From Acidobacteriota bacterium (GTDB lineage: Bacteria; Acidobacteriota; Vicinamibacteria; Vicinamibacterales; CAVVIG01), in contig QHWB01000033.1 in the NCBI GenBank assembly GCA_003222395.1, positions 1 to 64,000 of the forward strand: a DNA stretch of 64,000 bases. The letters are read 5' to 3'. Positions 1-64,000 of this stretch are shown piece by piece. Under the pieces are notes generated by a model. It saw only the letters and a list, made by a program, of their open reading frames with translations. It had not been told where the DNA came from and made no database searches. Each line of letters starts with the position of its first letter. Position 1 is the first letter of the stretch. The position numbers and the translations under genes are program-made.

Positions 1-1192
1 TCAACGATACGCAGACGCCATGGCGCGCGTCCACACGCAGTTCCCAGACGATGCGGACATCGCGTCGTTTTATGCGCTCGCGCTCCTTGGTACCGCGTCG
101 CGCAGCCTGATCGGCAACATGGACGCGCACGATCGCGCGCTCGCCGGCAGCGAGACGCAGCGGCGAGTCGCCGCCGTGCTGCAGCGCGTGCTCGCATCGC
201 ATCCGAATCATCCCGGCGCGCTTCATTACCTGATTCACGACTACGACGATCCGGATCACGCGCGCCTCGCGCTCGCCGCCGCGCGCGCGTACGCGAAGAT
301 CGCCTCCGCGTCGTCTCACGCGCGGCACATGCCGGCGCACGTCTTCCTGCAGCTCGGTTTCTGGCGCGACGCGGCTGCATCCGATCGCGCCGCGTACGCG
401 GCGTCCAACGATTGGATCGAGCGGAAACAGCTCGGTCCTGCGATGCGCAATTACCACGCGCTCGAGTGGCTGCAGTACGAGCTGCTGCAGCTCGGGCGCT
501 ACCGCGAGGCGGCATCCCTCATCGACGATCTGAAATGGGTCGTCGACGCGAAGGGGCCACTGCCCTTGCTCAGCGACTGGTCGTCCATGCGAGGCCGCTT
601 CGTCGTCGAGACGCGGCGCTGGAAAGATTTGGCGGGCGAGGACAATTTCGGCAACGTCGACGATCTGTTTGCGATCGGCGTCAGCACGGCCCGAACCGGA
701 GCGCTCGATCGCGCGGAGCGCGTCCGCCAGACGCTCGCCGGGCGGGCGGCCGCCGAGCAGGAAGGCGATCTGCGGCCGGCGATTGCGATCATGGAGCGCC
801 AGGTTGCGGGGTTGATTGCGCTTGGCAGCGGACGGCGCGACGAAGCGATCGCGATCCTGCGTTCGGCAGCGGATTCCGAGGTGCGCCTGCCCGCGCCACT
901 CGGCCTGCCACAGCCCGTCAAGCCGGCGCCGGAACTGCTCGGAGAAGTGCTGCTCGAAGCCGGCCGGCCAGCCGACGCGCAGAAGGCGTTCGAGCAGGCG
1001 CTCCGGCGCAACGCGAACCGGTCATTGTCGGTGCTCGGTCTCGCGCGCGCGGCCGTCGCGCTCGGGCAACCCCTCGCAGCGCGCAAACAGTATCAGCAGC
1101 TGCTCGCGAATTTCGATCGGGCGGATTCGGATCTGCCGGAGGTGAAAGAGGCTCGCGCAGCCGTGCGGGCATCGCCTGGAAGGCGGCCCTGA
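1..1192 (+). CDS. TPR-repeat protein, 5'-truncated by the window edge
   Basis: The reading frame is open from base 2, so the first ATG visible (position 20) is probably internal and the real start lies upstream. The roughly 396 visible residues are helix-turn-helix repeats of TPR character. They include a histidine-rich segment, HPGALHYLIHDYDDPDHA, followed by SSHARHMPAHVF, a pattern I associate with secreted or cytosolic TPR proteins of Acidobacteriota; that is recall, not a search. The C-terminal third has two clearer TPR units (around AGRPADAQKAFEQAL and LGQPLAARKQYQQLL). No catalytic domain is visible. The stop codon lies inside the first hairpin of a convergent terminator. Function is unknown; protein-protein scaffolding is the usual role of such repeats. 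Confidence 0.8.
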   Translation, partial: QRYADAMARVHTQFPDDADIASFYALALLGTASRSLIGNMDAHDRALAGSETQRRVAAVLQRVLASHPNHPGALHYLIHDYDDPDHARLALAAARAYAKIASASSHARHMPAHVFLQLGFWRDAAASDRAAYAASNDWIERKQLGPAMRNYHALEWLQYELLQLGRYREAASLIDDLKWVVDAKGPLPLLSDWSSMRGRFVVETRRWKDLAGEDNFGNVDDLFAIGVSTARTGALDRAERVRQTLAGRAAAEQEGDLRPAIAIMERQVAGLIALGSGRRDEAIAILRSAADSEVRLPAPLGLPQPVKPAPELLGEVLLEAGRPADAQKAFEQALRRNANRSLSVLGLARAAVALGQPLAARKQYQQLLANFDRADSDLPEVKEARAAVRASPGRRP

Positions 1193-1280
1193 AAGGGCCG
1201 CCCCACCAAGCGTCTGAGACGTTCCGGCGCAAGAATCGCTATAGCCACGATTGCAGGTGGCGCGGGCCTTTCAGGCCCGC
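1182..1280. terminator. Paired hairpins between convergent genes
   Basis: Two perfect hairpins sit between the TPR gene (+) and the TonB receptor (-). The first is 1182-1202, with a 9-bp stem ggcggccct/agggccgcc and a 3-nt loop. The second is 1262-1280, with an 8-bp stem gcgggcct/aggcccgc. Neither is followed by a strong T run, so they may be Rho-independent-like or simply REP-type palindromes. Their position between two converging stop codons supports bidirectional termination. Both stems share the CCTGAAAGG/CCTTTCAGG core also seen at 5541-5651. Confidence 0.55.
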
Positions 1281-1285
1281 GATCC

Positions 1286-4200
1286 TCAGAATCGGTACCT
1301 GAAACTCAACTGCCAGATCCTCATGAATCCGGCCTGCGTGCTGATGCGGCCGAATGCCGAGGAGTCGATCGACGTCGAGTCAATCCCGTTGAACTTCGCC
1401 GTGTTCGTCAGGTTGAGAATCTCGAATCGAATCTCTCCCGACTGGTTCCCCGTCAACCGCGTCGCCTTCGACACGACCAGGTCGATGTTCTTCCGGAACT
1501 GATAGCGCGCGCTGCCATCAGTGCGCGGCGCGTTGCCGTACTGTCCGACGCCAGGATTCGCGAACGCGCCGGCGTTGAAGTACTTGGCGTCCGGGTTGAC
1601 CGTCGTCGCGACGCGTTCGTCGTCGCTGCCGGAAGTATTGGGATCGCCGACGAGGTTTGGCCGCTGGCGGCCGCCGAACAAGCCAAGGTTAGCGTCGGAC
1701 GCGCCTCCGCTCATCACCTCGTTCAGCGGCGCGCCGCTCACGAGCTCGACGACCGCTGATGCCGTCCATCCGCCCCCGAGCAGGTAGGCCATGCTGTTCC
1801 GGTTCATCGGCGCGGGGATGTTCACGATGGGCGCCAGAATGATTCGGTGCGGTGAGTCATAGACGCTGTACGAGTACTCGGCCGCCAGGTCGTAGTTGTT
1901 CTGCGGTCCGTTGAAGCGGCTCGAGTAGGTGTTGCTCTCGCCCCACTGATTGTCTTTCGAGACGCTGTACGTGTAGCTCAACCGGCCGCCCCACGTACCT
2001 GCGCCGACCCGCTTGTCGAGTTCTACCGACAGTGCGTTGTACTGCCGCTTCGAACCGGCCGTCGACTCGTGCATCAACACGTTGCCGAACTCGGGGAACG
2101 GCCGCAGCAGCTGGCCACGCTGAATCGTCGGCGAGGTGCCGAGTTCGCCGGCCTGGGCGATCCCGAAGAACGGGTTCGGGATCGACTGACGGAGCGCGCC
2201 CGCGTCCCATCCGGAGCCGAGCGGGAACATCTGGCGAGCGAGCGCCGGGTCGATCTGATTGATGTTGATCGAGCAGTCGTTCGTGCCGCAGAAGCTGATG
2301 TCGCGCCCGGTGGCGCCGATGTACCCGATCGTGACGGCCATGTGGCCTGGGAGCTCGCGCTGGATGTCGGCCGAGTACTGGTGAACCTTCGGGTTTCCTT
2401 TGTTCTGATCGACAAAGTCGACCTGTCCGCCGACGCCGGTCAAAAGGCCAAGCGAGCTTCCGATCGGCGCTTGCAGTCCGGACGGGTATGGGTTGTCGAG
2501 CACCGTTAGCGGCACTTCGCTTTCCGCGGATGACTGATTGAGCGACGTCGATCGCGCGAACCCGATCTGCCCGTGCTGGGACGTGTTGTAATTCCACGGC
2601 GCCCAGTACAGTCCATACCCGCCGCGAAGCACGGTGTTCGCGTCGATCGCGTACGTCGCGCCGACGCGCGGCGCCGGCTTGATCTTCTTCGGATTGCCTT
2701 GCTCGGTCGGTGCGCCGTTCACGCCGGCGTAGATCAAGCCGCCTTTGAGTGTGCGGCCGGCGAGCAAGCCGGTTTTCGGAACGAACGCGTCGATGGGGTT
2801 CGTGACGTTCTGATCGAACGCGACCGTCTGTTGGTTGTCGACTTCGCGCAACCCGTCCTCGTGTTCGAGGCGGATGCCGTAGTTCAGCGTGAACTTGGAC
2901 GTGACGCGCCAGTCGTCCTGAACGTAACCGCCCCAGTACCGCGTATACCATTCGCCAAGACCAGGGTTGGCCGGAGCGGATCCCGTGAATGGCAAGCCTA
3001 ACAGGAGGCTTGCGATCGGGTCACCGCCGACGCCATTCCGACTGGTGAACCGCCTGTCGAACTGGAAACATCCACCGAGCGCCGGCTCTTCATTCGGGCA
3101 CTCACTTGCGGTGGACAGCGACACGCCAAGTTTTCTGAAGTCGGCGCCGATTTTTACGCTGTGGCTGCCGAACAGCTTGGTCAATGCGCCGTTGATCGCG
3201 TACGGACCCTTCCAGCGAACCGGAATTCCGCCCCAGCCGCCGACGCTCTCCACATCGCCGTCGGGGAAGGAAATCGACGGGAATGTATCTTTCCCTCCCG
3301 GACCGAGGGCGTTCACGTAGGTCGGACTGAACCCCAGCGACTGAATTCCCGGTGTGAACGCCTGCTTGTCGCATGAGTCCTGCCACGTCGTCCAGCCGTA
3401 TCGCAGCGTCAGAACGGTGGTGTTGTTCAACACGTTCGTGTTGTTGAAGACGAGCACGTGCGGTCGCCGCCGCAGCGGGCCGAACCACTGATCCTGATCG
3501 GCCATGAACAGCTTGTCCGGCTTCATGATCGTGCTGCCCGGCTCGTCGGTCTTGTTGTAGATGTAAAGACCGCTCAGCGACCACTTGTCGGTGAACTTGT
3601 GCTCGGCCTTCCACGTGTACATCCCTGCCTTGTCGACGATGAACGCGGTGCCGTTCGCATTGGTGTTGTAGTCTTCGTTCTGGGCCATGGGCCCCTGGAT
3701 TGTGTCAGTCGGCCAGATCTTGAGAATGTTCAGACCGGTCTGACTCACCGCCGGGTGACTCAACGGGATGATGGCGCCGGTGAACTCGCCGTTGGTCGCG
3801 ATCGAGCCCGTACCCGTTGCCAGGCAGCGGGAGTTCGGCACGCCGCCGCGGCACCACGGATTGAAGAGCAGCACGGGCACGCGGGCTATGGTGGTGTGGG
3901 AGAAGTCGCCGTTGCGCTGATTCGCCGTCGGCCAGACTTCCGACTCGTTGCGCGTCGTGCCCGATCGATATCCTTCGGTGGCGAACCAGAAAAACGTCCG
4001 GTCCTTGACGATCGGTCCGCCGATGCCGCCGCCGTACAAGCGGTAGTACGCGTCGGAAAGGCCGGTCTCCTTCTTACTGAGACCGGCTTTCTCATTGAAG
4101 AAATTCTCCGACTGTCCCCAGACGGGCCGCGTCTGGTAGAAGCCGCTGCCGTGATAATTATTTGTGCCAGACTTCGCGGTGACGTTGAACACACCGCCGC

Positions 4201-4903
4201 CGGTCCGCCCCATCTCGGCGTCGTAAGTGTGGACCTGGACCTTCACTTCTTCGAGCGCCTCGATGGTCGGGTTCAGCACGGCGCGGCCGCGCAATTCCGT
4301 GATGGGAACACCATCGATCAAGTAGTTGTTCGCGCGGATCCCTCCGCCTCCAAGCGACAGGCGCGAGGCGTTCGTCTGGTCCTGCTGCCTGTTGAACTGC
4401 GGATCGCCGACCGGCATGACGGTCGGGACCGTGACGCCGATCATGAACGCGTTTCTGCCGGGCGCGGGAAGCGCTTCGAGCGCTTCGCGGTCGAGCGACG
4501 CCGCGTGCGACGCGTTGGCGGTGTTGATGAGCGGCGACTGACCGGTGACCGTAATCGACTCTTCGAGTGCGCCAACCTGCAGAACGACGTCGAGCGTGAT
4601 GAACTGCTGCGTTCCGACGGTCAGCCCCTTCGATTCGTATGTCTTGTATCCCGTCAGCTGAGTCTTCAGCGTGTACGTGCCGGGTGGCACCGCCGGGAAG
4701 TTGTATTGCCCCACCTCGTTCGTGACGGTGTCGCGAGAGATGTTCGTCGCTTCGTTCGTCAGCGTCACCGTCACGCCCGGAATGACGCCGTTGGGATCCC
4801 GCACCTCGCCGCGAACACCGCCCGTGAACTGTTGTGCGCTGACCGATGCTGCCGCTGCTGCCAGAAGTACCGCGCTCAGAAGAACGCCGGCAAGACGCCT
4901 CAT
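1286..4903 (-). CDS. TonB-dependent receptor, Oar-like, with N-terminal carboxypeptidase regulatory-like domain
   Basis: 1205 residues, starting at an ATG with GGGAGG about 5 nt upstream. Residues 1-23 are a signal peptide ending in an alanine-rich SVSAQ cleavage site. Residues about 25-110 form a carboxypeptidase regulatory-like beta-sandwich (GEVRDPNGVIPGVTVTLTNE, then GTYTLKTQLTGYKTYE). A plug-like region follows (SPLINTANAS, LPAPGRNAFM), then a long outer-membrane barrel ending in an aromatic C-terminus (SFRYRF) typical of BAM substrates. Acidobacteriota carry many such receptors, presumed to import oligosaccharides, peptides or other large ligands with TonB energy. No ligand can be read from the sequence. 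It stands alone, without a SusD partner, and a second, frameshifted member lies at 17497-20533. Confidence 0.93.
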   Translation of the reverse strand: MRRLAGVLLSAVLLAAAAASVSAQQFTGGVRGEVRDPNGVIPGVTVTLTNEATNISRDTVTNEVGQYNFPAVPPGTYTLKTQLTGYKTYESKGLTVGTQQFITLDVVLQVGALEESITVTGQSPLINTANASHAASLDREALEALPAPGRNAFMIGVTVPTVMPVGDPQFNRQQDQTNASRLSLGGGGIRANNYLIDGVPITELRGRAVLNPTIEALEEVKVQVHTYDAEMGRTGGGVFNVTAKSGTNNYHGSGFYQTRPVWGQSENFFNEKAGLSKKETGLSDAYYRLYGGGIGGPIVKDRTFFWFATEGYRSGTTRNESEVWPTANQRNGDFSHTTIARVPVLLFNPWCRGGVPNSRCLATGTGSIATNGEFTGAIIPLSHPAVSQTGLNILKIWPTDTIQGPMAQNEDYNTNANGTAFIVDKAGMYTWKAEHKFTDKWSLSGLYIYNKTDEPGSTIMKPDKLFMADQDQWFGPLRRRPHVLVFNNTNVLNNTTVLTLRYGWTTWQDSCDKQAFTPGIQSLGFSPTYVNALGPGGKDTFPSISFPDGDVESVGGWGGIPVRWKGPYAINGALTKLFGSHSVKIGADFRKLGVSLSTASECPNEEPALGGCFQFDRRFTSRNGVGGDPIASLLLGLPFTGSAPANPGLGEWYTRYWGGYVQDDWRVTSKFTLNYGIRLEHEDGLREVDNQQTVAFDQNVTNPIDAFVPKTGLLAGRTLKGGLIYAGVNGAPTEQGNPKKIKPAPRVGATYAIDANTVLRGGYGLYWAPWNYNTSQHGQIGFARSTSLNQSSAESEVPLTVLDNPYPSGLQAPIGSSLGLLTGVGGQVDFVDQNKGNPKVHQYSADIQRELPGHMAVTIGYIGATGRDISFCGTNDCSININQIDPALARQMFPLGSGWDAGALRQSIPNPFFGIAQAGELGTSPTIQRGQLLRPFPEFGNVLMHESTAGSKRQYNALSVELDKRVGAGTWGGRLSYTYSVSKDNQWGESNTYSSRFNGPQNNYDLAAEYSYSVYDSPHRIILAPIVNIPAPMNRNSMAYLLGGGWTASAVVELVSGAPLNEVMSGGASDANLGLFGGRQRPNLVGDPNTSGSDDERVATTVNPDAKYFNAGAFANPGVGQYGNAPRTDGSARYQFRKNIDLVVSKATRLTGNQSGEIRFEILNLTNTAKFNGIDSTSIDSSAFGRISTQAGFMRIWQLSFRYRF

Positions 4904-5073
4904 AGTTCCCTCCCCGACGAAAAGGTCACCAGGACACGATCGTGCGAACAGATATCAAAGCAACAGGTATGTCAAGATGCGGGGCGATTCTAGGGGCAGC
5001 GGCGGGGCGGGCGCAACCGACAATTCACGGGAAATGGAGGCTTCGGACGAAACCTCCATTCCTGTGGATTTCT

Positions 5074-5517
5074 TTAGTTTCCGTTCTTCTTCGACTCGAA
5101 CTTGATCCCCTTGAGGATCATCGCTTCCTTCGGCAGCTCGGTCGTTCCCGTAGGAAACTTGTTCGCCTCGAGCAGGAACGCGAGGATGTCGGCGTTCTGC
5201 TGACCGCTCAGGCTGCCGGGCGCGTTCTGCGGCATCGAGATTCGTATCCGCTCGAAGAGATCGCCGACGCTCAGACCGTTCCAGTCGGCCTGGAAATCGC
5301 CGCCGACCAGCGGCGGCGCCATCTCGCCGCCCGTCAGCTCCGGCCCGTGGCACGACGCGCACGCGTCGGAGTACAGCTGCTTGCCGCGCTCGGACTGTTC
5401 GTGCGTGTAGATGCCGTCCCACACCGATTTGTCCTGCGCGTGGATCGGCACGGTCGCGCGAAGCACGAAGACCATTGCGAGAGGAATCAACGCGATCGCT
5501 GCAAACTTAAGCTTCAT
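5074..5517 (-). CDS. Secreted monohaem cytochrome c
   Basis: 147 residues with an N-terminal signal peptide (cleavage near VPIHAQ). One CxxCH haem site (CASCH, about residue 56) is followed by GPELTGGEMAPPLVGGDF. A likely distal Met ligand is in ISMPQNAPG. This is a class I cytochrome c fold of the kind often encoded next to PQQ dehydrogenases, and the next gene on the same strand (5673-7895) is one. It is therefore the likely electron acceptor of that dehydrogenase, passing electrons to a terminal oxidase. The pairing is inferred from neighbourhood. The 155-bp gap between the two genes is filled by an inverted and tandem repeat, so co-transcription is not certain. Confidence 0.92.
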   Translation of the reverse strand: MKLKFAAIALIPLAMVFVLRATVPIHAQDKSVWDGIYTHEQSERGKQLYSDACASCHGPELTGGEMAPPLVGGDFQADWNGLSVGDLFERIRISMPQNAPGSLSGQQNADILAFLLEANKFPTGTTELPKEAMILKGIKFESKKNGN

Positions 5518-5540
5518 GGCTCTCCATTGTACAAAACCGC

Positions 5541-5651
5541 TCGCCTGAAAGGCTCGCGCTACGCGGTATTTGTAACGCCCTACCGGTGTTTGTAACGCCC
5601 TACCGGTTTTGTAGCGCCCTACCGGTTTTGTAGCGCGAGGCTTTCAGCCGA
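5541..5651. repeat. Inverted repeat enclosing a ~19-20-bp tandem array
   Basis: Arms 5541-5562 and 5630-5651 are inverted copies matching at 20 of 22 positions. Between them lie about three tandem units of about 19-20 bp with the core TTTGTAACGCCCTACCGGT (5569-5588, 5589-5607, 5608-5626; the last reads GTAGC rather than GTAAC). The whole intergenic space between cytochrome c and the PQQ dehydrogenase is essentially this element. The arms resemble the CCTGAAAGG palindromes at 1182-1280. Confidence 0.8.
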
Positions 5652-5672
5652 GCGTTCCAGTTCAGCCGACCC

Positions 5673-7895
5673 TCATCGCAGTTGACTCGTCGGGCGTGTT
5701 TCCCCGCCCGGCAGCGCGAACGACAGGTACTCGCCCGAGTACGCGCCGCCGCTCACCGCGACGACGATGTACTGACGGCCGTCCGGACCTTTGTAGGTCA
5801 TCGGCGAACCGCTCTGCTGCGCCGGCATCCACATCGCACCGACTTCGGCGCCCGTGTCCTTGTTGTACGCGCGCAGCATCGCGCCGCGCGGATGCTCCGG
5901 CGTCGTCGTCACCTGCGGATCGCCGAGCACGACGAGTGTTTTCGTGACGAGAAGGCCGACGCTCCCCTGCTGACCCGTCTTGGGAATGTTGAGCCCTTTG
6001 AGCGCCGGATGATTGCGAACGACGTCGGGCGTGTCGCCGTGCGGTACCTGCCACTTCAGCTCGCCCTTGTCGAGATCGATCGCGTTCAGTACGCCGTACG
6101 GCGGTTTGAGCAGCGGCAGTCCCTGCACCGTCAAGCCACCGCCGCCGCCCTGTGGAGGCGTCTGACCACCGCGTCCACCCGCGGCGGGCGTTGGCTGCGC
6201 CGCCTGCCCTGAGCCTGTAGAAGGGCGTCCGCCGCGCGCTTCCTGCTGCGCCGTTTCGACCTGACGCTGCAGCGCGCCGCCGCGCAGCGGTGAATCGGCC
6301 GCGCTGCCGAAGCCCGGACCTTCGCGCTCGACGAACGGCTGTCCTGCTGTGCCTGCGACGTACCGGATGTCCGAGAATCCAGCCGGCGGCTCCACGAGTC
6401 CGATCGGCGCGACACCCGTGTTCGCGGCTTGCGCGTAGACGACGTGCGTTTCCGGATCGGCGCCGGCGCCCGGCCAGTTCGTGCCGCCGCCGGTCGTCCC
6501 GATCGTCAACGCGGCGATCGGACCTTCTGTCTTACTGACGACGCCCGGCAGGAACATCGGACCGAGCCGGTACCGCGACACGAGCTGCTTCGCCTGCTCG
6601 TTCAGTTCCGGCGTGAAGTTGATCAACTCATCAACCGTGACCGCCTGGCGCGCGTACGCCGGCGGCTTGGTCGGGAACGGCTGCGTCGGCGACGTCTTCT
6701 CCATCGGCACGTCGCTCTGCGGGACCGGTTTTTCTTCGATCGGCCACACCGGCTGTCCCGTGATGCGATCGAACACGTAGAGAAACGCTTCCTTGCTCGG
6801 CTGTGCGACGGCTTTGATCGCCTTGCCGTTCACCGTGATGTCCATGAGGATTGGCGCAGACGACAGGTCGTAGTCCCAGATCGGATGATGCGCGACCTGG
6901 AAGTGCCACTTGCGCTGTCCCGTCTTCACGTCGACACAGACGAGGCTGTCGCCGAACAGATTGTTGCCCGGACGATGGCCGCCGTAGAAATCCGACGTCG
7001 GATCTTCGACCGGCAGATACACGAGGCCGGCGTCTTCGTCAGCAGTCATCTGCGTCCACACACCGGTGTTGCCGTTGATCGCCCACGACTCGTTCTCCCA
7101 GGTGTCGTTTCCGAATTCGCCGGGACGCGGAATCGTGTTGAACGTCCACAGCAGCTTCCCGGTCTTCACATCGAACGCGCGGACGAGCCCCTTCGTGTTG
7201 TTGTGCGTCTTCACCGTCATCCCTTCCTTGAACGAAGAGCCGACGACGACGACGTCCTTGACGACGAGCGGCGTCGAGTGAAGACCGATCTCGCCTTGCT
7301 CCAGATCGATCTGCTGTCCCTTGCCGAACACGGCGCCTCTCTTCAAATCGACGAGCCCGCCCTCGCCGAACGACTGCACCATCGAGCCGTTCTTCGCGTT
7401 CAGCTCGATGAGGCGGTAGCCGGTCGTCACGTAGACGATGCGCTCGTCGCCTTTGCCGTCGGTCCAGTACGCGACGCCGCGGCCTGAGAGCTGGCGCGGC
7501 GCGATGGCGGCGCGATTTCCCTCGCGGTAGCTGTGCGACCAGATCAGCTCGCCCGTTTTTCCGTCGAGTGCGATCACCGATCGACGCGTGCCGGCCGTCG
7601 TGTAGAGCACGCCGTTGATGGCGAGCGGCGTCCCTTCGAGCTTGTACTCGGGACGCGTGCCGAGGTTGTCGGTCTTGAAACGCCACGCCACTTCGAGGTT
7701 CTTGAAGTTGCCCGCGTTGATTTGATCGAGCGGCGAGTACTTCGTCCCGCGAATATCCGCGGTGTAGTACGGCCAGTCGCCGTTCTTCGTGCTCGGCACC
7801 GGACGCGGCTGACCCGCCGTCGTCGCGGTCCAGAGCACCACTCCGGTCGCGACGACAGCTAGCGCCGGCGCGAGACGTTTCACCCAGTTGTGCAT
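5673..7895 (-). CDS. PQQ-dependent dehydrogenase (quinoprotein glucose/alcohol dehydrogenase family)
   Basis: About 740 residues. I chose the ATG at 7895, not the upstream in-frame start at 7952, because GGAG lies 9 nt before it and the protein then begins directly with a signal peptide (NWVKRLAPALAVVATGVV). The body is a run of beta-propeller blades with PQQ-type W-motifs such as GKTGELIWSHSY, VKTGKLLWTFNT, VKTGQRKWHFQ and DKGELKWQVPHGD. It also has the family hallmarks DWPYYTADIRGTKYSPLDQI, VAHHPIWDYDLSSAP and GGGTNWPGAG. It should oxidise an alcohol or sugar in the periplasm and hand electrons to a cytochrome c, probably the 5074-5517 product. A glycine/proline-rich insertion near residues 565-600 contains STGSGQA, encoded by a small mobile-looking repeat. 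No PQQ biosynthesis genes are in the window. Confidence 0.93.
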   Translation of the reverse strand: MHNWVKRLAPALAVVATGVVLWTATTAGQPRPVPSTKNGDWPYYTADIRGTKYSPLDQINAGNFKNLEVAWRFKTDNLGTRPEYKLEGTPLAINGVLYTTAGTRRSVIALDGKTGELIWSHSYREGNRAAIAPRQLSGRGVAYWTDGKGDERIVYVTTGYRLIELNAKNGSMVQSFGEGGLVDLKRGAVFGKGQQIDLEQGEIGLHSTPLVVKDVVVVGSSFKEGMTVKTHNNTKGLVRAFDVKTGKLLWTFNTIPRPGEFGNDTWENESWAINGNTGVWTQMTADEDAGLVYLPVEDPTSDFYGGHRPGNNLFGDSLVCVDVKTGQRKWHFQVAHHPIWDYDLSSAPILMDITVNGKAIKAVAQPSKEAFLYVFDRITGQPVWPIEEKPVPQSDVPMEKTSPTQPFPTKPPAYARQAVTVDELINFTPELNEQAKQLVSRYRLGPMFLPGVVSKTEGPIAALTIGTTGGGTNWPGAGADPETHVVYAQAANTGVAPIGLVEPPAGFSDIRYVAGTAGQPFVEREGPGFGSAADSPLRGGALQRQVETAQQEARGGRPSTGSGQAAQPTPAAGGRGGQTPPQGGGGGLTVQGLPLLKPPYGVLNAIDLDKGELKWQVPHGDTPDVVRNHPALKGLNIPKTGQQGSVGLLVTKTLVVLGDPQVTTTPEHPRGAMLRAYNKDTGAEVGAMWMPAQQSGSPMTYKGPDGRQYIVVAVSGGAYSGEYLSFALPGGETRPTSQLR
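6205..6226. repeat. Small palindrome-type repeat embedded in the PQQ dehydrogenase gene
   Basis: The + strand reads tgccctgagcctgtagaagg followed by gc. This is one base different from CCCTGAGCCTGTCGAAGGG, a motif I recognise as dispersed in many Acidobacteriota and related metagenome genomes. Here it encodes STGSGQ inside a low-complexity Gly/Pro-rich insertion of the enzyme. Confidence 0.55.
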
Positions 7896-7976
7896 ATTGG
7901 CTGTCTCCACAAACGAAGAACGCAGAGACCGCGGAGCGATCTCTGCGTTCAAGATTCCCTGGCTGACTTCTGGCTT

Positions 7977-9161
7977 CTACGCTGCCGCAGTCGAGGTCTT
8001 CTTACCGAGCACTTCGCCGAACACCTGGACCGCCTTCTGCATTTCGGCCATCGTGCCGAGTGTGATGCGGGCGTGGGTCTTCTCGAACGGCGGGAAGTCG
8101 CGCGCAACGAGGACGCCCTTGGCGCGACAGGCCTCGCGGAATTCCTTCGCCGGCGTGCCGATGTCGACGAACATGAAGTTCGCCTGGCCGTCGGTCGGCT
8201 TCATGCCGCGATCCTTGAACCACTTGGTCACGAAGTCGCGGACCTGCTTGTTGCGATTCCGCTCGTTCGTGGTGAAGCTGGCGTCCTGCTGAATCGCCAC
8301 GGTGGCAGCCGACATCCCGAACAGGTTGAGCGATCCGGTGCCGCCAGACGCGGTCCACATGCGCAGCTTCTTGATCGTCTCCGGATGCGCGATGGCGTAG
8401 CCCTGGCGCAGGCCGGCCATTCCGTACGCCTTCGAGAAGGTGCGCGCGACGATCACCTGCGGGTGCTCGATGGCGAACGGCACGTGCGTCTCGTGATCCG
8501 GATCGGTCACGTAGTCGAAGTACGCCTCGTCGACGAGGACCGTCGTGTCGGGCGACGCGGCGATCAGCTTCGTGAGGAAGTCGCGGGTCGCCCTCGCGCC
8601 GACGTACGTCGCCGTCGGGTTGTTCGGGTTGCAGTAGAACACGAGCCCCGCGCCTTTCGCCGCGTTGAGCATCATGTCCAAATCGATCTTGAACTCCGAA
8701 TTGAGCTTCACGCCGACGACCTTGTTGCCAATCAGTTCGGCGTAGCCGGCGCACTCTTCGTAGGTCGGAATCGTGCCGACCAGCGGTTTGGTCTTGGCCG
8801 TGAAGACCTGCGTGGCGGCGCGGAGGACTTCGGTGGATCCTTCGCTGAGGAGCACGTTCTCGGTCTTCACCTTGAAGTGGCCGGCGATCGCGTCCGTGAG
8901 GTCGCCCATCTGACCCGAGTAGCGGCCCGGCTTCTTGCCGCCCTCGAGCAGCGTGCGCAGCGAGTCGAGCACTCTCTGCCCCGGTCCGACCGGGTTCTCG
9001 TTGCTCGCGATGCAGATGACGCCGCGCTCGACGGCCTGCAGATCCGGTTCGATGGCCGACCAGATGGCGTTCTCGCGGCCCCGGCCCCAGATCTGGCTCG
9101 TGAGGGCCGCGCCGGCGCCAATCCCGACAGTCTGAACGAAGTGACGTCGTGACAGTGTCAT
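7977..9161 (-). CDS. Tat-exported histidinol-phosphate aminotransferase-like PLP enzyme (copy 1)
   Basis: 394 residues. The start at 9161 has AGGAGGAG about 7 nt upstream and begins the protein with a twin-arginine signal, SRRHFVQTVG; the frame is open further upstream but reads as shadow of the preceding gene. Fold type I aminotransferase of the HisC/class I-II family: the N-terminal IASNENPVGPG segment, NPNNPTATY, DEAYFDY, the PLP-lysine site SKAYGMAGLRQGY and the C-terminal RITLGT arginine motif are all present. HisC normally works in the cytosol on histidinol phosphate; a Tat signal suggests a periplasmic or membrane-bound enzyme of unknown substrate. It lies 13 bp downstream of a close paralogue and is probably in the same transcript. 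Confidence 0.9.
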   Translation of the reverse strand: MTLSRRHFVQTVGIGAGAALTSQIWGRGRENAIWSAIEPDLQAVERGVICIASNENPVGPGQRVLDSLRTLLEGGKKPGRYSGQMGDLTDAIAGHFKVKTENVLLSEGSTEVLRAATQVFTAKTKPLVGTIPTYEECAGYAELIGNKVVGVKLNSEFKIDLDMMLNAAKGAGLVFYCNPNNPTATYVGARATRDFLTKLIAASPDTTVLVDEAYFDYVTDPDHETHVPFAIEHPQVIVARTFSKAYGMAGLRQGYAIAHPETIKKLRMWTASGGTGSLNLFGMSAATVAIQQDASFTTNERNRNKQVRDFVTKWFKDRGMKPTDGQANFMFVDIGTPAKEFREACRAKGVLVARDFPPFEKTHARITLGTMAEMQKAVQVFGEVLGKKTSTAAA

Positions 9162-9174
9162 GGCTCGACTCCTC

Positions 9175-10398
9175 CTACTGCGCCTTCCCGGCCGTCGTCG
9201 TCGACGGGCGGAGCACTTTGCGGAACACTTCAGTGGCCTTCTGCATCTCTTCCATCGTGCCGAGCGAGATGCGCGCCCACTGCTTCTCCAGTGGCGGGAA
9301 GTCGCGGCCGACCAGCACGCCCTCCTTCGCACATGCGTCGCGGAACGCCGCGGCGGTCATCGTCTTGCCGATGTCGGTGAAGATGAAGTTCGTCTGCGAA
9401 TCGGTGGACGGATAGCCCAGATCCGCCAGCGCTTTCACGGTAAAGTCGCGCACGCCTTTGTTGCGCGCGCTCTCTTCCTTGATGTGCGCCGGATCCTTGA
9501 GCGAGGCCACCGCTGCGGCGACGCCGAACGTGTTCACGTTGTACGGCATGCGCCAGCGCGCCATCTTGCGGATCGATTCGACGTGGCCGATCGCGTAGCC
9601 GATGCGGACGCCCGCCATGCCGTACGCCTTCGAGAAGGTGCGCGCGACGATGACGTTCGGCGTGGCCAGCGCGAGCGGAATCGCTGTCTGGAACGACGAG
9701 TCGGTGACGTAATCACAGTACGCCTCGTCGATCAGGATCGCGGTCGTCGGCGACGCCTTACGCACTTCGGCGGCGAAGTCGCTGATTTCCTTGGCGCTGT
9801 TGATCGTGGCGGTCGGATTGTTCGGGTTGCACAGGTATACGAGGCCCGCGCCCTTGACGAGCGGCACGAGCGCGCTCAGATCGGTGCGCAACGTCTTCGC
9901 GTCGACCGGCGCCGTCTTGAGGGGTACTTTGAGCATGTGCTCCGCAAAGCCCGCCGGGTCGCCGTAGGTCGGAGACGGGATGACGAGATGCTTGGTCGGC
10001 GACAGGAAGACGCGCGCTGCGTTCTTCAGGATCTCCTGCGACCCGACGCCGAGGACGACGTTCTCGCGCTTGCCGTTGTTCAGCTTCGCAATGAGGATCT
10101 CGAGATCCGCATCGAGCGGCGTGCTGTTGAACGGATATCGATTGGCCTCGGGAAACTTGCCGAGGATGGCGTCGATCGCGGCTTTACCGGGACCGAGCGG
10201 GTTCTCGTTGCTGCTGATGCGGATGGCCTCCACTCCGGGCGGGAGATTGGGGCGGTTCACGCCGCGGCCGGGTTGACGGCCCTGCTGCATGAGCTCGGCC
10301 ACGAACTCTTCGTGGCCGCGAGCCGCCAGCCACTGACTTGCCTGGCTGGCGTTCCCCACTCTCAGACCCTGAAGGAAACCGCGGCGCGACACCGACAT
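9175..10398 (-). CDS. Tat-exported histidinol-phosphate aminotransferase-like PLP enzyme (copy 2)
   Basis: 407 residues, starting MSVSRRGFLQ, a twin-arginine motif, with GGAGGAG just upstream of the ATG. It shares the core motifs of the downstream gene: ISSNENPLGPG, SPTYGDPAGF, NPNNPTATI, DEAYCDY, SKAYGMAGVRIGYA (the lysine should bind PLP) and RISLGT. The two genes are tandem paralogues separated by 13 bp and are evidently an old duplication, as they have diverged through most of the N-terminal half. Natural substrates cannot be read from sequence. Being twin-arginine on both copies, export seems selected for and not accidental. No histidine biosynthesis genes lie nearby, which argues against a HisC role. 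Confidence 0.9.
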   Translation of the reverse strand: MSVSRRGFLQGLRVGNASQASQWLAARGHEEFVAELMQQGRQPGRGVNRPNLPPGVEAIRISSNENPLGPGKAAIDAILGKFPEANRYPFNSTPLDADLEILIAKLNNGKRENVVLGVGSQEILKNAARVFLSPTKHLVIPSPTYGDPAGFAEHMLKVPLKTAPVDAKTLRTDLSALVPLVKGAGLVYLCNPNNPTATINSAKEISDFAAEVRKASPTTAILIDEAYCDYVTDSSFQTAIPLALATPNVIVARTFSKAYGMAGVRIGYAIGHVESIRKMARWRMPYNVNTFGVAAAVASLKDPAHIKEESARNKGVRDFTVKALADLGYPSTDSQTNFIFTDIGKTMTAAAFRDACAKEGVLVGRDFPPLEKQWARISLGTMEEMQKATEVFRKVLRPSTTTAGKAQ

Positions 10399-10645
10399 GA
10401 GCTCCTCCTTCAGTTACCGACGACTACTTGACGTGTGGATGATGACCGAGAAAACACGTTGACAGGCGATTCCGCGAATTTTACGCCCGCGCTTACGGGG
10501 GTGTCAACGAAGGGTCATGTCTCCAAGTGTCACAGCTGCCGATGGTTATGTTATTCTGAGGAGGCCTTCCCAGCGGCTGTCCTACATCAGCTACCAGCGT
10601 GAGTTGCGCGCGGTAGCACCGGCTTTCGTCGGATTGATCACTGCA

Positions 10646-11503
10646 ATGAGGGTTATGCACAAATCTGCTCTTCGACTGTACATCGCCGCGCTCGCCTCGG
10701 CCGCGACTATTCTGCTGGTGGCCGCGCCCGCTCACGCCCAGTACAAACCTCGCCCCATCGACGATCCCGCGACGGGCGAGTCGTATCACATCGAAGGCGC
10801 CGTCGGTTTCTGGTTTCCGACGGCCGACATGACCGTCACAAGTGGCGGATCCGGATCGCTCGCCGGCATCACGGGAACCTCGATCAACGCCGAGCGCGAT
10901 CTCGGCATGCCGGCCGATAAGAAGCTGCCCGATTTCGAGCTGATCCTGCGGCCGGCGCGCGCGCACAAGTTCCGCCTGAACTACGTGCCGATCCAGTACG
11001 ACGGCAGCGCGACCGTCACCAGGGACATCGTCTTCAACGGGCAACGGTACCGGCTCGGTTTGCCGGTGAACTCGACGCTCGACTGGAAGTCGGCGCGCTT
11101 CGCGTACGAGTTCGATTTCATCTCGAGGAACCGCGGCTTCGGAGGCTTGATCGTCGAAGCGAAGTATACCGACGTGCAGGTCAATCTCACGGCGGCGCCG
11201 CTCATCAACGAGTTCGCCCGGGCGCGCGCGCCCATTCCGGCGCTCGGCGGCATCGGCCGCGTCTACGTCGTGCCGAACATCTCCATCACCGGCGAGGTCA
11301 CCGGCTTCAAGCTGCCCGACAGCATCGACAGCCGCTACGGCGGGCATTACGTCGACGTCGACGTCTATGGCACCGTCAACTTCACGAACAACATCGGCGT
11401 GAAGGGCGGCTACCGGTCGCTCGACATGGGGTACCTCGTCAAGCAGGACAACGGATCGTTCACGTTGAAGGGGATGTACTTCGCGGGCGTCTTCAGGTAC
11501 TGA
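10646..11503 (+). CDS. Secreted beta-rich protein of unknown function
   Basis: About 285 residues, with a signal peptide ending in APAHAQ. The frame is open upstream to 10517, but the signal peptide starts at the ATG at 10646 or 10655; neither has an ideal Shine-Dalgarno (GAGGG lies only 2 nt before 10655), so the start is uncertain by three residues. The mature part alternates hydrophobic and polar residues and mentions no catalytic motif: SYHIEGAVGFWFP, LRPARAHKFRLNYVPIQYDG, GTVNFTNNIGVKGGYRSLDMGY. The pattern of amphipathic strands suggests a small outer-membrane barrel or periplasmic beta protein. It is divergent from the aminotransferase pair and convergent with the next gene. Confidence 0.7.
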   Translation: MRVMHKSALRLYIAALASAATILLVAAPAHAQYKPRPIDDPATGESYHIEGAVGFWFPTADMTVTSGGSGSLAGITGTSINAERDLGMPADKKLPDFELILRPARAHKFRLNYVPIQYDGSATVTRDIVFNGQRYRLGLPVNSTLDWKSARFAYEFDFISRNRGFGGLIVEAKYTDVQVNLTAAPLINEFARARAPIPALGGIGRVYVVPNISITGEVTGFKLPDSIDSRYGGHYVDVDVYGTVNFTNNIGVKGGYRSLDMGYLVKQDNGSFTLKGMYFAGVFRY

Positions 11504-11522
11504 ACGGCGGACACATTGATCC

Positions 11523-11601
11523 GCGGCGGACACACTGGTCCGCCGCTACCTTTCACCGATCCAACATTGCGACAGGCAGGGGCCGACCAATATGTCGGCC
11601 C
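11523..11601. terminator. Two hairpins between convergent genes
   Basis: Hairpin A at 11523-11546 pairs gcggcgga with tccgccgc across an 8-nt loop. Hairpin B at 11580-11601 pairs gggccgac with gtcggccc across caatat. They lie between the stop at 11503 (+) and the stop at 11633 (-), so they can end transcription from both sides. No clear T tract follows. Confidence 0.5.
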
Positions 11602-11632
11602 TGTGCGGCGTTCTTGGCCCCTGCGCCGGTTC

Positions 11633-12847
11633 TTAATGCAGATGTATGCCGACCGCGACGAGCTTCTCCAGCCGCCGATCCGCATCCTGCAGCGTCTCGT
11701 CGCGCTTGCAGAAACAGAATCGCAGCTTCGTGCGGCCGTTCGCCGAATTCTTGTAGAAGCTGCTCCCCGGCACGGCGGCCACGCCGATGTCCTTCACCAG
11801 ATACCGCGCGAACTCGACGTCGTCGCGGAAGCCGAACTTACCGATGTCGGTCATGATGTAGTACGCGCCGAGCGGCTTGTAGACCGTGAAGTGATGCCGC
11901 TCGAGGATGTCGAGCAGCACGTCGCGCCGACGCTGGTAGTCGGCCGCGAGCCTCCCGTAGTAGTCGTCCGGAATCGCGAGCGCAACGGCGCCGGCCTCCT
12001 GCAGCGGCGCCGCGGCGCCGACCGTCAGGAAGTCGTGGACCTTGCGGATCGCGCCGGTCAGTGACGGCGGAGAAATCGTCCAGCCGACGCGCCATCCCGT
12101 GACGCTGTAGGTTTTCGACAACCCGTTGATCGTCACGGTGCGATCGGCCATTCCTTCGATCGTCGCAATCGGGACGTGAAGCTGGCCGTCGTAGATGATG
12201 TGCTCGTAGATCTCGTCCGAGATGGCAATCGCGTCCCACTTGCGGCAGAGCGCGGCGATCGTTTCCAGCTCCTCGCGCGAGAAGACTTTTCCCGTCGGAT
12301 TGTTCGGCGTGTTGATGATGATCGCCTTTGTCTTCTCGTTGAACGCCGCTGCGAGCTCGTCCGGATCGAACGTCCAGTCCGCCCTGGGCGAGCCGGGGCG
12401 AGCCGAAGGGTCCGGCTCGCGCAGCGTGACGTAGCGCGGCGTCGCGCCGGAGAGAATCGCGTCGGGTCCGTAGTTCTCGTAAAACGGCTCGAAGATCACG
12501 ACTTCGTCGCCCGGATCGATGATGGCCAGCATGGTCGACATCATCGCCTCGGTCGATCCGCAGCAGACCGTGACCTGCTCGTCCGCGACGACGCGGACGC
12601 CGTAGCGCCGTGAGAACTCACGCGCGACCGCTTCGCGCAGCGGCCGCGCGCCCCACGTGACCGCGTACTGATTGACATCCGCGTTGATCGCCGCGCACGC
12701 GGCCTCTTTGATTGCGGAAGGGGCGGGGAAGTCCGGGAATCCCTGCGACAGATTGACGCCGCCGTACATCTCGTTGAGCCGGGTCATCTCGCGGATAACC
12801 GACTCGGTGAATTGGGTGGCTTTCTTCGATCCGGTGAGTTTGCTCAT
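11633..12847 (-). CDS. Class I/II aminotransferase (kynurenine/methionine-type)
   Basis: 404 residues if started at the ATG at 12847; a GTG at 12874 is also open but falls inside an inverted repeat and adds nine residues without family similarity. The motifs are those of fold type I aminotransferases in the aspartate/kynurenine aminotransferase group: GGVNLSQGFPDFPAP, CCGSTEAMMSTM, NTPNNPTGKVF, SDEIYEHIIYDG, the PLP lysine in GLSKTYSVTGWRVGW and the C-terminal arginine in KLRFCFCK. There is no signal peptide, so it is cytosolic, unlike the two Tat aminotransferases nearby. It likely transfers amino groups from aromatic amino acids, methionine or glutamine to 2-oxo acids. A stretch encoding DPSARPGSPRAD looks derived from a dispersed repeat inserted in a surface loop. 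Confidence 0.9.
   Translation of the reverse strand: MSKLTGSKKATQFTESVIREMTRLNEMYGGVNLSQGFPDFPAPSAIKEAACAAINADVNQYAVTWGARPLREAVAREFSRRYGVRVVADEQVTVCCGSTEAMMSTMLAIIDPGDEVVIFEPFYENYGPDAILSGATPRYVTLREPDPSARPGSPRADWTFDPDELAAAFNEKTKAIIINTPNNPTGKVFSREELETIAALCRKWDAIAISDEIYEHIIYDGQLHVPIATIEGMADRTVTINGLSKTYSVTGWRVGWTISPPSLTGAIRKVHDFLTVGAAAPLQEAGAVALAIPDDYYGRLAADYQRRRDVLLDILERHHFTVYKPLGAYYIMTDIGKFGFRDDVEFARYLVKDIGVAAVPGSSFYKNSANGRTKLRFCFCKRDETLQDADRRLEKLVAVGIHLH
12382..12420. repeat. Probable dispersed repeat built into the aminotransferase gene
   Basis: The + strand has a CCCTGGGCGAGCC-GGGGCGAGCC-GAAGGG pattern, whose GAGCCGAAGGG end matches a class of small REP-like motifs with ends CCCTG...GAAGGG. 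It encodes the loop PSARPGSPRA in the minus-strand aminotransferase. Compare 6205-6226 and 15083-15131. Confidence 0.4.
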
Positions 12848-12861
12848 ACCTCGCACATCAT

Positions 12862-12944
12862 CCACGAAACACACGAAAACACGAAATACACGAAATGATC
12901 TAGAGATCTTTTTCGCGGCTTTCGTGTTTTCGCGAGTTTCGTGG
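12862..12944. repeat. Inverted repeat between transglycosylase and aminotransferase genes
   Basis: Arms 12862-12886 and 12920-12944 are inverted copies with about 22 of 25 bases matching (core CACGAAA and GAAAACACGAAA), around an AT-rich 33-nt spacer. The right arm abuts the stop codon of the upstream transglycosylase gene, and the left arm precedes the aminotransferase start. It can fold as a terminator or mRNA-processing hairpin that separates the two genes. Confidence 0.75.
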
Positions 12945-15284
12945 CTACGCTGCCTTGCGGGTTCTCTTCGCTGACGCCTTCTTCTTTGCCGGCGTCGCTT
13001 TCTTCGCCGGAGCCGGCGCGTTCGCCGTCGCCTTTTTCGCGGGCGGCGGCGCCGCCTTGTGCGACACCGCCGGCTGCGCGTCGACGTCGTCGGCGTTGAA
13101 AGCGCCGCTCCCGGTGCCGCCGTAGAGGCGGCGATAGTCTTCGGCGGTGCCGAGGATTCGCTTCACGTAGTTCTGCGTTTCAGGGAACGGGATGTCGTCG
13201 ATGAACTCGTCCTGGTCGATGCCGGGCCGCTCCGAAATCCAGCGCGCGACCCGGTTCTCGCCTGCGTTGTAGCTGGCGAGCGCGTAATGGGCGCCGCCGA
13301 ACTGCCGGACGAGATCCGCGAAAAGCGCCGTCCCCATGCGAACGTTCGTCTCCGCCGTCGTCAACATGCTGACGCTGAAGCGTCGCGGAAGGCGCAGCGA
13401 CCGGGCGTACTGGCGTCCCGTCGATGGCAGCAGCTGCATGAGGCCGTATGCGTTCGCCGCCGACCGAACGTCGACAGTGAACGTCGATTCCTGCGCGATC
13501 AACGCGGCGATCATGAACGGATCGAGCTGATGCTCTTCCGAATAACGCCGGATCAGCGGCCAGTAATTCACGGGGAAGAGCACCTTCATCAATGGCGTCG
13601 GAAGTTTTTCGCCGCCGGCCGCCATGTACTGCGGGTAGGCGCGCTTCATCGCGTTGATGCCCGCTCGCAAATCGCCGCGCCGGTTGTAGATCCACGCGAG
13701 CGTCGCCTGGATCGCCGGCACGTCGCCCCACGCTTTCTGCGCGTAGTGCAGCTCGTCGATCGCCTGGTCGTAGAGCTCGAGGCCGAGCAGCGCGCGAACG
13801 ATGTGCTCGTTCGGCGGCAGCGGCGCGTCGGGCAGCGGCGCGTCATCGGCCGGCGTGTCGACGATCAGGCGGCGCTGCGGCGCGCGCCCGTCGAGGTGCT
13901 TCAACGCCAGGCGGCCGTAGTAGCTGTTCAAGTAGTCAGTCGCGACCAGCGTATATCGCGCCTCTGCGAGCGCCGGCTCGTTCAGCCGGCCATGCGCGCG
14001 CCCGCACCAGTACAACCAAGACGGCCGGTAATCCGAGCGCGGGAAATGGGCCGCGGCCGATTCGAACAACCGGATCGTCTCTGCGTACGATCCGTTCTTG
14101 TACGCCCACCAGCCGATCTTCCATGCCGCGCGCTCCGCATAGTGACCGGTCGGATACTTTTCGTACATCTCGCGGAAAGTCGCATCCGCGGCCTCGTCGT
14201 CGTTGCGGACGATGTAGTGGCTCGCCAGGTTGTTGAGCGCTTCTTCCGCCCAGCTCTGGTCGGGGAACTCGGCGACGATCCGGCGGACCGTGCGCATGTA
14301 TTCGGCATCGTCGCCGAGCTCGCGCGTCGCGACGGCGTAGAAGAACAGCGCTTCGCCCTGCCGCGACGCCCTGTCGATGTATGGCCTGACGCCGTCGCGC
14401 GCGTTGCGCTGGCGCTTCAGGTAGTAGTCGCATTCGGCGAGCCGCAGGTTGATCAGCTCGCGATCGTCGATCGCGGCGGTGCGCCGCAGCGTTTCGTACA
14501 ACGGGCGCGCCTGCGAATAGCGCTTCGCGCCGAAGAGGCGCTCGGCGCGGCCGATTTCGAGCTTGTACCGGTTCGTGCCCGGTTCGATCGGGGCGACGGG
14601 TAGAACTTCGAGCTCGCTCGCCGCGGTCGACGCCAGATCGCTGAACGGGAATTCGTAGACGACGCGCGAGAACGCCTCGGTCGCCTTGTCGGTGCGGCCG
14701 ACGGCTTTCGCCGCGCGCGCCAGGCGCATCAACACGTCGTCGGGCGCCGTCGTCTTCGCTTGCGACAGTCGATCGTAGACGGCCAGCGCGGCCGCCTGAT
14801 CGCCGAGCGCTTCGTCGCTTTCGGCCTCGCGCATCGAAGCCGCTTCGTTCAGGTATCCGATTGGTGCCCTGGTCTGCAGCGTCTGAAACGTCTGGCGCGC
14901 ATCGGACGCGCGTCCCAGGCGCAGTTCGGCGAGGCCGCGGTAATACTCGGCGTAGTGTCCGAGCGTTCCCTGTTGTACCGCCGGCTGCGAAAGGATCAGG
15001 AGCGCCTGCGCGAAATTCGAATCGACCTCCAGCTTCACCGCCTCGGCCAGCTGCGCGAGCGGCCCGGTGCGTGCGCCTCCACCACTCGCCCCTCGACCCT
15101 GCTCAGCGCGACCCTGAGGCTCTCGAAGGGCCGACGTATCGGGCGCCATCCACAGCTTCGACGGATCGGCCGACAGGCGCGGATGATTCGTCGGCTGAAG
15201 CGGATCAGCGGCAGGTTGCTGCGCGCGCGGCGTCGATACAACAAGAAGGGCGAAGCCCGCTGCCACCCATGCGGTCCTGGTCAT
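12945..15284 (-). CDS. Soluble lytic murein transglycosylase (Slt70-like)
   Basis: 779 residues. An N-terminal signal peptide (TAWVAAGFALLVVSTPRAQQ) sends it to the periplasm. Residues about 80-560 are alpha-helical repeats of the Slt superhelical U-domain type. The C-terminal SLT domain (about 580-705) begins EEHQLDPFMIAALIAQEST, where the glutamate of QEST is the expected catalytic acid. It continues with SAANAYGLMQLLPSTGR, GTALFADLVRQFGG and ALASYNAGENRVARWI, all SLT signature motifs. It cleaves peptidoglycan between MurNAc and GlcNAc, forming 1,6-anhydroMurNAc. The last 35 residues are a Lys/Ala/Pro-rich tail, which is unusual and may bind anionic wall polymers. Near residue 53 a short segment, LREPQGRAEQGRGASGGG, is encoded by a dispersed repeat. 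Confidence 0.94.
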   Translation of the reverse strand: MTRTAWVAAGFALLVVSTPRAQQPAADPLQPTNHPRLSADPSKLWMAPDTSALREPQGRAEQGRGASGGGARTGPLAQLAEAVKLEVDSNFAQALLILSQPAVQQGTLGHYAEYYRGLAELRLGRASDARQTFQTLQTRAPIGYLNEAASMREAESDEALGDQAAALAVYDRLSQAKTTAPDDVLMRLARAAKAVGRTDKATEAFSRVVYEFPFSDLASTAASELEVLPVAPIEPGTNRYKLEIGRAERLFGAKRYSQARPLYETLRRTAAIDDRELINLRLAECDYYLKRQRNARDGVRPYIDRASRQGEALFFYAVATRELGDDAEYMRTVRRIVAEFPDQSWAEEALNNLASHYIVRNDDEAADATFREMYEKYPTGHYAERAAWKIGWWAYKNGSYAETIRLFESAAAHFPRSDYRPSWLYWCGRAHGRLNEPALAEARYTLVATDYLNSYYGRLALKHLDGRAPQRRLIVDTPADDAPLPDAPLPPNEHIVRALLGLELYDQAIDELHYAQKAWGDVPAIQATLAWIYNRRGDLRAGINAMKRAYPQYMAAGGEKLPTPLMKVLFPVNYWPLIRRYSEEHQLDPFMIAALIAQESTFTVDVRSAANAYGLMQLLPSTGRQYARSLRLPRRFSVSMLTTAETNVRMGTALFADLVRQFGGAHYALASYNAGENRVARWISERPGIDQDEFIDDIPFPETQNYVKRILGTAEDYRRLYGGTGSGAFNADDVDAQPAVSHKAAPPPAKKATANAPAPAKKATPAKKKASAKRTRKAA
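15083..15131. repeat. Dispersed imperfect palindrome embedded in the transglycosylase gene
   Basis: The + strand runs CCACTCGCCCCTCGACCC, TGCTCAGCGCGACCCTGAG, then GCTCTCGAAGGGCC. The two ends, CCC-TCGAC and TCGAAGGG, and the central CTCAG/CTGAG are arranged as an imperfect inverted repeat. It sits just after the signal peptide of the transglycosylase and encodes a Gly/Arg-rich linker. I recognise this as a recurrent motif in Acidobacteriota-type genomes, but did not search. Confidence 0.55.
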
Positions 15285-15316
15285 AATCGTCTATCGTCCC
15301 GCCTTCGTCCTTCGTG

Positions 15317-15372
15317 ACTTCGTACTTCCCACTTCGTACTTCCTACTTCGTACTTCCCACTTCGTACTTCCT
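15317..15372. repeat. Four exact 14-bp tandem units (acttcgtacttccY)
   Basis: Units acttcgtacttccc and acttcgtacttcct alternate: 15317-15330, 15331-15344, 15345-15358 and 15359-15372. It is therefore a 28-bp unit repeated twice, each made of two near-identical 14-mers. The stop codon of the upstream minus-strand gene (15343-15345) lies inside the second unit, so the array supplies that protein's C-terminus. Confidence 0.9.
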
Positions 15373-16209
15373 GGTTTCCACCAGGCTTGCATCGCCCTCG
15401 GCGAGCGTCCTCACGAGCTCGTCATTGAAATAATCGGCGCGCCGGCGTACGTGCGATGGAACGCGCTGGTCGTACAACACGCGAGCGCGTGTGATTTCGC
15501 CGCCCAGACGTGACATCAGGTCGCGCTCACGGCGGCCGGCGACGACCTCAGCTTCGTGGTACAGCTTGATCTCGGACACGAGCAATCGCGCATATCGCCG
15601 CGCCGACACCTCCTCGTCGCTACCGGTCTCGTCGCCCGGATGCTGATCCTCGCGTGCGAGCGCGCGTGCGGTCTTGAACGCGGTCATCGATTCGAGGCAC
15701 CGCGCGGCGTGGCGCACGAGGATCTCCAGCGCGGTCACCCGTCCGTCTTCCGCGTAGAGCGCGCCAACGGTCTCTCCGCTGATCGCAAGCGGCAGGCGCA
15801 CGCGTCCGCGCGAATCGTGGCTGGCGTCGGCCGCCACCGCGGCAAGGGTTGCGACGTCCGGCTCCTGATCGAATCCGCTCGTGCGCCACGCCCGCCACTC
15901 TCCTCCGCTGGTAAGCAAGACGGCCACGCGAGACGCGTCGCGGGCCGCGGCGCTCGCCAGCGCATCGAGGATCTCGCTCAGCGAGCGGGCGTTGTCGATC
16001 GACCGGATGCCTTCAACGAGCCGTTCGTCGGCTTCGGCGCCGCGCGCGGACGGCGCCGCTTCTTCTTCCTTCGGCGGCGGTGGCGGGGGTGGCGGCGGAG
16101 CCGCAGCGGCCAGCACGGCCTTCGCGGCGTCGATCTGCCGCTCCAGCTCGGTCTGCAGGCGCGCGGTCAGCGCCTCGAACGCGTGTTTCAGTTCGTCGTC
16201 GAACGTCAT
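15343..16209 (-). CDS. GAF-like domain protein with coiled-coil N-terminus
   Basis: 288 residues from the ATG at 16209, which has AGGAA 8 nt upstream; an earlier in-frame start at 16269 lacks this. Residues 1-45 form an amphipathic helix (ALTARLQTELERQIDAAKAVLAAAA), followed by a run of nine prolines and an acidic linker. Residues about 85-205 look like a GAF fold: the helix SLSEILDALASAAA, then RVAVLLTSGGEWRAWR and VRLPLAISGETVGALYAED. The C-terminal third is helical and charged. Ligand and partner are unknown; GAF domains bind small molecules or mediate dimerisation. The final residues KYEVGSTK are encoded by the 14-bp tandem array, so the ancestral end of the gene was probably different. 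Confidence 0.7.
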   Translation of the reverse strand: MTFDDELKHAFEALTARLQTELERQIDAAKAVLAAAAPPPPPPPPPKEEEAAPSARGAEADERLVEGIRSIDNARSLSEILDALASAAARDASRVAVLLTSGGEWRAWRTSGFDQEPDVATLAAVAADASHDSRGRVRLPLAISGETVGALYAEDGRVTALEILVRHAARCLESMTAFKTARALAREDQHPGDETGSDEEVSARRYARLLVSEIKLYHEAEVVAGRRERDLMSRLGGEITRARVLYDQRVPSHVRRRADYFNDELVRTLAEGDASLVETRKYEVGSTK

Positions 16210-16257
16210 GCGTATCGTTCCTGGACGTCCTCGGATGTGAAGGGATGGATTGGGGGC

Positions 16258-16263
16258 ATTATA
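16258..16263 (-). promoter_or_regulatory. Perfect -10 hexamer (TATAAT) for the GAF gene
   Basis: On the minus strand a TATAAT lies about 49 bp before the ATG at 16209. No good -35 box is found at 16-18 bp spacing, so the site could be an extended or activator-dependent promoter, or chance. Confidence 0.35.
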
Positions 16264-16310
16264 CGGCAATATCGGTGCGGGCCGTCGCCAACTTCATGGT
16301 ACAGAAGGGT

Positions 16311-16339
16311 TTGACGGTTCAAGACCGCGAAACTACAAT
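16311..16339 (+). promoter_or_regulatory. Sigma-70-type promoter of the tmRNA gene
   Basis: TTGACG (16311-16316), a 17-bp spacer and TACAAT (16334-16339): five of six matches in each box and ideal spacing. Transcription would begin near 16346, giving a roughly 39-nt leader to be removed from the tmRNA precursor. Confidence 0.8.
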
Positions 16340-16384
16340 AGGACTGCACCAACGCGCGTACGTCGCGGCCCATCCTTATATATA

Positions 16385-16736
16385 GGGGGCGACACGGTTT
16401 CGACGGGGGTAAGGACTCGCGGGATGCATGCCGAGCGCCATCGCCTCGTAAATCCGGTGGACACAACGTAACTGCGAACACGCAGCTCGCTCTCGCTGCT
16501 TAATTAAGTAGCGACGTCCTCTCCGTCTTCGCCTTCGGGGCGGAGAAGGATGTCATAACAGAAGGCTGGTCGTCACTGGCGGTTCCGACGGGTGACGGCG
16601 AGATTCATCGGAGCTAGCGACCGCCGGTTTCCGTCGCTCTTCGACGGCGGTCGCGAACCTTCAAGGGCGGCTACGCATGTAGATTCCTGCGACGGCGTAC
16701 TCTCGGACGCGGGTTCGACTCCCGCCGCCTCCACCA
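16385..16736 (+). ncRNA. ssrA: Transfer-messenger RNA (tmRNA)
   Basis: About 352 nt. The 5' end GGGGGCG pairs with CGCCTCC before a genome-encoded ACCA, giving a 7-bp acceptor stem with one G-U. The T arm gcggg-ttcgact-cccgc is canonical and the 5' GACACGGTTTCGACG block is the standard tmRNA signature. The tag reading frame is 16474-16503: GCG AAC ACG CAG CTC GCT CTC GCT GCT TAA, encoding ANTQLALAA, followed by a second in-frame TAA-like triplet region. The tag ends in the LALAA degron expected for ClpXP/ClpAP. With SmpB and alanyl-tRNA synthetase it rescues ribosomes stalled on mRNAs lacking a stop codon. A near-consensus promoter lies 46 bp upstream. Confidence 0.97.
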
Positions 16737-16789
16737 CTCTTCATCAATGAACATGGGCCTTCGGGCCCTCCGTTCCCGCCGCCTCCACC
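16720..16789. repeat. 16-bp direct repeat of the tmRNA 3' end (possible attachment-site scar)
   Basis: tcccgccgcctccacc occurs at 16720-16735, as the last part of tmRNA, and again exactly at 16774-16789, 38 bp further on. Between them is a small hairpin gggcc-ttcg-ggccc (16755-16768). A duplicated tmRNA 3' end is the expected trace of tyrosine-integrase insertion at ssrA. No integrase remains, and the next 700 bp hold gene remnants. Confidence 0.6.
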
Positions 16790-16854
16790 GGGCGGCTTGG
16801 CTCGAAGTTTTTGCAACACTTTCCGCGCGAGATCGCGGCCGTTATGGTGGAGTC

Positions 16855-16944
16855 GTGCCGCTCGAAGCGCTCCGTCAGTTCCGGCGTGAAATTCTCGATC
16901 TTGCCGCGCGCCACGGCGCGCGCAATGTGCGCGTGTTCGGGTCA
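16855..16944 (+). pseudogene. Fragment of a MNT-type nucleotidyltransferase
   Basis: From a GTG at 16855 the frame encodes VPLEALRQFRREIL, then DLAARHGARNVRVFGSV. This is the start of the nucleotidyltransferase domain of MNT antitoxins, where FGS(V/R) precedes the catalytic GxxxxxSDxD. The sequence breaks at exactly that point (about 16940) and the catalytic Asp residues are absent. HEPN-MNT pairs are common on mobile or defence islands. No HEPN partner is seen. Remnant, not functional. Confidence 0.5.
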
Positions 16945-17485
16945 GTCGGCGATGTATGCGGTCGACGCCGACGACCTCACCGTCGCCCACGACGCGCATC
17001 CGGAATACGCATCGACGGCGTTCGCACAGAGCGTCCGCTCACCGCGTGCCATTGCCGTCCAGCATCATCGCGCCCACGTGGCGAGCGTGGGGCGGAGAGT
17101 TTTTCGTCGGCAGCCTTCGAGAGGGCTTCACGCGCGTCGCGCACCTGACGCCGGCGGTTCTCGACGGCGGCGATGCCGCGGCGAAACATCCGGTTCAAGC
17201 CGCGGCGGGCTTCGTCGTCCAGGTGGAATTCGTGCCGGACCTCACCTAGCCGCCGTTTTGTTTTTCAGGAAAGTACCGCGATGCTCTCGCCCTCGTGCGC
17301 AGCCGCGTCCGCGTCTATCCGACGACGTCGGCGGGCCGGTTGTTCGATACCGTCGCGGCGCTCCTCGGCTTCACGCGCGCGATCAAGTTCGAGGGCCAGG
17401 CGGCGATGTGACTCGAGCATCTCGCCGCGCGGCGCAGCCGCGGATCGAGTCGATCTGCCGTGTGAGTTCACCGGAACCGCGTTTT
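16945..17485 (+). pseudogene. hypF: Decayed carbamoyltransferase HypF, C-terminal part
   Basis: In three pieces the + strand encodes HypF hallmarks. First: VAHDAHPEYASTAFAQS and AIAVQHHRAHVASV (about 16975-17085). Then, in another frame after a small deletion: WGGEFFVGSLREGFTRVAHL and AAAGFVVQVEFVPDLT, ended by TAG at 17247-17249. Then in the same frame beyond the stop: KYRDALALVRSRVRVYPTTS, AGRLFDTVAALLGF and KFEGQAAM, a TGA at 17409-17411 and LEHLA. HypF builds the cyanide ligands of [NiFe]-hydrogenase from carbamoyl phosphate. Two nonsense codons, a frameshift and loss of the whole N-terminal half (acylphosphatase, zinc-finger and YrdC domains) make it non-functional. No intact hydrogenase gene is in the window. 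Confidence 0.8.
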
Positions 17486-17496
17486 TCAACAGTCTG

Positions 17497-20400
17497 CTAA
17501 AACGACAGGCGGAATCCGATCTGTCCCGTTCGCGTCGATGCGACGCTCGTAATCTGGCCGAAGTTGGGCGCCACGACGTTCAGGACAGGGTTGTTGTATT
17601 GCGGCCAGTTGAAAACGTTGAATGACTCAAAGCGGACCTGAAGCTGCGTCTGGCTGGGCAGGGTGAACGCCTTCGCAACCGTCAGGTCCACTCGCCGGCG
17701 GCCCGGCCCCTGCACCTGAGAGGAGTTCTGGTTGCCCGGTCGAATCGTCGCCCGCGTACTCGGGGAAGTCGGAACCAGCGTGTAGGCACTGCGGTCGAGA
17801 TACTGCAGCGTGTCGCGCCAGTTGTCGAACACCTGGTTCCCGCCGTTGTAATCCGGCCGGCTGTTGCCAATGCCCGACGCCTGGGTGATGCGCAGCGGTT
17901 CGCCCGTTCGGAAGTTGAGCACGCTCGAAAGCTGCCACCCGCCCAACACGCCGCCGACGGCGTCCTTGCGGTCGCGCAGCCACGGGATGTCGTAGATCGC
18001 TGTGCCGACGACGCGATGACGCACCTCGCCGGCCAGCGGCGAGTAGTCGACGTCCAGGAAAGGATTGAAGAAGTCCTGCGTATTGTTGTAGGTGTCAGCA
18101 CCGATTGAGCTGTTGAAGTTCCCTATCAGGTTGGCTCCCTGCTGCGACCAGCCTTTCGACAACGTGTAGTGCAGCGCCACGTCGGCACCATGGAATCGAC
18201 CGAGTTTAGCCGGTCACTCGATCGTACGCGAGCGCAGAGTTCAGCAGGATAGGAAGGTTTTTCCCGCTGGTGTGGACGTACCCAGCCGAGACCGACGCCA
18301 GTCTTCCAATTTGCCGCTGCACGTCGAAGGTGGCCTGCACGGTTTCGGGACTCTTCATGTCGGTCTGAAACAGGTAGTAGAGGTTCTTCTTGCCGCCCGA
18401 GTCGCGGATCGCGATCTCATTCGCATCCTCCGGATAGGTCGGCCAGCCGATGCCGCGTGCCTTGAGCTCCGTGCGGTTCCAGCCCTGGCGCACCGGGGTG
18501 AAGGGGCGCGCCACCGCATTCTGGAACAACGCCATGAGGTTGCCGGTGGTGAACATTCCGACGCCACCGCGAATGACAGTCGCGCCTGCGCGATCGATGG
18601 TCCAGGCAAATCCGGCGCGCGGGGCGAAGTTCACCCTGTCGTCGTCAATAGGCTTGTCGAGAGGGCGCGGCGCGCCGAAATCCATCTTGCGAATGTCGGT
18701 CGGATTGCTCAGATTGTTGACTTCCGCCGGGTCGGTCGGATCCACCGATTTGTAGCCAAACCCGGGGTAATAGTCGTAGCGCAGACCCAGGTTGAGCACG
18801 AATCGATCGCTGGCCCGCCAGTCGTCCTGGATGAAGCCACCGAACTGGTCCACCCACGCGCGATGCGGTGGGTTGCCCATCGCGAGCAGGAAGTCGCTCG
18901 GCTTGTTCGCGAGGAAGTCATCGAGGTTGGGGAACGTAAACCGGTTCGACTGCGGATTCGACTTGTAGCCAATCTCGCGCGCCCAGCGGAACCCGAACTT
19001 CACCGTGTGCGCTCCCATGAGCCTGGTTACCTTCTGGTCGAGGTTGTACGCGTCGTAGGTCAACGCGAGGATTTCGGTATCCCCGGTATTGAAGAGGCCT
19101 GACACATTGATACTTCCAATCCGCTTGCGAACGTTGTAGAGGTCCGCTTGGGGCCCTCGCGTGGGCGATTCCGCGAGCCAGAACCCGTCGAAGCGATCGA
19201 GCGTATTGCGATTCCATCCGAACCGGCTCTCAGAGAGCCACGTATTGCTCGTCCGCACGTAGTTGGTCGAGAGGCGCTTCGAGCCGTTCGTGAACTGCTG
19301 ATCGTTGTCGATCTGGACTCGCGGAACGGAGGCAAACGGCCGCATCCGGGAGGCAGTCACCGACAATCTGCCAGCGCCAGCCTCGAAATCCACTTTCCCC
19401 AGGAACGTGTTGTCGCGCCGAATCACATTCTTTGCGTCCGTGTAACGTCCGACGACGTCGTTTATTGGCTGGTTCGGCAGCGGCATGTTGTCGAGCACGA
19501 GTCTCGTTTCGGGATACGGCAGCGCGGCCAGAATACGATTGCGCGTCGCCTGCGTCGCCACATTGTCCGACACCGTCCGGCCCGCCTCCTCCCGATAGCC
19601 TTCATAGGTGCTGAAGAACAGGACGCGGTTCCGCAGGACGGGTCCGCCGAGCGATCCGCCGAACTGGTTGAATCTGATTTTGGCCTTGGGCGTAGTCGCC
19701 GGCAGGAACGGATCGCGCGACGAGAACGCGTCGCTCTGGAAGTTTTCCAGCAGCGATCCGTGGAACTGATTGGTCCCCGATCGCGTGATCATGTTGACTT
19801 GCCCGCCGATCGAGCCACCGTACTCCGCCGCCAGGACACCCTTGATGACCTGCACCTCGGCAACCGACTCGACGCTCAAGATCTCGATCTGGTTCTGGCC
19901 GCCGTAGTTGCCGAAGCCGCGGTTTTCCGGGTTGGTTTGGGCGCTGCTGCCATCGACTGTGATTGCGCTGCCGCCATCGCCGACGCCGTTCACGCGAAAT
20001 GCCCGGCCGCCTCCGACTGCGTTGTCCGGCGAATTCACACCAGGCGCGAGCAGGACGACGTTCTGCAGATTTCGCCGCGAAACCGGGATCTCTTGCACTT
20101 CCGTTCCGATCGTCTGCATCTGGGCCGTAGACGACGTCTGCACGAGCGGCGAGGTCTCGGTGACCGTCACCGATTCCTCGATGTTGCCGACTTCGAGCAC
20201 GTAGGTCTGGCGGACGGTCTGTCCGGCGCCGAGATTCAGCCCCTGGCTGTTGTAGGTCTTGAATCCGGCGAGCTCGATCTTGATCGCATACGGTCCGGCC
20301 GGCAGCGCCGGCAGCGCGAACTCGCCGCGCTCGTCGGACACGGTTTCGCGCACGAGGTTGGTCCCCTGATGCGTCACGACGACGGTGACGCCCGGCAGGA

Positions 20401-20533
20401 TCGCGCCGGTGCCGTCGTGCACGACGCCGTAGAGCGTCGCGGTGATCACCTGCGCGCGCGCAGGCGACGACGCGAGCACGATTGTGACGATCAGCAGGAG
20501 AACGGCGGCGCCAAGCCGCCACAGATTCCTCAT
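17497..20533 (-). pseudogene. Oar-like TonB-dependent receptor interrupted by one frameshift
   Basis: Two adjacent frames make one receptor of about 1010 residues. The first runs from the ATG at 20533 (GGAGG 5 nt upstream) to a stop at 18206. It has a signal peptide ending SPARAQ, the carboxypeptidase-like domain (YGVVHDGTGAILPGVTVVVT), plug motifs (SRRNLQNVVLLAPGVN, DGSSAQTNPENRGFGNYGG) and most of the barrel. The second covers 17497-18180 and supplies the end, finishing in the aromatic GFRLSF terminus. Around 18205 one missing base shifts the frame: restoring it would read YDRVTPAKLGRFHGADVALH without a break. This may be a genuine recent pseudogene or an assembly/sequencing indel next to a short C/G run; everything else in the gene looks intact. 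Confidence 0.85.
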
Positions 20534-20594
20534 AGAGACCTCCTCGTGGCTGTCATCCTGAATGGCGGGTCGAGCGTGATCTCGAAGTAGAGCG

Positions 20595-22091
20595 TCAGTA
20601 GATCTGCTGCGTCTTCGCGACGACGACCTTCGGCGGCGTGACGCCGGCGGCGATCATCACGTCACGAATGGACGCCTCGGTATCGGGTGACGGCTTGAAG
20701 TTGCCGAACCGGTACCCGACCGCGATCGCCAGCGGCGTCCAGCCGTACTTGTCAGGCTTGTTCCAGACGCCGATCTTCGCGCCCTTCGACGCGAGGAGCT
20801 TCACGACCAGCGGAAGATTCTTGTAGGCGGCCGCGTGCATCGCGGTTTCGCCGTTATTGTCGACGGCGTCGATGTCGTTGCCGAGCTCGAGCGCGACCTG
20901 AACCGCTTCGAGCACTTCGCTCTCGGTGCCGGCGTCTTCACCGGGCGATCGGGTGGCGAGGCCGGCCGCAGCCATCAACGGCGTGCTGTTGTCGGCGTTG
21001 GGAATGGATGGATCGGCGCCGAGCTTGGCGAGCTCGCGCATCAACTCGGCATCCGCGGTGAGCGCCGCCATCATGAAGGGCGTGGCGCCGACTTCGTTGA
21101 GACGCGTGTTGCACAAATTCGCGCGCCTGGTCATGCGCGCGTTGACGTCGGCGCCGGCGGCCACGAGCTTCCTCACCAGCTCGAGGCTGCTCATGCTCCC
21201 CGATCCTTCCGGCGCCGGATCGTTGTCGCCGACGCCCGGCTTGCGGACCGGGACGATCGCGTGGAGCACGGTGTAGCCCGGCAGATTCGCGTTGGGATTC
21301 GCGCCGGCGTCGAGGAGCTGCGCAGCCAGCTCGAAATGCGCGTTCATCACCGCCGTCAAGAGCGGCGTGGCGCCGGGCGGCAGCGCTCGTCCGCCGACCG
21401 CGCGGCGGCGTCCGCCTTCGACCGGCACCGGCTCGTTCACGTCGACGCCCGCCTTCAACAGCGCGCGCACGACGTCGCTGTGTCCTTCGCGGGACGCGAA
21501 GAGCAGCGGCGTCATCCCTGACGCGAGCCGCGCCTTGAAGTCGGCGCCGACTTCGATCAGCATCTCGACGACCGGCGCGTGGCCTTCGGCGGCCGCCCAC
21601 ATCAATGCCGTCTGTCCGTGTTTTTCGTCCTTGCTGTCGACCGTCGCGCCGCGCGCGACGAGCGCCTTGACCGAGGCGAGCGTGCCGACGCGCGCCGCGG
21701 TCATCAAGGCCGTTTCGCCGCCCGGCAGCGTCGTATTCGGATCGGCCCCGGCCTTCAGCAGCGCCTCGACCATCGCGCTGTCGCCGTTGGTGATCGCCAG
21801 CGTCAGCGGCGTGATCCCGTAGCGGTTCGCGGCCTTGGCGTTCGCGCCCGCGCGGACGAGCAGCTCCACGCTCTCGAGATCGTCCTGGTACGCGGCCCAG
21901 TGGAGCGCCGTCATGCCGTCGACCTGCGGCGCGTTGATGTCGGCCTTGCGCCGCAGCAGCGCGCGGACTGCCGCGCGGTCCATCTTCTCCATCGCGTCGG
22001 CCACAGGCGCGTCGGCGGAGGCGGCGGAAAGGTTGACGGCCGACAGCAACAACGCGGCCGCGGACAGGCCAAACGATGTCGAACCGATCAT
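20595..22091 (-). CDS. Secreted ankyrin-repeat protein
   Basis: 498 residues with a signal peptide (FGLSAAALLLSAVNLSAASA). About ten ankyrin units follow, each with the TPL/TAL...AA...GH...LL..GAD pattern: DGMTALHWAAYQDD, YGITPLTLAITNGD, HGQTALMWAAAEGH, SGMTPLLFASREGH, NNGETAMHAAAYKN. Longer insertions separate units six to eight. Such proteins bind other proteins. The gene follows the DUF1552 gene on the same strand with a short gap, an arrangement I recall as recurring in Acidobacteriota, so it may be part of the same surface or secretion-associated system. The substrate is unknown. Confidence 0.9.
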   Translation of the reverse strand: MIGSTSFGLSAAALLLSAVNLSAASADAPVADAMEKMDRAAVRALLRRKADINAPQVDGMTALHWAAYQDDLESVELLVRAGANAKAANRYGITPLTLAITNGDSAMVEALLKAGADPNTTLPGGETALMTAARVGTLASVKALVARGATVDSKDEKHGQTALMWAAAEGHAPVVEMLIEVGADFKARLASGMTPLLFASREGHSDVVRALLKAGVDVNEPVPVEGGRRRAVGGRALPPGATPLLTAVMNAHFELAAQLLDAGANPNANLPGYTVLHAIVPVRKPGVGDNDPAPEGSGSMSSLELVRKLVAAGADVNARMTRRANLCNTRLNEVGATPFMMAALTADAELMRELAKLGADPSIPNADNSTPLMAAAGLATRSPGEDAGTESEVLEAVQVALELGNDIDAVDNNGETAMHAAAYKNLPLVVKLLASKGAKIGVWNKPDKYGWTPLAIAVGYRFGNFKPSPDTEASIRDVMIAAGVTPPKVVVAKTQQIY

Positions 22092-22108
22092 GATGTCAGC
22101 CCCGTGCG

Positions 22109-23446
22109 TCAGAGAGCGAGCAGCTCGTCGATCTTTCCCTGGCTGTCGGCGAACTTGTCGAGCCGCACGCCGACCTTCTCGAGCAGCGTCAGGTGCAGGT
22201 TCGCCAGTGGCGTCGGTTCCGCGTAGCTGATGTGCCGTCCGCCCTTCATCCGGCCCGCGCCGCCGCCGGCGACGATGGTCGGCAGGTTCACGTGATCGTG
22301 GACGTTCGGGTTGCCCATGCCGCTGCCGTAGAGGACCATCGAGTGATCCAGCAGCGTGCCGTCGCCGTCGGGCGTCGACTTCAGCTTCTCGAGGTAATAC
22401 GCGAAGAGCGACACATGGAACGCGTTGATCTTCGCCATGCGCGCGATCTTTTCCGGATTGTTGCCGTGGTGCGTCAGCGGGTGATGCGGATCCGCCACGC
22501 CGATCTCGGGATACGTGCGCGTGCTCGTTTCCCGCGCGAGCTGGAACGTGATCACACGCGTGACGTCGCCCTGCATCGCCAGCGCCTGCAGATCGAACAT
22601 CAGCTTCGCGTGCTCGGCGTACGACGTCGGGACGCCGACGGGACGATCCAGGTCCGGCAGTTGATCCGCGCCCGCGTCGCTTTCCGCCTTCTGAATCCGG
22701 CGCTCGACCTCGCGGATGCTGTCCAGATACTGGCCGACGCGGCGGCGGTCATCGGCGCCGAGGGTGCCCTGGAGGCGCGAGATGTCGTCACGGACCCAGT
22801 CGAGCAGGCTCGCCCGGCGCTTCAGCGCCGCGCGCCGATCGGCGGAACTGCCGCCTTCTCCGAAGAGACGCTCGAACACGATCCGCGGATGCGCCTCGGA
22901 CGGCAGCGGCGTCGTCGGCGACGACCACGAGAGGTTGTTCTGGTAGACGCACGCGTAGCCGTTGTCGCACTGGCCGACGGTCTGGAGCAGGTCCATCGAC
23001 AGCTCGAGCGACGGCAGCACGGTCTCGTGGCCGATTTGCTGCGCGGCAATCTGATCGGCCGTCGTGCCGAGGTAGTAGTCGGTGCTCTCGGTCCACTTCG
23101 CTTTCGCGGCGCTGAGGAACGCGGCGTTCGACGTGGCGTGCGTGCCCGGATACGCGTTCTTCAGCTCCATGTTGCTCATGACCGTCATCTGATCGATGAA
23201 CGGTTCGAGCGACTGGAGCGTGGGCGACAGGACCTTCAGCGTCCCGTCCGTGCTGCCGGGAGTCCAGCGCGTGATGTCGCACCCCATCGGCATGTAGATG
23301 AACCCGAGCCGGCGCACGGGCGCGGCGCCCGTTCTGGCGATCGCCGTCATCGACGGCACCATGGCGTCGAGCACCGGGAGCGCCAGGGTCGCACCCATTC
23401 CCCGGAGGAACGTCCGTCGCAGCAGGGCCTTCTTGGTGATGATCAT
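22109..23446 (-). CDS. DUF1552 protein (Tat-exported)
   Basis: 445 residues. The start ATG at 23446 overlaps the TGA of the upstream gene as ATGA, indicating translational coupling; the frame is open far upstream but that part is out-of-phase sequence of the DUF1592 gene. The N-terminus ALLRRTFLRGMGATLALPVLD is a twin-arginine signal. Family-typical segments follow: RRLGFIYMPMGCD, SNMELKNAYPGTHATSNAAF, ELSMDLLQTVGQCDNGYACV, PHHPLTHHGN, LLDHSMVLYGSGMGNPNVHDHVNLP and GGRHISY. The family is related to DUF1501/sulfatase-fold proteins and is nearly always beside a DUF1592 gene in Planctomycetota, Verrucomicrobiota and Acidobacteriota. The reaction is unknown. Confidence 0.93.
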   Translation of the reverse strand: MIITKKALLRRTFLRGMGATLALPVLDAMVPSMTAIARTGAAPVRRLGFIYMPMGCDITRWTPGSTDGTLKVLSPTLQSLEPFIDQMTVMSNMELKNAYPGTHATSNAAFLSAAKAKWTESTDYYLGTTADQIAAQQIGHETVLPSLELSMDLLQTVGQCDNGYACVYQNNLSWSSPTTPLPSEAHPRIVFERLFGEGGSSADRRAALKRRASLLDWVRDDISRLQGTLGADDRRRVGQYLDSIREVERRIQKAESDAGADQLPDLDRPVGVPTSYAEHAKLMFDLQALAMQGDVTRVITFQLARETSTRTYPEIGVADPHHPLTHHGNNPEKIARMAKINAFHVSLFAYYLEKLKSTPDGDGTLLDHSMVLYGSGMGNPNVHDHVNLPTIVAGGGAGRMKGGRHISYAEPTPLANLHLTLLEKVGVRLDKFADSQGKIDELLAL

Positions 23447-25851
23447 CGTGACATCCTCATCTGAAACGGCGCGCTCTTGACGATGCCCAGGATGAGCGAG
23501 GAGACGCGGAAATCCTGCGCCCGCGAATCGCGCACGATCGCGCGGATGGTCGGCGCATCGTAGTACTCGACGCCGCGTCCGAGCGCGTACGTCAGCAGCT
23601 TCTCGGCAAACGTTCCGACGAAAATCTCCGGACGGTTCAGCAACGCGTTCTCGAGACCGGCGACGTCCTCGAACCGGCTGCCGTCGGGAAGCCCGCCCGA
23701 GGCGTCGATCGGCACGCCGGCTTCGTCGATTCGCCGGCGGCCGATCGCGTCGAACTTCTCCATCGACAGTCCGACCGGATCCATCAGGTTGTGGCACGCC
23801 GCGCAGACCGCGTTGGTGCGATGCTCGGCCAGCCGCTTGCGGACGGTCAGATTGCCGTCGACCGTGTTGTCCTTCAGCGCGGGGACATCGGGCAGCGGCG
23901 GCGGCGGCGGCACGCCCAGCAGGTTGTCGAGGACGAACTTGCCCCTGATCACCGGCGAGGTGCGCGTCGCGTACGACGTGACCATCAGAATGCTCGCCTG
24001 GCGCAGCAGGCCGCCGCGTCCGGTGTCTTCGTCGAGATCGATGCGTCGGAAGCGGCTGCCGTACACGTGCGGGATGCCGTAGTGCTTCGCGAGCCGTTCG
24101 TTCACGTAGGTGTAGTTCGCGTGCAGCAGATCGAGCGCGCTGCGATCCTCGCGCAGGATGCTCTCGAAGAACAGCTCCGTCTCCTGCCGGAACGCCTGAC
24201 GGAGGTTGTCGTCGAAGTCGGGGAAGAGGCGCATGTCCGGCGTGATCGATTCTAGATTCCGGAGATGCAGCCACTGCGACGCGAAGTTGGTGACGAGCGA
24301 GCGCGAACGGCTGTCGACGAGCATCCGCTTCACCTGCCGCTCGAGCACGGCGGGCTCGTGGAGTTTGCCCGTGACTGCCGCATCGAGCAGCTCGTCGTCG
24401 GGGACGCTGCTCCAGAGGAAGAAAGACAGCCGCGACGCGAGCTGGAGATCCGTGATGCGGTATGGCGTGTTCGACGCGAGCCCGGGCGGATCCCGCTCCA
24501 CGCGGAACAGGAACTCCGGACTCACCAGGACGCCCGACAGCGCCATCTCGATGCCGGCGTTGAATCCGTCGGTCGCCGCTTCGGCGCGCGCCTGCTTGTA
24601 CAGATCGAACGCACCTTGTACGTCGCGGTCGGTGACCGGCCGGCGGTAGGCCCGCCGCATGAGCGACGTCAGGATTTTTCTTGCCGCGGCGTCTTCGTCG
24701 CTGGGACCAGTCGGCTCCGCGACGAAGAGCCGCCGCCGCGTCGGCGTGTCGCCCGGTCCCTTCGCGCCGTACGGCCCGACGATCGAAATCGAATAAACGG
24801 CTGGCTGGATGCGCGGATGCCGGTATGAGTTGAAGTGCGCCTGGTACGGCTGGCGTGCCGTTTCGAGGAGCGCCGTCGGATTCTTCAGGAACGCCACGCC
24901 GACCGCATGCGGACCGGCCTTCACCGGAATCCGGATCTTCAGATCGCGATCCACGTTGTCGTGGTTCGGCTGATAGTCCTCGGAGAATCCCGCCTCGCGC
25001 GCCGGCGGCTTCACCGTGAACACCTTGACGCGCTCGCGATCGAGGAACAGCTCGAGATCCGCGGCGTCGTTCAGGCCTTCGACGTGCTCGTTGCGATCGC
25101 GCGTCAGGCGGATCTGGAACTCGTACTCGCCGTCCATCGGGAACGTGTACTTGACGAGCGCGCCGCCGCGCGTGCCGATGGGCAGCCCTTCGAGGTGCTC
25201 TTCCTGCGTGAGGTCGGCCGGCGTCCGGATCGTGTCGCCGTCGGGCGATACGCTCGGCCGTCCGACGGCCACGCGGCTGATTTTCTCGGCCGCCGAGATG
25301 TAGCGATCGAGCAATGTCGGCGAGAGATCGCCGACCGTCACGTTGTCGAAGCCGTAGCTCGATTCGTCGGGCGGCAGCAGCGACGCGACGTCGATGTCGA
25401 GCGCCAGCAGATCGCGGATCGCGTTCTGGTACTCCGTGCGGGTCAGGCGCCGCAGCGTGGCGGTCCGCCCCGGGTTCGGCGACGCGGCCGCGGCGCGATC
25501 GAGCGCGGTCTCCAGCGTCGCGATCTCGGCGTTGTACGCCGCCTCGTCGGGCCGCGGCAGTCCGATCGGGGGCATCTGACGCGCCCGGACTTTTCTGACA
25601 ACCTTCTCCCACACCTCCGGCGTCTGCCCGATGTCCTGTGAGACCGCCGCATCGAGCGTCAGGCCGCCGCGCTTGAGGCGGTCGTTGTGGCACGACGCGC
25701 AATAGCGTGTGACGAAGGTTTTGTGCGCGGCTGCGGGCGCGGGCGGTGGACTGGCGGGCGGCTGCTGCGCGTCGAGCGTCAGCAGAAACCCGCTGGCCAG
25801 CAGGAACGTCGCCACGGAGCCGGTGAACGAAACGCTCAAGGCGTTCAACAT
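23443..25851 (-). CDS. Planctomycete-type dihaem cytochrome protein (DUF1587/1592/1588/1585/1595)
   Basis: 802 residues with an N-terminal signal peptide (FLLASGFLLTLDAQ). A first CxxCH (YCASCHNDRLKRGGLTLD, about residue 51) marks the planctomycete cytochrome C domain. The DUF1587 region is RRLTRTEYQNAIRDLLALDID; DUF1595/1592 includes MRRAYRRPVTDRDV and LASRLSFFLWSSVPDDELL. DUF1588 carries a second CxxCH (AVCAACHNLMDPVGLSMEKFD), and DUF1585 closes with KLLTYALGRGVEYYD. It is exported, likely binds two haems c, and acts with the coupled DUF1552 protein; function is unproven for the family. The start codon sits in an unusual duplicated TATATATA element with no Shine-Dalgarno. Confidence 0.93.
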   Translation of the reverse strand: MLNALSVSFTGSVATFLLASGFLLTLDAQQPPASPPPAPAAAHKTFVTRYCASCHNDRLKRGGLTLDAAVSQDIGQTPEVWEKVVRKVRARQMPPIGLPRPDEAAYNAEIATLETALDRAAAASPNPGRTATLRRLTRTEYQNAIRDLLALDIDVASLLPPDESSYGFDNVTVGDLSPTLLDRYISAAEKISRVAVGRPSVSPDGDTIRTPADLTQEEHLEGLPIGTRGGALVKYTFPMDGEYEFQIRLTRDRNEHVEGLNDAADLELFLDRERVKVFTVKPPAREAGFSEDYQPNHDNVDRDLKIRIPVKAGPHAVGVAFLKNPTALLETARQPYQAHFNSYRHPRIQPAVYSISIVGPYGAKGPGDTPTRRRLFVAEPTGPSDEDAAARKILTSLMRRAYRRPVTDRDVQGAFDLYKQARAEAATDGFNAGIEMALSGVLVSPEFLFRVERDPPGLASNTPYRITDLQLASRLSFFLWSSVPDDELLDAAVTGKLHEPAVLERQVKRMLVDSRSRSLVTNFASQWLHLRNLESITPDMRLFPDFDDNLRQAFRQETELFFESILREDRSALDLLHANYTYVNERLAKHYGIPHVYGSRFRRIDLDEDTGRGGLLRQASILMVTSYATRTSPVIRGKFVLDNLLGVPPPPPLPDVPALKDNTVDGNLTVRKRLAEHRTNAVCAACHNLMDPVGLSMEKFDAIGRRRIDEAGVPIDASGGLPDGSRFEDVAGLENALLNRPEIFVGTFAEKLLTYALGRGVEYYDAPTIRAIVRDSRAQDFRVSSLILGIVKSAPFQMRMSR

Positions 25852-25888
25852 ATATATATGCCGCGCGACTATATATATGCCGCGCGAC
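25851..25888. repeat. Exact 19-bp tandem duplication at the start codon of the DUF1592 gene
   Basis: tatatatatgccgcgcgac occurs at 25851-25869 and again at 25870-25888. Read on the minus strand, the gene's ATG follows directly on GCGCGGCATATATAT, and the second copy lies just upstream. The AT-rich octamers in otherwise GC-rich DNA could act as -10 elements, or mark slippage. Confidence 0.9.
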
Positions 25889-26025
25889 CAGCCGGCTCAT
25901 GATACGACATCTTTATTTGACGCAACACTTCTATCCCACTGAATTTCAACCAGTTCGACCTCTTCTATCGCAAGATTTGTCACGAATTGTCGCAGCACGG
26001 CAGCAAGCCCTGACGACAGGAAACA

Positions 26026-26359
26026 CTAGCCCGCGTGGGATGAGCCTCGGAGGTCGAGACGCACGGCCTCGTATTTCTCACGAAGCACCTGAATGAGATT
26101 GGCTCCGGGCGCGACCGCGGCAACGTCGTCACGATCAATAACCACGATCACGACGCCTCGGTCTTGAAACACCTTGAGTTGCTCGCGAGTAGCAAATGCC
26201 GAGTGGTTCATACGCGTACGTGAACGCAAACTCGATAGCTTGCGATTGGGGCGGCGGCTGGTGCCGCAGGATTGCGGGCTCGAGGTCGAGAAGAGCGACG
26301 ATGAATTCCCCGCGATCGTTCAGCGTTGCGACGCCAATGAGGTCAGCCTGAAACCACAC
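26026..26359 (-). pseudogene. Small unidentified gene broken by a frameshift
   Basis: Two overlapping minus-strand frames look like one protein. From a GTG at 26359: VWFQADLIGVATLNDRGEF, then IVALLDLEPAILRHQPPPQS, QAIEFAFTYAYEPLGI. Then, after a shift near 26190-26230: REQLKVFQDRGVVIVVIDRD, DVAAVAPGANLIQVLREKYE, AVRLDLRG. The alternating strand-helix character of both halves, and loss of sense beyond the shift in each, suggest decay. I do not recognise the family. The surrounding 25889-26447 region has no other gene I can support. Confidence 0.3.
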
Positions 26360-26372
26360 AAAAGCTTCGCCG

Positions 26373-26450
26373 TTGCTGTATCCGGAAACTTACCGGACAC
26401 GCGACGGCGCTCTGCGGCGTGAGAAACGGCTCAAAGGCGCTCCATCGTTA
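26373..26450 (+). pseudogene. Possible C-terminal scrap of a GIY-YIG endonuclease
   Basis: The + strand encodes YPETYRTRDGALRREKRLKG, which resembles the C-terminal helix of GIY-YIG (UPF0213-type) proteins, where a Y.T..EAL.REK.LKG motif is usual. No N-terminal GIY...YIG motif is present upstream, so this can only be a fragment. The similarity is short. Confidence 0.25.
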
Positions 26451-27092
26451 CTTCAACTCGACGGCGATTCGGTCGGCCGGTTGTCCGGAAGCGTTCTCTT
26501 CCGCGTGCTTCGCTGCGCCAGCCATGCGAACGTCGTCCGCCTTCGCGTTTGGCTGGTCATTCAGGTAGACGACCACCCGGTTCAGGATGTGCTCGTGCGT
26601 CTGGCCCTTCTCATGAGCGTCGTAGTGGATGCGAAGGACGCGCACGTAGTCGTTCTCGAACGCGACTTTGTAGTGCTGGGGATCGACCTTCGCCGGATCC
26701 AGTGGAGTTTCCGGTGCTTTGCCTGCAGGCGGGCCTTTCAGGTCGATCTCGAGAATGCGAATCGGGTGATCGCTGATGTTCTCGGCGGTGTAGGCGCCGC
26801 TCGCCGGCCGCCAGCGAACATCGCCGCGGCGGAATTCGATCCTGGCCGACTGCTCGCCTTCCTTGCGGGTCATCACGCCGTCGTCAAGGTAGATCAGCAC
26901 ACGATTCGTGGCATGTCCGTTCTTCGCGATGGCCGGCGTCCGCGGCTGGAGTGTCGCCACGATCACGCGCGCCTGCGCCGTATCGAGTCGCGGCGCAATG
27001 GCGGGCGCCGAAAGATCCTGAGCCTGCAGGACAGACACGCCTACGAGCGCGAATGGACCGACGAGCCGCGTGCATCGCATGAGGCAGTTCAT
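26448..27092 (-). CDS. Secreted double-cupin protein
   Basis: 214 residues with a signal peptide (RLVGPFALVGVSVLQAQ). Two repeated halves each contain a small beta-barrel pattern: NGHATNRVLIYLDDGVMTRK with RRGDVRWRPASGAYTAENIS, and NDYVRVLRIHYDAHEKGQTH with HILNRVVVYLNDQP. The second half keeps part of a cupin metal-site signature (HEKGQTHEH). An enzymatic role is not evident; it may bind a small molecule or metal in the periplasm. It is divergent from the deacetylase gene, sharing a 133-bp upstream region. Similar proteins are often annotated only as cupin-domain proteins. Confidence 0.75.
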   Translation of the reverse strand: MNCLMRCTRLVGPFALVGVSVLQAQDLSAPAIAPRLDTAQARVIVATLQPRTPAIAKNGHATNRVLIYLDDGVMTRKEGEQSARIEFRRGDVRWRPASGAYTAENISDHPIRILEIDLKGPPAGKAPETPLDPAKVDPQHYKVAFENDYVRVLRIHYDAHEKGQTHEHILNRVVVYLNDQPNAKADDVRMAGAAKHAEENASGQPADRIAVELK

Positions 27093-27225
27093 TCGAGACC
27101 TCCGATTAGAAGTCCAACGTGTGGCGCCATCCTACACCCGGCGTCGCCTTTGTCACCTTGACGTTGTCGGCCGCTTGCGCGAGGCTTGCGTGTACTTTGC
27201 TTCCAAATATCAGTCGGAGACGAGC

Positions 27226-28233
27226 ATGGAGTCTTCACGCAAGCGACACTCGTGCGCGGTGCCGCTCGTACTGATCGGATCGCTGACTGGCTGCGGTTCG
27301 CCAAGCGCCCAACCGGCGCAGTCGACACGCCAGCAGCCTGCTGCCGCGGTGAGTCCGATCACCGTCGATTCCACAGAGGAGCAGATTCGGCAAGCAGTCG
27401 GGACCGCGAGGGTCGGCAGGAAGCTCACGCCCGAGACCTGGCCCAACGGGGCGTGGGTCGCCGTCTGTCTTTCCTTCGATGTCGACAATGAACTGCTGCA
27501 ACGAGCGAATCCTCTTCCCGTGGCGTTGTCAGTCGGTGAATACGGCGCCACGACGTCCGTGCCGAGGATTCTCGATCTCCTCGATCGGCATCAGGTGCCG
27601 GCGACGTTCTTCATTCCCGCGATGGGCGTCATGCTCCATCCCGAGATGGTGCCGGCGATTCTGGCGCGGCGACGTCATGAAATCGGCGTCCACGGATGGA
27701 TCCATGAGTTCTGGCCGGGTATCGGAGACGCGGCGAAGGAGCAGCGACTGCTCGCCGAATCCATCGAGTATCTGACGAAAGCGACGGGGAAGCGTCCGGT
27801 CGGGGTCCGTGCGCCAAGCTCTGGATTCAGCCCGCAGACGTTCGATCTGATCCGCAAGGCCGGGTTCCTCTACGACAGCAGTCTGCTCGCCGCAGACGAA
27901 CCCTACGAGATCATCTCGAATGGGCGGCCGAGCGGTGTGATCGAACTTCCGATCAGCGAAGTCGGCAACGACTACGTGTATTACGGCGAGACCGCGAACG
28001 GGTCGCTCCCGTCACCGGATGCGGTGTTCGAGATCTACAAGGCCGAGTTCGATCTCGCCTTTCAAGAACGGACGATGTTCATCCTCACGCAGCATCCGCA
28101 TGTCGGCGGACGCCGGTCGCGGATCGTGCAACTGGATCGGCTGATCACGTACATCAAGTCCAAACCCGGCGTATGGTTTGCGACGATGGAGCAGGTCGCG
28201 AATTACGTCAAACAGACGCGGTTCAGCCGGTAG
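27226..28233 (+). CDS. Lipoprotein polysaccharide deacetylase
   Basis: 335 residues from the ATG at 27226, with GGAG 7 nt before it; this start gives a lipoprotein signal ending LTGC. The NodB-type fold is shown by SFDVDNE (metal-binding aspartates), PATFFIPAMGV, EIGVHGWIHE (the HxxxH-type metal ligands), GVRAPSSGFS and FILTQHPHVGGRRSR. The DVD in place of the usual DDG, and the late HPH, resemble the HpPgdA/PuuE subgroup of carbohydrate esterase family 4, whose members remove acetyl or formyl groups from N-substituted substrates. It is anchored to a membrane and may act on peptidoglycan or another N-acyl compound. Convergent with the LVIVD gene, ending near a strong hairpin. Confidence 0.88.
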   Translation: MESSRKRHSCAVPLVLIGSLTGCGSPSAQPAQSTRQQPAAAVSPITVDSTEEQIRQAVGTARVGRKLTPETWPNGAWVAVCLSFDVDNELLQRANPLPVALSVGEYGATTSVPRILDLLDRHQVPATFFIPAMGVMLHPEMVPAILARRRHEIGVHGWIHEFWPGIGDAAKEQRLLAESIEYLTKATGKRPVGVRAPSSGFSPQTFDLIRKAGFLYDSSLLAADEPYEIISNGRPSGVIELPISEVGNDYVYYGETANGSLPSPDAVFEIYKAEFDLAFQERTMFILTQHPHVGGRRSRIVQLDRLITYIKSKPGVWFATMEQVANYVKQTRFSR

Positions 28234-28238
28234 CATCT

Positions 28239-28415
28239 GGTAGTTGGGTAATTGGGTAATCGGGTGATTGATTGAGAAATTGGCCGACAATCCGGCCAAT
28301 TTCCCGATCAATTACGTTACTCGATTACCAATTACGTTACCCGATTACCCAATTACCCGATTACCCGATTACCCGATTACGTTACCCGATTACTTTACTC
28401 GATTACCCGATTACC
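28239..28415. repeat. Array of ATTACCCG-type octamers in a large imperfect inverted repeat
   Basis: From 28239 (ggtagttgggtaattgggta) to 28415 the sequence is made of variants of ATTACCCG/ATTACGTT. The left part carries the reverse complement (GGTAATTGGGTAATCGGG), so left and right flank a central hairpin. At least twelve ATTAC units occur after 28311. AT content is far above that of the genes around it. Confidence 0.85.
28276..28303. terminator. Perfect 11-bp hairpin between convergent genes
   Basis: gaaattggccg (28276-28286) and cggccaatttc (28293-28303) pair fully across a 6-nt loop. Lying between the stops at 28233 (+) and 28420 (-), with A/T tracts at both edges of the stem, it can work as a bidirectional intrinsic terminator. 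Confidence 0.7.
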
Positions 28416-28419
28416 AAAT

Positions 28420-30531
28420 TTAGCGTTGCGCGTTTGCCAGCTCACCGACCGCCGCTGACAGCAGACGGACCTTCTTCGCGTCGCGAGCCGAATCCGTCGC
28501 GCCAGACAGCCGTGTGGCCAGCTCCGTCAGCGCCGTCTTGCGCTGCGCGCCCGAGCGCCGCTCCGCCGTATCCAGCGCCGCGCGCGCCGACGCAATCGTT
28601 TCCGTGGCGAGTCCGTTCGATCGCGCGAGCTGATCGAGGTACGCGCGCGCGAGCGCGAAGCTCGGCGCCCAGACCAGCTTCTGCTGGTCCTGCGTGTTCC
28701 AGTACGCCATCTTCACGCTCTTCGCCGCGGCCAGCTCGTTCTCGGTGATGAGTCCGCTCGGCAGGAGCTCGTAGATGTCGAGGCCGCGCGCGATCTCGGA
28801 GCTGACGATGACGCCGTTGTACCAGTAGGCGGACCACGAGCCGCCCATGGCCATGCGCGTCGCGTCGACCGGACCGCGATCGTAATACGCGATCTCCTGC
28901 GGATGGTCGATGTCCGTCCAGTCGAACACCGACAAGCCGCCCTGATACCACGCCTGCACCATCACGTCCCTGCCGGGAATCGGGATGAGCGATCCGTTGT
29001 GCGCGACGCAGTTCTCCTGGGACGTTTGCGGGGCGGGCAGCTTGTAGTAGCTGTGGAACGTCAACTTGTTGTTGTCGATCGTGAAGAGCGCGTCTGCGCC
29101 CCACTCCTTTTTGTCCGTCTCACGGCAACGCGGCTGACCGCCGCCTCCCCATTCATCGCTGAACAGAAGCTTCGTGCCGTCGTTGTTGAACGTCGCCGAG
29201 TGCCAGAACGACATGTTCGCGTCGGCCGCCGCGTCGAGGCGAACCGGATGCTCCGGGTCGTGAATGTCGAGCAGAAGACCGAGGCCGGCGCAGGCGCCGC
29301 CCGCGAGGCCGATCTCAGGGTAGACCGTGATGTCGTGACACTGATTCGGACCCGTCGGTGGACCCTGATTGCCGCGCCCCTGTCCGCCGGCCGCGCCCGC
29401 GGCGCCGCCTCGCCCGCGCTCTCCGCGCGCCGCCGCGGCAGCCGCAGCGGCCTCTCGGTCGCGCTGATCCTGCGCGGCACGCTCGGCGTTGGTCGGCGGC
29501 ACCGGCAGACCCTGGAAGATGCGCGGCGAGCTCACGATCGCCGCGTGATCCGGCGTGCGCACCGGGACCTTGATCACTTCCAGCCGGAAACGCGCGGTAT
29601 TCGGATCGTCGATGCCGCCGTCCGTGCATCCCGCCACTTCCTCGGTCGACCGCACCGCCGCCGTGCCCGACACGTAGATGAACACGTTGGCATCGTCGCC
29701 CTGCTTGGTCACGACGGTGTGCGTGTGCGATCCGCGGCAGGTCTGCACCGTCGTCACGAGCTTCGGACGCTTGACGTCCGAGATGTCGAATACGCGGATG
29801 CCGCGCACCCGCAGCTTGCTGACCGGCTCGGGCACGCCCTCGAAGCCGCAGTCGGCGCGGCTGTTGATCGCCTCCGACGACATGAAGAGCAGGTTGCGGT
29901 AGACCGACACGTCGTTCTGCGATGCCGGACACAGGTACGTCTGCATGAGCACCGGCTTGGACGGATTGGAGATGTCGTAGATGTCGAAGCCGTTGTAGTT
30001 CCCTTGAATCACGAGGTTGCCCGAGAACGCGAGATCCGAATGCGTCGCCCCGAGCGTCCGCCCCTTCGGAGGCGTCGTCGAGAGCATGCGCATGTTCCAC
30101 GCGGCCTGCGCAGCATCCCAGCGCCCGGCCTTCAACCCGACACGCGGATCGGGTGCCGGCGCAGTCGCCGACACGATGGGCGCAACAGGCGGTGGCATCA
30201 CCGCGGGCGGCGGCGGTGGCGGCGGCGGCGGCGTGCCTCGTCCGCCGCGTCCGCCGGCGGCGTCGCCTGCGGGCGGCATGGCAGACGTCTCGCTCGGCGG
30301 CGATGGCGCAGCCGCTGGCGGTTCGCCTGACGGCGGTGTCGCCGCCGGCGGCGCGGCAGGCGGTGGGGCGCTCGGCGCCGGCGGCGACACGGCGGGCGGC
30401 GCGCCCGGAGTCGTCGCGGGCGGCGACGTCTTCTTCCCGGAACTCGCGCACCCGGGTACGCCGAACGCGCCGGCCGCGAACAGAGCTGTCGCGAGCAGGC
30501 CGTTGACGAGCAGCAATCGCATCTTTGTCAT
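28420..30531 (-). CDS. LVIVD-repeat lipoprotein
   Basis: 703 residues. The ATG at 30531 overlaps the stop of the DUF305 gene as ATGA. A lipoprotein signal (LFAAGAFGVPGC) leads to a roughly 90-residue Pro/Ala-rich stretch, probably a flexible tether. Then come beta-propeller LVIVD-type repeats: GNYNGFDIYDISNPSKPVLM, RGIRVFDISDVKRPKLVTTV, GLGLLLDIHDPEHPVRLD and GGLSVFDWTDIDHPQEIAYY. CHDITVYPEIGLAGGACAG and KLLFSDEWGGG are other conserved blocks. A second Ala/Gly/Arg-rich insertion lies at about 370-410. It is exported and anchored; no enzyme activity is known. Coupling to DUF305 suggests joint function, perhaps metal handling or adhesion. Confidence 0.88.
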   Translation of the reverse strand: MTKMRLLLVNGLLATALFAAGAFGVPGCASSGKKTSPPATTPGAPPAVSPPAPSAPPPAAPPAATPPSGEPPAAAPSPPSETSAMPPAGDAAGGRGGRGTPPPPPPPPPAVMPPPVAPIVSATAPAPDPRVGLKAGRWDAAQAAWNMRMLSTTPPKGRTLGATHSDLAFSGNLVIQGNYNGFDIYDISNPSKPVLMQTYLCPASQNDVSVYRNLLFMSSEAINSRADCGFEGVPEPVSKLRVRGIRVFDISDVKRPKLVTTVQTCRGSHTHTVVTKQGDDANVFIYVSGTAAVRSTEEVAGCTDGGIDDPNTARFRLEVIKVPVRTPDHAAIVSSPRIFQGLPVPPTNAERAAQDQRDREAAAAAAAARGERGRGGAAGAAGGQGRGNQGPPTGPNQCHDITVYPEIGLAGGACAGLGLLLDIHDPEHPVRLDAAADANMSFWHSATFNNDGTKLLFSDEWGGGGQPRCRETDKKEWGADALFTIDNNKLTFHSYYKLPAPQTSQENCVAHNGSLIPIPGRDVMVQAWYQGGLSVFDWTDIDHPQEIAYYDRGPVDATRMAMGGSWSAYWYNGVIVSSEIARGLDIYELLPSGLITENELAAAKSVKMAYWNTQDQQKLVWAPSFALARAYLDQLARSNGLATETIASARAALDTAERRSGAQRKTALTELATRLSGATDSARDAKKVRLLSAAVGELANAQR

Positions 30532-31148
30532 TGGTGGTTTCCCAGCATTTCGTTCATCCGACTGATCTCGGTCGACTGATCCGCGTACACGTCCGACGCG
30601 AACTTGAAGATGGTCTCGTCCTGCGCCGCGCCGTACGACTTGAAGAGCACGTCGACCATGTCGATCGCGCCCTGGTGATGCTTGATCATGCCGAGGAGGA
30701 AGAGCCGGTCGAATTCCGCCCCGCGCGCGCGATCCAGTTCGGCCATTTCCCCGTCGGTCAACATCCCCGGCATCAGCATCTCGTGTGTCATGCCGTTCAT
30801 CGTCATCTTGTGGCGCGTCGACGTCGCGTCGGGAACCGGCAGGCCGCGATCGCGGAGCCAGGTCTGCATGGTGGCAATCTCGTCGCGCTGTCCGACGACG
30901 ATGCGCTCGCAGAGGACCGCGACGTCGGGACGCGCGCCGTGCGAAGGCGCCCAACCGGCCATGATCACGGCCTGGGCGTGATGCGGAATCATACCGGACA
31001 TGAACTCGACGTCGGCGTCGCTGTACGGGAGCAGCCCGAGCCCGGGCGGCGTTGGGTGGAGATGAGACGAGGGTGCGCTTGCGCAGCCGCCGCCGACGGC
31101 CGCTGCGGCCAGGCATGTCGCAATCGCGAGCCGCCACTGTTTACTCAT
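30528..31148 (-). CDS. DUF305 lipoprotein
   Basis: 206 residues from the ATG at 31148; upstream in-frame sequence has no signal peptide. Lipobox AVGGGC. Two DUF305 halves are visible, each with a His-His motif: FMSGMIPHHAQAVIMAGWA and LFLLGMIKHHQGAIDMVD, together with the Met/His-rich TRHKMTMNGMTHEMLMPGML. The family is a four-helix ferritin-like fold, frequent near copper-handling genes, and the Met/His richness fits copper binding. That role is inferred. Its stop overlaps the start of the LVIVD gene by 4 nt. Confidence 0.9.
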   Translation of the reverse strand: MSKQWRLAIATCLAAAAVGGGCASAPSSHLHPTPPGLGLLPYSDADVEFMSGMIPHHAQAVIMAGWAPSHGARPDVAVLCERIVVGQRDEIATMQTWLRDRGLPVPDATSTRHKMTMNGMTHEMLMPGMLTDGEMAELDRARGAEFDRLFLLGMIKHHQGAIDMVDVLFKSYGAAQDETIFKFASDVYADQSTEISRMNEMLGNHQ

Positions 31149-31394
31149 GACGGCGTATGGTAATCGATTCGCGTCGGGATTGACCTCGAATGAGCCGTCC
31201 TTCGCTTCGAAGGCAAGGGGTCTCGGCATTGCGAGATCGTTAGCGCAGCCCTGGGCGCCGATCGTGCGCGATCCGCACACGTGACCACGTCATCCACTTC
31301 GATCGCGATGCCAAATTTTTGAGTCGATGACGTCACAACAATTATTCGAGCCGACCGGGCGTTGCCCAATGTCGGAGTATCATCGACTGTCGTA

Positions 31395-31661
31395 ATGTTA
31401 CGCAGCGATCCCGTGTTTCATGTATTTTTCGAGATCAACGACCTGGATCACTTCCCGCAGGCATATGTCGCCGGCGACCCCATTTTCAAGGGCATCTTCG
31501 AAGACAACGATCGGCGTAAGCGGCTGATGGCCATCATCAACTACAACACCGATGTGTCGCAGTTTTGGGAGTGGTCCGGCCGCGGCCTCCGCCCGTTCGA
31601 TCAGACCAATGAAGCGTACAAGCTCGGTGTGAATTACCTGATCTACGGCCTCACACACTGA
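31395..31661 (+). pseudogene. C-terminal fragment of a DUF4159 protein
   Basis: About 88 residues: LRSDPVFHVFFEINDLDHFP, GIFEDNDRRKRLMAIINYNT, VSQFWEWSGRGLRPFDQTNE and AYKLGVNYLIYGLTH. This matches the last third of DUF4159 (a glutamine-amidotransferase-like fold), whose full members I recall as over 200 residues. The upstream 246 bp carry no N-terminal part in any frame, so the gene is truncated. The reading frame itself is clean, so loss may be recent, or a short product may persist. 31149-31394 holds nothing else I can support. Confidence 0.75.
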
Positions 31662-31935
31662 TTGGTCCCATGGCGGTTGGCGTCGGAGACTGGGGCGACG
31701 GCGGGGCCGGCACCCCCGCTCGCATTCAAGAGTGCCTGGCCGTACCCGTGATAAAACGCGCCGAAAGGATGACCGATCCCTGCGGTGGCATCCGACGGAC
31801 GGCTCACGACTTGTCCAGGATTTGATTGCGATGTCGCTCGGACCTCCTGTGCGACTCTGATACCCATTGACGTGTTATCTTGCTGGCTGCCGGCGACGTG
31901 CAAGATTTGACCGGATGTTCGATTGGAGGTCCTGT

Positions 31936-32529
31936 ATGAAGCGCATTGCCCGGGTTATCCTCGTGGTCATGGCGGTTTCGACGAGCGCGTTGGCACAGGG
32001 AGGGCGCGGCGCGCCGCCTCCGCCCGCGCCGCTGGAGACGGGGGCGTCACAGGCTGATGTCGACAAGGCAGTGCTCGCTCTGCCCGAAAACCTGCGCAAC
32101 CAGGCGACGGTCATCAAATGGAAGCCCGACTTCATGTACGACACGCTGAGGAAAGGCACGAACGGACTGGTCTGCTACGACCGCTCGGGCTTTCCTTTAC
32201 AGCAGCCGTTCTCGGTTGAGTGCACCAGCGTCGCCAATCTGGACCGACAGGCGCAGAACCTGAAGGCCGAAGCACTCGGCGACAGGACCAAGACACAGGC
32301 GATGCTCAACGACCAGGAAACGAACGGAACGCGCGTAAAGCCCGCGTTCGGCTCGGTGTGGTATCACCTAGCGGGTGCCGATCGAGAGCATAGTCGCCCG
32401 CACATGACCATCGCTGTGCCGGGCGCCACGGCGCAATCACTCGGGCTGCCGGACAAACCCACGCAGAATGGCATATGGATTATGAATGCGGGTACGACGA
32501 CGGCTCACCTCATGGTCCCCGGCGAATAA
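31936..32529 (+). CDS. Secreted protein of unknown function
   Basis: 197 residues from the ATG at 31936, with GGAGG 6 nt upstream. Residues 1-21 are a signal peptide (RVILVVMAVSTSALAQG), followed by a short Pro-rich linker. The mature part has VDKAVLALPENLRNQATVIK, GTNGLVCYDRSGFP, CTSVANLDRQAQ and FGSVWYHLAGADREH. Two cysteines (CYD and ECT) could form a disulphide. I do not recognise the family. It is 8 bp upstream of the next small gene and probably co-transcribed. Confidence 0.75.
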   Translation: MKRIARVILVVMAVSTSALAQGGRGAPPPPAPLETGASQADVDKAVLALPENLRNQATVIKWKPDFMYDTLRKGTNGLVCYDRSGFPLQQPFSVECTSVANLDRQAQNLKAEALGDRTKTQAMLNDQETNGTRVKPAFGSVWYHLAGADREHSRPHMTIAVPGATAQSLGLPDKPTQNGIWIMNAGTTTAHLMVPGE

Positions 32530-32537
32530 CCGCCCGC

Positions 32538-32864
32538 ATGACGCATCCGACCTGGAGTCTGCTTGCTGTCGCTGCTCTTTCCGCAGCTCCAGGCAAGCAG
32601 ACGTTCACCGGCATCATTACGGACGACGTGTGCGGGAAAGCCGGTCATTCCCAAATGCGAATGGGACCGACCGATGCCGAATGCACCATTGCCTGCATCA
32701 GTGCCCATGGTGCCACGTACGTGCTATACGACGGCGAGGAGGTCTACACGCTGAGCGACCAGCGCATGCCGGAACAATTCGCCGCACGGAAAGTGACGGT
32801 CACAGGCACGCTGGACGCCAAGACAAAGACGATCCAGGTCGAGTCGATTCGCGCAGCAAAGTAA
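32538..32864 (+). CDS. Small secreted Cys-containing OB-like protein (DUF5818-like)
   Basis: 108 residues. The N-terminal 20 residues (HPTWSLLAVAALSAAPGKQ) are a short signal peptide. Then TFTGIITDDVCGKAGHSQMR, TDAECTIACISAHGATYVLY and VTVTGTLDAKTKTIQVESI form a small beta-barrel with three cysteines. This pattern, G.I.DD.CG...H and then C...C, is one I associate with small acidobacterial secreted proteins named DUF5818; the assignment is from memory. Function unknown. Confidence 0.7.
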   Translation: MTHPTWSLLAVAALSAAPGKQTFTGIITDDVCGKAGHSQMRMGPTDAECTIACISAHGATYVLYDGEEVYTLSDQRMPEQFAARKVTVTGTLDAKTKTIQVESIRAAK

Positions 32865-32921
32865 GCTGCGCATTTGGAAGATAGGTGCCCGCCGCTTGCC
32901 CCAGGCAAAGGGATCGGCGAG

Positions 32922-34004
32922 TCAGTAGTAGAAGAACTGCAGCTGCAGCGTGAACTCGTTCTGTGTGGCCGCGCCGGTCGGATCGATGTGCATGAACGCG
33001 ATCTTTATGTTCGCGTTGTGCGCCGCCCACCAGTAATTCGCGCCAAACGACCAGCGCTTCTCGTCGCCTCTCGTCGCGTCGACGACGTCGCGCGTGGCCA
33101 CCTGCAGCACCGGCGTGAGCTTGAGCGCTGTGATCAGATATCCGAGCTCGAGCAGCAGATCGTTCTGCTTCGGCACCGTCGTGAGCGTCGTGCCGCCGTC
33201 GAACCGGTTGTAGTCGACCTGCAGCGTCACGGCGCCCGGACCCGCCGGATAGTCGACATAGAGGTCGCCGTCGTACGCGTGATAGTCGCTCTGGGAGTCG
33301 AATGCCGCGGCCACGGCGGCGACTCTTCGTTTGCCGACGTACGTGCCGGTATAGAAGAACCCGACCTCCGTCTCGAGGAAGTTGTACATCGCGCGCCCGG
33401 CGTAGCGGAACGCCCGGTGGGAGCGCGCGTCGCGCATGCCCTGGAACACGCCGAGACGATATTCGAAATGGTTCTTCGCGAAGTACCCCTTCGCCTGGAA
33501 TCCGGTGTCGCGGCCCGTGGACGACTGCGTCGGCCCGCTCGCCGTGAACGTGTACGCGCCGTAGTCGATCGGCAGGAGCGTCGCCGCGCTCTGCACGCTG
33601 TTCCGCGAAAACGGCACGAACATCAACCCCGCGTCGACGGCGAACGCATCGCTCGCTTTGAATTCACCGTACGCGTCCTGGATGATCGTCGTCGACGGAG
33701 TGTTCTTCACGCCGTTCACCGTCCGGCCGAGATTCGCCGAATCGGTCTCGACGAAGAACGTCACGTTCTTCGCCACCTGGCCGCCGAACAACAGGCGGAC
33801 GCGCCGGATGAAGAGGTTGTTGGTCTGGGCGTCGGTACCTGGATCTTCGAGGCTGTCGGCCTGAACCTGTCCGAGCACGCCGAATCGAAGGTTGACGTCG
33901 TCGCTGACTTTGATGGTGGCCTGGGCGGCGGCGGGCGCGGCGGCGAAGATTCCGATGGCAGCGGTGAGCGCGCCGCTGGCGAGACGAGCGGTTGGGCGTC
34001 TCAC
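32922..34004 (-). CDS. Phosphate-selective porin O/P-like outer-membrane protein
   Basis: About 360 residues if the GTG at 34004 is the start, 5 bp after the cytochrome b stop codon; it then begins with a signal peptide (RRPTARLASGALTAAIGIFA) ending AAPAAAQ. Longer starts would overlap the previous gene. Body: VNLRFGVLGQVQAD, LFIRRVRLLFGGQVAKNVTF, FVETDSANLG, then alternating barrel strands, ending in the aromatic FTLQLQFFYY terminus. This matches the OprO/OprP porin family. Being last in the formate dehydrogenase cluster, it may let formate or another anion cross the outer membrane; this is inference from position only. Confidence 0.8.
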   Translation of the reverse strand: MRRPTARLASGALTAAIGIFAAAPAAAQATIKVSDDVNLRFGVLGQVQADSLEDPGTDAQTNNLFIRRVRLLFGGQVAKNVTFFVETDSANLGRTVNGVKNTPSTTIIQDAYGEFKASDAFAVDAGLMFVPFSRNSVQSAATLLPIDYGAYTFTASGPTQSSTGRDTGFQAKGYFAKNHFEYRLGVFQGMRDARSHRAFRYAGRAMYNFLETEVGFFYTGTYVGKRRVAAVAAAFDSQSDYHAYDGDLYVDYPAGPGAVTLQVDYNRFDGGTTLTTVPKQNDLLLELGYLITALKLTPVLQVATRDVVDATRGDEKRWSFGANYWWAAHNANIKIAFMHIDPTGAATQNEFTLQLQFFYY

Positions 34005-34008
34005 AGCG

Positions 34009-34773
34009 TTACTCGTGCGGCCGGCGATCGCCGCTCGCGCCCTGAGGCTGACGCGCGCGAGCGCGCTCGGAATCGGTGTGCGCGTCACGGCCGGCCGCGC
34101 GGCGGTACCACGCCGGATGATGCGTCCAGGCCCACCGCTGCTCCACCGTTCCACGCGTCATCGCCTGGAACGTTCCGGGCTGCGCAGCGGTCCCTTCGTA
34201 CAGGTGTACGATGAACCCGATCAGCATCACAATCGCCGCGATGTCGTGCAGCACGTAGCCGATGTCGACGGCCGGCCGCCCGAACGTTTTCGGGAACCAC
34301 ATCGGAATGCCGGAGATGACGAAGACGATCGCGCTGATCACGATCGCCCAGAAGTACACTTTCTGCCCGGCGTTGAAGAAGTCGACGTAATCCGGCTCGA
34401 CCGCGTCGCTGTTCGTAACGTACTCCCGCACACGCCGCGTCCAGCGGCGGTCGTCGGCGTTCCAGATCATCGGCCCGAGCCAGTTCAGGAACTGAAACGC
34501 GAAGACCGCAACGAACCCGAGGCTGAACCACGGATGCAGCAGGCGCGTGTTTGCGCCGCCGCCAAAGAGCGGTGTCAACCAGTGGTACAGCCAGGGCGAG
34601 TAGATCGCGAAGCCGGACAGCAGCGCGAGGATGAAGAAGACCGCCACCGACCAGTGCAGCACTCGCGTGTAAACGGGGTGGCGCACCAGCTCGCCGGCGC
34701 GCACGACCGTTCGCCCGTACGCGCCGACGCGGCGCCGAACCGACTCGTCGAACCGTTCAATCGCCGTGTTCAT
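34009..34773 (-). CDS. fdnI: Formate dehydrogenase cytochrome b (gamma) subunit
   Basis: 254 residues from the ATG at 34773 (GAGGT upstream). Four membrane helices are visible: HWSVAVFFILALLSGFAIYS, PWFSLGFVAVFAFQFLNWLG, YFWAIVISAIVFVISGIPMW and IGYVLHDIAAIVMLIGFIVH. Conserved histidines RVLHWS, LLHPW, VLHDIA and FIVHLY are the expected ligands of two b haems. It anchors the enzyme to the membrane and passes electrons from the ferredoxin subunit to quinone. An Arg-rich, repeat-like C-tail is odd. It follows the ferredoxin subunit by 77 bp. Confidence 0.88.
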   Translation of the reverse strand: MNTAIERFDESVRRRVGAYGRTVVRAGELVRHPVYTRVLHWSVAVFFILALLSGFAIYSPWLYHWLTPLFGGGANTRLLHPWFSLGFVAVFAFQFLNWLGPMIWNADDRRWTRRVREYVTNSDAVEPDYVDFFNAGQKVYFWAIVISAIVFVISGIPMWFPKTFGRPAVDIGYVLHDIAAIVMLIGFIVHLYEGTAAQPGTFQAMTRGTVEQRWAWTHHPAWYRRAAGRDAHTDSERARARQPQGASGDRRPHE

Positions 34774-34850
34774 CGAGACACCTCGCAACAACTTCTGAGA
34801 CGGTTGCGAAATCGATGCTGAAAGGGCTCAGTGTCCTCCGTCGTGACGCG

Positions 34851-35795
34851 TTATTCCGAAACGCGGTCAGCACCGCCCGGCGCCGGCTTCGCGCCAATGC
34901 CTGGCGAAGGGCCGGGCCCACCGAGGCCCGGCGGCGGCTGCGGCTCCTTCGGACCCTGGCTCACGTAATGGAAGAACGCGACCGGCGCGGCGAACAGGCT
35001 CAGCACCAGCGCGATTGGTTTGGCGAACCGCTTCCATACCGTGAAGGTCGGCGGAATTTGCGGATTCGCCGGCAGGCCGCCGTACAGCTCCGGCTTCGTG
35101 ATGTCGTGCAGCACGTAGATCACATGAGTGCCGCCAATCGACGGCGGATCGTACACGCCTGCATTCGGAAACCCTGAATGATCCCGCAGTTGCTTCGCAC
35201 GCGCGTCCGCGAGCGCGCGCATGTCGCTCTTCGTCCCGAACTTCAGACAGCCGGTGGGACACGATTTGATGCACGCGGGCTCGAGTCCCTGACCGACGCG
35301 GTCCGAACACAAGGTGCACTTGTAGACCTTCTTCGTCGCGCTGTTGAACTTCGGGATGTCGAAGGGACAGCCCGAGACGCAGTACTGGCACCCGATGCAG
35401 TTTTCCTGCTGAAAATCGACGATGCCATTGGTGTACTGAACGATCGCGCCGTCCGCCGGACATGCGCGCAGGCACCCGGGATCCTCGCAGTGCATGCACT
35501 GGTCCTTGCGCATCAACCACATCTGCGTGCCGTCGTCGCGCTGATGCTCGTGGAACTTGATCAGGTTCCAGTAGTTCCACTGAGTGGCCGGCATCGTCTG
35601 GTACGTGTTGTCGAAGGTGGTCTGCTGGAACGGCATGTCGTTCCATTCGACGCACGCGACTTCGCAGGCCTTGCAGCCGATGCAGGTCGTCACGTCGATG
35701 TACTTGCAGACTTCTTCTTCGCGCTGCACGCCGCGGCCCGGAACGCCGCCGGGATGCGCCGAGATGGCTCTGATTTGAAGCATGCCGGTCGGCAT
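34851..35795 (-). CDS. fdnH: Formate dehydrogenase ferredoxin (beta) subunit
   Basis: 314 residues with GGAGG 6 nt before the ATG. Four [4Fe-4S] clusters are indicated: CIGCKACEVAC, CMHCEDPGCLRACP, CIGCQYCVSGCPFDIP and CTLCSDRVGQGLEPACIKSCP. A C-terminal membrane helix (PIALVLSLFAAPVAFFHY) anchors it, then a Gly/Pro-rich tail. It relays electrons from the molybdenum/tungsten subunit to the b-type cytochrome. It begins 10 bp after the catalytic-subunit stop, as expected for an operon. A short fragment of a second, related ferredoxin lies upstream of the cluster at 39199-39436. Confidence 0.93.
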   Translation of the reverse strand: MPTGMLQIRAISAHPGGVPGRGVQREEEVCKYIDVTTCIGCKACEVACVEWNDMPFQQTTFDNTYQTMPATQWNYWNLIKFHEHQRDDGTQMWLMRKDQCMHCEDPGCLRACPADGAIVQYTNGIVDFQQENCIGCQYCVSGCPFDIPKFNSATKKVYKCTLCSDRVGQGLEPACIKSCPTGCLKFGTKSDMRALADARAKQLRDHSGFPNAGVYDPPSIGGTHVIYVLHDITKPELYGGLPANPQIPPTFTVWKRFAKPIALVLSLFAAPVAFFHYVSQGPKEPQPPPGLGGPGPSPGIGAKPAPGGADRVSE

Positions 35796-35805
35796 GATGC
35801 GCCTC

Positions 35806-38800
35806 CTAAGCCTTCTCGAGCTTCACCAGGAAGCCCTTGAATTCGGGCGTGTATGCGTTGGGATCGACCACGGTTGGCGACAGCAGATTGACACCGGTGA
35901 GCGCGGTGATTCCCTCGTCTTCCGCGATGCCGCGATACCCCCAGTGGATCGGGATGCCGATCTGGTACGTCTTCTTGCCGTCGATCAGCATCGGCTTGAT
36001 GCGCTGTGTGACCATCGCCTTGGCGACGTACGACGCACGCGCGCTTGTCACCTTGACCTTGTCGCCGCCTTTGATGCCGAGATCGTTGGCGAGGTCGTGC
36101 GGGATCTCGACGAACGGCTCCGGCACGAGCTGGACGTTCATCGGGTTGTTCTTTGTCCAGTAGTGGTAGTGCTCGGTAAGCCGATACGTCGTGCAGACGA
36201 TGGTGAAGCCCTGGTCGGGCGCGCCGAACTTGTCGAGATCCGTTTTCATCCGACGGACCACAGGGTTGTTCGACTGCTTCGGATGGAGCGGATTGAGCAG
36301 CGGGCTTTCGATCGGCTCGTAGTGCTCGGGGAAAGGACCTTCAGCGAATGCGGCGAGAGGCGCGAACAGCCGGCCGATTCCTTCGGGATTCATGATGAAG
36401 GGTCCCATGTGATCGGACGGCTTCGAATCGACCTTGAAGTCCGGCACATCGTTGCCGACCCACCGGCCGCCCGCTTCGTTCCACCAGATTTGGCGCCGCT
36501 CGGCGTCCCAGGGCTTGCCGGACGGATCGCACGAGGCGCGGTTGTACATCACGCGGCGGTTCGCCGGCCACGACCACCCCCAGTTCGGATAGATGCCGAG
36601 GCCGGATGGATCCTCGGTGCCGCGGCGGGCCGTCATGTTGCCGGCCTCCGTCCACGAGCCGCTGTACAGCCAATTGCCGCACAAGGTCGAGCCATCGTCG
36701 CGCAGGAACGCGAATCCCGGAAGCTGCTGTCCCGCCTTGATCACGGTACCCGTCGCCGGATCGGTGACGTCTGCGAGCGCCTGACCGTTGATCTCGCGCG
36801 CGACCTCTGCGAGCGACGGATTGCGCGGCTGCGTGTACGGCCAGCGCGCGTTGAGAATGGGATCCGGGAACTTGCCGCCCTCCTTCTGGTACAGCTCGCG
36901 CACCTTCAAAAAGACTTGCGCGAGGATGTCCTGATCGAGCCGCGCCTCGCCCGGCGGCGGCAGCGCGACGTTCTTCCATTGCAGCCAGCGCGCCGAGTTG
37001 ACGAAGTTGCCATCCTTCTCGGCGAAGCCGGCGCACGGCAGCCGATAGACGGTCGTCTGAATCTTCTTCATCTCGTCGCCGGTCGTGCCCGGCGCCTTCC
37101 AGAATTCGCTCGTTTCGTCGGGGTAAATCTCGCCGACGACGAGCCAGTCGGCCTTCTTCAGCGCCTCGATGTTCTTCTTCGTGTTCGGACCAATCTGCAC
37201 GCCGTTCATGCCAATCGCGAACATGCCCTTGATGTGGCCCGCGTACATGTCGTCCCAGATCTGGGTCCACGCGTGATTGCGATCGATCTTCGGCAGGTAG
37301 TGGAACGCCCAGTCGTTCTCCTTCTTCGCCGCGTCGCCGTACATGGCTTTGAGGAACGAGACCGCGAACTTCGGCGTGTTCGACCAGTAGTTGTACGAAT
37401 CCCATTCGCCCGGCTTCGACGACGTCGGTGTGGTTCGCTTCAGGAACGTCGCGAGGTCGGCGTCGTCCGGGTTCGGCATCTTGAGATAGCCGGGCAGGAT
37501 GTCGAACACGCCCGCCATGTCGGTGGCGCCCTGGATGTTCGAATGGCCGCGCAGCGCGTTGACGCCGCCGCCGGCGCGCCCGACGTTGCCGAGCAGCAGC
37601 TGCAGCATCGCCGCCGTTCGAATGATCTGCGTGCCGAATGTATGCTGGGTCCAGCCGACCGCGTAGATGATCGTGCCGGCTTTCGTCATGTCGCCGTCCT
37701 TGCGGATCGACGTGAAGAGATCGGCGGCCTTCAGGAACTGATCCTTCGGGATGCCCGTGATCCGCTCGACCATCTCAGGCGTGTACCTCGAGTACTGCGT
37801 TTTGAGGAGCTGGAATACGGACCGGGGATGCTGGAGCGACAAGTCGTAGGCGACGTTCGGCGGAAGGATCGCCGGCGCCGCTGGTTTGCTCGCAGCCGTT
37901 CCGGCGCCGTTGACGCCGGCCGGACCCTGCGCCGCGTACCCGAGGTTCGCAGCCGAGCCGGCGGACGCGCCGGCCGTGCCGGTCGACGCCTCGGTGCCGG
38001 CGTGCCCAGTCATGTTGCCGCCTTCCTGATAATTCCAGGTCGACTTGTCGTAGATCTGTGTCGACGGATCGAACCCGGAATACAGGCCGTCATCGGGAAG
38101 CTTGAAGCCTTCCTTCACGATGAACGCGGCGTTCGTGTAGTTGACGACGTAGTCGTGCGCGATCCGGCCGTTCTCGATCGCGTAGTTGATCAGGCCGCCA
38201 AGAAACGCAATGTCGGCGCCCGCCCGAATCTGCAAAAACAGGTCGGCGCTCGCGGCCGTCCGCGTGAAGCGCGGATCGACCACGATCATCTTCGCGTTGC
38301 GCTGGAGCTTCGCTTCAATCGGCCACTTGAAGCCGCACGGGTGGTTCTCGGCCGGATTCCCGCCCATGATCAACATCATGTCGGTGTTCTTGATGTCGAT
38401 CCAGCCGTTCGTCATCGCGCCGCGTCCGAATGTGGGCCCCAAACTGGAGACCGTTGGCCCGTGTCAAACCCGGGCCTGGTTCTCCAGGTACACCACCCCC
38501 AGACTGCGCATCGTCTTGACGACGAGATAATTGAACTCGTTCGTGTCGGTGCAGCCGCCGGTGAACGCAATCCCTTCGCAGCGATTGACCGTCCGCCCGC
38601 GCTGATCCTTCTCGACGAACGTCGCGTCGCGCGTCTTCTTGACGCGGTCGGCGATCTCGGCGATCGCCTGATCCCAGGAAATGTCTTCCCAGCGATCCGA
38701 TCCCGGCCGCCGCACAGCCGGCTTGAGCAGCCGCCGCTCGTTCACGATGTCCTGCTCGAGCGACGCGCCCTTCGGACAAAGCGTGCCGCGATTGATCGGA

Positions 38801-39045
38801 TGGTCGGGATCGCCTTCGACGTGGACCACCTGAGGGATGGCGTTCTTCGCCCGGTCGCCGAGCGTGTGGATGATCACACCGCAGCTGACCGAACAGTAGG
38901 GGCACGTGCTGCGCGTCTCGGTTGTGCGCTGAATCTTGAGCGTCTTCGCTTGCGCGTAGGCGGGTCCGACATCGAATCCGAACGCCGACAGGCCCGCTCC
39001 TCCGATGACGGTGGTCTGGATGAACGCTCTTCGGGAGATGTGCAT
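35806..39045 (-). CDS. fdnG: Formate dehydrogenase-N-type catalytic subunit, selenocysteine-containing, Tat-exported
   Basis: One 1079-residue protein read through an in-frame UGA (38464-38466, residue 194). A conventional reading splits it into a 193-residue N-terminal and a long C-terminal piece. Residues 1-30: twin-arginine signal SRRAFIQTTVIGG. [4Fe-4S] site: CPYCSVSCG, closing Cys in LCPKG. Then NQARV-UGA-HGPT, the exact context of Sec in E. coli FdnG, followed by PTFGRGAMTNGWIDIKN, VVDPRFTRTA, LLLGNVGRAGGGVNALRGHS and the C-terminal YRLTEHYHYWTKN. It oxidises formate to CO2 at a Mo/W-bis-molybdopterin site in the periplasm. Bases downstream of UGA fold as a SECIS. Selenocysteine tRNA and SelB genes are not in the window. 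Confidence 0.95.
38426..38463 (-). promoter_or_regulatory. SECIS-like hairpin directing selenocysteine insertion
   Basis: Immediately 3' of UGA, the mRNA has GG-U-CUCC (38452-38446), a loop AGUUU (38445-38441) and GGGGCC (38440-38435). Two G-C pairs, a bulged U, then four pairs to the loop. E. coli fdhF/fdnG SECIS elements have the same plan (GG-U-UGC, loop, GCA-CC), with the bulged U required for SelB, and a similar distance of 18 nt from UGA to the loop. The flanking CACGGGCC also resembles CACGGCCC downstream of the E. coli UGA. Confidence 0.8.
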
Positions 39046-39198
39046 GAGCAGCCTCCCAACTTAGGCAACCCGGTAGATGCTCTCGAGCGACGACACCTTG
39101 CAGAGTGCAATCATCGCGCCGACGTGCGCGTGTTTCAACTCTTTCCTTTACACGTACGCGCAGGCGCCGATCTGGTCACCGTTTTCGTTCACGCCAAC

Positions 39199-39436
39199 TC
39201 ACTCGTACGGCGTTGCTGACAGGCCGTGCGCGCTTGTCATCGGCACGCGAACGCCGCCGACCAGCATCACTAGCGCGGCCGGCGTCAGGCGCACGTATCC
39301 GGCGTCGGCGGCCGCCCGGCCGAATGTGGCCGGAAATCACAGCCCGATGGTGCCGTCGCCGTGCTGGTGCTCGCGGAACTTGATGAGGTTCCAGTAGCTC
39401 CACCACGTGCGGCATTCGGCGCTCTGTCGCGTTTCA
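39199..39436 (-). pseudogene. Remnant of a second formate-dehydrogenase-type ferredoxin gene
   Basis: On the minus strand, just after the amidohydrolase stop, one frame reads WWSYWNLIKFREHQHGDGTI, closely matching QWNYWNLIKFHEHQRDDGTQ of the intact beta subunit at 34851-35795. It meets a TGA after IGL, and the same frame then continues FPATFGRAAADAGYVRLTPA, ALVMLVGGVRVPMTSAHG, LSATPYE before another stop at 39199. No cluster-binding cysteine motifs survive. The C-terminal piece is unidentified. It is a decayed duplicate or a fusion of remnants. 39046-39198 contains nothing I can assign except the fdnG upstream region. Confidence 0.55.
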
Positions 39437-40843
39437 TCAACGGCGCGCTGTTTCGCTTTGCTTCACGAGCAGGCGTCCCATCGGGCGCTCGATCGGTTGT
39501 CCCCGGTGGAAGATCACATTTCCGCGAAGGTAGACGCGAACGACGACGCCGCGGAGGGAACAGCCGGCGTACGGGCTCGATGCCCGGCCATCGACCACCG
39601 TCGCGGCATCAACCTTGAACTCCGCGTCAGGGTCCCAGATGACGAGATCGGCGTCATAGCCAACATCAATCTCGCCTTTTCTTTCAAGACCGACGATGCG
39701 GGCGGGGGCGCGACACATCCACGCGGCAAGCTGACTGACGGTGTGGCCGCGCGCCGACGCGATGGTCCACGCGGCCGGCAGACTCAACGGCAGCGACGCG
39801 ATGCCGCTCCACGCGCGTGAAAAGTCGCGCGACTTGATGCGGTTGAATTCTGCGCGTGGCGGCGAGTGATCCGACGCGATCATCTGGATGAGACCGCCCG
39901 ATAGCGCGCCCCACAGCAGCTCGCGGTTGACCCGCTCGCGAATCGGCGGGACGCATTTGAACGCCGTCGCGCCGTCCGGCACTTGCTCCGCCACGAAAAA
40001 CAAATAATGCGGACATGTCTCCACGGTGACCGGCAGCCGCGCCGCCCGCGCATGGAAGATCGGCGTAAGCGCGTCGGATGACGACAGACTGAGGATGTGC
40101 GTTCTCGTTCTGTGCTCGCGACACAACTCGAGGAGCTGCAGAATTGCCTCGGTTTCCGCTTCTTTGGGGTGCGTTTCCAGGAACCGGATGTACTTGCGGC
40201 CGCCGCGAAGAGACCGCGTCAGTCGATCGAACAGTCCCATCGACGAGTTCTGGCCGTCCACGGCTCGTTCAATCGGCCCGGGAAGCTCGCCCTGGACCAT
40301 GAGCATGGCGCCGATCCGCGTGAGCGCCGGCATCGCCGTCCGCAGATCCGTTTCTGTGACGGCTGCGGCGCCGTCGACTGCAGCAGACCCGAACGCGCAC
40401 GCGAAACCGAACACACCCTCTTTCGCGAGTCGCCCGAGCTCATGGCTGTTTCCAGGAGCGATGCCGCCGCAGAAGCCGACGTCGACGGCACAACGTCCCT
40501 GGGCGGCGCACCGTTTCTGTTCGAGCGCCGCGACGCTCGCTGTCGGACGGCCTGCCGAGCCCAGATCGACGATCGTCGTGATGCCGCCCGCCGCGGCTGC
40601 CCTCGTCGTCTGCTCGAACACATGACCATCCGCCGCGGCCGACGCGTTCACGTGCACGTGGGTATCGACGGCTCCTGGCATGACGACGAGATCGCCGGCA
40701 TCGTCCAGGGGACACCTCTCCGGCACGTTCTCGAAATCGAGCACGCCTATGACACGCCCGCCGCGTATGTGCAGCGCCGCCGGCGTGACGCCGTCGCGCG
40801 TGACGACGCGGCGGCTGCGAACGACGAGGTCAGGCCGATACAT
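39437..40843 (-). CDS. Allantoinase/dihydroorotase-like amidohydrolase
   Basis: 468 residues, no signal peptide. A TIM-barrel amidohydrolase of the cyclic-amidase group: metal ligands in MPGAVDTHVHVN, later TVETCPHYLFF, KCVPPIRE and the aspartate site IASDHSPPRAEFN; the C-terminal barrel closure is GYDADLVIWDPDAEF. The order fits allantoinase (AllB) and dihydropyrimidinase relatives better than pyrimidine-pathway PyrC. It should hydrolyse an amide bond in a five- or six-membered ring, such as allantoin. The carboxylated lysine expected after the DLG...G segment is not obvious to me, which weakens the exact assignment. It is a solo gene with no purine-catabolism neighbours. Confidence 0.85.
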   Translation of the reverse strand: MYRPDLVVRSRRVVTRDGVTPAALHIRGGRVIGVLDFENVPERCPLDDAGDLVVMPGAVDTHVHVNASAAADGHVFEQTTRAAAAGGITTIVDLGSAGRPTASVAALEQKRCAAQGRCAVDVGFCGGIAPGNSHELGRLAKEGVFGFACAFGSAAVDGAAAVTETDLRTAMPALTRIGAMLMVQGELPGPIERAVDGQNSSMGLFDRLTRSLRGGRKYIRFLETHPKEAETEAILQLLELCREHRTRTHILSLSSSDALTPIFHARAARLPVTVETCPHYLFFVAEQVPDGATAFKCVPPIRERVNRELLWGALSGGLIQMIASDHSPPRAEFNRIKSRDFSRAWSGIASLPLSLPAAWTIASARGHTVSQLAAWMCRAPARIVGLERKGEIDVGYDADLVIWDPDAEFKVDAATVVDGRASSPYAGCSLRGVVVRVYLRGNVIFHRGQPIERPMGRLLVKQSETARR

Positions 40844-40955
40844 TGCGGCCGATGGATGGAAGACTCATATCAGATGCGCAGCTGCCACACGTCCCGCATG
40901 GCGCGCATCATACGCGCACCACGAGATCTTGTGGCGCGATGATCGTGGCTGCCGA

Positions 40956-42512
40956 TCAGGAGCGCGTGGCGGAGAGCTTCCACGCGTCGAGGTACGACGC
41001 GAGCGCGTTCGCCGTGGGTCTGCCGCGATCCGCCAGCGCGACGTAGCCATCGGGGCGCACGAGGTACACCGCGTTCGGCCGCAAGCCGTTCCGGCGCATC
41101 GCTGGTTGCCACGCGAACACGTGCAGCGGCAGTCGTCGTTGCTCGCAGACGACCCGGACCTCGGGCGCGGCCTCGCCGTACACGTGCACCTGCCAGTCGA
41201 TCGACGTCAGCGGCGCGAAGTTATCGGCGCGGTCGTCGCCGGCGTTCGTCTTCACCCAGGGCAACCGGTCGCCGCCCTGCACTGGTCCGGCGGCTCCCCG
41301 ACTCAACGCACTCCCGCGATAGTTCACCGCCGTCTGCGACACGGTGCGAAACGCGAGGCGCCGAATCGCTCGGAATGCGAACAGCGACGGGATCAAAACC
41401 GGCACGATGCGCAATCGCAGCGCGCGGGCGAATGCGCTGGAGCTCGTGACGCCGGTGAAGGCTTGATCGGTCGTGGCGACAAGCCGCCGCGCGAAGGCGA
41501 TCCGTTCCGTCTCGTACGTGTCGAGGATCGCCTGGTCTGCATCGCCCCGCACGACGGCAGCCAGTTTCCACGCGAGATTCACGGCGTCGCCGATCCCCGT
41601 ATTCATGCCCTGCCCGCCGACGGGACTGTGGATATGGGCGGCGTCGCCGGCGAGAAACGCTCGACCGGAACGGAACTGATCGGCGACGCGATGATGCACG
41701 CGATACGTCGAGAACCAGTTCACCCGCGCGATGTCGAGCGGCATCCAGTCGATGACGCGCTTGCTGACGTCGCTCCACGTCAAGTTGTCGTGCTGATGCT
41801 CGGCCTCCTCGCGAACCGTGCCGACGAGCCGCCCGCGGCGATCGCCTCGCAGCGGGAACACAGCAAGAAAATCGGTCGCGTCGAGCGCGACGTGCAGCTC
41901 TCCGTTCATCACCGCGCCTCCGCCGTCCACGTCGGCGACGTAGAACAGGTGCGCGTAGGTGCCGCCGGTGAATCCGATGTTCAGCGTCTCGCGGACAGCG
42001 GAGTGCGCGCCGTCGCAGCCCGCCACGTACGCGGCCGCGCACCGGGTCACAGCTCCATCGGATCCCTTCAGCCGCGCGACGACGCAACCTCCCGCCTGCT
42101 CGAAATCCAGCAGTTCCGTGCGGCGCTCGATCTCGACGCCGATCTGGTGCAGACGAGCGATCAACAACCGCTCGTGTTCGTCCTGCGAGAAGATCAGCAA
42201 GTACGGATATGGACTGATTCCCGCGCCCATGTCGCCGAAGACCGCGCGGGCCACGTGCCTGCCGGACACCCAGACGTTGGCGGCGACCGCCCGACGTCCG
42301 CGGGCGACCACGTCATCGGCCAGGCCGATCTGCCGGTATAGCTCGAGCGTGCGCGCCTGGACGCCGATGGCGCGTGACGTCGTGCCCGGCTCAGGGGTTT
42401 TGTCGATGATCCTGACGCGCACGCCGCATCGCGTGAGCCAGAGGGCCAGCACCAGACCGGTCGGCCCGGCGCCGGCGATCAGGACGTCGGTATTAGTCGA
42501 GGAAGTCTGCAT
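40956..42512 (-). CDS. FAD-dependent aromatic monooxygenase (PheA/TfdB type)
   Basis: 518 residues. Group A flavin monooxygenase: N-terminal dinucleotide fold DVLIAGAGPTGLVLALWLTR, the NAD(P)H/FAD DG motif YVAGCDGAHSAVRE and the second FAD motif AFLAGDAAHIHSPVGGQGMN, then TGIGDAVNLAWKLA. The C-terminal thioredoxin-like domain (about 400-518) is present. Such enzymes hydroxylate phenols, polyketides or antibiotics at the expense of NAD(P)H and O2. The substrate cannot be read from sequence. No neighbouring gene is obviously part of an aromatic-degradation pathway. Confidence 0.9.
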   Translation of the reverse strand: MQTSSTNTDVLIAGAGPTGLVLALWLTRCGVRVRIIDKTPEPGTTSRAIGVQARTLELYRQIGLADDVVARGRRAVAANVWVSGRHVARAVFGDMGAGISPYPYLLIFSQDEHERLLIARLHQIGVEIERRTELLDFEQAGGCVVARLKGSDGAVTRCAAAYVAGCDGAHSAVRETLNIGFTGGTYAHLFYVADVDGGGAVMNGELHVALDATDFLAVFPLRGDRRGRLVGTVREEAEHQHDNLTWSDVSKRVIDWMPLDIARVNWFSTYRVHHRVADQFRSGRAFLAGDAAHIHSPVGGQGMNTGIGDAVNLAWKLAAVVRGDADQAILDTYETERIAFARRLVATTDQAFTGVTSSSAFARALRLRIVPVLIPSLFAFRAIRRLAFRTVSQTAVNYRGSALSRGAAGPVQGGDRLPWVKTNAGDDRADNFAPLTSIDWQVHVYGEAAPEVRVVCEQRRLPLHVFAWQPAMRRNGLRPNAVYLVRPDGYVALADRGRPTANALASYLDAWKLSATRS

Positions 42513-42611
42513 CGTTCACAGAGGCGGCAGGCGACCGTCCGCACGGATGCCCGCCTCGATGCAAGACTAGATTGGATTTCAGCGACGTGTTCGAAGATTT
42601 TCAGCGAGAGA

Positions 42612-44243
42612 TCACTGGATCGCGGTGCCCCAGATGATCGTCGACCCCCACACGGTCGCCGGCGACCACGCGGGCTCGTTCACGTAGACAGCGGTTCCCC
42701 AGATGATCGTGGTGCCCCAGATGATCGTCTGCGACCACACATCGTGCTCGCCTTCGATCGTCGTCACCGGCGTCGGCATCTGCGGCGCGGACCATTCGCC
42801 AGTCGGATAGGACGGATCGATGGAAGCGGCAAGGTCGAGCGCGCCGCCGCCGTTCAGCGCACCGGCGCCACGGGTGAGCGGGTCGCCCGGGATGGATAAG
42901 GAAGAAAACTGCAGCATCGCCTTCGCGAGATTCGGCGTGAGCCGCGCGTCCGACTCGCGGCGATTCTGCTCGACGAGCAGCGCGACGACGCCGCTCGTGA
43001 CGGCGGCCGCCATGCTGGTGCCGCTCAACCGGAACAGCCGCGCGCGCCCGCGTTCGTCGAGCACTTGCCGTTCCGGATATTGGGTGTAGAGCACGCTGTC
43101 GACCGCGGCCGTTGACACGAGATCGTTACCCGGGGCGACGATCTCGGGCTTCTGGAATCCGTCGAACGGCGTCGGACCGTGCGCGCTGTACTCGGTGACG
43201 TCGTCGTCGAGCCGCGTCGACGTGTGATGCGTATCCAACGCCCCCACCGTGATGGCGGACGGGGCGGTTCCCGGCGACGAGATTTCGGCGAACCGCGTGC
43301 CGTCCGGAGGCGCCACGGCGTTTCCAGCCGACGTCACGACGATCAGACCCGCGCGCGTGGCGCACTCCACCGCCTCCACGAGCGGATCGTCGGCGGCGCG
43401 TTCGGTGGCGAGGTGGCCAAGCGACAAATTGACGACGTCGATGCCCAGCCGTTGGCGGTTGACGATCGCGAACTCGAGCGCCTGCAGCACCGTGCTGATC
43501 GTGCCCTGGCCGTGAGCGTCAAGCACCTTGAGGCCGATCACGCGGGCCGAGGGGGCGACGCCCGACGATCGGCCGGCGATCAGACCGCTCACATGCGTGC
43601 CGTGGCCGTAGTCGTCGTACGGTTCGGACCTGCGCCCGCCGCGTGTGAAGTCATAGAACGCGTCGGGGGTAAGTTCCGCACTCGGCGCGATACCCGAATC
43701 GAGGACCGCTACACCCGCACCTTTGCCGGACACGGTTGCAGTCGCGAGACCGAGTGTCGTGACGAGCGCCTGTCTGGCCGCGGTGCCACGACCGCCCGTC
43801 GAATCGCTCCCATCGGCGTGGGCGGCGACGATCGCGTTTGCCGAAATGTGCAGAACGGACGGGTCGGCCTCGAGGTCGCGGAGGTCGGCGCCGTGCAGAG
43901 CAACCGCGAACGCACTGACGCTCGGATGCTCGTTGATGATGCGATGGCCGCGCGCTTCGAGCCGCGTCCGCATGGCAGCGAGATCGGCGCCGTTGACGCG
44001 AACGATTACCTCGATCACGTCGGTGTTGGCCGGCAGATCGGCTGCCTGCCACAGTGCCCGATCGAGCTTCGGCCGGTCAGGTTGCGACGCCGCGCCCGCA
44101 TTGCGGGTCGCGGCGATTATCGCGGCGGCGATCGCTAACGCGCGGGCGCCGCGTTGTGCATACACCGCTGCACGAACAGCGCGATTTCGAAATTTCAATG
44201 GGCCCTTGCCTTCGTCGGGGATGAGCGTCGAAGCCAAAGGCAA
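42612..44243 (-). CDS. Subtilisin-family (S8) serine protease with C-terminal IIWGT repeats
   Basis: 543 residues from a TTG at 44243; a GTG at 44165 would also give a signal-like helix (RALAIAAAIIAATRNAGAA), so the start is unsure. An I9-type propeptide (DVIEVIVRVNGADLAAMRTR) precedes the catalytic domain: Asp in VAVLDSGIAPS, His in DDYGHGTHVSGL, oxyanion region VTSAGNAVAP and Ser in RLSGTSMAAAVTSG. The last 45 residues are short repeats (SQTIIWGTTIIWGTAVY, ATVWGSTIIWGTAIQ). WG-type repeats at the C-terminus of S8 proteases occur in Acidobacteriota and may form a beta-solenoid or an exit/anchoring signal. It is a secreted protease of unknown target. Confidence 0.92.
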   Translation of the reverse strand: MPLASTLIPDEGKGPLKFRNRAVRAAVYAQRGARALAIAAAIIAATRNAGAASQPDRPKLDRALWQAADLPANTDVIEVIVRVNGADLAAMRTRLEARGHRIINEHPSVSAFAVALHGADLRDLEADPSVLHISANAIVAAHADGSDSTGGRGTAARQALVTTLGLATATVSGKGAGVAVLDSGIAPSAELTPDAFYDFTRGGRRSEPYDDYGHGTHVSGLIAGRSSGVAPSARVIGLKVLDAHGQGTISTVLQALEFAIVNRQRLGIDVVNLSLGHLATERAADDPLVEAVECATRAGLIVVTSAGNAVAPPDGTRFAEISSPGTAPSAITVGALDTHHTSTRLDDDVTEYSAHGPTPFDGFQKPEIVAPGNDLVSTAAVDSVLYTQYPERQVLDERGRARLFRLSGTSMAAAVTSGVVALLVEQNRRESDARLTPNLAKAMLQFSSLSIPGDPLTRGAGALNGGGALDLAASIDPSYPTGEWSAPQMPTPVTTIEGEHDVWSQTIIWGTTIIWGTAVYVNEPAWSPATVWGSTIIWGTAIQ

Positions 44244-44398
44244 AAGCGGGGCCGCCGGATCGTCGTTACAAAAGTCGTTAGAAGATGTGAGTAGCGGCGA
44301 GCTTGCACGTCGAATGCGGCTCGGCCGGTTTCAAAAATCGTACGCTGGTTACAATGGTGAATTCGGCGATGAATTCAACGATGAGCTGAGCTGTATTG

Positions 44399-46315
44399 AT
44401 GATTCTTCCGACTTCTGCGGGCACGCGACGAGCAGCTGCGGCCGATCGCACCCTTCGGACGCCGTTGATGGCGATTGCTGTCGCCGGCGCCGCCACCATC
44501 GTTCATTCGCTCCCCGGACTGCCGCCCGTCGTGGTCGACCGCTCCTATCTTCTGCTCGTCGGCCTGACCGTCGCGAGCGGCCTCGCGAATTTCCGCATGC
44601 TGGGCGCGCGCTTCACCTTCTCCGTGTCCGACAGCTTCACGATGACCGCAGCGGTGTTGTTCGGCCCGGCAGCGGCCACGGTCCTCGTCGCCTTCGATGC
44701 ATTCACGATGTCGCTGCGGCTGACCCGCGAGAACCGGACCGCGAGCCGTCTTTTCTACAATGCGACCGCTCCCGCGCTCGCCATGTGGATCGCGGCGCGC
44801 GCGTTCGACGCTCTGGCGCCGGTCGCGTTCCGTGCCCGGCCGACGCCGGGCGCTCAGCTCGTCATTCCGTTGATGGTCTTCGCGGCGCTGTACTTCGTGC
44901 TGAACTCCGGATTCATCGCGATGGCCGTCGCGGGAGAACAACACGAGTCGCTCCCTCACGTCTGGGCTGCGTATTTCGCCAAACTCTGGTTCACGTTCTT
45001 CGTCGGGGCCTCGGTGGCGGGGCTGCTGGTGTTGCTCGCCGGGGTCGGCAGCGGCAACAGCATGGTCATCGTGCTGCTCCTGCCGGTCGTCATCGTGTTG
45101 TACGCGGCGGCGCACGGCGCCGTCGAACAGTTGCGCGAGCGCCGTGAGCACCTGGCCGAACGCGAGCTATTCGCGACCGCGCTGGGGAGCACAGCCGACG
45201 CCGTGCTGCTGACCGATCCGGACCGGCGGGTCACGTTCATGAATCCGGCGGCTGAACGGCTGACCGGGTGGTCTGACGAAGCCGCTCGCGGCCGCGCCGA
45301 CATCGACGTGTTCCGCGTGTGCGATCCGACGACGCGCGAGCCGAAGCTCGATGCCGCGGCGCGCGAGGGCGCGGTGATTGCCGACTACATTCTGGTCCGC
45401 CCTGATAGAACCGAATGCGCGATCGAGGAGATGCACGCCCCGATCCGCGACGAGTCCGGACAACTCCGCGGTCTCGTCTGGACGTTCAGGGACATCGCCG
45501 AGCGGAAGGCCATCGAAGCCAAACGCGAAGCGCTGCTCCTCATGGAGCAGGAAGCGCATGCCGCGGCGGTGACAGCCAACCGGATGAAGGACGAGTTCCT
45601 CGCCGCCGTCTCTCACGAATTGCGCACGCCGGCCACCTCCATCCTCGGCTGGGCGCGTTTGCTGCGGGGCGGGCGTCTGGACGAACAAGGCGTGAAAAAG
45701 GCGCTGGACGCTCTCGAGCGGAGCGCGCACGCTCAGGCGACGGTACTGAACGACCTGGTCGACACGTCCCGGATCGTCCGCGGCGCGCTGCGCCTCGAGC
45801 TGCGGCGGACCGCCGTGATGACGCCGGTCGGCGAGGCCATCGAGACGCTCGAACCGGCGATCAAGGCGAAAGAGCTGCGCCTGGGCGTCACCGTCGAGAA
45901 CGCGCTGCCGATCATCGATGCGGACCCGGATCGCCTCCGCCAGGTGTTCTGGAACCTGCTGTCGAACGCGATCAAGTTCACGCCCGCTGGCGGTCGGATC
46001 GACGTCTCCGCGCGCCACGAGGACAACCACGTCGTCGTCGACGTCCGTGATAACGGTCAGGGCATCGATTCGTCGTTTCTACCGTTCGTGTTCGACAAAT
46101 TCCGGCAGGCGGACGGTTCCTATACCCGCGTCCACGGCGGATTGGGGCTTGGCCTCACGATCGTGAGGTACGTGGTCGAGTCGCACGGCGGCGCCGTCGA
46201 GGCCTTGAGCGAAGGCGTTGGTCGAGGCGCGCGGTTCACCGTACGTCTGCCGATCACCCCGCCCGGCTTACAGTCGGACCAAATCGACGACTCTCCTGCC
46301 GCCCGATTGCCGTGA
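44399..46315 (+). CDS. Membrane-bound PAS sensor histidine kinase
   Basis: 638 residues; ATG at 44399. Residues about 20-240 contain seven or eight membrane helices (LMAIAVAGAATIV, SYLLLVGLTVASGL, MTAAVLFGPAAATVLVAFDA, MVIVLLLPVVIVLYAAA). A PAS domain (about 260-385) follows: LGSTADAVLLTDPDRRVTFM and LVWTFRDIAERKAIEAKR. Then a coiled region, HisKA with the phospho-histidine in FLAAVSHELRTPATSILGWA, and a HATPase domain with N box RQVFWNLLSNAIKFTP, G1 DVRDNGQGID and G2 GLGLGLTIVRY. The stimulus is unknown. There is no response regulator next to it, so the partner is elsewhere (an orphan kinase). No receiver domain is fused to it. Confidence 0.93.
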   Translation: MILPTSAGTRRAAAADRTLRTPLMAIAVAGAATIVHSLPGLPPVVVDRSYLLLVGLTVASGLANFRMLGARFTFSVSDSFTMTAAVLFGPAAATVLVAFDAFTMSLRLTRENRTASRLFYNATAPALAMWIAARAFDALAPVAFRARPTPGAQLVIPLMVFAALYFVLNSGFIAMAVAGEQHESLPHVWAAYFAKLWFTFFVGASVAGLLVLLAGVGSGNSMVIVLLLPVVIVLYAAAHGAVEQLRERREHLAERELFATALGSTADAVLLTDPDRRVTFMNPAAERLTGWSDEAARGRADIDVFRVCDPTTREPKLDAAAREGAVIADYILVRPDRTECAIEEMHAPIRDESGQLRGLVWTFRDIAERKAIEAKREALLLMEQEAHAAAVTANRMKDEFLAAVSHELRTPATSILGWARLLRGGRLDEQGVKKALDALERSAHAQATVLNDLVDTSRIVRGALRLELRRTAVMTPVGEAIETLEPAIKAKELRLGVTVENALPIIDADPDRLRQVFWNLLSNAIKFTPAGGRIDVSARHEDNHVVVDVRDNGQGIDSSFLPFVFDKFRQADGSYTRVHGGLGLGLTIVRYVVESHGGAVEALSEGVGRGARFTVRLPITPPGLQSDQIDDSPAARLP

Positions 46316-46389
46316 TGTCGCGAGTGTTCGTCAGCTGCAACGATCTGACGCCTCGAACATCACGCGCTCGAGCGCAAGCGACGCCGCAA

Positions 46390-46899
46390 TCACGCAGTTG
46401 CCGCGCGACGTCGCCGCTGCCGTGTTCGGGCGGCACGACGCGCCGCGGCACGCCGCACTCGCGGCCCCTTGGTCTGCACCGCTCGCCGCGCGGACGCGCG
46501 GCGTGATGCCGCCGACCGTCGCCGCGCCGACGTGCGCGCCTGACGCGCGAGCGACTTGCGCGACGCCGCAGTTCGGTCTTCGCGCCGCAGCGCCCTTCTG
46601 ACCGCACGGGAGCGCCGGGGCGAGGCACGCCGGGTTCCATGTCTTCCGGCGCGCGACGCGTACGCGGCGCTCTCCTTCGTTTTCCCCTTTGCGCTCGAAG
46701 GCGGGCGGCCTAACTTGACGCCCGCACGTCGCGCTTTCGAAAGACCGATCGCGATCGCCTGCTTCGTCGATCGGGCGCCATGCTTGCCTTCCCGGATGTG
46801 GTGCATCTCCTCGCGCACGAATTCGCCCGCTTGCGTCGTCGCGGCTTTTCCGGCGCGCTTGTCTCGACGAGCTCGTTTCACCGTCGCCTTCTCGGCCAT
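46390..46899 (-). CDS. DUF6496 basic, possibly DNA-binding protein
   Basis: 169 residues from the ATG at 46899 (GGAG 8 nt upstream). Residues about 15-75 are the DUF6496 pattern: AGEFVREEMHHIREGKHGAR, STKQAIAIGLSKARRAG. An AT-hook-like GRPPSS follows. The remaining 90 residues are nearly all Arg, Ala, Ser and Lys, like bacterial histone-H1-like tails. This suggests nucleoid or RNA association. It is convergent with the histidine kinase gene and divergent from the CBS gene. The extreme basic tail also makes the opposite strand look like open frames, which I reject. Confidence 0.75.
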   Translation of the reverse strand: MAEKATVKRARRDKRAGKAATTQAGEFVREEMHHIREGKHGARSTKQAIAIGLSKARRAGVKLGRPPSSAKGKTKESAAYASRAGRHGTRRASPRRSRAVRRALRREDRTAASRKSLARQARTSARRRSAASRRASARRAVQTKGPRVRRAAARRAARTRQRRRRAATA

Positions 46900-47063
46900 A
46901 TGCAATTCTCCGTTCGAGGAGGCGAGCCGCAAGCTGGATGCCATTTCGACACGCGTCGCTGCGATCATCTCGACTTCGTGCCGGCTTGAATCCATCGCTT
47001 CATGACATGCGAGGCACGCGCATTGCTATGCACGAGCGGTCGACATTTCTTCAGAGGAAACTT

Positions 47064-47501
47064 ATGGCCAAGCTCGCGCGCGACGTGATGACGCCCGACC
47101 CGGCGTGTTGTTCGCCGAATACAACGCTCGATCTAGTCGCCAAAATGATGGTCCAGAACAACTGTGGAGAGATTCCGATCGTCGACAGCTCCAATCGCCC
47201 CGTCGGCGTCGTCACCGATCGTGACATCGTCTGCCGCATCGTCGCGGAAGGAAAGAACCCCTCGGGCCACACGGCCGAGTCGTGCATGACGACAGGGGTC
47301 GTAGCGGTCCGCGCCGACGCTCCGCTGGACGAGGTGATCTCGACAATGGAGGCGCATCAGATCCGGCGTGTGCCGGTGGTCGACGACGGCGGATGCTGCA
47401 GCGGCATCATCTCCCAGGCGGATATCGCGATGGTCGGCGCGCCGGAGAAAACATCGGAGTTGGTCTCCGAGATATCTCGCTCGGGCCGTCCATCGAAGTA
47501 G
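47064..47501 (+). CDS. Paired-CBS-domain protein
   Basis: 145 residues from the ATG at 47064, with AGAGG 6 nt upstream. Two CBS motifs fill the protein: DVMTPDPACCSPNTTLDLVA with EIPIVDSSNRPVGVVTDRDI, and SCMTTGVVAVRADAPLDEVI with RVPVVDDGGCCSGIISQADI. Such Bateman modules bind adenosine nucleotides and regulate partners. No transport or kinase domain is fused. It is 73 bp upstream of actA on the same strand, so it may be expressed with the respiratory operon and sense energy state; that is inference. Confidence 0.9.
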   Translation: MAKLARDVMTPDPACCSPNTTLDLVAKMMVQNNCGEIPIVDSSNRPVGVVTDRDIVCRIVAEGKNPSGHTAESCMTTGVVAVRADAPLDEVISTMEAHQIRRVPVVDDGGCCSGIISQADIAMVGAPEKTSELVSEISRSGRPSK

Positions 47502-47574
47502 AGTCGTACAGCCAGTCGAAGACCTGTTCAGTTCGGCGTTCAACTTGCACGGCACGTGCTCGGACAACGTCGCC

Positions 47575-48066
47575 GTGCATCGTTCTTTTGCTCTGCTTGT
47601 CGTCGCCTCCACAAGCTGGGCCATTGCGTGCACGCTCAGCCGGCCTGTCGCGCCTGAGCAGCCAATCGATTTCAGCCATCGCGATCACGTTCGCGGCTCC
47701 GACCAGCTCGACTGCGCGCTATGCCACAGCGGCGCCCGTCGGTCGGCGTTCGCCGGCATCGCACCGGTCGAACGCTGCATGGGCTGCCATCGCTACGTGC
47801 TGACCAGCAATCCTGAGATCACGAAGCTCCGTCGCGCGTGGGACGCCGGCAAGACGATCGAATGGGTGAAGGTCTACGCGCTCCCGCAGTTCGTCCGCTT
47901 CAATCACGGAGCGCATGCACTCGCCAGCGTTTCGTGTGACGCGTGTCACGGAGACGTTGGCTCGATGAATCGAGTGGTACGCTCGACCGATCTCAACATG
48001 GGTTGGTGCGTCACGTGCCATCGCGATCGCGGCGCATCGATCGACTGCATCGCCTGCCACCACTGA
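47575..48066 (+). CDS. actA: Alternative complex III subunit A, pentahaem cytochrome c
   Basis: 163 residues from the GTG at 47575; this start gives a lipoprotein-like signal (RSFALLVVASTSWAIAC). Five CxxCH sites are visible: CALCH, CMGCH, CDACH, CVTCH and CIACH, plus extra His residues for bis-His ligation. The pentahaem count is that of ActA in alternative complex III. It would carry electrons from the quinol-oxidising core towards soluble acceptors on the outer face of the membrane. The stop TGA shares its last base with the next gene's start (TGATG). The start codon is my choice and has no clear Shine-Dalgarno. Confidence 0.88.
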   Translation: MHRSFALLVVASTSWAIACTLSRPVAPEQPIDFSHRDHVRGSDQLDCALCHSGARRSAFAGIAPVERCMGCHRYVLTSNPEITKLRRAWDAGKTIEWVKVYALPQFVRFNHGAHALASVSCDACHGDVGSMNRVVRSTDLNMGWCVTCHRDRGASIDCIACHH

Positions 48067-51044
48067 TGGCCGGGATCGACTCGATTGAGCGGCGCCGCTT
48101 CCTGAAGGTGATCGGGCTCACGAGTTCAGCCGCCCTGTTCGATCAGTGCAGCCCGACCGGATCCGAAAACGTCATTCCGTACTTCGTCTCTCCCGACGAC
48201 GTGACGCCTGGCGTCGGAGCGTATTACGCCACGATCTGCCGTCAATGCCCGGCCGGATGCGGGATGGTCGTGAAGACGATCAACGGGCGCATCACCAAGG
48301 CGGAAGGCAACCCGAAACATCCGATCAATCAGGGACGGCTCTGCGGACGCGGCCAGGCGGCCGTTCAAGCGGTCTACAACCCGGATCGGTTCAGGCAGCC
48401 GCTCTTCCGCCAGCAGAACGGAACGATGGCGCCGATCTCGTGGCCCGACGCGGAGACCATGCTCGCCGACAAGCTCGGCGAATCGAAGCGGCGTGGACCG
48501 AATCGTATTGCCTGGATCGGCGAGCTCCAGACCGATTCGCTCGACGAGTTGACCGCAATCTGGCTGCACGCGCTCCACAGCGATCGGCGGCTGTTCTACG
48601 AGAGCTTCGACTACGAGCCGCTGCGTCAGGCCGGCGCCATCGCCTTCGGCCGCGCTGAAGTTCCCAGGTACCTGTTCGATCGCGCGAACTTCATCATGTC
48701 GTTCGGCGCCGAATTCGTCGAGACGTGGATTTCGAACGTGGAGTTCACCGCCGGATACAGCACGACGCGGCAGCGTCGCATTCGCGATGCATCCGGCACC
48801 TTCGCGTGCGTCTCGCCGCGCCGTTCGCTCACCGGATTGAATGCTGATGTCTGGGTTCCCGCGCGGCCGGGATCCGAGGTGCTGGTCGCGCTCGCAACCG
48901 CGCACGCCATCGTCGACCAAGGCCTCGTCCATCCATCGGCGGGCGCGCATGCGGGTTGGCTGCGTCCGGCGCTGGCGCGGTTTGCCGCCGGACGGACCGC
49001 CGCGTTGACGGACGTGTCGCCCGATTCGATCGGCGCCCTTGCACGGCAGTTCACGGCGGCTGCACCGTCGCTCGCGATCGGGGGCGGTGTCGGCGGCACG
49101 GGACTGCGACACGCCGCGTCGCTCGAGATCGCAGCGCTCCTCCTGAACGTGCTCGCCGGCAACGTCGGCGAGTCGCTCACGTACGGCGCCGGTTATGCGC
49201 TGGATCGGCTTGCGACTCGCGACGATCTGGATCAACTCATTCAGAGCACGACGCGAGGAGATGTCGACGTCCTGCTCGTGCACAAGGCCAATCCGGTTCT
49301 CACGCTGCCGACGACCGCCCTGACCAGCGCGCTGTCGCATGTGCCGTTCGTCGTCAGCTTCGCAAGCGGACCGGACGAAACGACCGATTACGCGCATCTG
49401 ATCCTGCCCGATCATCACTTCCTCGAAGCGTGGGGCGACTACACGCCGCGCGCAGGGGTCAACGGTGTCATGCAGCCGGTCGCCGAACGGCTCTTCGACA
49501 CGAGGGCAACCGGCGACGTGTTAATCGACGTTGCCAATCAGATCGACGACGAGTGCGCGAGGGCGTGCGGTCACGCGGCGTGGCGCGACTACGTGCGATC
49601 CCGCTGGCTGGGAGACGGGGCGGCCGCGCGTGGAGGAGAAAGCGATCTGCGATGGTCCGAGACGCTTCGAACGGGTGGCCGCTTTGCCGCCGACGCCGCG
49701 CCGGCGCCTGTCGCTCTTCGCGATATCTCGTCGACGTTGAACTCGATTCGACCGGACGAGATCGAACCGATCGACGGATTCGCGCTGGTCGTCAGCCCTT
49801 CGATGCATTTCTACGACGGCCGGTCGGCGAACGAGTCGTGGCTGCAGGAAGTGCCCGATCCGATCACGAGCACCGTCTGGAATGGATACGTGGCGCTCCA
49901 TCCTGACGCGGCGGGACGCCTTGGCGTCGGTGAAGGAGACGGTGTTCGGGTGATCTCGCCGTACGGCCGGCTCGAAGCCGCGGCACACATCACGCGCGAC
50001 ACGCGCGCCGACACGATCGCGATGCCGCTCGGGTACGGCCGCTCGCCTTCCCTTCACGTGGGCGGCAGGCGCGGCGCCAATCCGGCCGCGCTTCTGCCGC
50101 CGCGTGCCGCGGATGGCGCGCACGCGTGCTGGCGGATCAACGGCGTTCGTCTCGAACGAGCGACCGGGCGCGTCCTGCTTCCCGTCCTCGATGCGACGAT
50201 GACTGCGGCCGCGGAGTCGACGAGGCAGGCGCTCGCCACGATGGTGCGCCCCGATCGCGTCGATCGCCCCGAAGCGCAGCCGCATCCGCCGGTTGATTTC
50301 TACCCTGCGCACTCACACCCGGAACACCGCTGGGGCATGGCGATCGACCTGAATGCCTGCACCGGGTGTCACGCGTGCGTGGTCGCGTGCTACGGGGAAA
50401 ACAACATCGCGGTCGTGGGCGAACAGTTCTGCGCGCAGGGTCGGGAGATGTCGTGGATCCGCATCGAGCGCCAGTCGCACGCCGTGCCGGCCGACCGCGG
50501 ACTGCAGCGGGACGCACACGTGTTCATGCCGATGCTCTGCCAGCAGTGCGATGAGGCGCCGTGCGAATCGGTCTGTCCCGTCTACGCGACGTATCACAAT
50601 CCGGAAGGATTGAACGCACAGGTCTACGTCCGCTGCATCGGCACGCGGTTCTGCTCGAACAATTGTCCGTACAAGGTGCGCCGGTTCAATTGGGCGCGCT
50701 ACGGCTGGCCGGCGCCGCTCGGCGAGCAGCTCAACCCCGACGTCACCGTCCGCAGCGCGGGCGTGATGGAGAAATGCACCTTCTGCGTGCAGCGGATCCA
50801 GGCGGGCAAGTTCGAGGCGAAGCGTGAAGGACGCGCCGTTCGTGACGGCGATATCACGCCCGCCTGCGCCCAGACGTGTCCTGCGGACGCGATCGTCTTC
50901 GGCGATCTTCACGACCCGAACAGCCGCGTGTCGCGTCTCTCGGGCGCAGCGCGCGGCTATCACGCGCTCGAAGAGCTCAATACGCGGCCGGCCATCACAT
51001 ACCTGCGACGCAGTGTGCCGGGAGCGCCGGATGGCGGCGACTGA
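48066..51044 (+). CDS. actB: Alternative complex III subunit B, fused molybdopterin-like and ferredoxin domains
   Basis: 992 residues starting at an ATG that overlaps the actA stop. Twin-arginine signal IERRRFLKVIG. Part one (about 40-720) has the molybdopterin-oxidoreductase fold: CRQCPAGCGMVVKTINGRIT, INQGRLCGRGQAA. Part two (about 755-990) is a ferredoxin of the NrfC/HybA type: CTGCHACVVACYGENNI, MLCQQCDEAPCESVCPV, CIGTRFCSNNCPYKVRRF and CTFCVQRIQAGKFEAK. This fused arrangement is diagnostic of ActB, in which the molybdopterin site is generally empty. It overlaps actC by 14 nt. Confidence 0.95.
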   Translation: MAGIDSIERRRFLKVIGLTSSAALFDQCSPTGSENVIPYFVSPDDVTPGVGAYYATICRQCPAGCGMVVKTINGRITKAEGNPKHPINQGRLCGRGQAAVQAVYNPDRFRQPLFRQQNGTMAPISWPDAETMLADKLGESKRRGPNRIAWIGELQTDSLDELTAIWLHALHSDRRLFYESFDYEPLRQAGAIAFGRAEVPRYLFDRANFIMSFGAEFVETWISNVEFTAGYSTTRQRRIRDASGTFACVSPRRSLTGLNADVWVPARPGSEVLVALATAHAIVDQGLVHPSAGAHAGWLRPALARFAAGRTAALTDVSPDSIGALARQFTAAAPSLAIGGGVGGTGLRHAASLEIAALLLNVLAGNVGESLTYGAGYALDRLATRDDLDQLIQSTTRGDVDVLLVHKANPVLTLPTTALTSALSHVPFVVSFASGPDETTDYAHLILPDHHFLEAWGDYTPRAGVNGVMQPVAERLFDTRATGDVLIDVANQIDDECARACGHAAWRDYVRSRWLGDGAAARGGESDLRWSETLRTGGRFAADAAPAPVALRDISSTLNSIRPDEIEPIDGFALVVSPSMHFYDGRSANESWLQEVPDPITSTVWNGYVALHPDAAGRLGVGEGDGVRVISPYGRLEAAAHITRDTRADTIAMPLGYGRSPSLHVGGRRGANPAALLPPRAADGAHACWRINGVRLERATGRVLLPVLDATMTAAAESTRQALATMVRPDRVDRPEAQPHPPVDFYPAHSHPEHRWGMAIDLNACTGCHACVVACYGENNIAVVGEQFCAQGREMSWIRIERQSHAVPADRGLQRDAHVFMPMLCQQCDEAPCESVCPVYATYHNPEGLNAQVYVRCIGTRFCSNNCPYKVRRFNWARYGWPAPLGEQLNPDVTVRSAGVMEKCTFCVQRIQAGKFEAKREGRAVRDGDITPACAQTCPADAIVFGDLHDPNSRVSRLSGAARGYHALEELNTRPAITYLRRSVPGAPDGGD

Positions 51045-52407
51045 TCCCGACGTTCCGTCCGTATCGGCGCTGCCGCTTCCCGTCGCGCTTCGTCGCGTCA
51101 CACGGGACATTCTGGCGACGCTCGAGTGGCACACGCCGGGGTGGCTCGCGTACTGGGGAGCGGTCGGGCTCTGCTTCTTCCTGTGGTCGCTCGCGCTGCT
51201 GGTATGGACGTATCAGATTTACAGCGGCCTTCACATCACGGGACTGCTGCACCCGGTCATGTGGGGTGCATACATCGCAACGTTCGTCTTCTGGATCGGC
51301 ATCGCGCATTCCGGCACGCTCATCTCCGCCATCCTGTTTCTGTTTCGTGCGCGGTGGCGCACGTCGATCGCGCGCGCCGCCGAGACGATGACGATCGTGG
51401 CGATCGCGACGGCCGGTCTGTTTCCAATCCTCCACCTGGGCCGCGCATGGCGCTTCTACTGGCTGATTCCGTATCCGAACGAGCGCGGTCTGTGGGTGAA
51501 CTTCAGCTCGCCGCTCATCTGGGACGCGGTCGCGGTCGGCACCTATTTCGTCGCCAGCGTCCTGTTCTGGTTTCTCGGGTTGATTCCCGACTTTGCGTCG
51601 GTTCGCGATCACACGGCCGGGTGGCGCGGCTGGATCTTCGGACGGCTTGCGGTCGGTTGGCGCGGCAGCGCTCACGAGTGGCGTCACTTCCGGTCGGCCT
51701 ACGCGGTCCTGGCCGGTCTGATCACCGCGCTCGTGATCTCCGTGCACAGCATCGTGTCGTGGGACTTCGCCGTGGCGATCGTCCCGGGGTGGCACAGCAC
51801 GATCTTCGCGCCGTATTTCGTCGCCGGGGCGGTCTTCTCAGGCCTGGCGATGATTCTGACGCTCCTCGTTCCGGGTCGCGTGCTCCTCGGCATCCGCGAG
51901 TACGTCACCGACGATCACCTCGAGCAGGTCGCGAAGCTGATCGTCGCCGTCTCGCTCATCGTGACGTATTCGTACGCAAGCGAGCTGTTCTTCGCCTGGT
52001 ATCGCGGTGAGCCCGCCGAACGAAGTCAATTCCTGTTCCGGGCTGCGGGCGCGTATGCGCCGCTCGTCTGGCTTGCGATCGTCTGCAACTCGATTGTGCC
52101 GCTGGCGTTCCTGCGACGCGCGGCACGACGGAGCCCGGCCGTCCTGTTCGCGATCTCGATCGCGATCAACATCGGCATGTGGACCGAGCGCTTCGTCATC
52201 GTCGTCGCCTCGCTCGCGCACGAGTACGACAGCTATTCGTGGGGCCGATACTGGCCGACGGCGTTCGAGTGGACGGTTCTTCTCGGCAGCGTGGGGTGGT
52301 TCCTGTTCTGGTTCCTCCTGATCATCGGACACATTCCGAGCGTGCCGATGGCGGAAACGAAGGAGCATCTGATCACGCCGGCATCCGCGGAGGCGGCCGA
52401 CTCATGA
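51031..52407 (+). CDS. actC: Alternative complex III subunit C, NrfD-like quinol-binding membrane protein
   Basis: 458 residues; GGGAG 6 nt before the ATG. It has about ten hydrophobic helices of NrfD/PsrC type: WGAVGLCFFLWSLALLVWTY, ITGLLHPVMWGAYIATFVFW, IVAIATAGLFPILHLGRAWR, AVLAGLITALVISVHSIVSW and so on. ActC is a main quinol-binding core subunit, and proton translocation is proposed through it. It overlaps both neighbours. Confidence 0.94.
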   Translation: MAATDPDVPSVSALPLPVALRRVTRDILATLEWHTPGWLAYWGAVGLCFFLWSLALLVWTYQIYSGLHITGLLHPVMWGAYIATFVFWIGIAHSGTLISAILFLFRARWRTSIARAAETMTIVAIATAGLFPILHLGRAWRFYWLIPYPNERGLWVNFSSPLIWDAVAVGTYFVASVLFWFLGLIPDFASVRDHTAGWRGWIFGRLAVGWRGSAHEWRHFRSAYAVLAGLITALVISVHSIVSWDFAVAIVPGWHSTIFAPYFVAGAVFSGLAMILTLLVPGRVLLGIREYVTDDHLEQVAKLIVAVSLIVTYSYASELFFAWYRGEPAERSQFLFRAAGAYAPLVWLAIVCNSIVPLAFLRRAARRSPAVLFAISIAINIGMWTERFVIVVASLAHEYDSYSWGRYWPTAFEWTVLLGSVGWFLFWFLLIIGHIPSVPMAETKEHLITPASAEAADS

Positions 52408-52910
52408 TCGGAGTGGTGGCCCTGTTCGAGGTGCGTGACGCCCTGCTCGATGCGATCGCGGCCGCCAGGGCGCAGCAGCTCACGATCGTCACGGCGTTCT
52501 CGCCGGCCTACGATCCGCGAATCGAGGCGGCCGTCGGTGTTCCGAGATCTGCCGTGTCGGCGTGGACGTTTGCCGGCGGCGTCGCCGGTGCGATCGGCGG
52601 AATGGCGTTTACCATCTGGACCGTTCGACAATGGCCGATCCTGATCCTTGGCGGCAAGCCGCTGGTGGCGCTGCCGTCGTTCCTGATCGTCGCGTTCGAG
52701 TCGACCATCCTGATCGCAGTCTGCGCCGCGCTCGCCGGTTTCTTCGCCGGAGGCCGCGCAATGCGTCGCGTCGCGCGGGCTGCGTACGAGCCCTCGTTGA
52801 GCGAGGAACGCTTTGGACTCCTCGTCGCCTGCGTATCCGCCGACGCCCCATTGATCGGAGAACTGATGACGCGCAGCGGAGCAACGGCATGGCGCGTGGT
52901 TCGATCCTGA
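52404..52910 (+). CDS. actD: Alternative complex III subunit D (DUF3341)
   Basis: 168 residues. Starts at ATGA over the actC stop. Soluble N-terminal half (VVALFEVRDALLDAIAAARA, TAFSPAYDPRIEAAVGV), then two membrane helices (TFAGGVAGAIGGMAFTIWTV and LIVAFESTILIAVCAALAGF). This is the DUF3341 pattern of ActD, which packs against the quinol-oxidising core. It overlaps actE by 22 nt. Confidence 0.93.
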   Translation: MIGVVALFEVRDALLDAIAAARAQQLTIVTAFSPAYDPRIEAAVGVPRSAVSAWTFAGGVAGAIGGMAFTIWTVRQWPILILGGKPLVALPSFLIVAFESTILIAVCAALAGFFAGGRAMRRVARAAYEPSLSEERFGLLVACVSADAPLIGELMTRSGATAWRVVRS

Positions 52911-53401
52911 GTCGACTGGTCGCATTCGCGGCGGTGACCGTGCTCGCTCAGACCGCATGCGACTGGCCGTGGCAACACGACATGGCCGACCAGCCGTCGC
53001 GCCCGGCATCCGCTGGTCCGCGGTCGCCAGCCGCCGGCGCAGTCGCGACCGGTGGCTCGCTTCCGATCCGCCCTGAGGTTGCCGAGCGCCAGCTTCGCGC
53101 CGACATCGCAGCGCGGTCGGCGGTCGAAGCGGGATCGAAGCTCTACGCGGCGTATTGCGCGCCCTGCCACGGTCCCCACGGCCGCGGCGACGGACCTGTC
53201 GCACGCGAGTTCGCGCCGCCAATGGGCGACTTGACGGGAGACCTGACGGCTCCCGACGTGCAACGCCACGCGGACGGCTGGTTCTATGCGGTGATCACGA
53301 ACGGCACTGAACATATGCCGCGCTCGGCCCACGAGCTCGATCCATCTGAACGCTGGCAGATCGTCCGCTTCGTGCGCACGTTGGGAACGTATCGACAGTG
53401 A
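52889..53401 (+). CDS. actE: Alternative complex III subunit E, monohaem cytochrome c lipoprotein
   Basis: 170 residues, with lipoprotein signal LVAFAAVTVLAQTAC. One haem site, YCAPCHGPHGRGDGPVARE, with Met in NGTEHMPRSAHEL as likely sixth ligand. ActE provides the exit point for electrons from the complex. Gene start lies 22 nt inside actD and its stop overlaps the actF GTG. Confidence 0.93.
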   Translation: MARGSILSRLVAFAAVTVLAQTACDWPWQHDMADQPSRPASAGPRSPAAGAVATGGSLPIRPEVAERQLRADIAARSAVEAGSKLYAAYCAPCHGPHGRGDGPVAREFAPPMGDLTGDLTAPDVQRHADGWFYAVITNGTEHMPRSAHELDPSERWQIVRFVRTLGTYRQ

Positions 53402-54354
53402 TTGCAGCCTGGACGGCCTTCCTCGTGAATTTCCTCTTCTGGACCGGAACGGCGGCCGGCAGCATGGCGTTCGCCGCGCTGCTCGACGTCACGGGCGCCG
53501 AATGGGCGGCGCCGCTGCGTGCGACCGCCATCCGATTCCACCGCTTCCTGCCGGTCTCCGTGGTCCTCTACGTCGTGCTGCTGATTGGCGCGCGCAGGGT
53601 CTACCCATGGATCGCGCATCCGATCGACGTCGCGTGGCTGCGGTTCTGGCCCTTCGTCATCCGCGATCTCGCCGCGCTCGGGACGGTGGCGGCCGCTGCC
53701 GCATGGTTCAGTTCACGTCCCGTTGCAACGACGAAAGCGACCGTGGTCTTCCTCATCACCTACGCCGTCGCCTTCAGCATCCTCGCCATCGACCTCGTCA
53801 TGTCGCTCGCGGCACCGTGGGGCAGCACGCTCTTTCCGGCGTATCTGTTGCTCGCAAATCTGTATGCGGCGATCGCCGCGGTTGCTCTGGTGAGCGCGTG
53901 GAGCAGCCGCGATCGTGACGAGACGCTGACCGCAGATCGCGCAGCGGATCTTGCGAAGATCCTCCTCGGATTTTCCCTGCTGTGGATGTATCTCGTGTGG
54001 TCGCAGTTTCTCGTGATTTGGTACGGAAACGTCAGCGACGAGGTGAGATATCTGATACCGCTTCTCTACGGCCGGTGGCAGAGGCTGGCGTGGACGATCT
54101 GGGCGGCGCGATTCGCGCTGCCGTTCGTCGTCCTTCTGCCCCGTATCGGCAAACGGCGCGCGCCCGTGCTCGTCGTGGCATCGTTCGTCGCCGCCGGCTT
54201 CTGGGCCGAGTGCTTTCTACTCGTCACTCCGGCGGCGTCCGGGCTGCCCTCCACATGGACAGCGATCGCGGTAACGGCGGCGTTCCTCGTGCTGTTCGCT
54301 GCGGTCACGGCGCCGCGGCCGGCGCGAGCACGCCGTTTGCGTAACGCACCTTGA
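53398..54354 (+). CDS. actF: Alternative complex III subunit F (ActC-like membrane protein)
   Basis: 318 residues, starting with a GTG inside GTGA at the actE stop. About ten helices (AFLVNFLFWTGTAAGSMAFA, VIRDLAALGTVAAAAAW, FLITYAVAFSILAIDLVMSL, LLGFSLLWMYLVWSQFLVIW, ILAIDLVMSLAAPWGST) match ActF, the second integral subunit. The operon then ends; no caa3 oxidase or ActG is visible. Confidence 0.93.
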   Translation: MIAAWTAFLVNFLFWTGTAAGSMAFAALLDVTGAEWAAPLRATAIRFHRFLPVSVVLYVVLLIGARRVYPWIAHPIDVAWLRFWPFVIRDLAALGTVAAAAAWFSSRPVATTKATVVFLITYAVAFSILAIDLVMSLAAPWGSTLFPAYLLLANLYAAIAAVALVSAWSSRDRDETLTADRAADLAKILLGFSLLWMYLVWSQFLVIWYGNVSDEVRYLIPLLYGRWQRLAWTIWAARFALPFVVLLPRIGKRRAPVLVVASFVAAGFWAECFLLVTPAASGLPSTWTAIAVTAAFLVLFAAVTAPRPARARRLRNAP

Positions 54355-54364
54355 CGGAGGACTC

Positions 54365-54583
54365 ATGAACACCACTTTTACGCTCACCCCGCCGCTGTTC
54401 GGATTCGTCGTCGCCACGCGAGCAGCTCTGGCATTCGGTCTCGGCCTGCTGCTGGCGGATCGCATCCCCGAGGATCGACGCCGCACTGTCGGTTTGACGC
54501 TCGTCGCGATAGGCGCCGCGACGACGATTCCTGCGGTCATGTCGGTGCTCGGCAGCCGCCGTCAGGAGCGATTGGATCGCTGA
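54365..54583 (+). CDS. Small two-helix membrane protein
   Basis: 72 residues, ATG preceded by GGAGG at 5 nt. Helices ATRAALAFGLGLLLADRI and TVGLTLVAIGAATTIPAVMS are separated by a charged loop (PEDRRR). It starts 10 bp after actF and so is likely in the same transcript; whether it belongs to complex III is unknown. I do not recognise the family. Confidence 0.7.
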   Translation: MNTTFTLTPPLFGFVVATRAALAFGLGLLLADRIPEDRRRTVGLTLVAIGAATTIPAVMSVLGSRRQERLDR

Positions 54584-54742
54584 CCCGAAAAGAGCGCCCG
54601 ATACAGGATGACGCGCGGGCTGCGACAGATGCTCTCGATTGTGCATCGTCACGAAACAGTCGCTGATTGAAAGATCGGCTCGCCTGTCGCCGTTCACGCG
54701 GTCTGCTCGCGAATACGTCCGCGTCGCGATGCATTTCCGTGG

Positions 54743-54764
54743 CTTGACGTTTGCATTTTACCCA
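54743..54764 (+). promoter_or_regulatory. Candidate heat-shock (sigma-32-like) promoter of hsp20
   Basis: CTTGAC at 54743-54748, 12 nt, then CCCA at 54761-54764. Sigma-32 sites look like CTTGAAA, 11-15 nt, CCCCAT; this is a partial match. It lies about 50 nt before the Hsp20 ATG at 54814. No CIRCE element is visible. Confidence 0.3.
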
Positions 54765-54813
54765 CGCTCGAGCAATTTCGAACATTTGAACAGCAGCACA
54801 GCAGGAGGTGTGT

Positions 54814-55371
54814 ATGGCTGAGAAGACGACGGCGATCACAACACGCGAGGGACAGCGAGTCGGCCGGCGCGAGCTCGGTCGCATCGACCATCCGTTTGCC
54901 GTGCTCGATCGGTTTGCCGACGAAGTGGAGCGCGTGTTCGACGACTTCGGATTCGGTCGGAGCTGGCTCGCGCCGCGCTGGGGTCAGAACTGGTCGAATG
55001 CGCCGCGTCGGACGGGCGGTGCGATGTGGACGCCCGCGATCGAGGTCTATCAACGCAACAACGAGCTTATCGTCCGCGCCGATTTGCCCGGCATGAAGAA
55101 GGACGATGTCAGCATCGAGGTCACCGAGAACGACATCACGATTTCGGGCGAGCGGCGTCAGGAACAGGAGACGGAGCGCGAAGGCGTCTATCGATCGGAG
55201 CGAACGTACGGAAGCTTCTCACGCACGATTCCGCTTCCCGAAGGCGCCATCACCGATCAGGCGAAAGCATCGTTCCGCGACGGCGTGCTCGAGATCATCG
55301 TGCCGGCGCCGCCCCAGACGACTCGCGGCCGTCGGCTGGAAATCAAGGAGACGGCCGAACCGAAGAAGTGA
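54814..55371 (+). CDS. Small heat-shock protein (Hsp20/alpha-crystallin)
   Basis: 185 residues from the ATG at 54814, with AGGAGGTG 5 nt upstream. An upstream GTG at 54808 is inside that Shine-Dalgarno. The N-terminal arm (about 1-65) is variable. The alpha-crystallin domain (about 66-165) has the sequence of beta strands AIEVYQRNNELIVRADLPGM, KKDDVSIEVTENDITISGER and YGSFSRTIPLPEGAITDQAK, ending in the conserved AKASFRDGVLEIIVP. A C-terminal IxI-like LEIKE follows. It binds unfolding proteins as an ATP-independent holdase. A heat-shock-type promoter is possible just upstream. Confidence 0.95.
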   Translation: MAEKTTAITTREGQRVGRRELGRIDHPFAVLDRFADEVERVFDDFGFGRSWLAPRWGQNWSNAPRRTGGAMWTPAIEVYQRNNELIVRADLPGMKKDDVSIEVTENDITISGERRQEQETEREGVYRSERTYGSFSRTIPLPEGAITDQAKASFRDGVLEIIVPAPPQTTRGRRLEIKETAEPKK

Positions 55372-55385
55372 AGTGATGTGAGCGT

Positions 55386-55844
55386 TCAGCCGCGCCGGAC
55401 TTTTTCAGCGGCCGGATCGATCAACGCGACACCCGACGCCGGGTCGAAGCGGCGGTGAAGCGGGCGAGGGGTTTCCGTCACGACGATCTCGAGCGTCGGC
55501 CGCACCGACGCTTCGATCAGATGGCCGCCGTGCGCGGTCGCGTCCGCTTTGCCCAGCACGACATGTGCATGGACCTTGGGCTTGCCGTCCTCGATGGTGA
55601 CGTCGCCCATCAGCGAGAGAACCTCGACCTGTTCGTCAATCGAAATGTGCCGGTACTGTTTGGCTGACCAGTCGAAGTACGCGACGACGGCGCGCGAGAA
55701 GGCACCGATCGCCGTGAAGTGACTCGCCGCGAGGCGTTGATTCACGGCGAACGACGTCAGCGACTTCACGGCTTCATCGTCGGTCGCCAGCACGATCACG
55801 AACGTCCGAAGCCCGCCTCGTTCGTCGAGCAATGCCGTCTTCAT
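55386..55844 (-). CDS. PPC/DUF296 domain protein
   Basis: 152 residues. The ATG at 55844 overlaps the stop of the previous gene (ATGA), so it is translationally coupled. The fold is the PPC (plants and prokaryotes conserved) trimer: FVIVLATDDEAVKSLTSFAV, LAASHFTAIGAFSRAVVAYF, EVLSLMGDVTIEDGKPKVHA, HVVLGKADATAHGGHL. The HAHVVLG...GGHL motif is diagnostic and may bind a metal. In plants the domain accompanies an AT-hook; here it is free, and its ligand is unknown. Coupling to a large dehydrogenase is notable. It is the last gene of a minus-strand operon. Confidence 0.9.
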   Translation of the reverse strand: MKTALLDERGGLRTFVIVLATDDEAVKSLTSFAVNQRLAASHFTAIGAFSRAVVAYFDWSAKQYRHISIDEQVEVLSLMGDVTIEDGKPKVHAHVVLGKADATAHGGHLIEASVRPTLEIVVTETPRPLHRRFDPASGVALIDPAAEKVRRG

Positions 55845-58800
55845 CGTCGCCACCATTGCCATGCGCCGAGCGCGCCTAACGTCACGCCGGCGCCAATCAG
55901 GACTGTTGCCGCGAGTTCGACTGGAAACGTTCGCCGGGCGACAGCTGGCAGCATCTGCTCTTCCGCCGGTCGATCTTTCTGCACGGCAGACTCGCGACCC
56001 GCAGCCTTCAGGGCGTGTGCCAGGTGGACCGCACGGCGGCCGGTACACTGCTCCACCTGCTCCCGACAACTGAATCCATCGGCGACGATCAGCGTGTCGG
56101 GCGAGGCTGCTCGCACGGCGGGCAGCAGCACCAACTCACCGACGTTGATCGACACGTCGTAGTGATTCGCCTCGAAGCCGAAGCTGCCGGCCATGCCGCA
56201 GCACCCCGAGTCGGACACCGTCACGGTCGCGCCCATTTCCTTGAGCAGACACTCCTCGTGACCGACGCCGCCGAGCGCCTTCTGATGACAATGCCCATGG
56301 AGCAGGATCGATTGCGAAAGGCGTGGCGCCGAATAGCCTTGCACCCGCGTCATCAGGAACTCGGCCAGAGAACAGGATTGCTGAGCAAGACGCTTTGCGA
56401 GCGCGTCGTCGGGGAACAGGTTGAGGAGCTCGTCATGAAATACCGCCAGGCAGCTTGGCTCGAGCACGACTACGGACGCGTTGTCTTCGAGGTGCGGCTG
56501 CAGGTCGGCGAGAATCTCGAGCAGCATCCGCCTGGCCCGACGGAGAAAGCCGTAATCGTAGAGCGGACGTCCGCAGCAGAGCGATCGAGCCGGCAGCACG
56601 ACCTCGCAACCCGCTCTTTCGAGGATCTCAGTCGCCGCGATCGCTGTGTCCGGATGGAAATAGTTGTTGAACGTGTCCGGCCACAGCAGCACCTTCTGCG
56701 CCGGCAAACGAGCGGCGTCGGGATGTACGGTCCGCGAACGGAACCATTGAACGAAGGTGCGATCCGCGAAGCTGGGGATCGACCGCTGCTGCGCGATGCC
56801 GGCGACCGCCTTGGCCAGATTGGACGTCAGCGGCGCGCGGGCGATCGCGTTCACGATCCGCGGAGCATACGACGCCAATCGCGCCCAGCGATGGATGAAC
56901 CCCATCGCATAGGCCGACCTTGGTCGAATCCGCTTCTCGTAGTAGTGCGAGAGGAACTCGGCCTTGTAGGTGGCCATGTCGACCTTGACGGGGCAATCGC
57001 CCTTGCATCCTTTGCACGCGAGACAGAGATCCAACGCCTCCCTCACGTGGTCGTCGCGCCAGCCGCGCGTCAGCGGCTCGCCTTCGAGCATCTCGAAGAG
57101 CAGCCGCGCGCGTCCGCGGGTCGAGTGCTCCTCGTCGTGCGTGACGCGATAGCTCGGGCACATCGTGCCATCGTGGTCGCGGCGGCACTCGCCGATGCCG
57201 ACGCAACGGGCCGTCGCAAACGCAAAGCTGCGGCGATCGTCGGGGAACGTGAAGTGCGTCGCCAGCCGCGGCGGCCGGTAGCTCGCGCCGAGCCGCAGGT
57301 TCTGATCGATGCGGTACGGGTTGACGACCTTGCCCGGATTCATCCTGCCGCGAGGATCCCAGATCGTCTTGAACTCGCGAAACGCCTCCACCAGCTCAGG
57401 GCCGAACATCTTCGACAGGAACTGCGCCTTCGATTGACCGTCCCCGTGCTCACCGGACAGCGAGCCGCCCAGCGACACGACCAGATCGGTCGCGTCGTCC
57501 ATGAACGCTTTGTACCGATCGATGCCGCTCTGACTCTCCAGATCGAAATCGATTCGCGTGTGGACGCACCCTTGACCGAAGTGCCCGTACAAGGAACACG
57601 CGTACTGGTACCGGTCGAACAGCCGCCGGAGCTCGCGGAGATATCGGCCAAGACTCGCGGGCGGCACCGCCGAATCCTCCCAGCCTTCCCAGGTCGGTGC
57701 CTGTCCGGGAACACGCGCGGTTGCGCCAAGGCCGGACTCGCGAATCTTCCAAATCAATTTTTCCGTCCTGCGATCGTCGTACAGCTTCATCGTCGGCGCG
57801 GCGGGAGACGCCTTCAGAGCGGCGATCGCCGCTCGTGCTTTGTCGTCGCTCTCGGCCTTCGAGTCGCCGCCGAATTCCACGACCAGCCAGCCGCCGCCTT
57901 CCGGCAGCAGCCGCAAATCCTGCGGGTGCATGTTCAGCTTCTTCATCCCGTCGATGAGGCGATCGTCGAGGCCCTCGAGGCCCGTCGGGCCGCAGGCCAT
58001 CAATTCGACGACGTGGTCGGCCGCGCGGTAGACGTCCGGATAGCCGAGGACGAGCAGCGATTTATATGGCGGGCTGTGGACCAGTCGAGTGGTCGCCTCG
58101 ATCACGGTGACGCACGTGCCCTCCGTGCCGACGAGCGCACGCGCGACGTGAAACCCGTTCTCGGGCAGCAGCTGATCCAGGTTGTAGCCGGAAATGCGAC
58201 GCGGGATCTTCGGATAGCGACTTCGAATCAGATCCGCGTACTTGTCGCGCAGGCTCTTCAGTGCCGCGTAGATTTGGCCTCGTCGTCCTCCGGCGTGAAC
58301 GATCGCTTCGAGCTCGCTGTCGCTCGTCGCGCCCACACGCAGACGCGAGCCGTCATAGGTGAGAATCTCGAGCTCTTCGACGTTGTCGACGGTATTGCCG
58401 CCCATGACCGAGTGGACGCCGCAGGCGTTGTTGCCGATCATTCCGCCGAACGTGCAGTGATTGTGCGTCGACGGATCCGGTGCGAACGTCAGGTGATGCC
58501 GCTCGGCGGCGTCGCGAAGGGTATCGAGCACGAGCCCAGGCTCGACCCGCGCGCGGCGTCGTTCCGGATCGAGCACGACCAAGCGCCGCATGTACTTCGT
58601 GAAGTCGAAGACGACGGCCACATTGCAGCATTGACCGGCCAGGCTCGTGCCGCCACCGCGTGGAAGCACCGGCGCATCGTGCTGGCGACACACGTCCATC
58701 GCCGCCACGACATCGGCCGCATCGCGAGGCAGAACGACGCCAATCGGAACCTGACGGTAATTCGAGGCGTCGGTGGCGTACGCGGCTCGACTCCCGCGAT

Positions 58801-58855
58801 CGAACCGAACGTCGCCGCGCATCACACGCCGAAGGTCTTTCGCGATATCTCCCAT
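55841..58855 (-). CDS. YdiJ-like FAD/Fe-S 2-hydroxyacid dehydrogenase
   Basis: 1004 residues. FAD domain of the VAO/PCMH type in residues 1-490: VPIGVVLPRDAADVVAAMDV, VLPRGGGTSLAGQCCNVAVV, GMIGNNACGVHSVMGGNTVD, GTEGTCVTVIEATTRLV; C-terminal FAD-linked oxidase domain with LYGHFGQGCVHTRIDFD and SLGGSLSGEHGDGQSKA. Then a ferredoxin part, CVGIGECRRDHDGTMCPSYR and LCLACKGCKGDCPVKVDM, and two CCG domains (LCCGRPLYDYGF, SGCCGMAGSFGF). This is the fused arrangement of YdiJ and D-lactate or D-2-hydroxyglutarate dehydrogenases that feed electrons to quinone. A C-terminal membrane helix (FPVELAATVLIGAGVTLGAL) is extra. Confidence 0.93.
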   Translation of the reverse strand: MGDIAKDLRRVMRGDVRFDRGSRAAYATDASNYRQVPIGVVLPRDAADVVAAMDVCRQHDAPVLPRGGGTSLAGQCCNVAVVFDFTKYMRRLVVLDPERRRARVEPGLVLDTLRDAAERHHLTFAPDPSTHNHCTFGGMIGNNACGVHSVMGGNTVDNVEELEILTYDGSRLRVGATSDSELEAIVHAGGRRGQIYAALKSLRDKYADLIRSRYPKIPRRISGYNLDQLLPENGFHVARALVGTEGTCVTVIEATTRLVHSPPYKSLLVLGYPDVYRAADHVVELMACGPTGLEGLDDRLIDGMKKLNMHPQDLRLLPEGGGWLVVEFGGDSKAESDDKARAAIAALKASPAAPTMKLYDDRRTEKLIWKIRESGLGATARVPGQAPTWEGWEDSAVPPASLGRYLRELRRLFDRYQYACSLYGHFGQGCVHTRIDFDLESQSGIDRYKAFMDDATDLVVSLGGSLSGEHGDGQSKAQFLSKMFGPELVEAFREFKTIWDPRGRMNPGKVVNPYRIDQNLRLGASYRPPRLATHFTFPDDRRSFAFATARCVGIGECRRDHDGTMCPSYRVTHDEEHSTRGRARLLFEMLEGEPLTRGWRDDHVREALDLCLACKGCKGDCPVKVDMATYKAEFLSHYYEKRIRPRSAYAMGFIHRWARLASYAPRIVNAIARAPLTSNLAKAVAGIAQQRSIPSFADRTFVQWFRSRTVHPDAARLPAQKVLLWPDTFNNYFHPDTAIAATEILERAGCEVVLPARSLCCGRPLYDYGFLRRARRMLLEILADLQPHLEDNASVVVLEPSCLAVFHDELLNLFPDDALAKRLAQQSCSLAEFLMTRVQGYSAPRLSQSILLHGHCHQKALGGVGHEECLLKEMGATVTVSDSGCCGMAGSFGFEANHYDVSINVGELVLLPAVRAASPDTLIVADGFSCREQVEQCTGRRAVHLAHALKAAGRESAVQKDRPAEEQMLPAVARRTFPVELAATVLIGAGVTLGALGAWQWWRR

Positions 58856-58880
58856 CAGGCCGCGAAACCCATCACGGACG

Positions 58881-60020
58881 CTAACGATGACTCTGCTGAA
58901 AGGTCCGACTCGCGGAGCCGTGAACGGCGAAGCGGTCGAGCGCTGCGTCGTCGAACTGAATGCCGTGACCCGGCTCTTCGAACGGAAGCGCGAACTCGCC
59001 CTGTCGGCGGATGGGGCGTCTCAGAACGATCTCCATTTGCGGGATGTACTCGACGAACACGCTGTTTGCCACAGCGCACGCCACCGTCACGCTCAGCTCC
59101 GGCGAGACATGAGGCGCGACCGGTAGATTCGCAGCCGCGGCGAGGTGACAGGCGGCGATGGCGTTCGTGATTCCGCCGATGCGGGCGACGTCGGGCTGAA
59201 GCACGTCGAGCGCACCGCGCCTGATGCACTCGTGAAACGCCGCAACGCTGTAGAGACTCTCGCCCCCGGCGCGCGCGAGCGCCGTATGTTGCCCAAGTCG
59301 GGCGAATCCATCGAGATCGGTCGCTTCCAATGGCTCTTCGATCCAGTACAAGTCGTATGCCTCGAGCCGTCGGATGCGCGTGATGGCCGTATCGATCGAC
59401 CACGACTGGTTCGCATCGACCATGAGCGTCGTGTGCGGACCGACGGCCTCGCGAACCTTGGCGACGCGCTCGCAGTCCTCATCGATGTCAGGTTTGCCGA
59501 CCTTCAGCTTCAACGCTTGAAACCCGTCGCGCCGGACGGCTTCGTCGGACAACGCCACGAGCTCTTCGAGCGGACGGTTCAACCAGCCGACGTGGGTGTT
59601 GTACAGACGGACACGGTCGGTTGCGCCGCCAAGCAGTAGGTACAGCGGAGTGCCGGCCCGCACGCCGGCCAAATCCCACAGCGCGACGTCAATCGCGGCG
59701 AGCGCGGTGGAGCTGATGCAGCCCGGCGTCAGCGCGTGAATCCGCTTGGTGAGCTGGCGCATCAGCCCGACTGTTCGACGGGCGTCTTGTTCGAGAACGG
59801 CCGGAAGTAATTCGTCGCGCAGCAGTGAATGGATTGCGGTGCCGCCGTTGCCGATCGTGTAGCCGAATCCGATACCGCGCCGGCCGGCCGCGTCGGTCAG
59901 TTCGACAATCGGAAGCTCCAGCGCGGCGAACTGCTGGATCGCATCGCCGCGCGGCGGGTCGACGGGTATCCGGATCAGACGGGCTTCGGCGCCGACGATG
60001 AGGGCGCCGTGATCTGCCAT
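58881..60020 (-). CDS. Enolase-superfamily enzyme (mandelate racemase/muconate lactonising group)
   Basis: 379 residues from the ATG at 60020; a GTG at 60032 is an alternative and neither has a clear Shine-Dalgarno. The capping domain (LIRIPVDPPRGDAIQQF) precedes the barrel. Catalytic KxK is in GFQALKLKVGKP; metal ligands are in LMVDANQSW, YWIEEPLEA and RAGGESLYS; the general-acid/base His is in PVAPHVSPELS. It abstracts a proton next to a carboxylate to racemise or dehydrate an acid, such as an aldonate. The substrate cannot be fixed. Placement upstream of a 2-hydroxyacid dehydrogenase and downstream of the large PHP-like genes on one strand suggests catabolism of a sugar acid. Confidence 0.9.
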   Translation of the reverse strand: MADHGALIVGAEARLIRIPVDPPRGDAIQQFAALELPIVELTDAAGRRGIGFGYTIGNGGTAIHSLLRDELLPAVLEQDARRTVGLMRQLTKRIHALTPGCISSTALAAIDVALWDLAGVRAGTPLYLLLGGATDRVRLYNTHVGWLNRPLEELVALSDEAVRRDGFQALKLKVGKPDIDEDCERVAKVREAVGPHTTLMVDANQSWSIDTAITRIRRLEAYDLYWIEEPLEATDLDGFARLGQHTALARAGGESLYSVAAFHECIRRGALDVLQPDVARIGGITNAIAACHLAAAANLPVAPHVSPELSVTVACAVANSVFVEYIPQMEIVLRRPIRRQGEFALPFEEPGHGIQFDDAALDRFAVHGSASRTFQQSHR

Positions 60021-60074
60021 AACGTACGGCACGTCGATGCAATCGGCGCGCCGCGCGGTGTCGTTTACGTCCCG

Positions 60075-62384
60075 TTACTTCTCGCGCCGCGCGTTCTGGT
60101 CCGTCGTCATCCGCGTCGCATTCAGCCACACGGGCTGCACGAATGCGCCGTTGCCCGCAGTGTCCCACACCGCGAACCTCACCCACGCTTTGCCCGTGGC
60201 GTCGAACGGAATCGAGAAGTGCTGCGTGCCGAATGCGCCGAGATCGGTGATCGAGATCACCTGCCGGTCGATCTTCCTGCCGTCGCCCCAGACGACTTCG
60301 ACGAACGACGGCGGGAACGTCCACTCGACGTCGGCGCCGATCGTTCGTTGGGCGCCGGTGCCGACGATCCTGTACTTGGTGATCAGAATCTCACCGGTCG
60401 AGACGAAGAAATCGCCGTCACGGAGCGCCTTCAGCACCGGACTCATGTCCTCGTCGGCGCCCGGCGTCTTGTCGATCTTCAGATAGTTCACGGGGAAGTT
60501 CGCGTACGTATCATCTTCCGGACCTTTTCTATATGTGTCGATGTCGGCGATGATGTACTTCGGCTTCAGGCCCGAGCTCGCGTAGAGGTTGTTCATGGTG
60601 TCGGTGACGTCGAAGCACCGCCACTCGCACAGTCTGGCCTCGGACAGATCCATTCCCATACCGGGCTTGAACGCGACGCCGAGATAGCGATCGTTCTTCA
60701 CATACGGCTTGTCGAAGATCAGATCGGGATAGCCGGTCGTTCCCTTCGTGCGCGGATGTGCGTGATACCAGTACGCGCCTTCCGCATCCATCATCTGCTG
60801 CACTTCTGCCGCGTTGCCCGTGTGGTAGACCTTTCCGTACACAGGATCGTTCTCTGTGAACGGCTGTCCCGGCTGGCGCACCTTCGACCAGTACACATTC
60901 CGCTTCGGGAAGATGATGTTGTAGTGGCCGCCGAAGTACGCGCTCGGCTCCTCCCACGGCGTCACCAGGAAATCCGTGTCCGACGCGCGCCGCGTCGCTT
61001 CGAAGTAATCCGTCTGATCCTTGAATCGCAGCGGCCCCGGATCGTTCGGGTGCATGTCTCCGTGGAAATCGCTCAGGCCGATGATGTTGAGGCCGAGCGC
61101 TTTCATCGCCGCCAGATCCTGCATCGGCGTGTCGAACGATCCCGATGCGCGGACGCGGTCCGTGAACCGCAGGTGGAAGTGGTTCACGAACGTCTTGTAT
61201 CCCGGCAGCGGCTTGAACTCGTCGCCGTGCGTGAACCGAAGGACTGCCTGCCGCGTTCCTTCCGCGGTCTCAGGACTCGCGTAGAAATACACACCCATGC
61301 GCTGCACTGTGCCCGGAGGCGCGTTGAACAGGGCGAAGTTGTCGACGTATTGCGGATTCTCCTCCGCGTCGGCCTGGCGGATGCCGAAGCCGAATGTCGT
61401 CGCCGAATCCTTGCGGTACCACACGTAACCGAGATTGGTGTCGACCTCGCGCGTGAAGAAGAAGGTGTGCGGCGGCGTGAAGGTGGCGAGCGATGCGCCC
61501 TTGCCCTCGGCCACGAGCAGGCGGTTCTGCGCCCTGACCGGCGCGAAGGTCTTGTGAACGACGCCGCCGAACGCGTACTGCTGCGGCTGTCCGCCGGTGT
61601 CGCGCCACACGACGCGCGGCGTCAGGTCCGTCGAGAACCCCTTCAGGCCCGCCTCATACTTATAGGCAATCCACTCTTCCTTCGTCGTCGCGAGCGCGTC
61701 CATGCGAAGGAGATTCGCGCCGCGATACGCGGTGAATCGCAGATCGCCGGAGAAGATGCCCATCGACAAGCCGGGAAACGTCACCTCGAGCGCCGCGCCG
61801 TCGCTCTTCACGCGGCACGACGTGGTATGAAACGAGGCGCTCGCGCGCCTGATATCGGACTCGCTGCGCGGCGGCCCGATGATCTCGCGCCCCGGCTTCA
61901 TCACGAGCGGCGCGTCCCAGAACGCGTACCAGCGATTCTTCGCAATCACGTCAGGCGTCAGTTCGACGCCCGCGTCCTTGAGCGGTTCGGCCTGCTGCGT
62001 CGACATGCGGCGGATGCCGCTGACGACGTGATATTCGGGCGTCAGGTTCTGACCGAGCGTCACCCATGCCGCGCCAGCCTTGCGCACCGACAGATCGCGA
62101 ACGATCGGCTGCCCGCCGTCGATCGCGTACCGCACGCGCATCTCCGATCCGTTCTGGCCGGGCCACGTGACGGTCAGCACGTTTGGATCGATCGACGCGG
62201 TGACGCCCGAGCCGCCCGCCATGAGGCCCGAGCCCGATCGATACTGCGTCATATCGCACGACAACGCGTCGGTGAACGCGGCGGCTGCGCCCTTGACGGA
62301 CACAGGCGAAGCGATCCAGACGGCTGCGGCCAGTCCGATCACGACGGCCAGAAAGAGAAGCCACTTCAGTTTGCTCGGTGTCAT
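60075..62384 (-). CDS. Large membrane-anchored protein with PHP-like histidine motifs (copy 1)
   Basis: 769 residues. A hydrophobic N-terminal helix (LKWLLFLAVVIGLAAAVWIA) acts as an anchor or signal. A beta-rich N-terminal half (to about 330) with DTNLGYVWYRKDS precedes the histidine-rich part: HGDEFKPLPGYKTFVNHFH, LGLNIIGLSDFHGDMHPNDP (about 438) and GAYWYHAHPRTKGTTGYPD (about 540). These resemble PHP-type or CehA/McbA metallohydrolase sites, and acidic residues are available nearby. No exact family comes to mind; it might be a carbohydrate or phosphoester hydrolase. Tandem paralogue of the next gene; the 40-bp gap suggests one transcript. Confidence 0.75.
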   Translation of the reverse strand: MTPSKLKWLLFLAVVIGLAAAVWIASPVSVKGAAAAFTDALSCDMTQYRSGSGLMAGGSGVTASIDPNVLTVTWPGQNGSEMRVRYAIDGGQPIVRDLSVRKAGAAWVTLGQNLTPEYHVVSGIRRMSTQQAEPLKDAGVELTPDVIAKNRWYAFWDAPLVMKPGREIIGPPRSESDIRRASASFHTTSCRVKSDGAALEVTFPGLSMGIFSGDLRFTAYRGANLLRMDALATTKEEWIAYKYEAGLKGFSTDLTPRVVWRDTGGQPQQYAFGGVVHKTFAPVRAQNRLLVAEGKGASLATFTPPHTFFFTREVDTNLGYVWYRKDSATTFGFGIRQADAEENPQYVDNFALFNAPPGTVQRMGVYFYASPETAEGTRQAVLRFTHGDEFKPLPGYKTFVNHFHLRFTDRVRASGSFDTPMQDLAAMKALGLNIIGLSDFHGDMHPNDPGPLRFKDQTDYFEATRRASDTDFLVTPWEEPSAYFGGHYNIIFPKRNVYWSKVRQPGQPFTENDPVYGKVYHTGNAAEVQQMMDAEGAYWYHAHPRTKGTTGYPDLIFDKPYVKNDRYLGVAFKPGMGMDLSEARLCEWRCFDVTDTMNNLYASSGLKPKYIIADIDTYRKGPEDDTYANFPVNYLKIDKTPGADEDMSPVLKALRDGDFFVSTGEILITKYRIVGTGAQRTIGADVEWTFPPSFVEVVWGDGRKIDRQVISITDLGAFGTQHFSIPFDATGKAWVRFAVWDTAGNGAFVQPVWLNATRMTTDQNARREK

Positions 62385-62424
62385 CGCTCGCCTTCTGTTC
62401 TCTTGAGTGCAACCACTGTTTCGC

Positions 62425-64000
62425 TTACTTCTTCTTCTGACCGTCTTCGTCGGTCGTCGCTCTCGTCGCGTTCACCCATACCGGCTGAACGAACGCTCCG
62501 TTTCCGGCCGAGTCCCACACGGCAAAGCGCACCCACGCCTTCCCGGACGCGTCGAATGGAATCGCGAAATGCTTCGTGCCGAACGGCGCCAGGTCGGTGG
62601 CGGAAATCGTCTGGCGATCGATTTTTCTGCCGTCGCTCCAGACGACTTCGACGAAATTCAACGGGAACGTCCAGTCGACGTCGGCGGTCACGGTCCGTTG
62701 ATTGCCAGTCCCTGCCACGCCGTAGTTCCTGATCAGAATCTCGCCCGTCGTCACGAAGAAATTGCCGTCGCGAAGCGCTTTCAGGGTCGGGCTGTAGTCG
62801 TCTTCCGGCCCCGGCGTCCTGTCGATCTTCAGATAGTTGACCGGGAAGTTCGCGTAGAGATCGTCCTCGGGTCCTTTCTTGTATGTATCGATGTCGGCGA
62901 TGGCGTACTTGGGCCTGAGGCCCTGGCCCGCGTACATGTTGTTCATCGTGTCAATCGCGTCGAAGCAGCGCCAGTCGCACATGCGGACTTCCGAGTTGTC
63001 CTGACCCATGCCCGGCTTGAACGCGACGCCAAGGTAGCGATCGTTCTTCACGTACGGCTTGTCCCAGATCAGATCGGGGTATCCGGTGGTGCTCTTCGTG
63101 CGTGGATGCGCGTGATACCAGTACGCGCCCTCGGCATCCATCATCTTCTGAACGTCCTCGGCGCTGCCGGTGTGATACACCTTGCCGTATCCAGGCACTT
63201 CCTCGACGAACGGCTGTCCCGGCTGCCGCACCTTGCTCCAGTAGACATCCCTGGGCCAGATGATGTTGTAGTGGCCGCCGAAGAACGCGCTCGGCTCTTC
63301 CCACGGCACGACCAGGAAGTCCTTGTCCGACGCGCGCCGGGACGCTTCGAAATAATCCTTCTGATCGGCGAGGCGCAGCGCGCCGGCGTCGTTCGCGTGA
63401 AGCTCGAAATGGAAGTCGCTCAGACCGATCACGTTCAGCCCCAGCGACTTCATCGCGATCAGATCCTGGAATGGCGTATCGAGCGATCCTGACGCGCGCT
63501 GGCGTCCGGTGAAGTCGAGATGGAAGTGGTTGACGAACGTCTTGTACCCCGCGACTGGTTTGAACGTATCGCCGTGCGTGAACGCGAGCACCGCCTGACG
63601 CGCCGGCTCGCCGGCATCCGGGCTCGCGTAGAAATAGACGCCCATCTTCTGCACGGTTCCGGGCGGCGCGTTGTACAACGCGAAATTCTGCACGTACTGC
63701 GGATCCTCTTCGCGCTCCGGCATGCCGACTCCGATGGCGAACCGCCCTTCCGCATCTTTCCGGTACCACACGTAGCCCAGATTCGTGTCCTTCTCGCGAG
63801 TGAAGAAGAACGTGTGCGGCGGAGGGAAGGCGGCCAGCGCGCCGCCGCTGGACTCGGCCACGATGAGCCGATTCTGCGCCTTCACGCGCGAGAGCGTTTG
63901 GTTCACGACACCGCCGAACTGGTGAGCCTGCGGATGGCCGCCGGTGTCGCGCCAGGTGACGCGCGCCGTGAGGTCGGTCGAAAATCCCTTCAGGCCCGCG
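62425..64000 (-). CDS. Large protein with PHP-like histidine motifs (copy 2), 5'-truncated by window edge
   Basis: About 524 residues are visible; the reading frame stays open to base 64000 and its first residues (AGLKGFSTDLTARVTWRDTG) match an internal segment of copy 1. So the real start is outside the window. The same histidine motifs appear: GYKTFVNHFHLDF, LNVIGLSDFHFELHANDAGA and GAYWYHAHPRTKSTTGYPD. The GD/FEL change next to the first histidines is the main visible difference in this motif. Duplication followed by modest divergence is clear. Confidence 0.8.
   Translation of the reverse strand, partial: AGLKGFSTDLTARVTWRDTGGHPQAHQFGGVVNQTLSRVKAQNRLIVAESSGGALAAFPPPHTFFFTREKDTNLGYVWYRKDAEGRFAIGVGMPEREEDPQYVQNFALYNAPPGTVQKMGVYFYASPDAGEPARQAVLAFTHGDTFKPVAGYKTFVNHFHLDFTGRQRASGSLDTPFQDLIAMKSLGLNVIGLSDFHFELHANDAGALRLADQKDYFEASRRASDKDFLVVPWEEPSAFFGGHYNIIWPRDVYWSKVRQPGQPFVEEVPGYGKVYHTGSAEDVQKMMDAEGAYWYHAHPRTKSTTGYPDLIWDKPYVKNDRYLGVAFKPGMGQDNSEVRMCDWRCFDAIDTMNNMYAGQGLRPKYAIADIDTYKKGPEDDLYANFPVNYLKIDRTPGPEDDYSPTLKALRDGNFFVTTGEILIRNYGVAGTGNQRTVTADVDWTFPLNFVEVVWSDGRKIDRQTISATDLAPFGTKHFAIPFDASGKAWVRFAVWDSAGNGAFVQPVWVNATRATTDEDGQKKK

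Follow-up and report, generated by a model that had tools for sequence, protein, structure and literature searches.

A putative selenocysteine-containing formate dehydrogenase of an acidobacterium and a linked synonymous codon switch in its SECIS hairpin

The formate dehydrogenase locus

The window, by which we mean the whole stretch of 64,000 nucleotides that was analyzed (acidobacterial contig QHWB01000033.1, assembly GCA_003222395.1), carries on its minus strand a formate dehydrogenase alpha-subunit gene with an internal UGA codon, followed by two genes for partner subunits and a porin-type open reading frame (ORF). The features on which our argument draws are as follows.

35806-39045, minus strand: alpha subunit of an fdnG-type formate dehydrogenase, 1079 residues long when the UGA counts as selenocysteine (Sec); TIGR01553, 1kqf
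38464-38466, minus strand: UGA codon, predicted Sec at residue 194, aligned with modified residue X of 1kqf
38411-38469, minus strand: SECIS element, Rfam SECIS_3 (RF01989), 64.6 bits against a gathering score of 63; synonymous constraint at codons +3 to +10
38435-38452, minus strand: SECIS upper hairpin, model columns 18-35 of the Rfam structure line; linked change at columns 24 and 33
34851-35795, minus strand: formate dehydrogenase beta subunit (Fe-S, membrane-anchored); TIGR01582, 345.3 bits, cut-off 334.7; PF09163 Form-deh_trans
34009-34773, minus strand: formate dehydrogenase gamma subunit (cytochrome b), ATG at 34773; TIGR01583, 154.9 bits, cut-off 115.85
32922-34154, minus strand: Porin_O_P-type ORF after gamma; 43.5 bits, cut-off 20.9

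Under the standard code, the alpha-subunit gene is listed as two ORFs, one of 193 aa (38464-39045) and one of 878 aa (35806-38442, TTG start), and its frame is open for the full 1079 residues once the TGA is taken as a residue. The initial annotation had placed this in-frame UGA where FdnG has Sec and had described homology running unbroken through it, and our comparisons bear out both statements. The codon (38466-38464) stands in the context NQARV-UGA-HGPT, and E. coli FdnG (1kqf, 1089.7 bits) aligns through the site as NQARV-X-HGPT, where we take X to be the Sec of the E. coli enzyme; the in-frame UGA thus coincides with a homologue's Sec. In a profile search, the read-through protein scored 1351.9 bits against TIGR01553 (FdnG), whose curated cut-off is 814.2, and it belongs to that family. 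An ORF of 1145 aa (35782-39219, plus strand) lies antisense to the entire alpha gene and probably owes its existence to high G+C codon use.

The beta and gamma genes, the partner subunits of an FdnG enzyme, are the next two after alpha; each exceeds its profile cut-off, in agreement with the earlier description of the ferredoxin and cytochrome b genes as intact. The frame of the porin-type ORF is likewise open, and it scored 94 with the ExtI porin model, below the cut-off of 150. With GTG as its called start, the ORF shares 146 bases with the gamma gene; since this start falls within another gene, the true one is probably further down. Elsewhere in the window, a tmRNA gene lies at 16385-16736 on the plus strand (202.5 bits).

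The locus resembles E. coli FdnGHI in that alpha aligns nearly end to end with 1kqf, with the same context at the UGA site, and in that beta and gamma of the same families follow it. It differs in an Ala/Gly/Pro/Ser-rich stretch of the window's alpha subunit (approximately residues 345-400; 37846-38013, minus strand), which 1kqf lacks. With one regular expression, its length was measurable in 64 of the 84 close homologues, at 25-107 residues; of 9 more distant homologues, 4 gave 13 residues. It resembles a rapidly changing surface linker. The structures 9qm0, 6sdr and others, which we take to be Desulfovibrio-type periplasmic Sec formate dehydrogenases, belong to the same alpha family; their Sec-labelled chains, at 878-884 bits, score below E. 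coli FdnG.

Selenocysteine machinery in the assembly

The assembly comprises 7741373 bases in 118 contigs and is 99.26% complete, with 2.97% contamination. The initial annotation had suggested a search of the genome for selA, selB, selC and selD and had regarded the absence of selB or selC as decisive against its reading; all four are present, on contigs other than the window's. SelA matched at 456.7 bits (a second match, at 47.8 bits, also lies over the cut-off of 22.8), SelB at 313.8 bits (cut-off 242.25), SelD at 344.1 bits (cut-off 125), and tRNA-Sec, with anticodon UCA, at 62.5 bits. A second Rfam tRNA-Sec match over the cut-off is classed as tRNA-Ser(UGA) by ARAGORN. The SelD gene (L010 1501-2433; G000:C26:9514-10446) has an in-frame TGA of its own at residue 11 of the matched stretch, in the context CAG-U-ASK, and SelD is likely a second selenoprotein of this genome.

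The TGA codon and the machinery among relatives

We examined 110 loci, 108 of which cover the UGA site. Eighty are named relatives, the best 80 of 207 encoding a relative in a genome scan whose peptide patterns excluded the UGA site, and all are Acidobacteriota by record origin; the other 30 come from the window's order and family. TGA occupies the site in 80/80 named relatives (best 80 of 207) and in 19 of the 28 other loci, the window's own among the 19, and a Cys codon occupies it in the remaining 9, which are distant enzymes of 26-33% identity. A close relative from another genus (G010) also has TGA there. Seven weaker alpha-subunit matches in relatives have one internal TGA each (G040:C27, G045:C4, G048:C23, G049:C69, G055:C11, G057:C9 and G007:C46); they may be further Sec-containing molybdopterin enzymes, or the TGA may be a plain stop.

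Among 60 genomes of named relatives (60 of the 80 loci), SelB was found at E <= 1e-60 in 56, in 55 of them over the curated cut-off. Of 60 genomes from the window's order and family, 20 hold a TGA gene (19 by alignment of the site, plus G011 from the locus rows), and at the thresholds chosen SelB was found in 15 of these 20 and tRNA-Sec in 15, versus 30 and 31, respectively, of the 40 genomes without a TGA gene. Since SelB and tRNA-Sec are common with or without the gene, their co-occurrence is not diagnostic in this order and family, and we set it aside as weak proof of Sec. Two genomes with a TGA gene (G032 and G047) yielded neither SelB nor tRNA-Sec at the thresholds used, which may be due to assembly gaps.

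The SECIS element

The stretch just 3' of the UGA scores over the gathering threshold of the SECIS_3 covariance model and spans the model from position 1 to position 59, its GGU...AGU core included. Model column n corresponds to window position 38470 - n, and the hairpin bases of interest are U20 (38450), C24 (38446, the third base of Ser +6) and G33 (38437, the third base of Gly +9). G26 and U27 lie in the apical loop in the Rfam model and in both of the helix registers considered below.

Free energy gave no comparable signal. The fold of the 59-nt element was no better than those of shuffled sequences (z = +1.00; 168 of 200 shuffles were at least as stable), and neither a 50-nt stretch (z = -0.47) nor the 38-nt stretch singled out in the initial annotation (38426-38463; z = -0.50) gained support over shuffles. 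The minimum free energy (MFE) fold of the window's element is also without the consensus upper stem carrying a bulged U. We rejected folding energy as an uninformative test for SECIS. The earlier claim that the mRNA after the UGA folds with a bulged U as in E. coli SECIS elements therefore stands as far as the covariance model goes, and was overstated with respect to energy and the MFE structure.

For the 18-nt hairpin of the window, the bulged form was calculated at -6.0 kcal/mol and the MFE form, in which U20 is paired, at -6.3 kcal/mol, with a U20 pairing probability of 0.73; this probability was 0.11 in a 44-nt context, where the upper stem itself rarely forms. A value of -7.0 for the paired form was set aside, as it includes a C-U mismatch. 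Because the MFE form pairs U20, the bulged U in the window's type of hairpin rests on the Rfam consensus and not on energy.

Synonymous constraint and a linked codon switch

We compared codon use across 84 close homologues, comprising the 80 named relatives (best 80 of 207) and L021-L024, of which L021 is the window; two pairs encode identical proteins (L023/L052 and L024/L051). Mean normalized synonymous entropy was 0.272 at codons +3 to +10 after the UGA, as against 0.628 upstream and 0.599 downstream. Several codons are fixed or nearly so: Thr ACG and Val GTC in 84/84, Ser AGT in 83/83 of those with Ser, and Leu TTG in 83/84. Such low synonymous entropy argues strongly for a function of the RNA.

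The third bases of Ser +6 and Gly +9 vary only together. TCC with GGG, the window's type, occurs in 39 of the 84 homologues and TCA with GGA in 45, and mixed forms in none (0/84). The normalized mutual information of this pair, 1.000, is the highest of 1275 pairs among 51 variable codons at conserved residues, and the runners-up reach 0.459 and then 0.238. The full set of TGA loci numbers 99, and the 15 outside the 84 consist of 13 of a C24/C33 kind plus L032 and L039 (C24/G33).

On a protein tree of 93 rows, from which six TGA loci with BLAST scores of <900 had been dropped, the TCA/GGA state requires 6 changes, at least 5 of them forced by well-supported branches. All five independent pairs showed both codons switching alike (p = 0.0625, the minimum that this number of pairs can give). 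A phylum sample of 396 genomes gave 5 matches to a pattern that fixes neighboring bases and misses divergent elements: 3 TCA/GGA, 2 TCC/GGG and 0 mixed. One match is the window and one is L093, leaving three new ones, two TCA/GGA and one TCC/GGG.

No column of SelB tracked the SECIS type in 50 near-full-length SelB sequences (25 per type, of 57 extracted), and we discounted the best column (0.86) because its value arises only via many different letters. Among the titles listed in literature searches on acidobacterial selenoproteins and on SelB and SECIS, none concerns the linked switch.

Selenocysteine as the best explanation for the UGA

We are highly confident that the product of the gene is the catalytic subunit of a membrane-anchored formate dehydrogenase of FdnGHI type, with selenocysteine as residue 194. 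As judged from sequence, the apparently split gene of this soil bacterium almost certainly makes one whole Sec formate dehydrogenase. SelB, loaded with Sec-tRNA(UCA), would bind the SECIS hairpin immediately 3' of the UGA and bring in Sec where translation would otherwise end, giving a single chain of 1079 residues. Together with beta (Fe-S) and gamma (cytochrome b), this chain would pass electrons from formate to quinone. The insertion of Sec, export by the Tat pathway, the cofactor and the reduction of quinone are all presumed by analogy with known FdnGHI; a motif noted by eye in the alpha subunit, SRRAFIQ, is the basis for the proposed export.

The Sec reading is supported by homology that continues through the UGA, by the SECIS_3 match, by SelA, SelB, SelD and tRNA-Sec(UCA), by TGA in all of the best 80 of 207 relatives and by the codon constraint; the coupled third bases of Ser +6 and Gly +9, a second UGA gene (SelD) and the occurrence of SelB in 56 of the 60 genomes of named relatives also count in its favor. 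Against it stand the lack of free-energy support, the nondiagnostic co-occurrence of the machinery, and a fragmented assembly with some contamination whose sel genes lie on other contigs. If the UGA were instead a true stop or an assembly error, and the gene a pseudogene or a Cys enzyme, the two separate ORFs of the standard code and a hairpin that folding energy does not support would be accounted for. An error or a stop would not be expected to recur at the same site in every one of those 80 named relatives, drawn from many assemblies, and in the closely related G010, which belongs to another genus, nor to come with a SECIS_3 match, a codon constraint confined to the neighborhood of the UGA and a full set of Sec genes, and we regard this explanation as very improbable. 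It is just as improbable that the UGA is read through by other means, e.g., by a suppressor tRNA or by reassignment of the codon to Trp or Cys. An open frame alone cannot tell which residue is inserted, but this UGA falls at the Sec position of FdnG in a genome with tRNA-Sec(UCA) and SelA, SelB and SelD, and the constrained stretch after it matches a SECIS model.

With Sec at residue 194, the gene itself is ordinary: it adds one more to the selenoprotein family that is most widespread in bacteria. In PMC1794560, FdhA is reported in 67 of 75 Sec-using organisms, FdhA and SelD are described as the most widespread bacterial selenoproteins, and Acidobacteria are named twice; on the first of these figures, a Sec formate dehydrogenase would be a common bacterial use of selenium. 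The locus indicates that this organism is able to read UGA as Sec and to produce a Sec formate dehydrogenase whose gene falls into two pieces under plain ORF calling.

Two possible helix registers of the hairpin

The linked synonymous switch matters more than the gene, and it is the part that merits follow-up. Columns 24 and 33 are exactly the bases that choose between two helix registers. C24 and G33 permit the pairs C24-G30 and C21-G33 and keep U20 in a bulge, as the Rfam structure has it; A24 and A33 break these two pairs and permit A24-U29 and U20-A33, in a seven-pair helix shifted by one base. The TCA/GGA hairpin was calculated at -8.5 kcal/mol in the shifted form versus +2.4 in the bulged form, whereas the two forms of the TCC/GGG hairpin lie close together, at the values given above for the window. 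In the 44-nt context, the mean pairing probability of U20 was 1.00 in 45 TCA/GGA rows and 0.30 in 41 C24/G33 rows. The 13 more distant C24/C33 rows, which are closer in sequence to the Rfam consensus, gave a high mean as well, 0.89, and this weakens the folding argument for two registers. The upper stem (pair 18-35) moreover reached a mean probability of just 0.10 in the C24/G33 rows, and we set the folding program aside as a weak judge of the bulge.

The SECIS_3 model, whose pairs 21-33 and 24-30 the TCA/GGA relatives break, is in line with the two registers: its gathering score was reached by 8 of 10 TCC/GGG loci and by 0 of 9 TCA/GGA loci. Individual scores were 69.7 for a TCC/GGG locus (L067) and 59.8, still a clear match, for a TCA/GGA locus (L127).

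We tentatively suggest that the formate dehydrogenase SECIS of Acidobacteriota may adopt two exclusive registers, one with a bulged U (C24-G30, C21-G33) and one shifted (U20-A33, A24-U29), and that lineages may have flipped repeatedly between them through linked synonymous changes; the shift of register is itself a matter of modeling. Were this so, the SelB of the phylum would have to tolerate a hairpin in which the U is not permanently bulged. Alternatively, RNA pairing may have no part in the switch, which could stem from inheritance, codon bias or gene conversion. The states do cluster on the tree (6 changes versus a shuffled mean of 31.2), the test of independent pairs has only five pairs behind its p value, and mixed codon forms are likewise predicted to fold, so that stability alone does not account for their absence. 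Such causes would nonetheless have to explain why no other codon pair comes near this one, why at least five switches are forced on well-supported branches with both codons moving in the same direction in every independent pair, and why the two columns are those that select the register. We consider this alternative rather unlikely.

In the review PMC8704476, the features given as conserved in prokaryotic SECIS elements are adjacent G and U, both unpaired, and a bulged U, while the 45 of 84 homologues of the TCA/GGA type carry a base that would pair the U described there as bulged.
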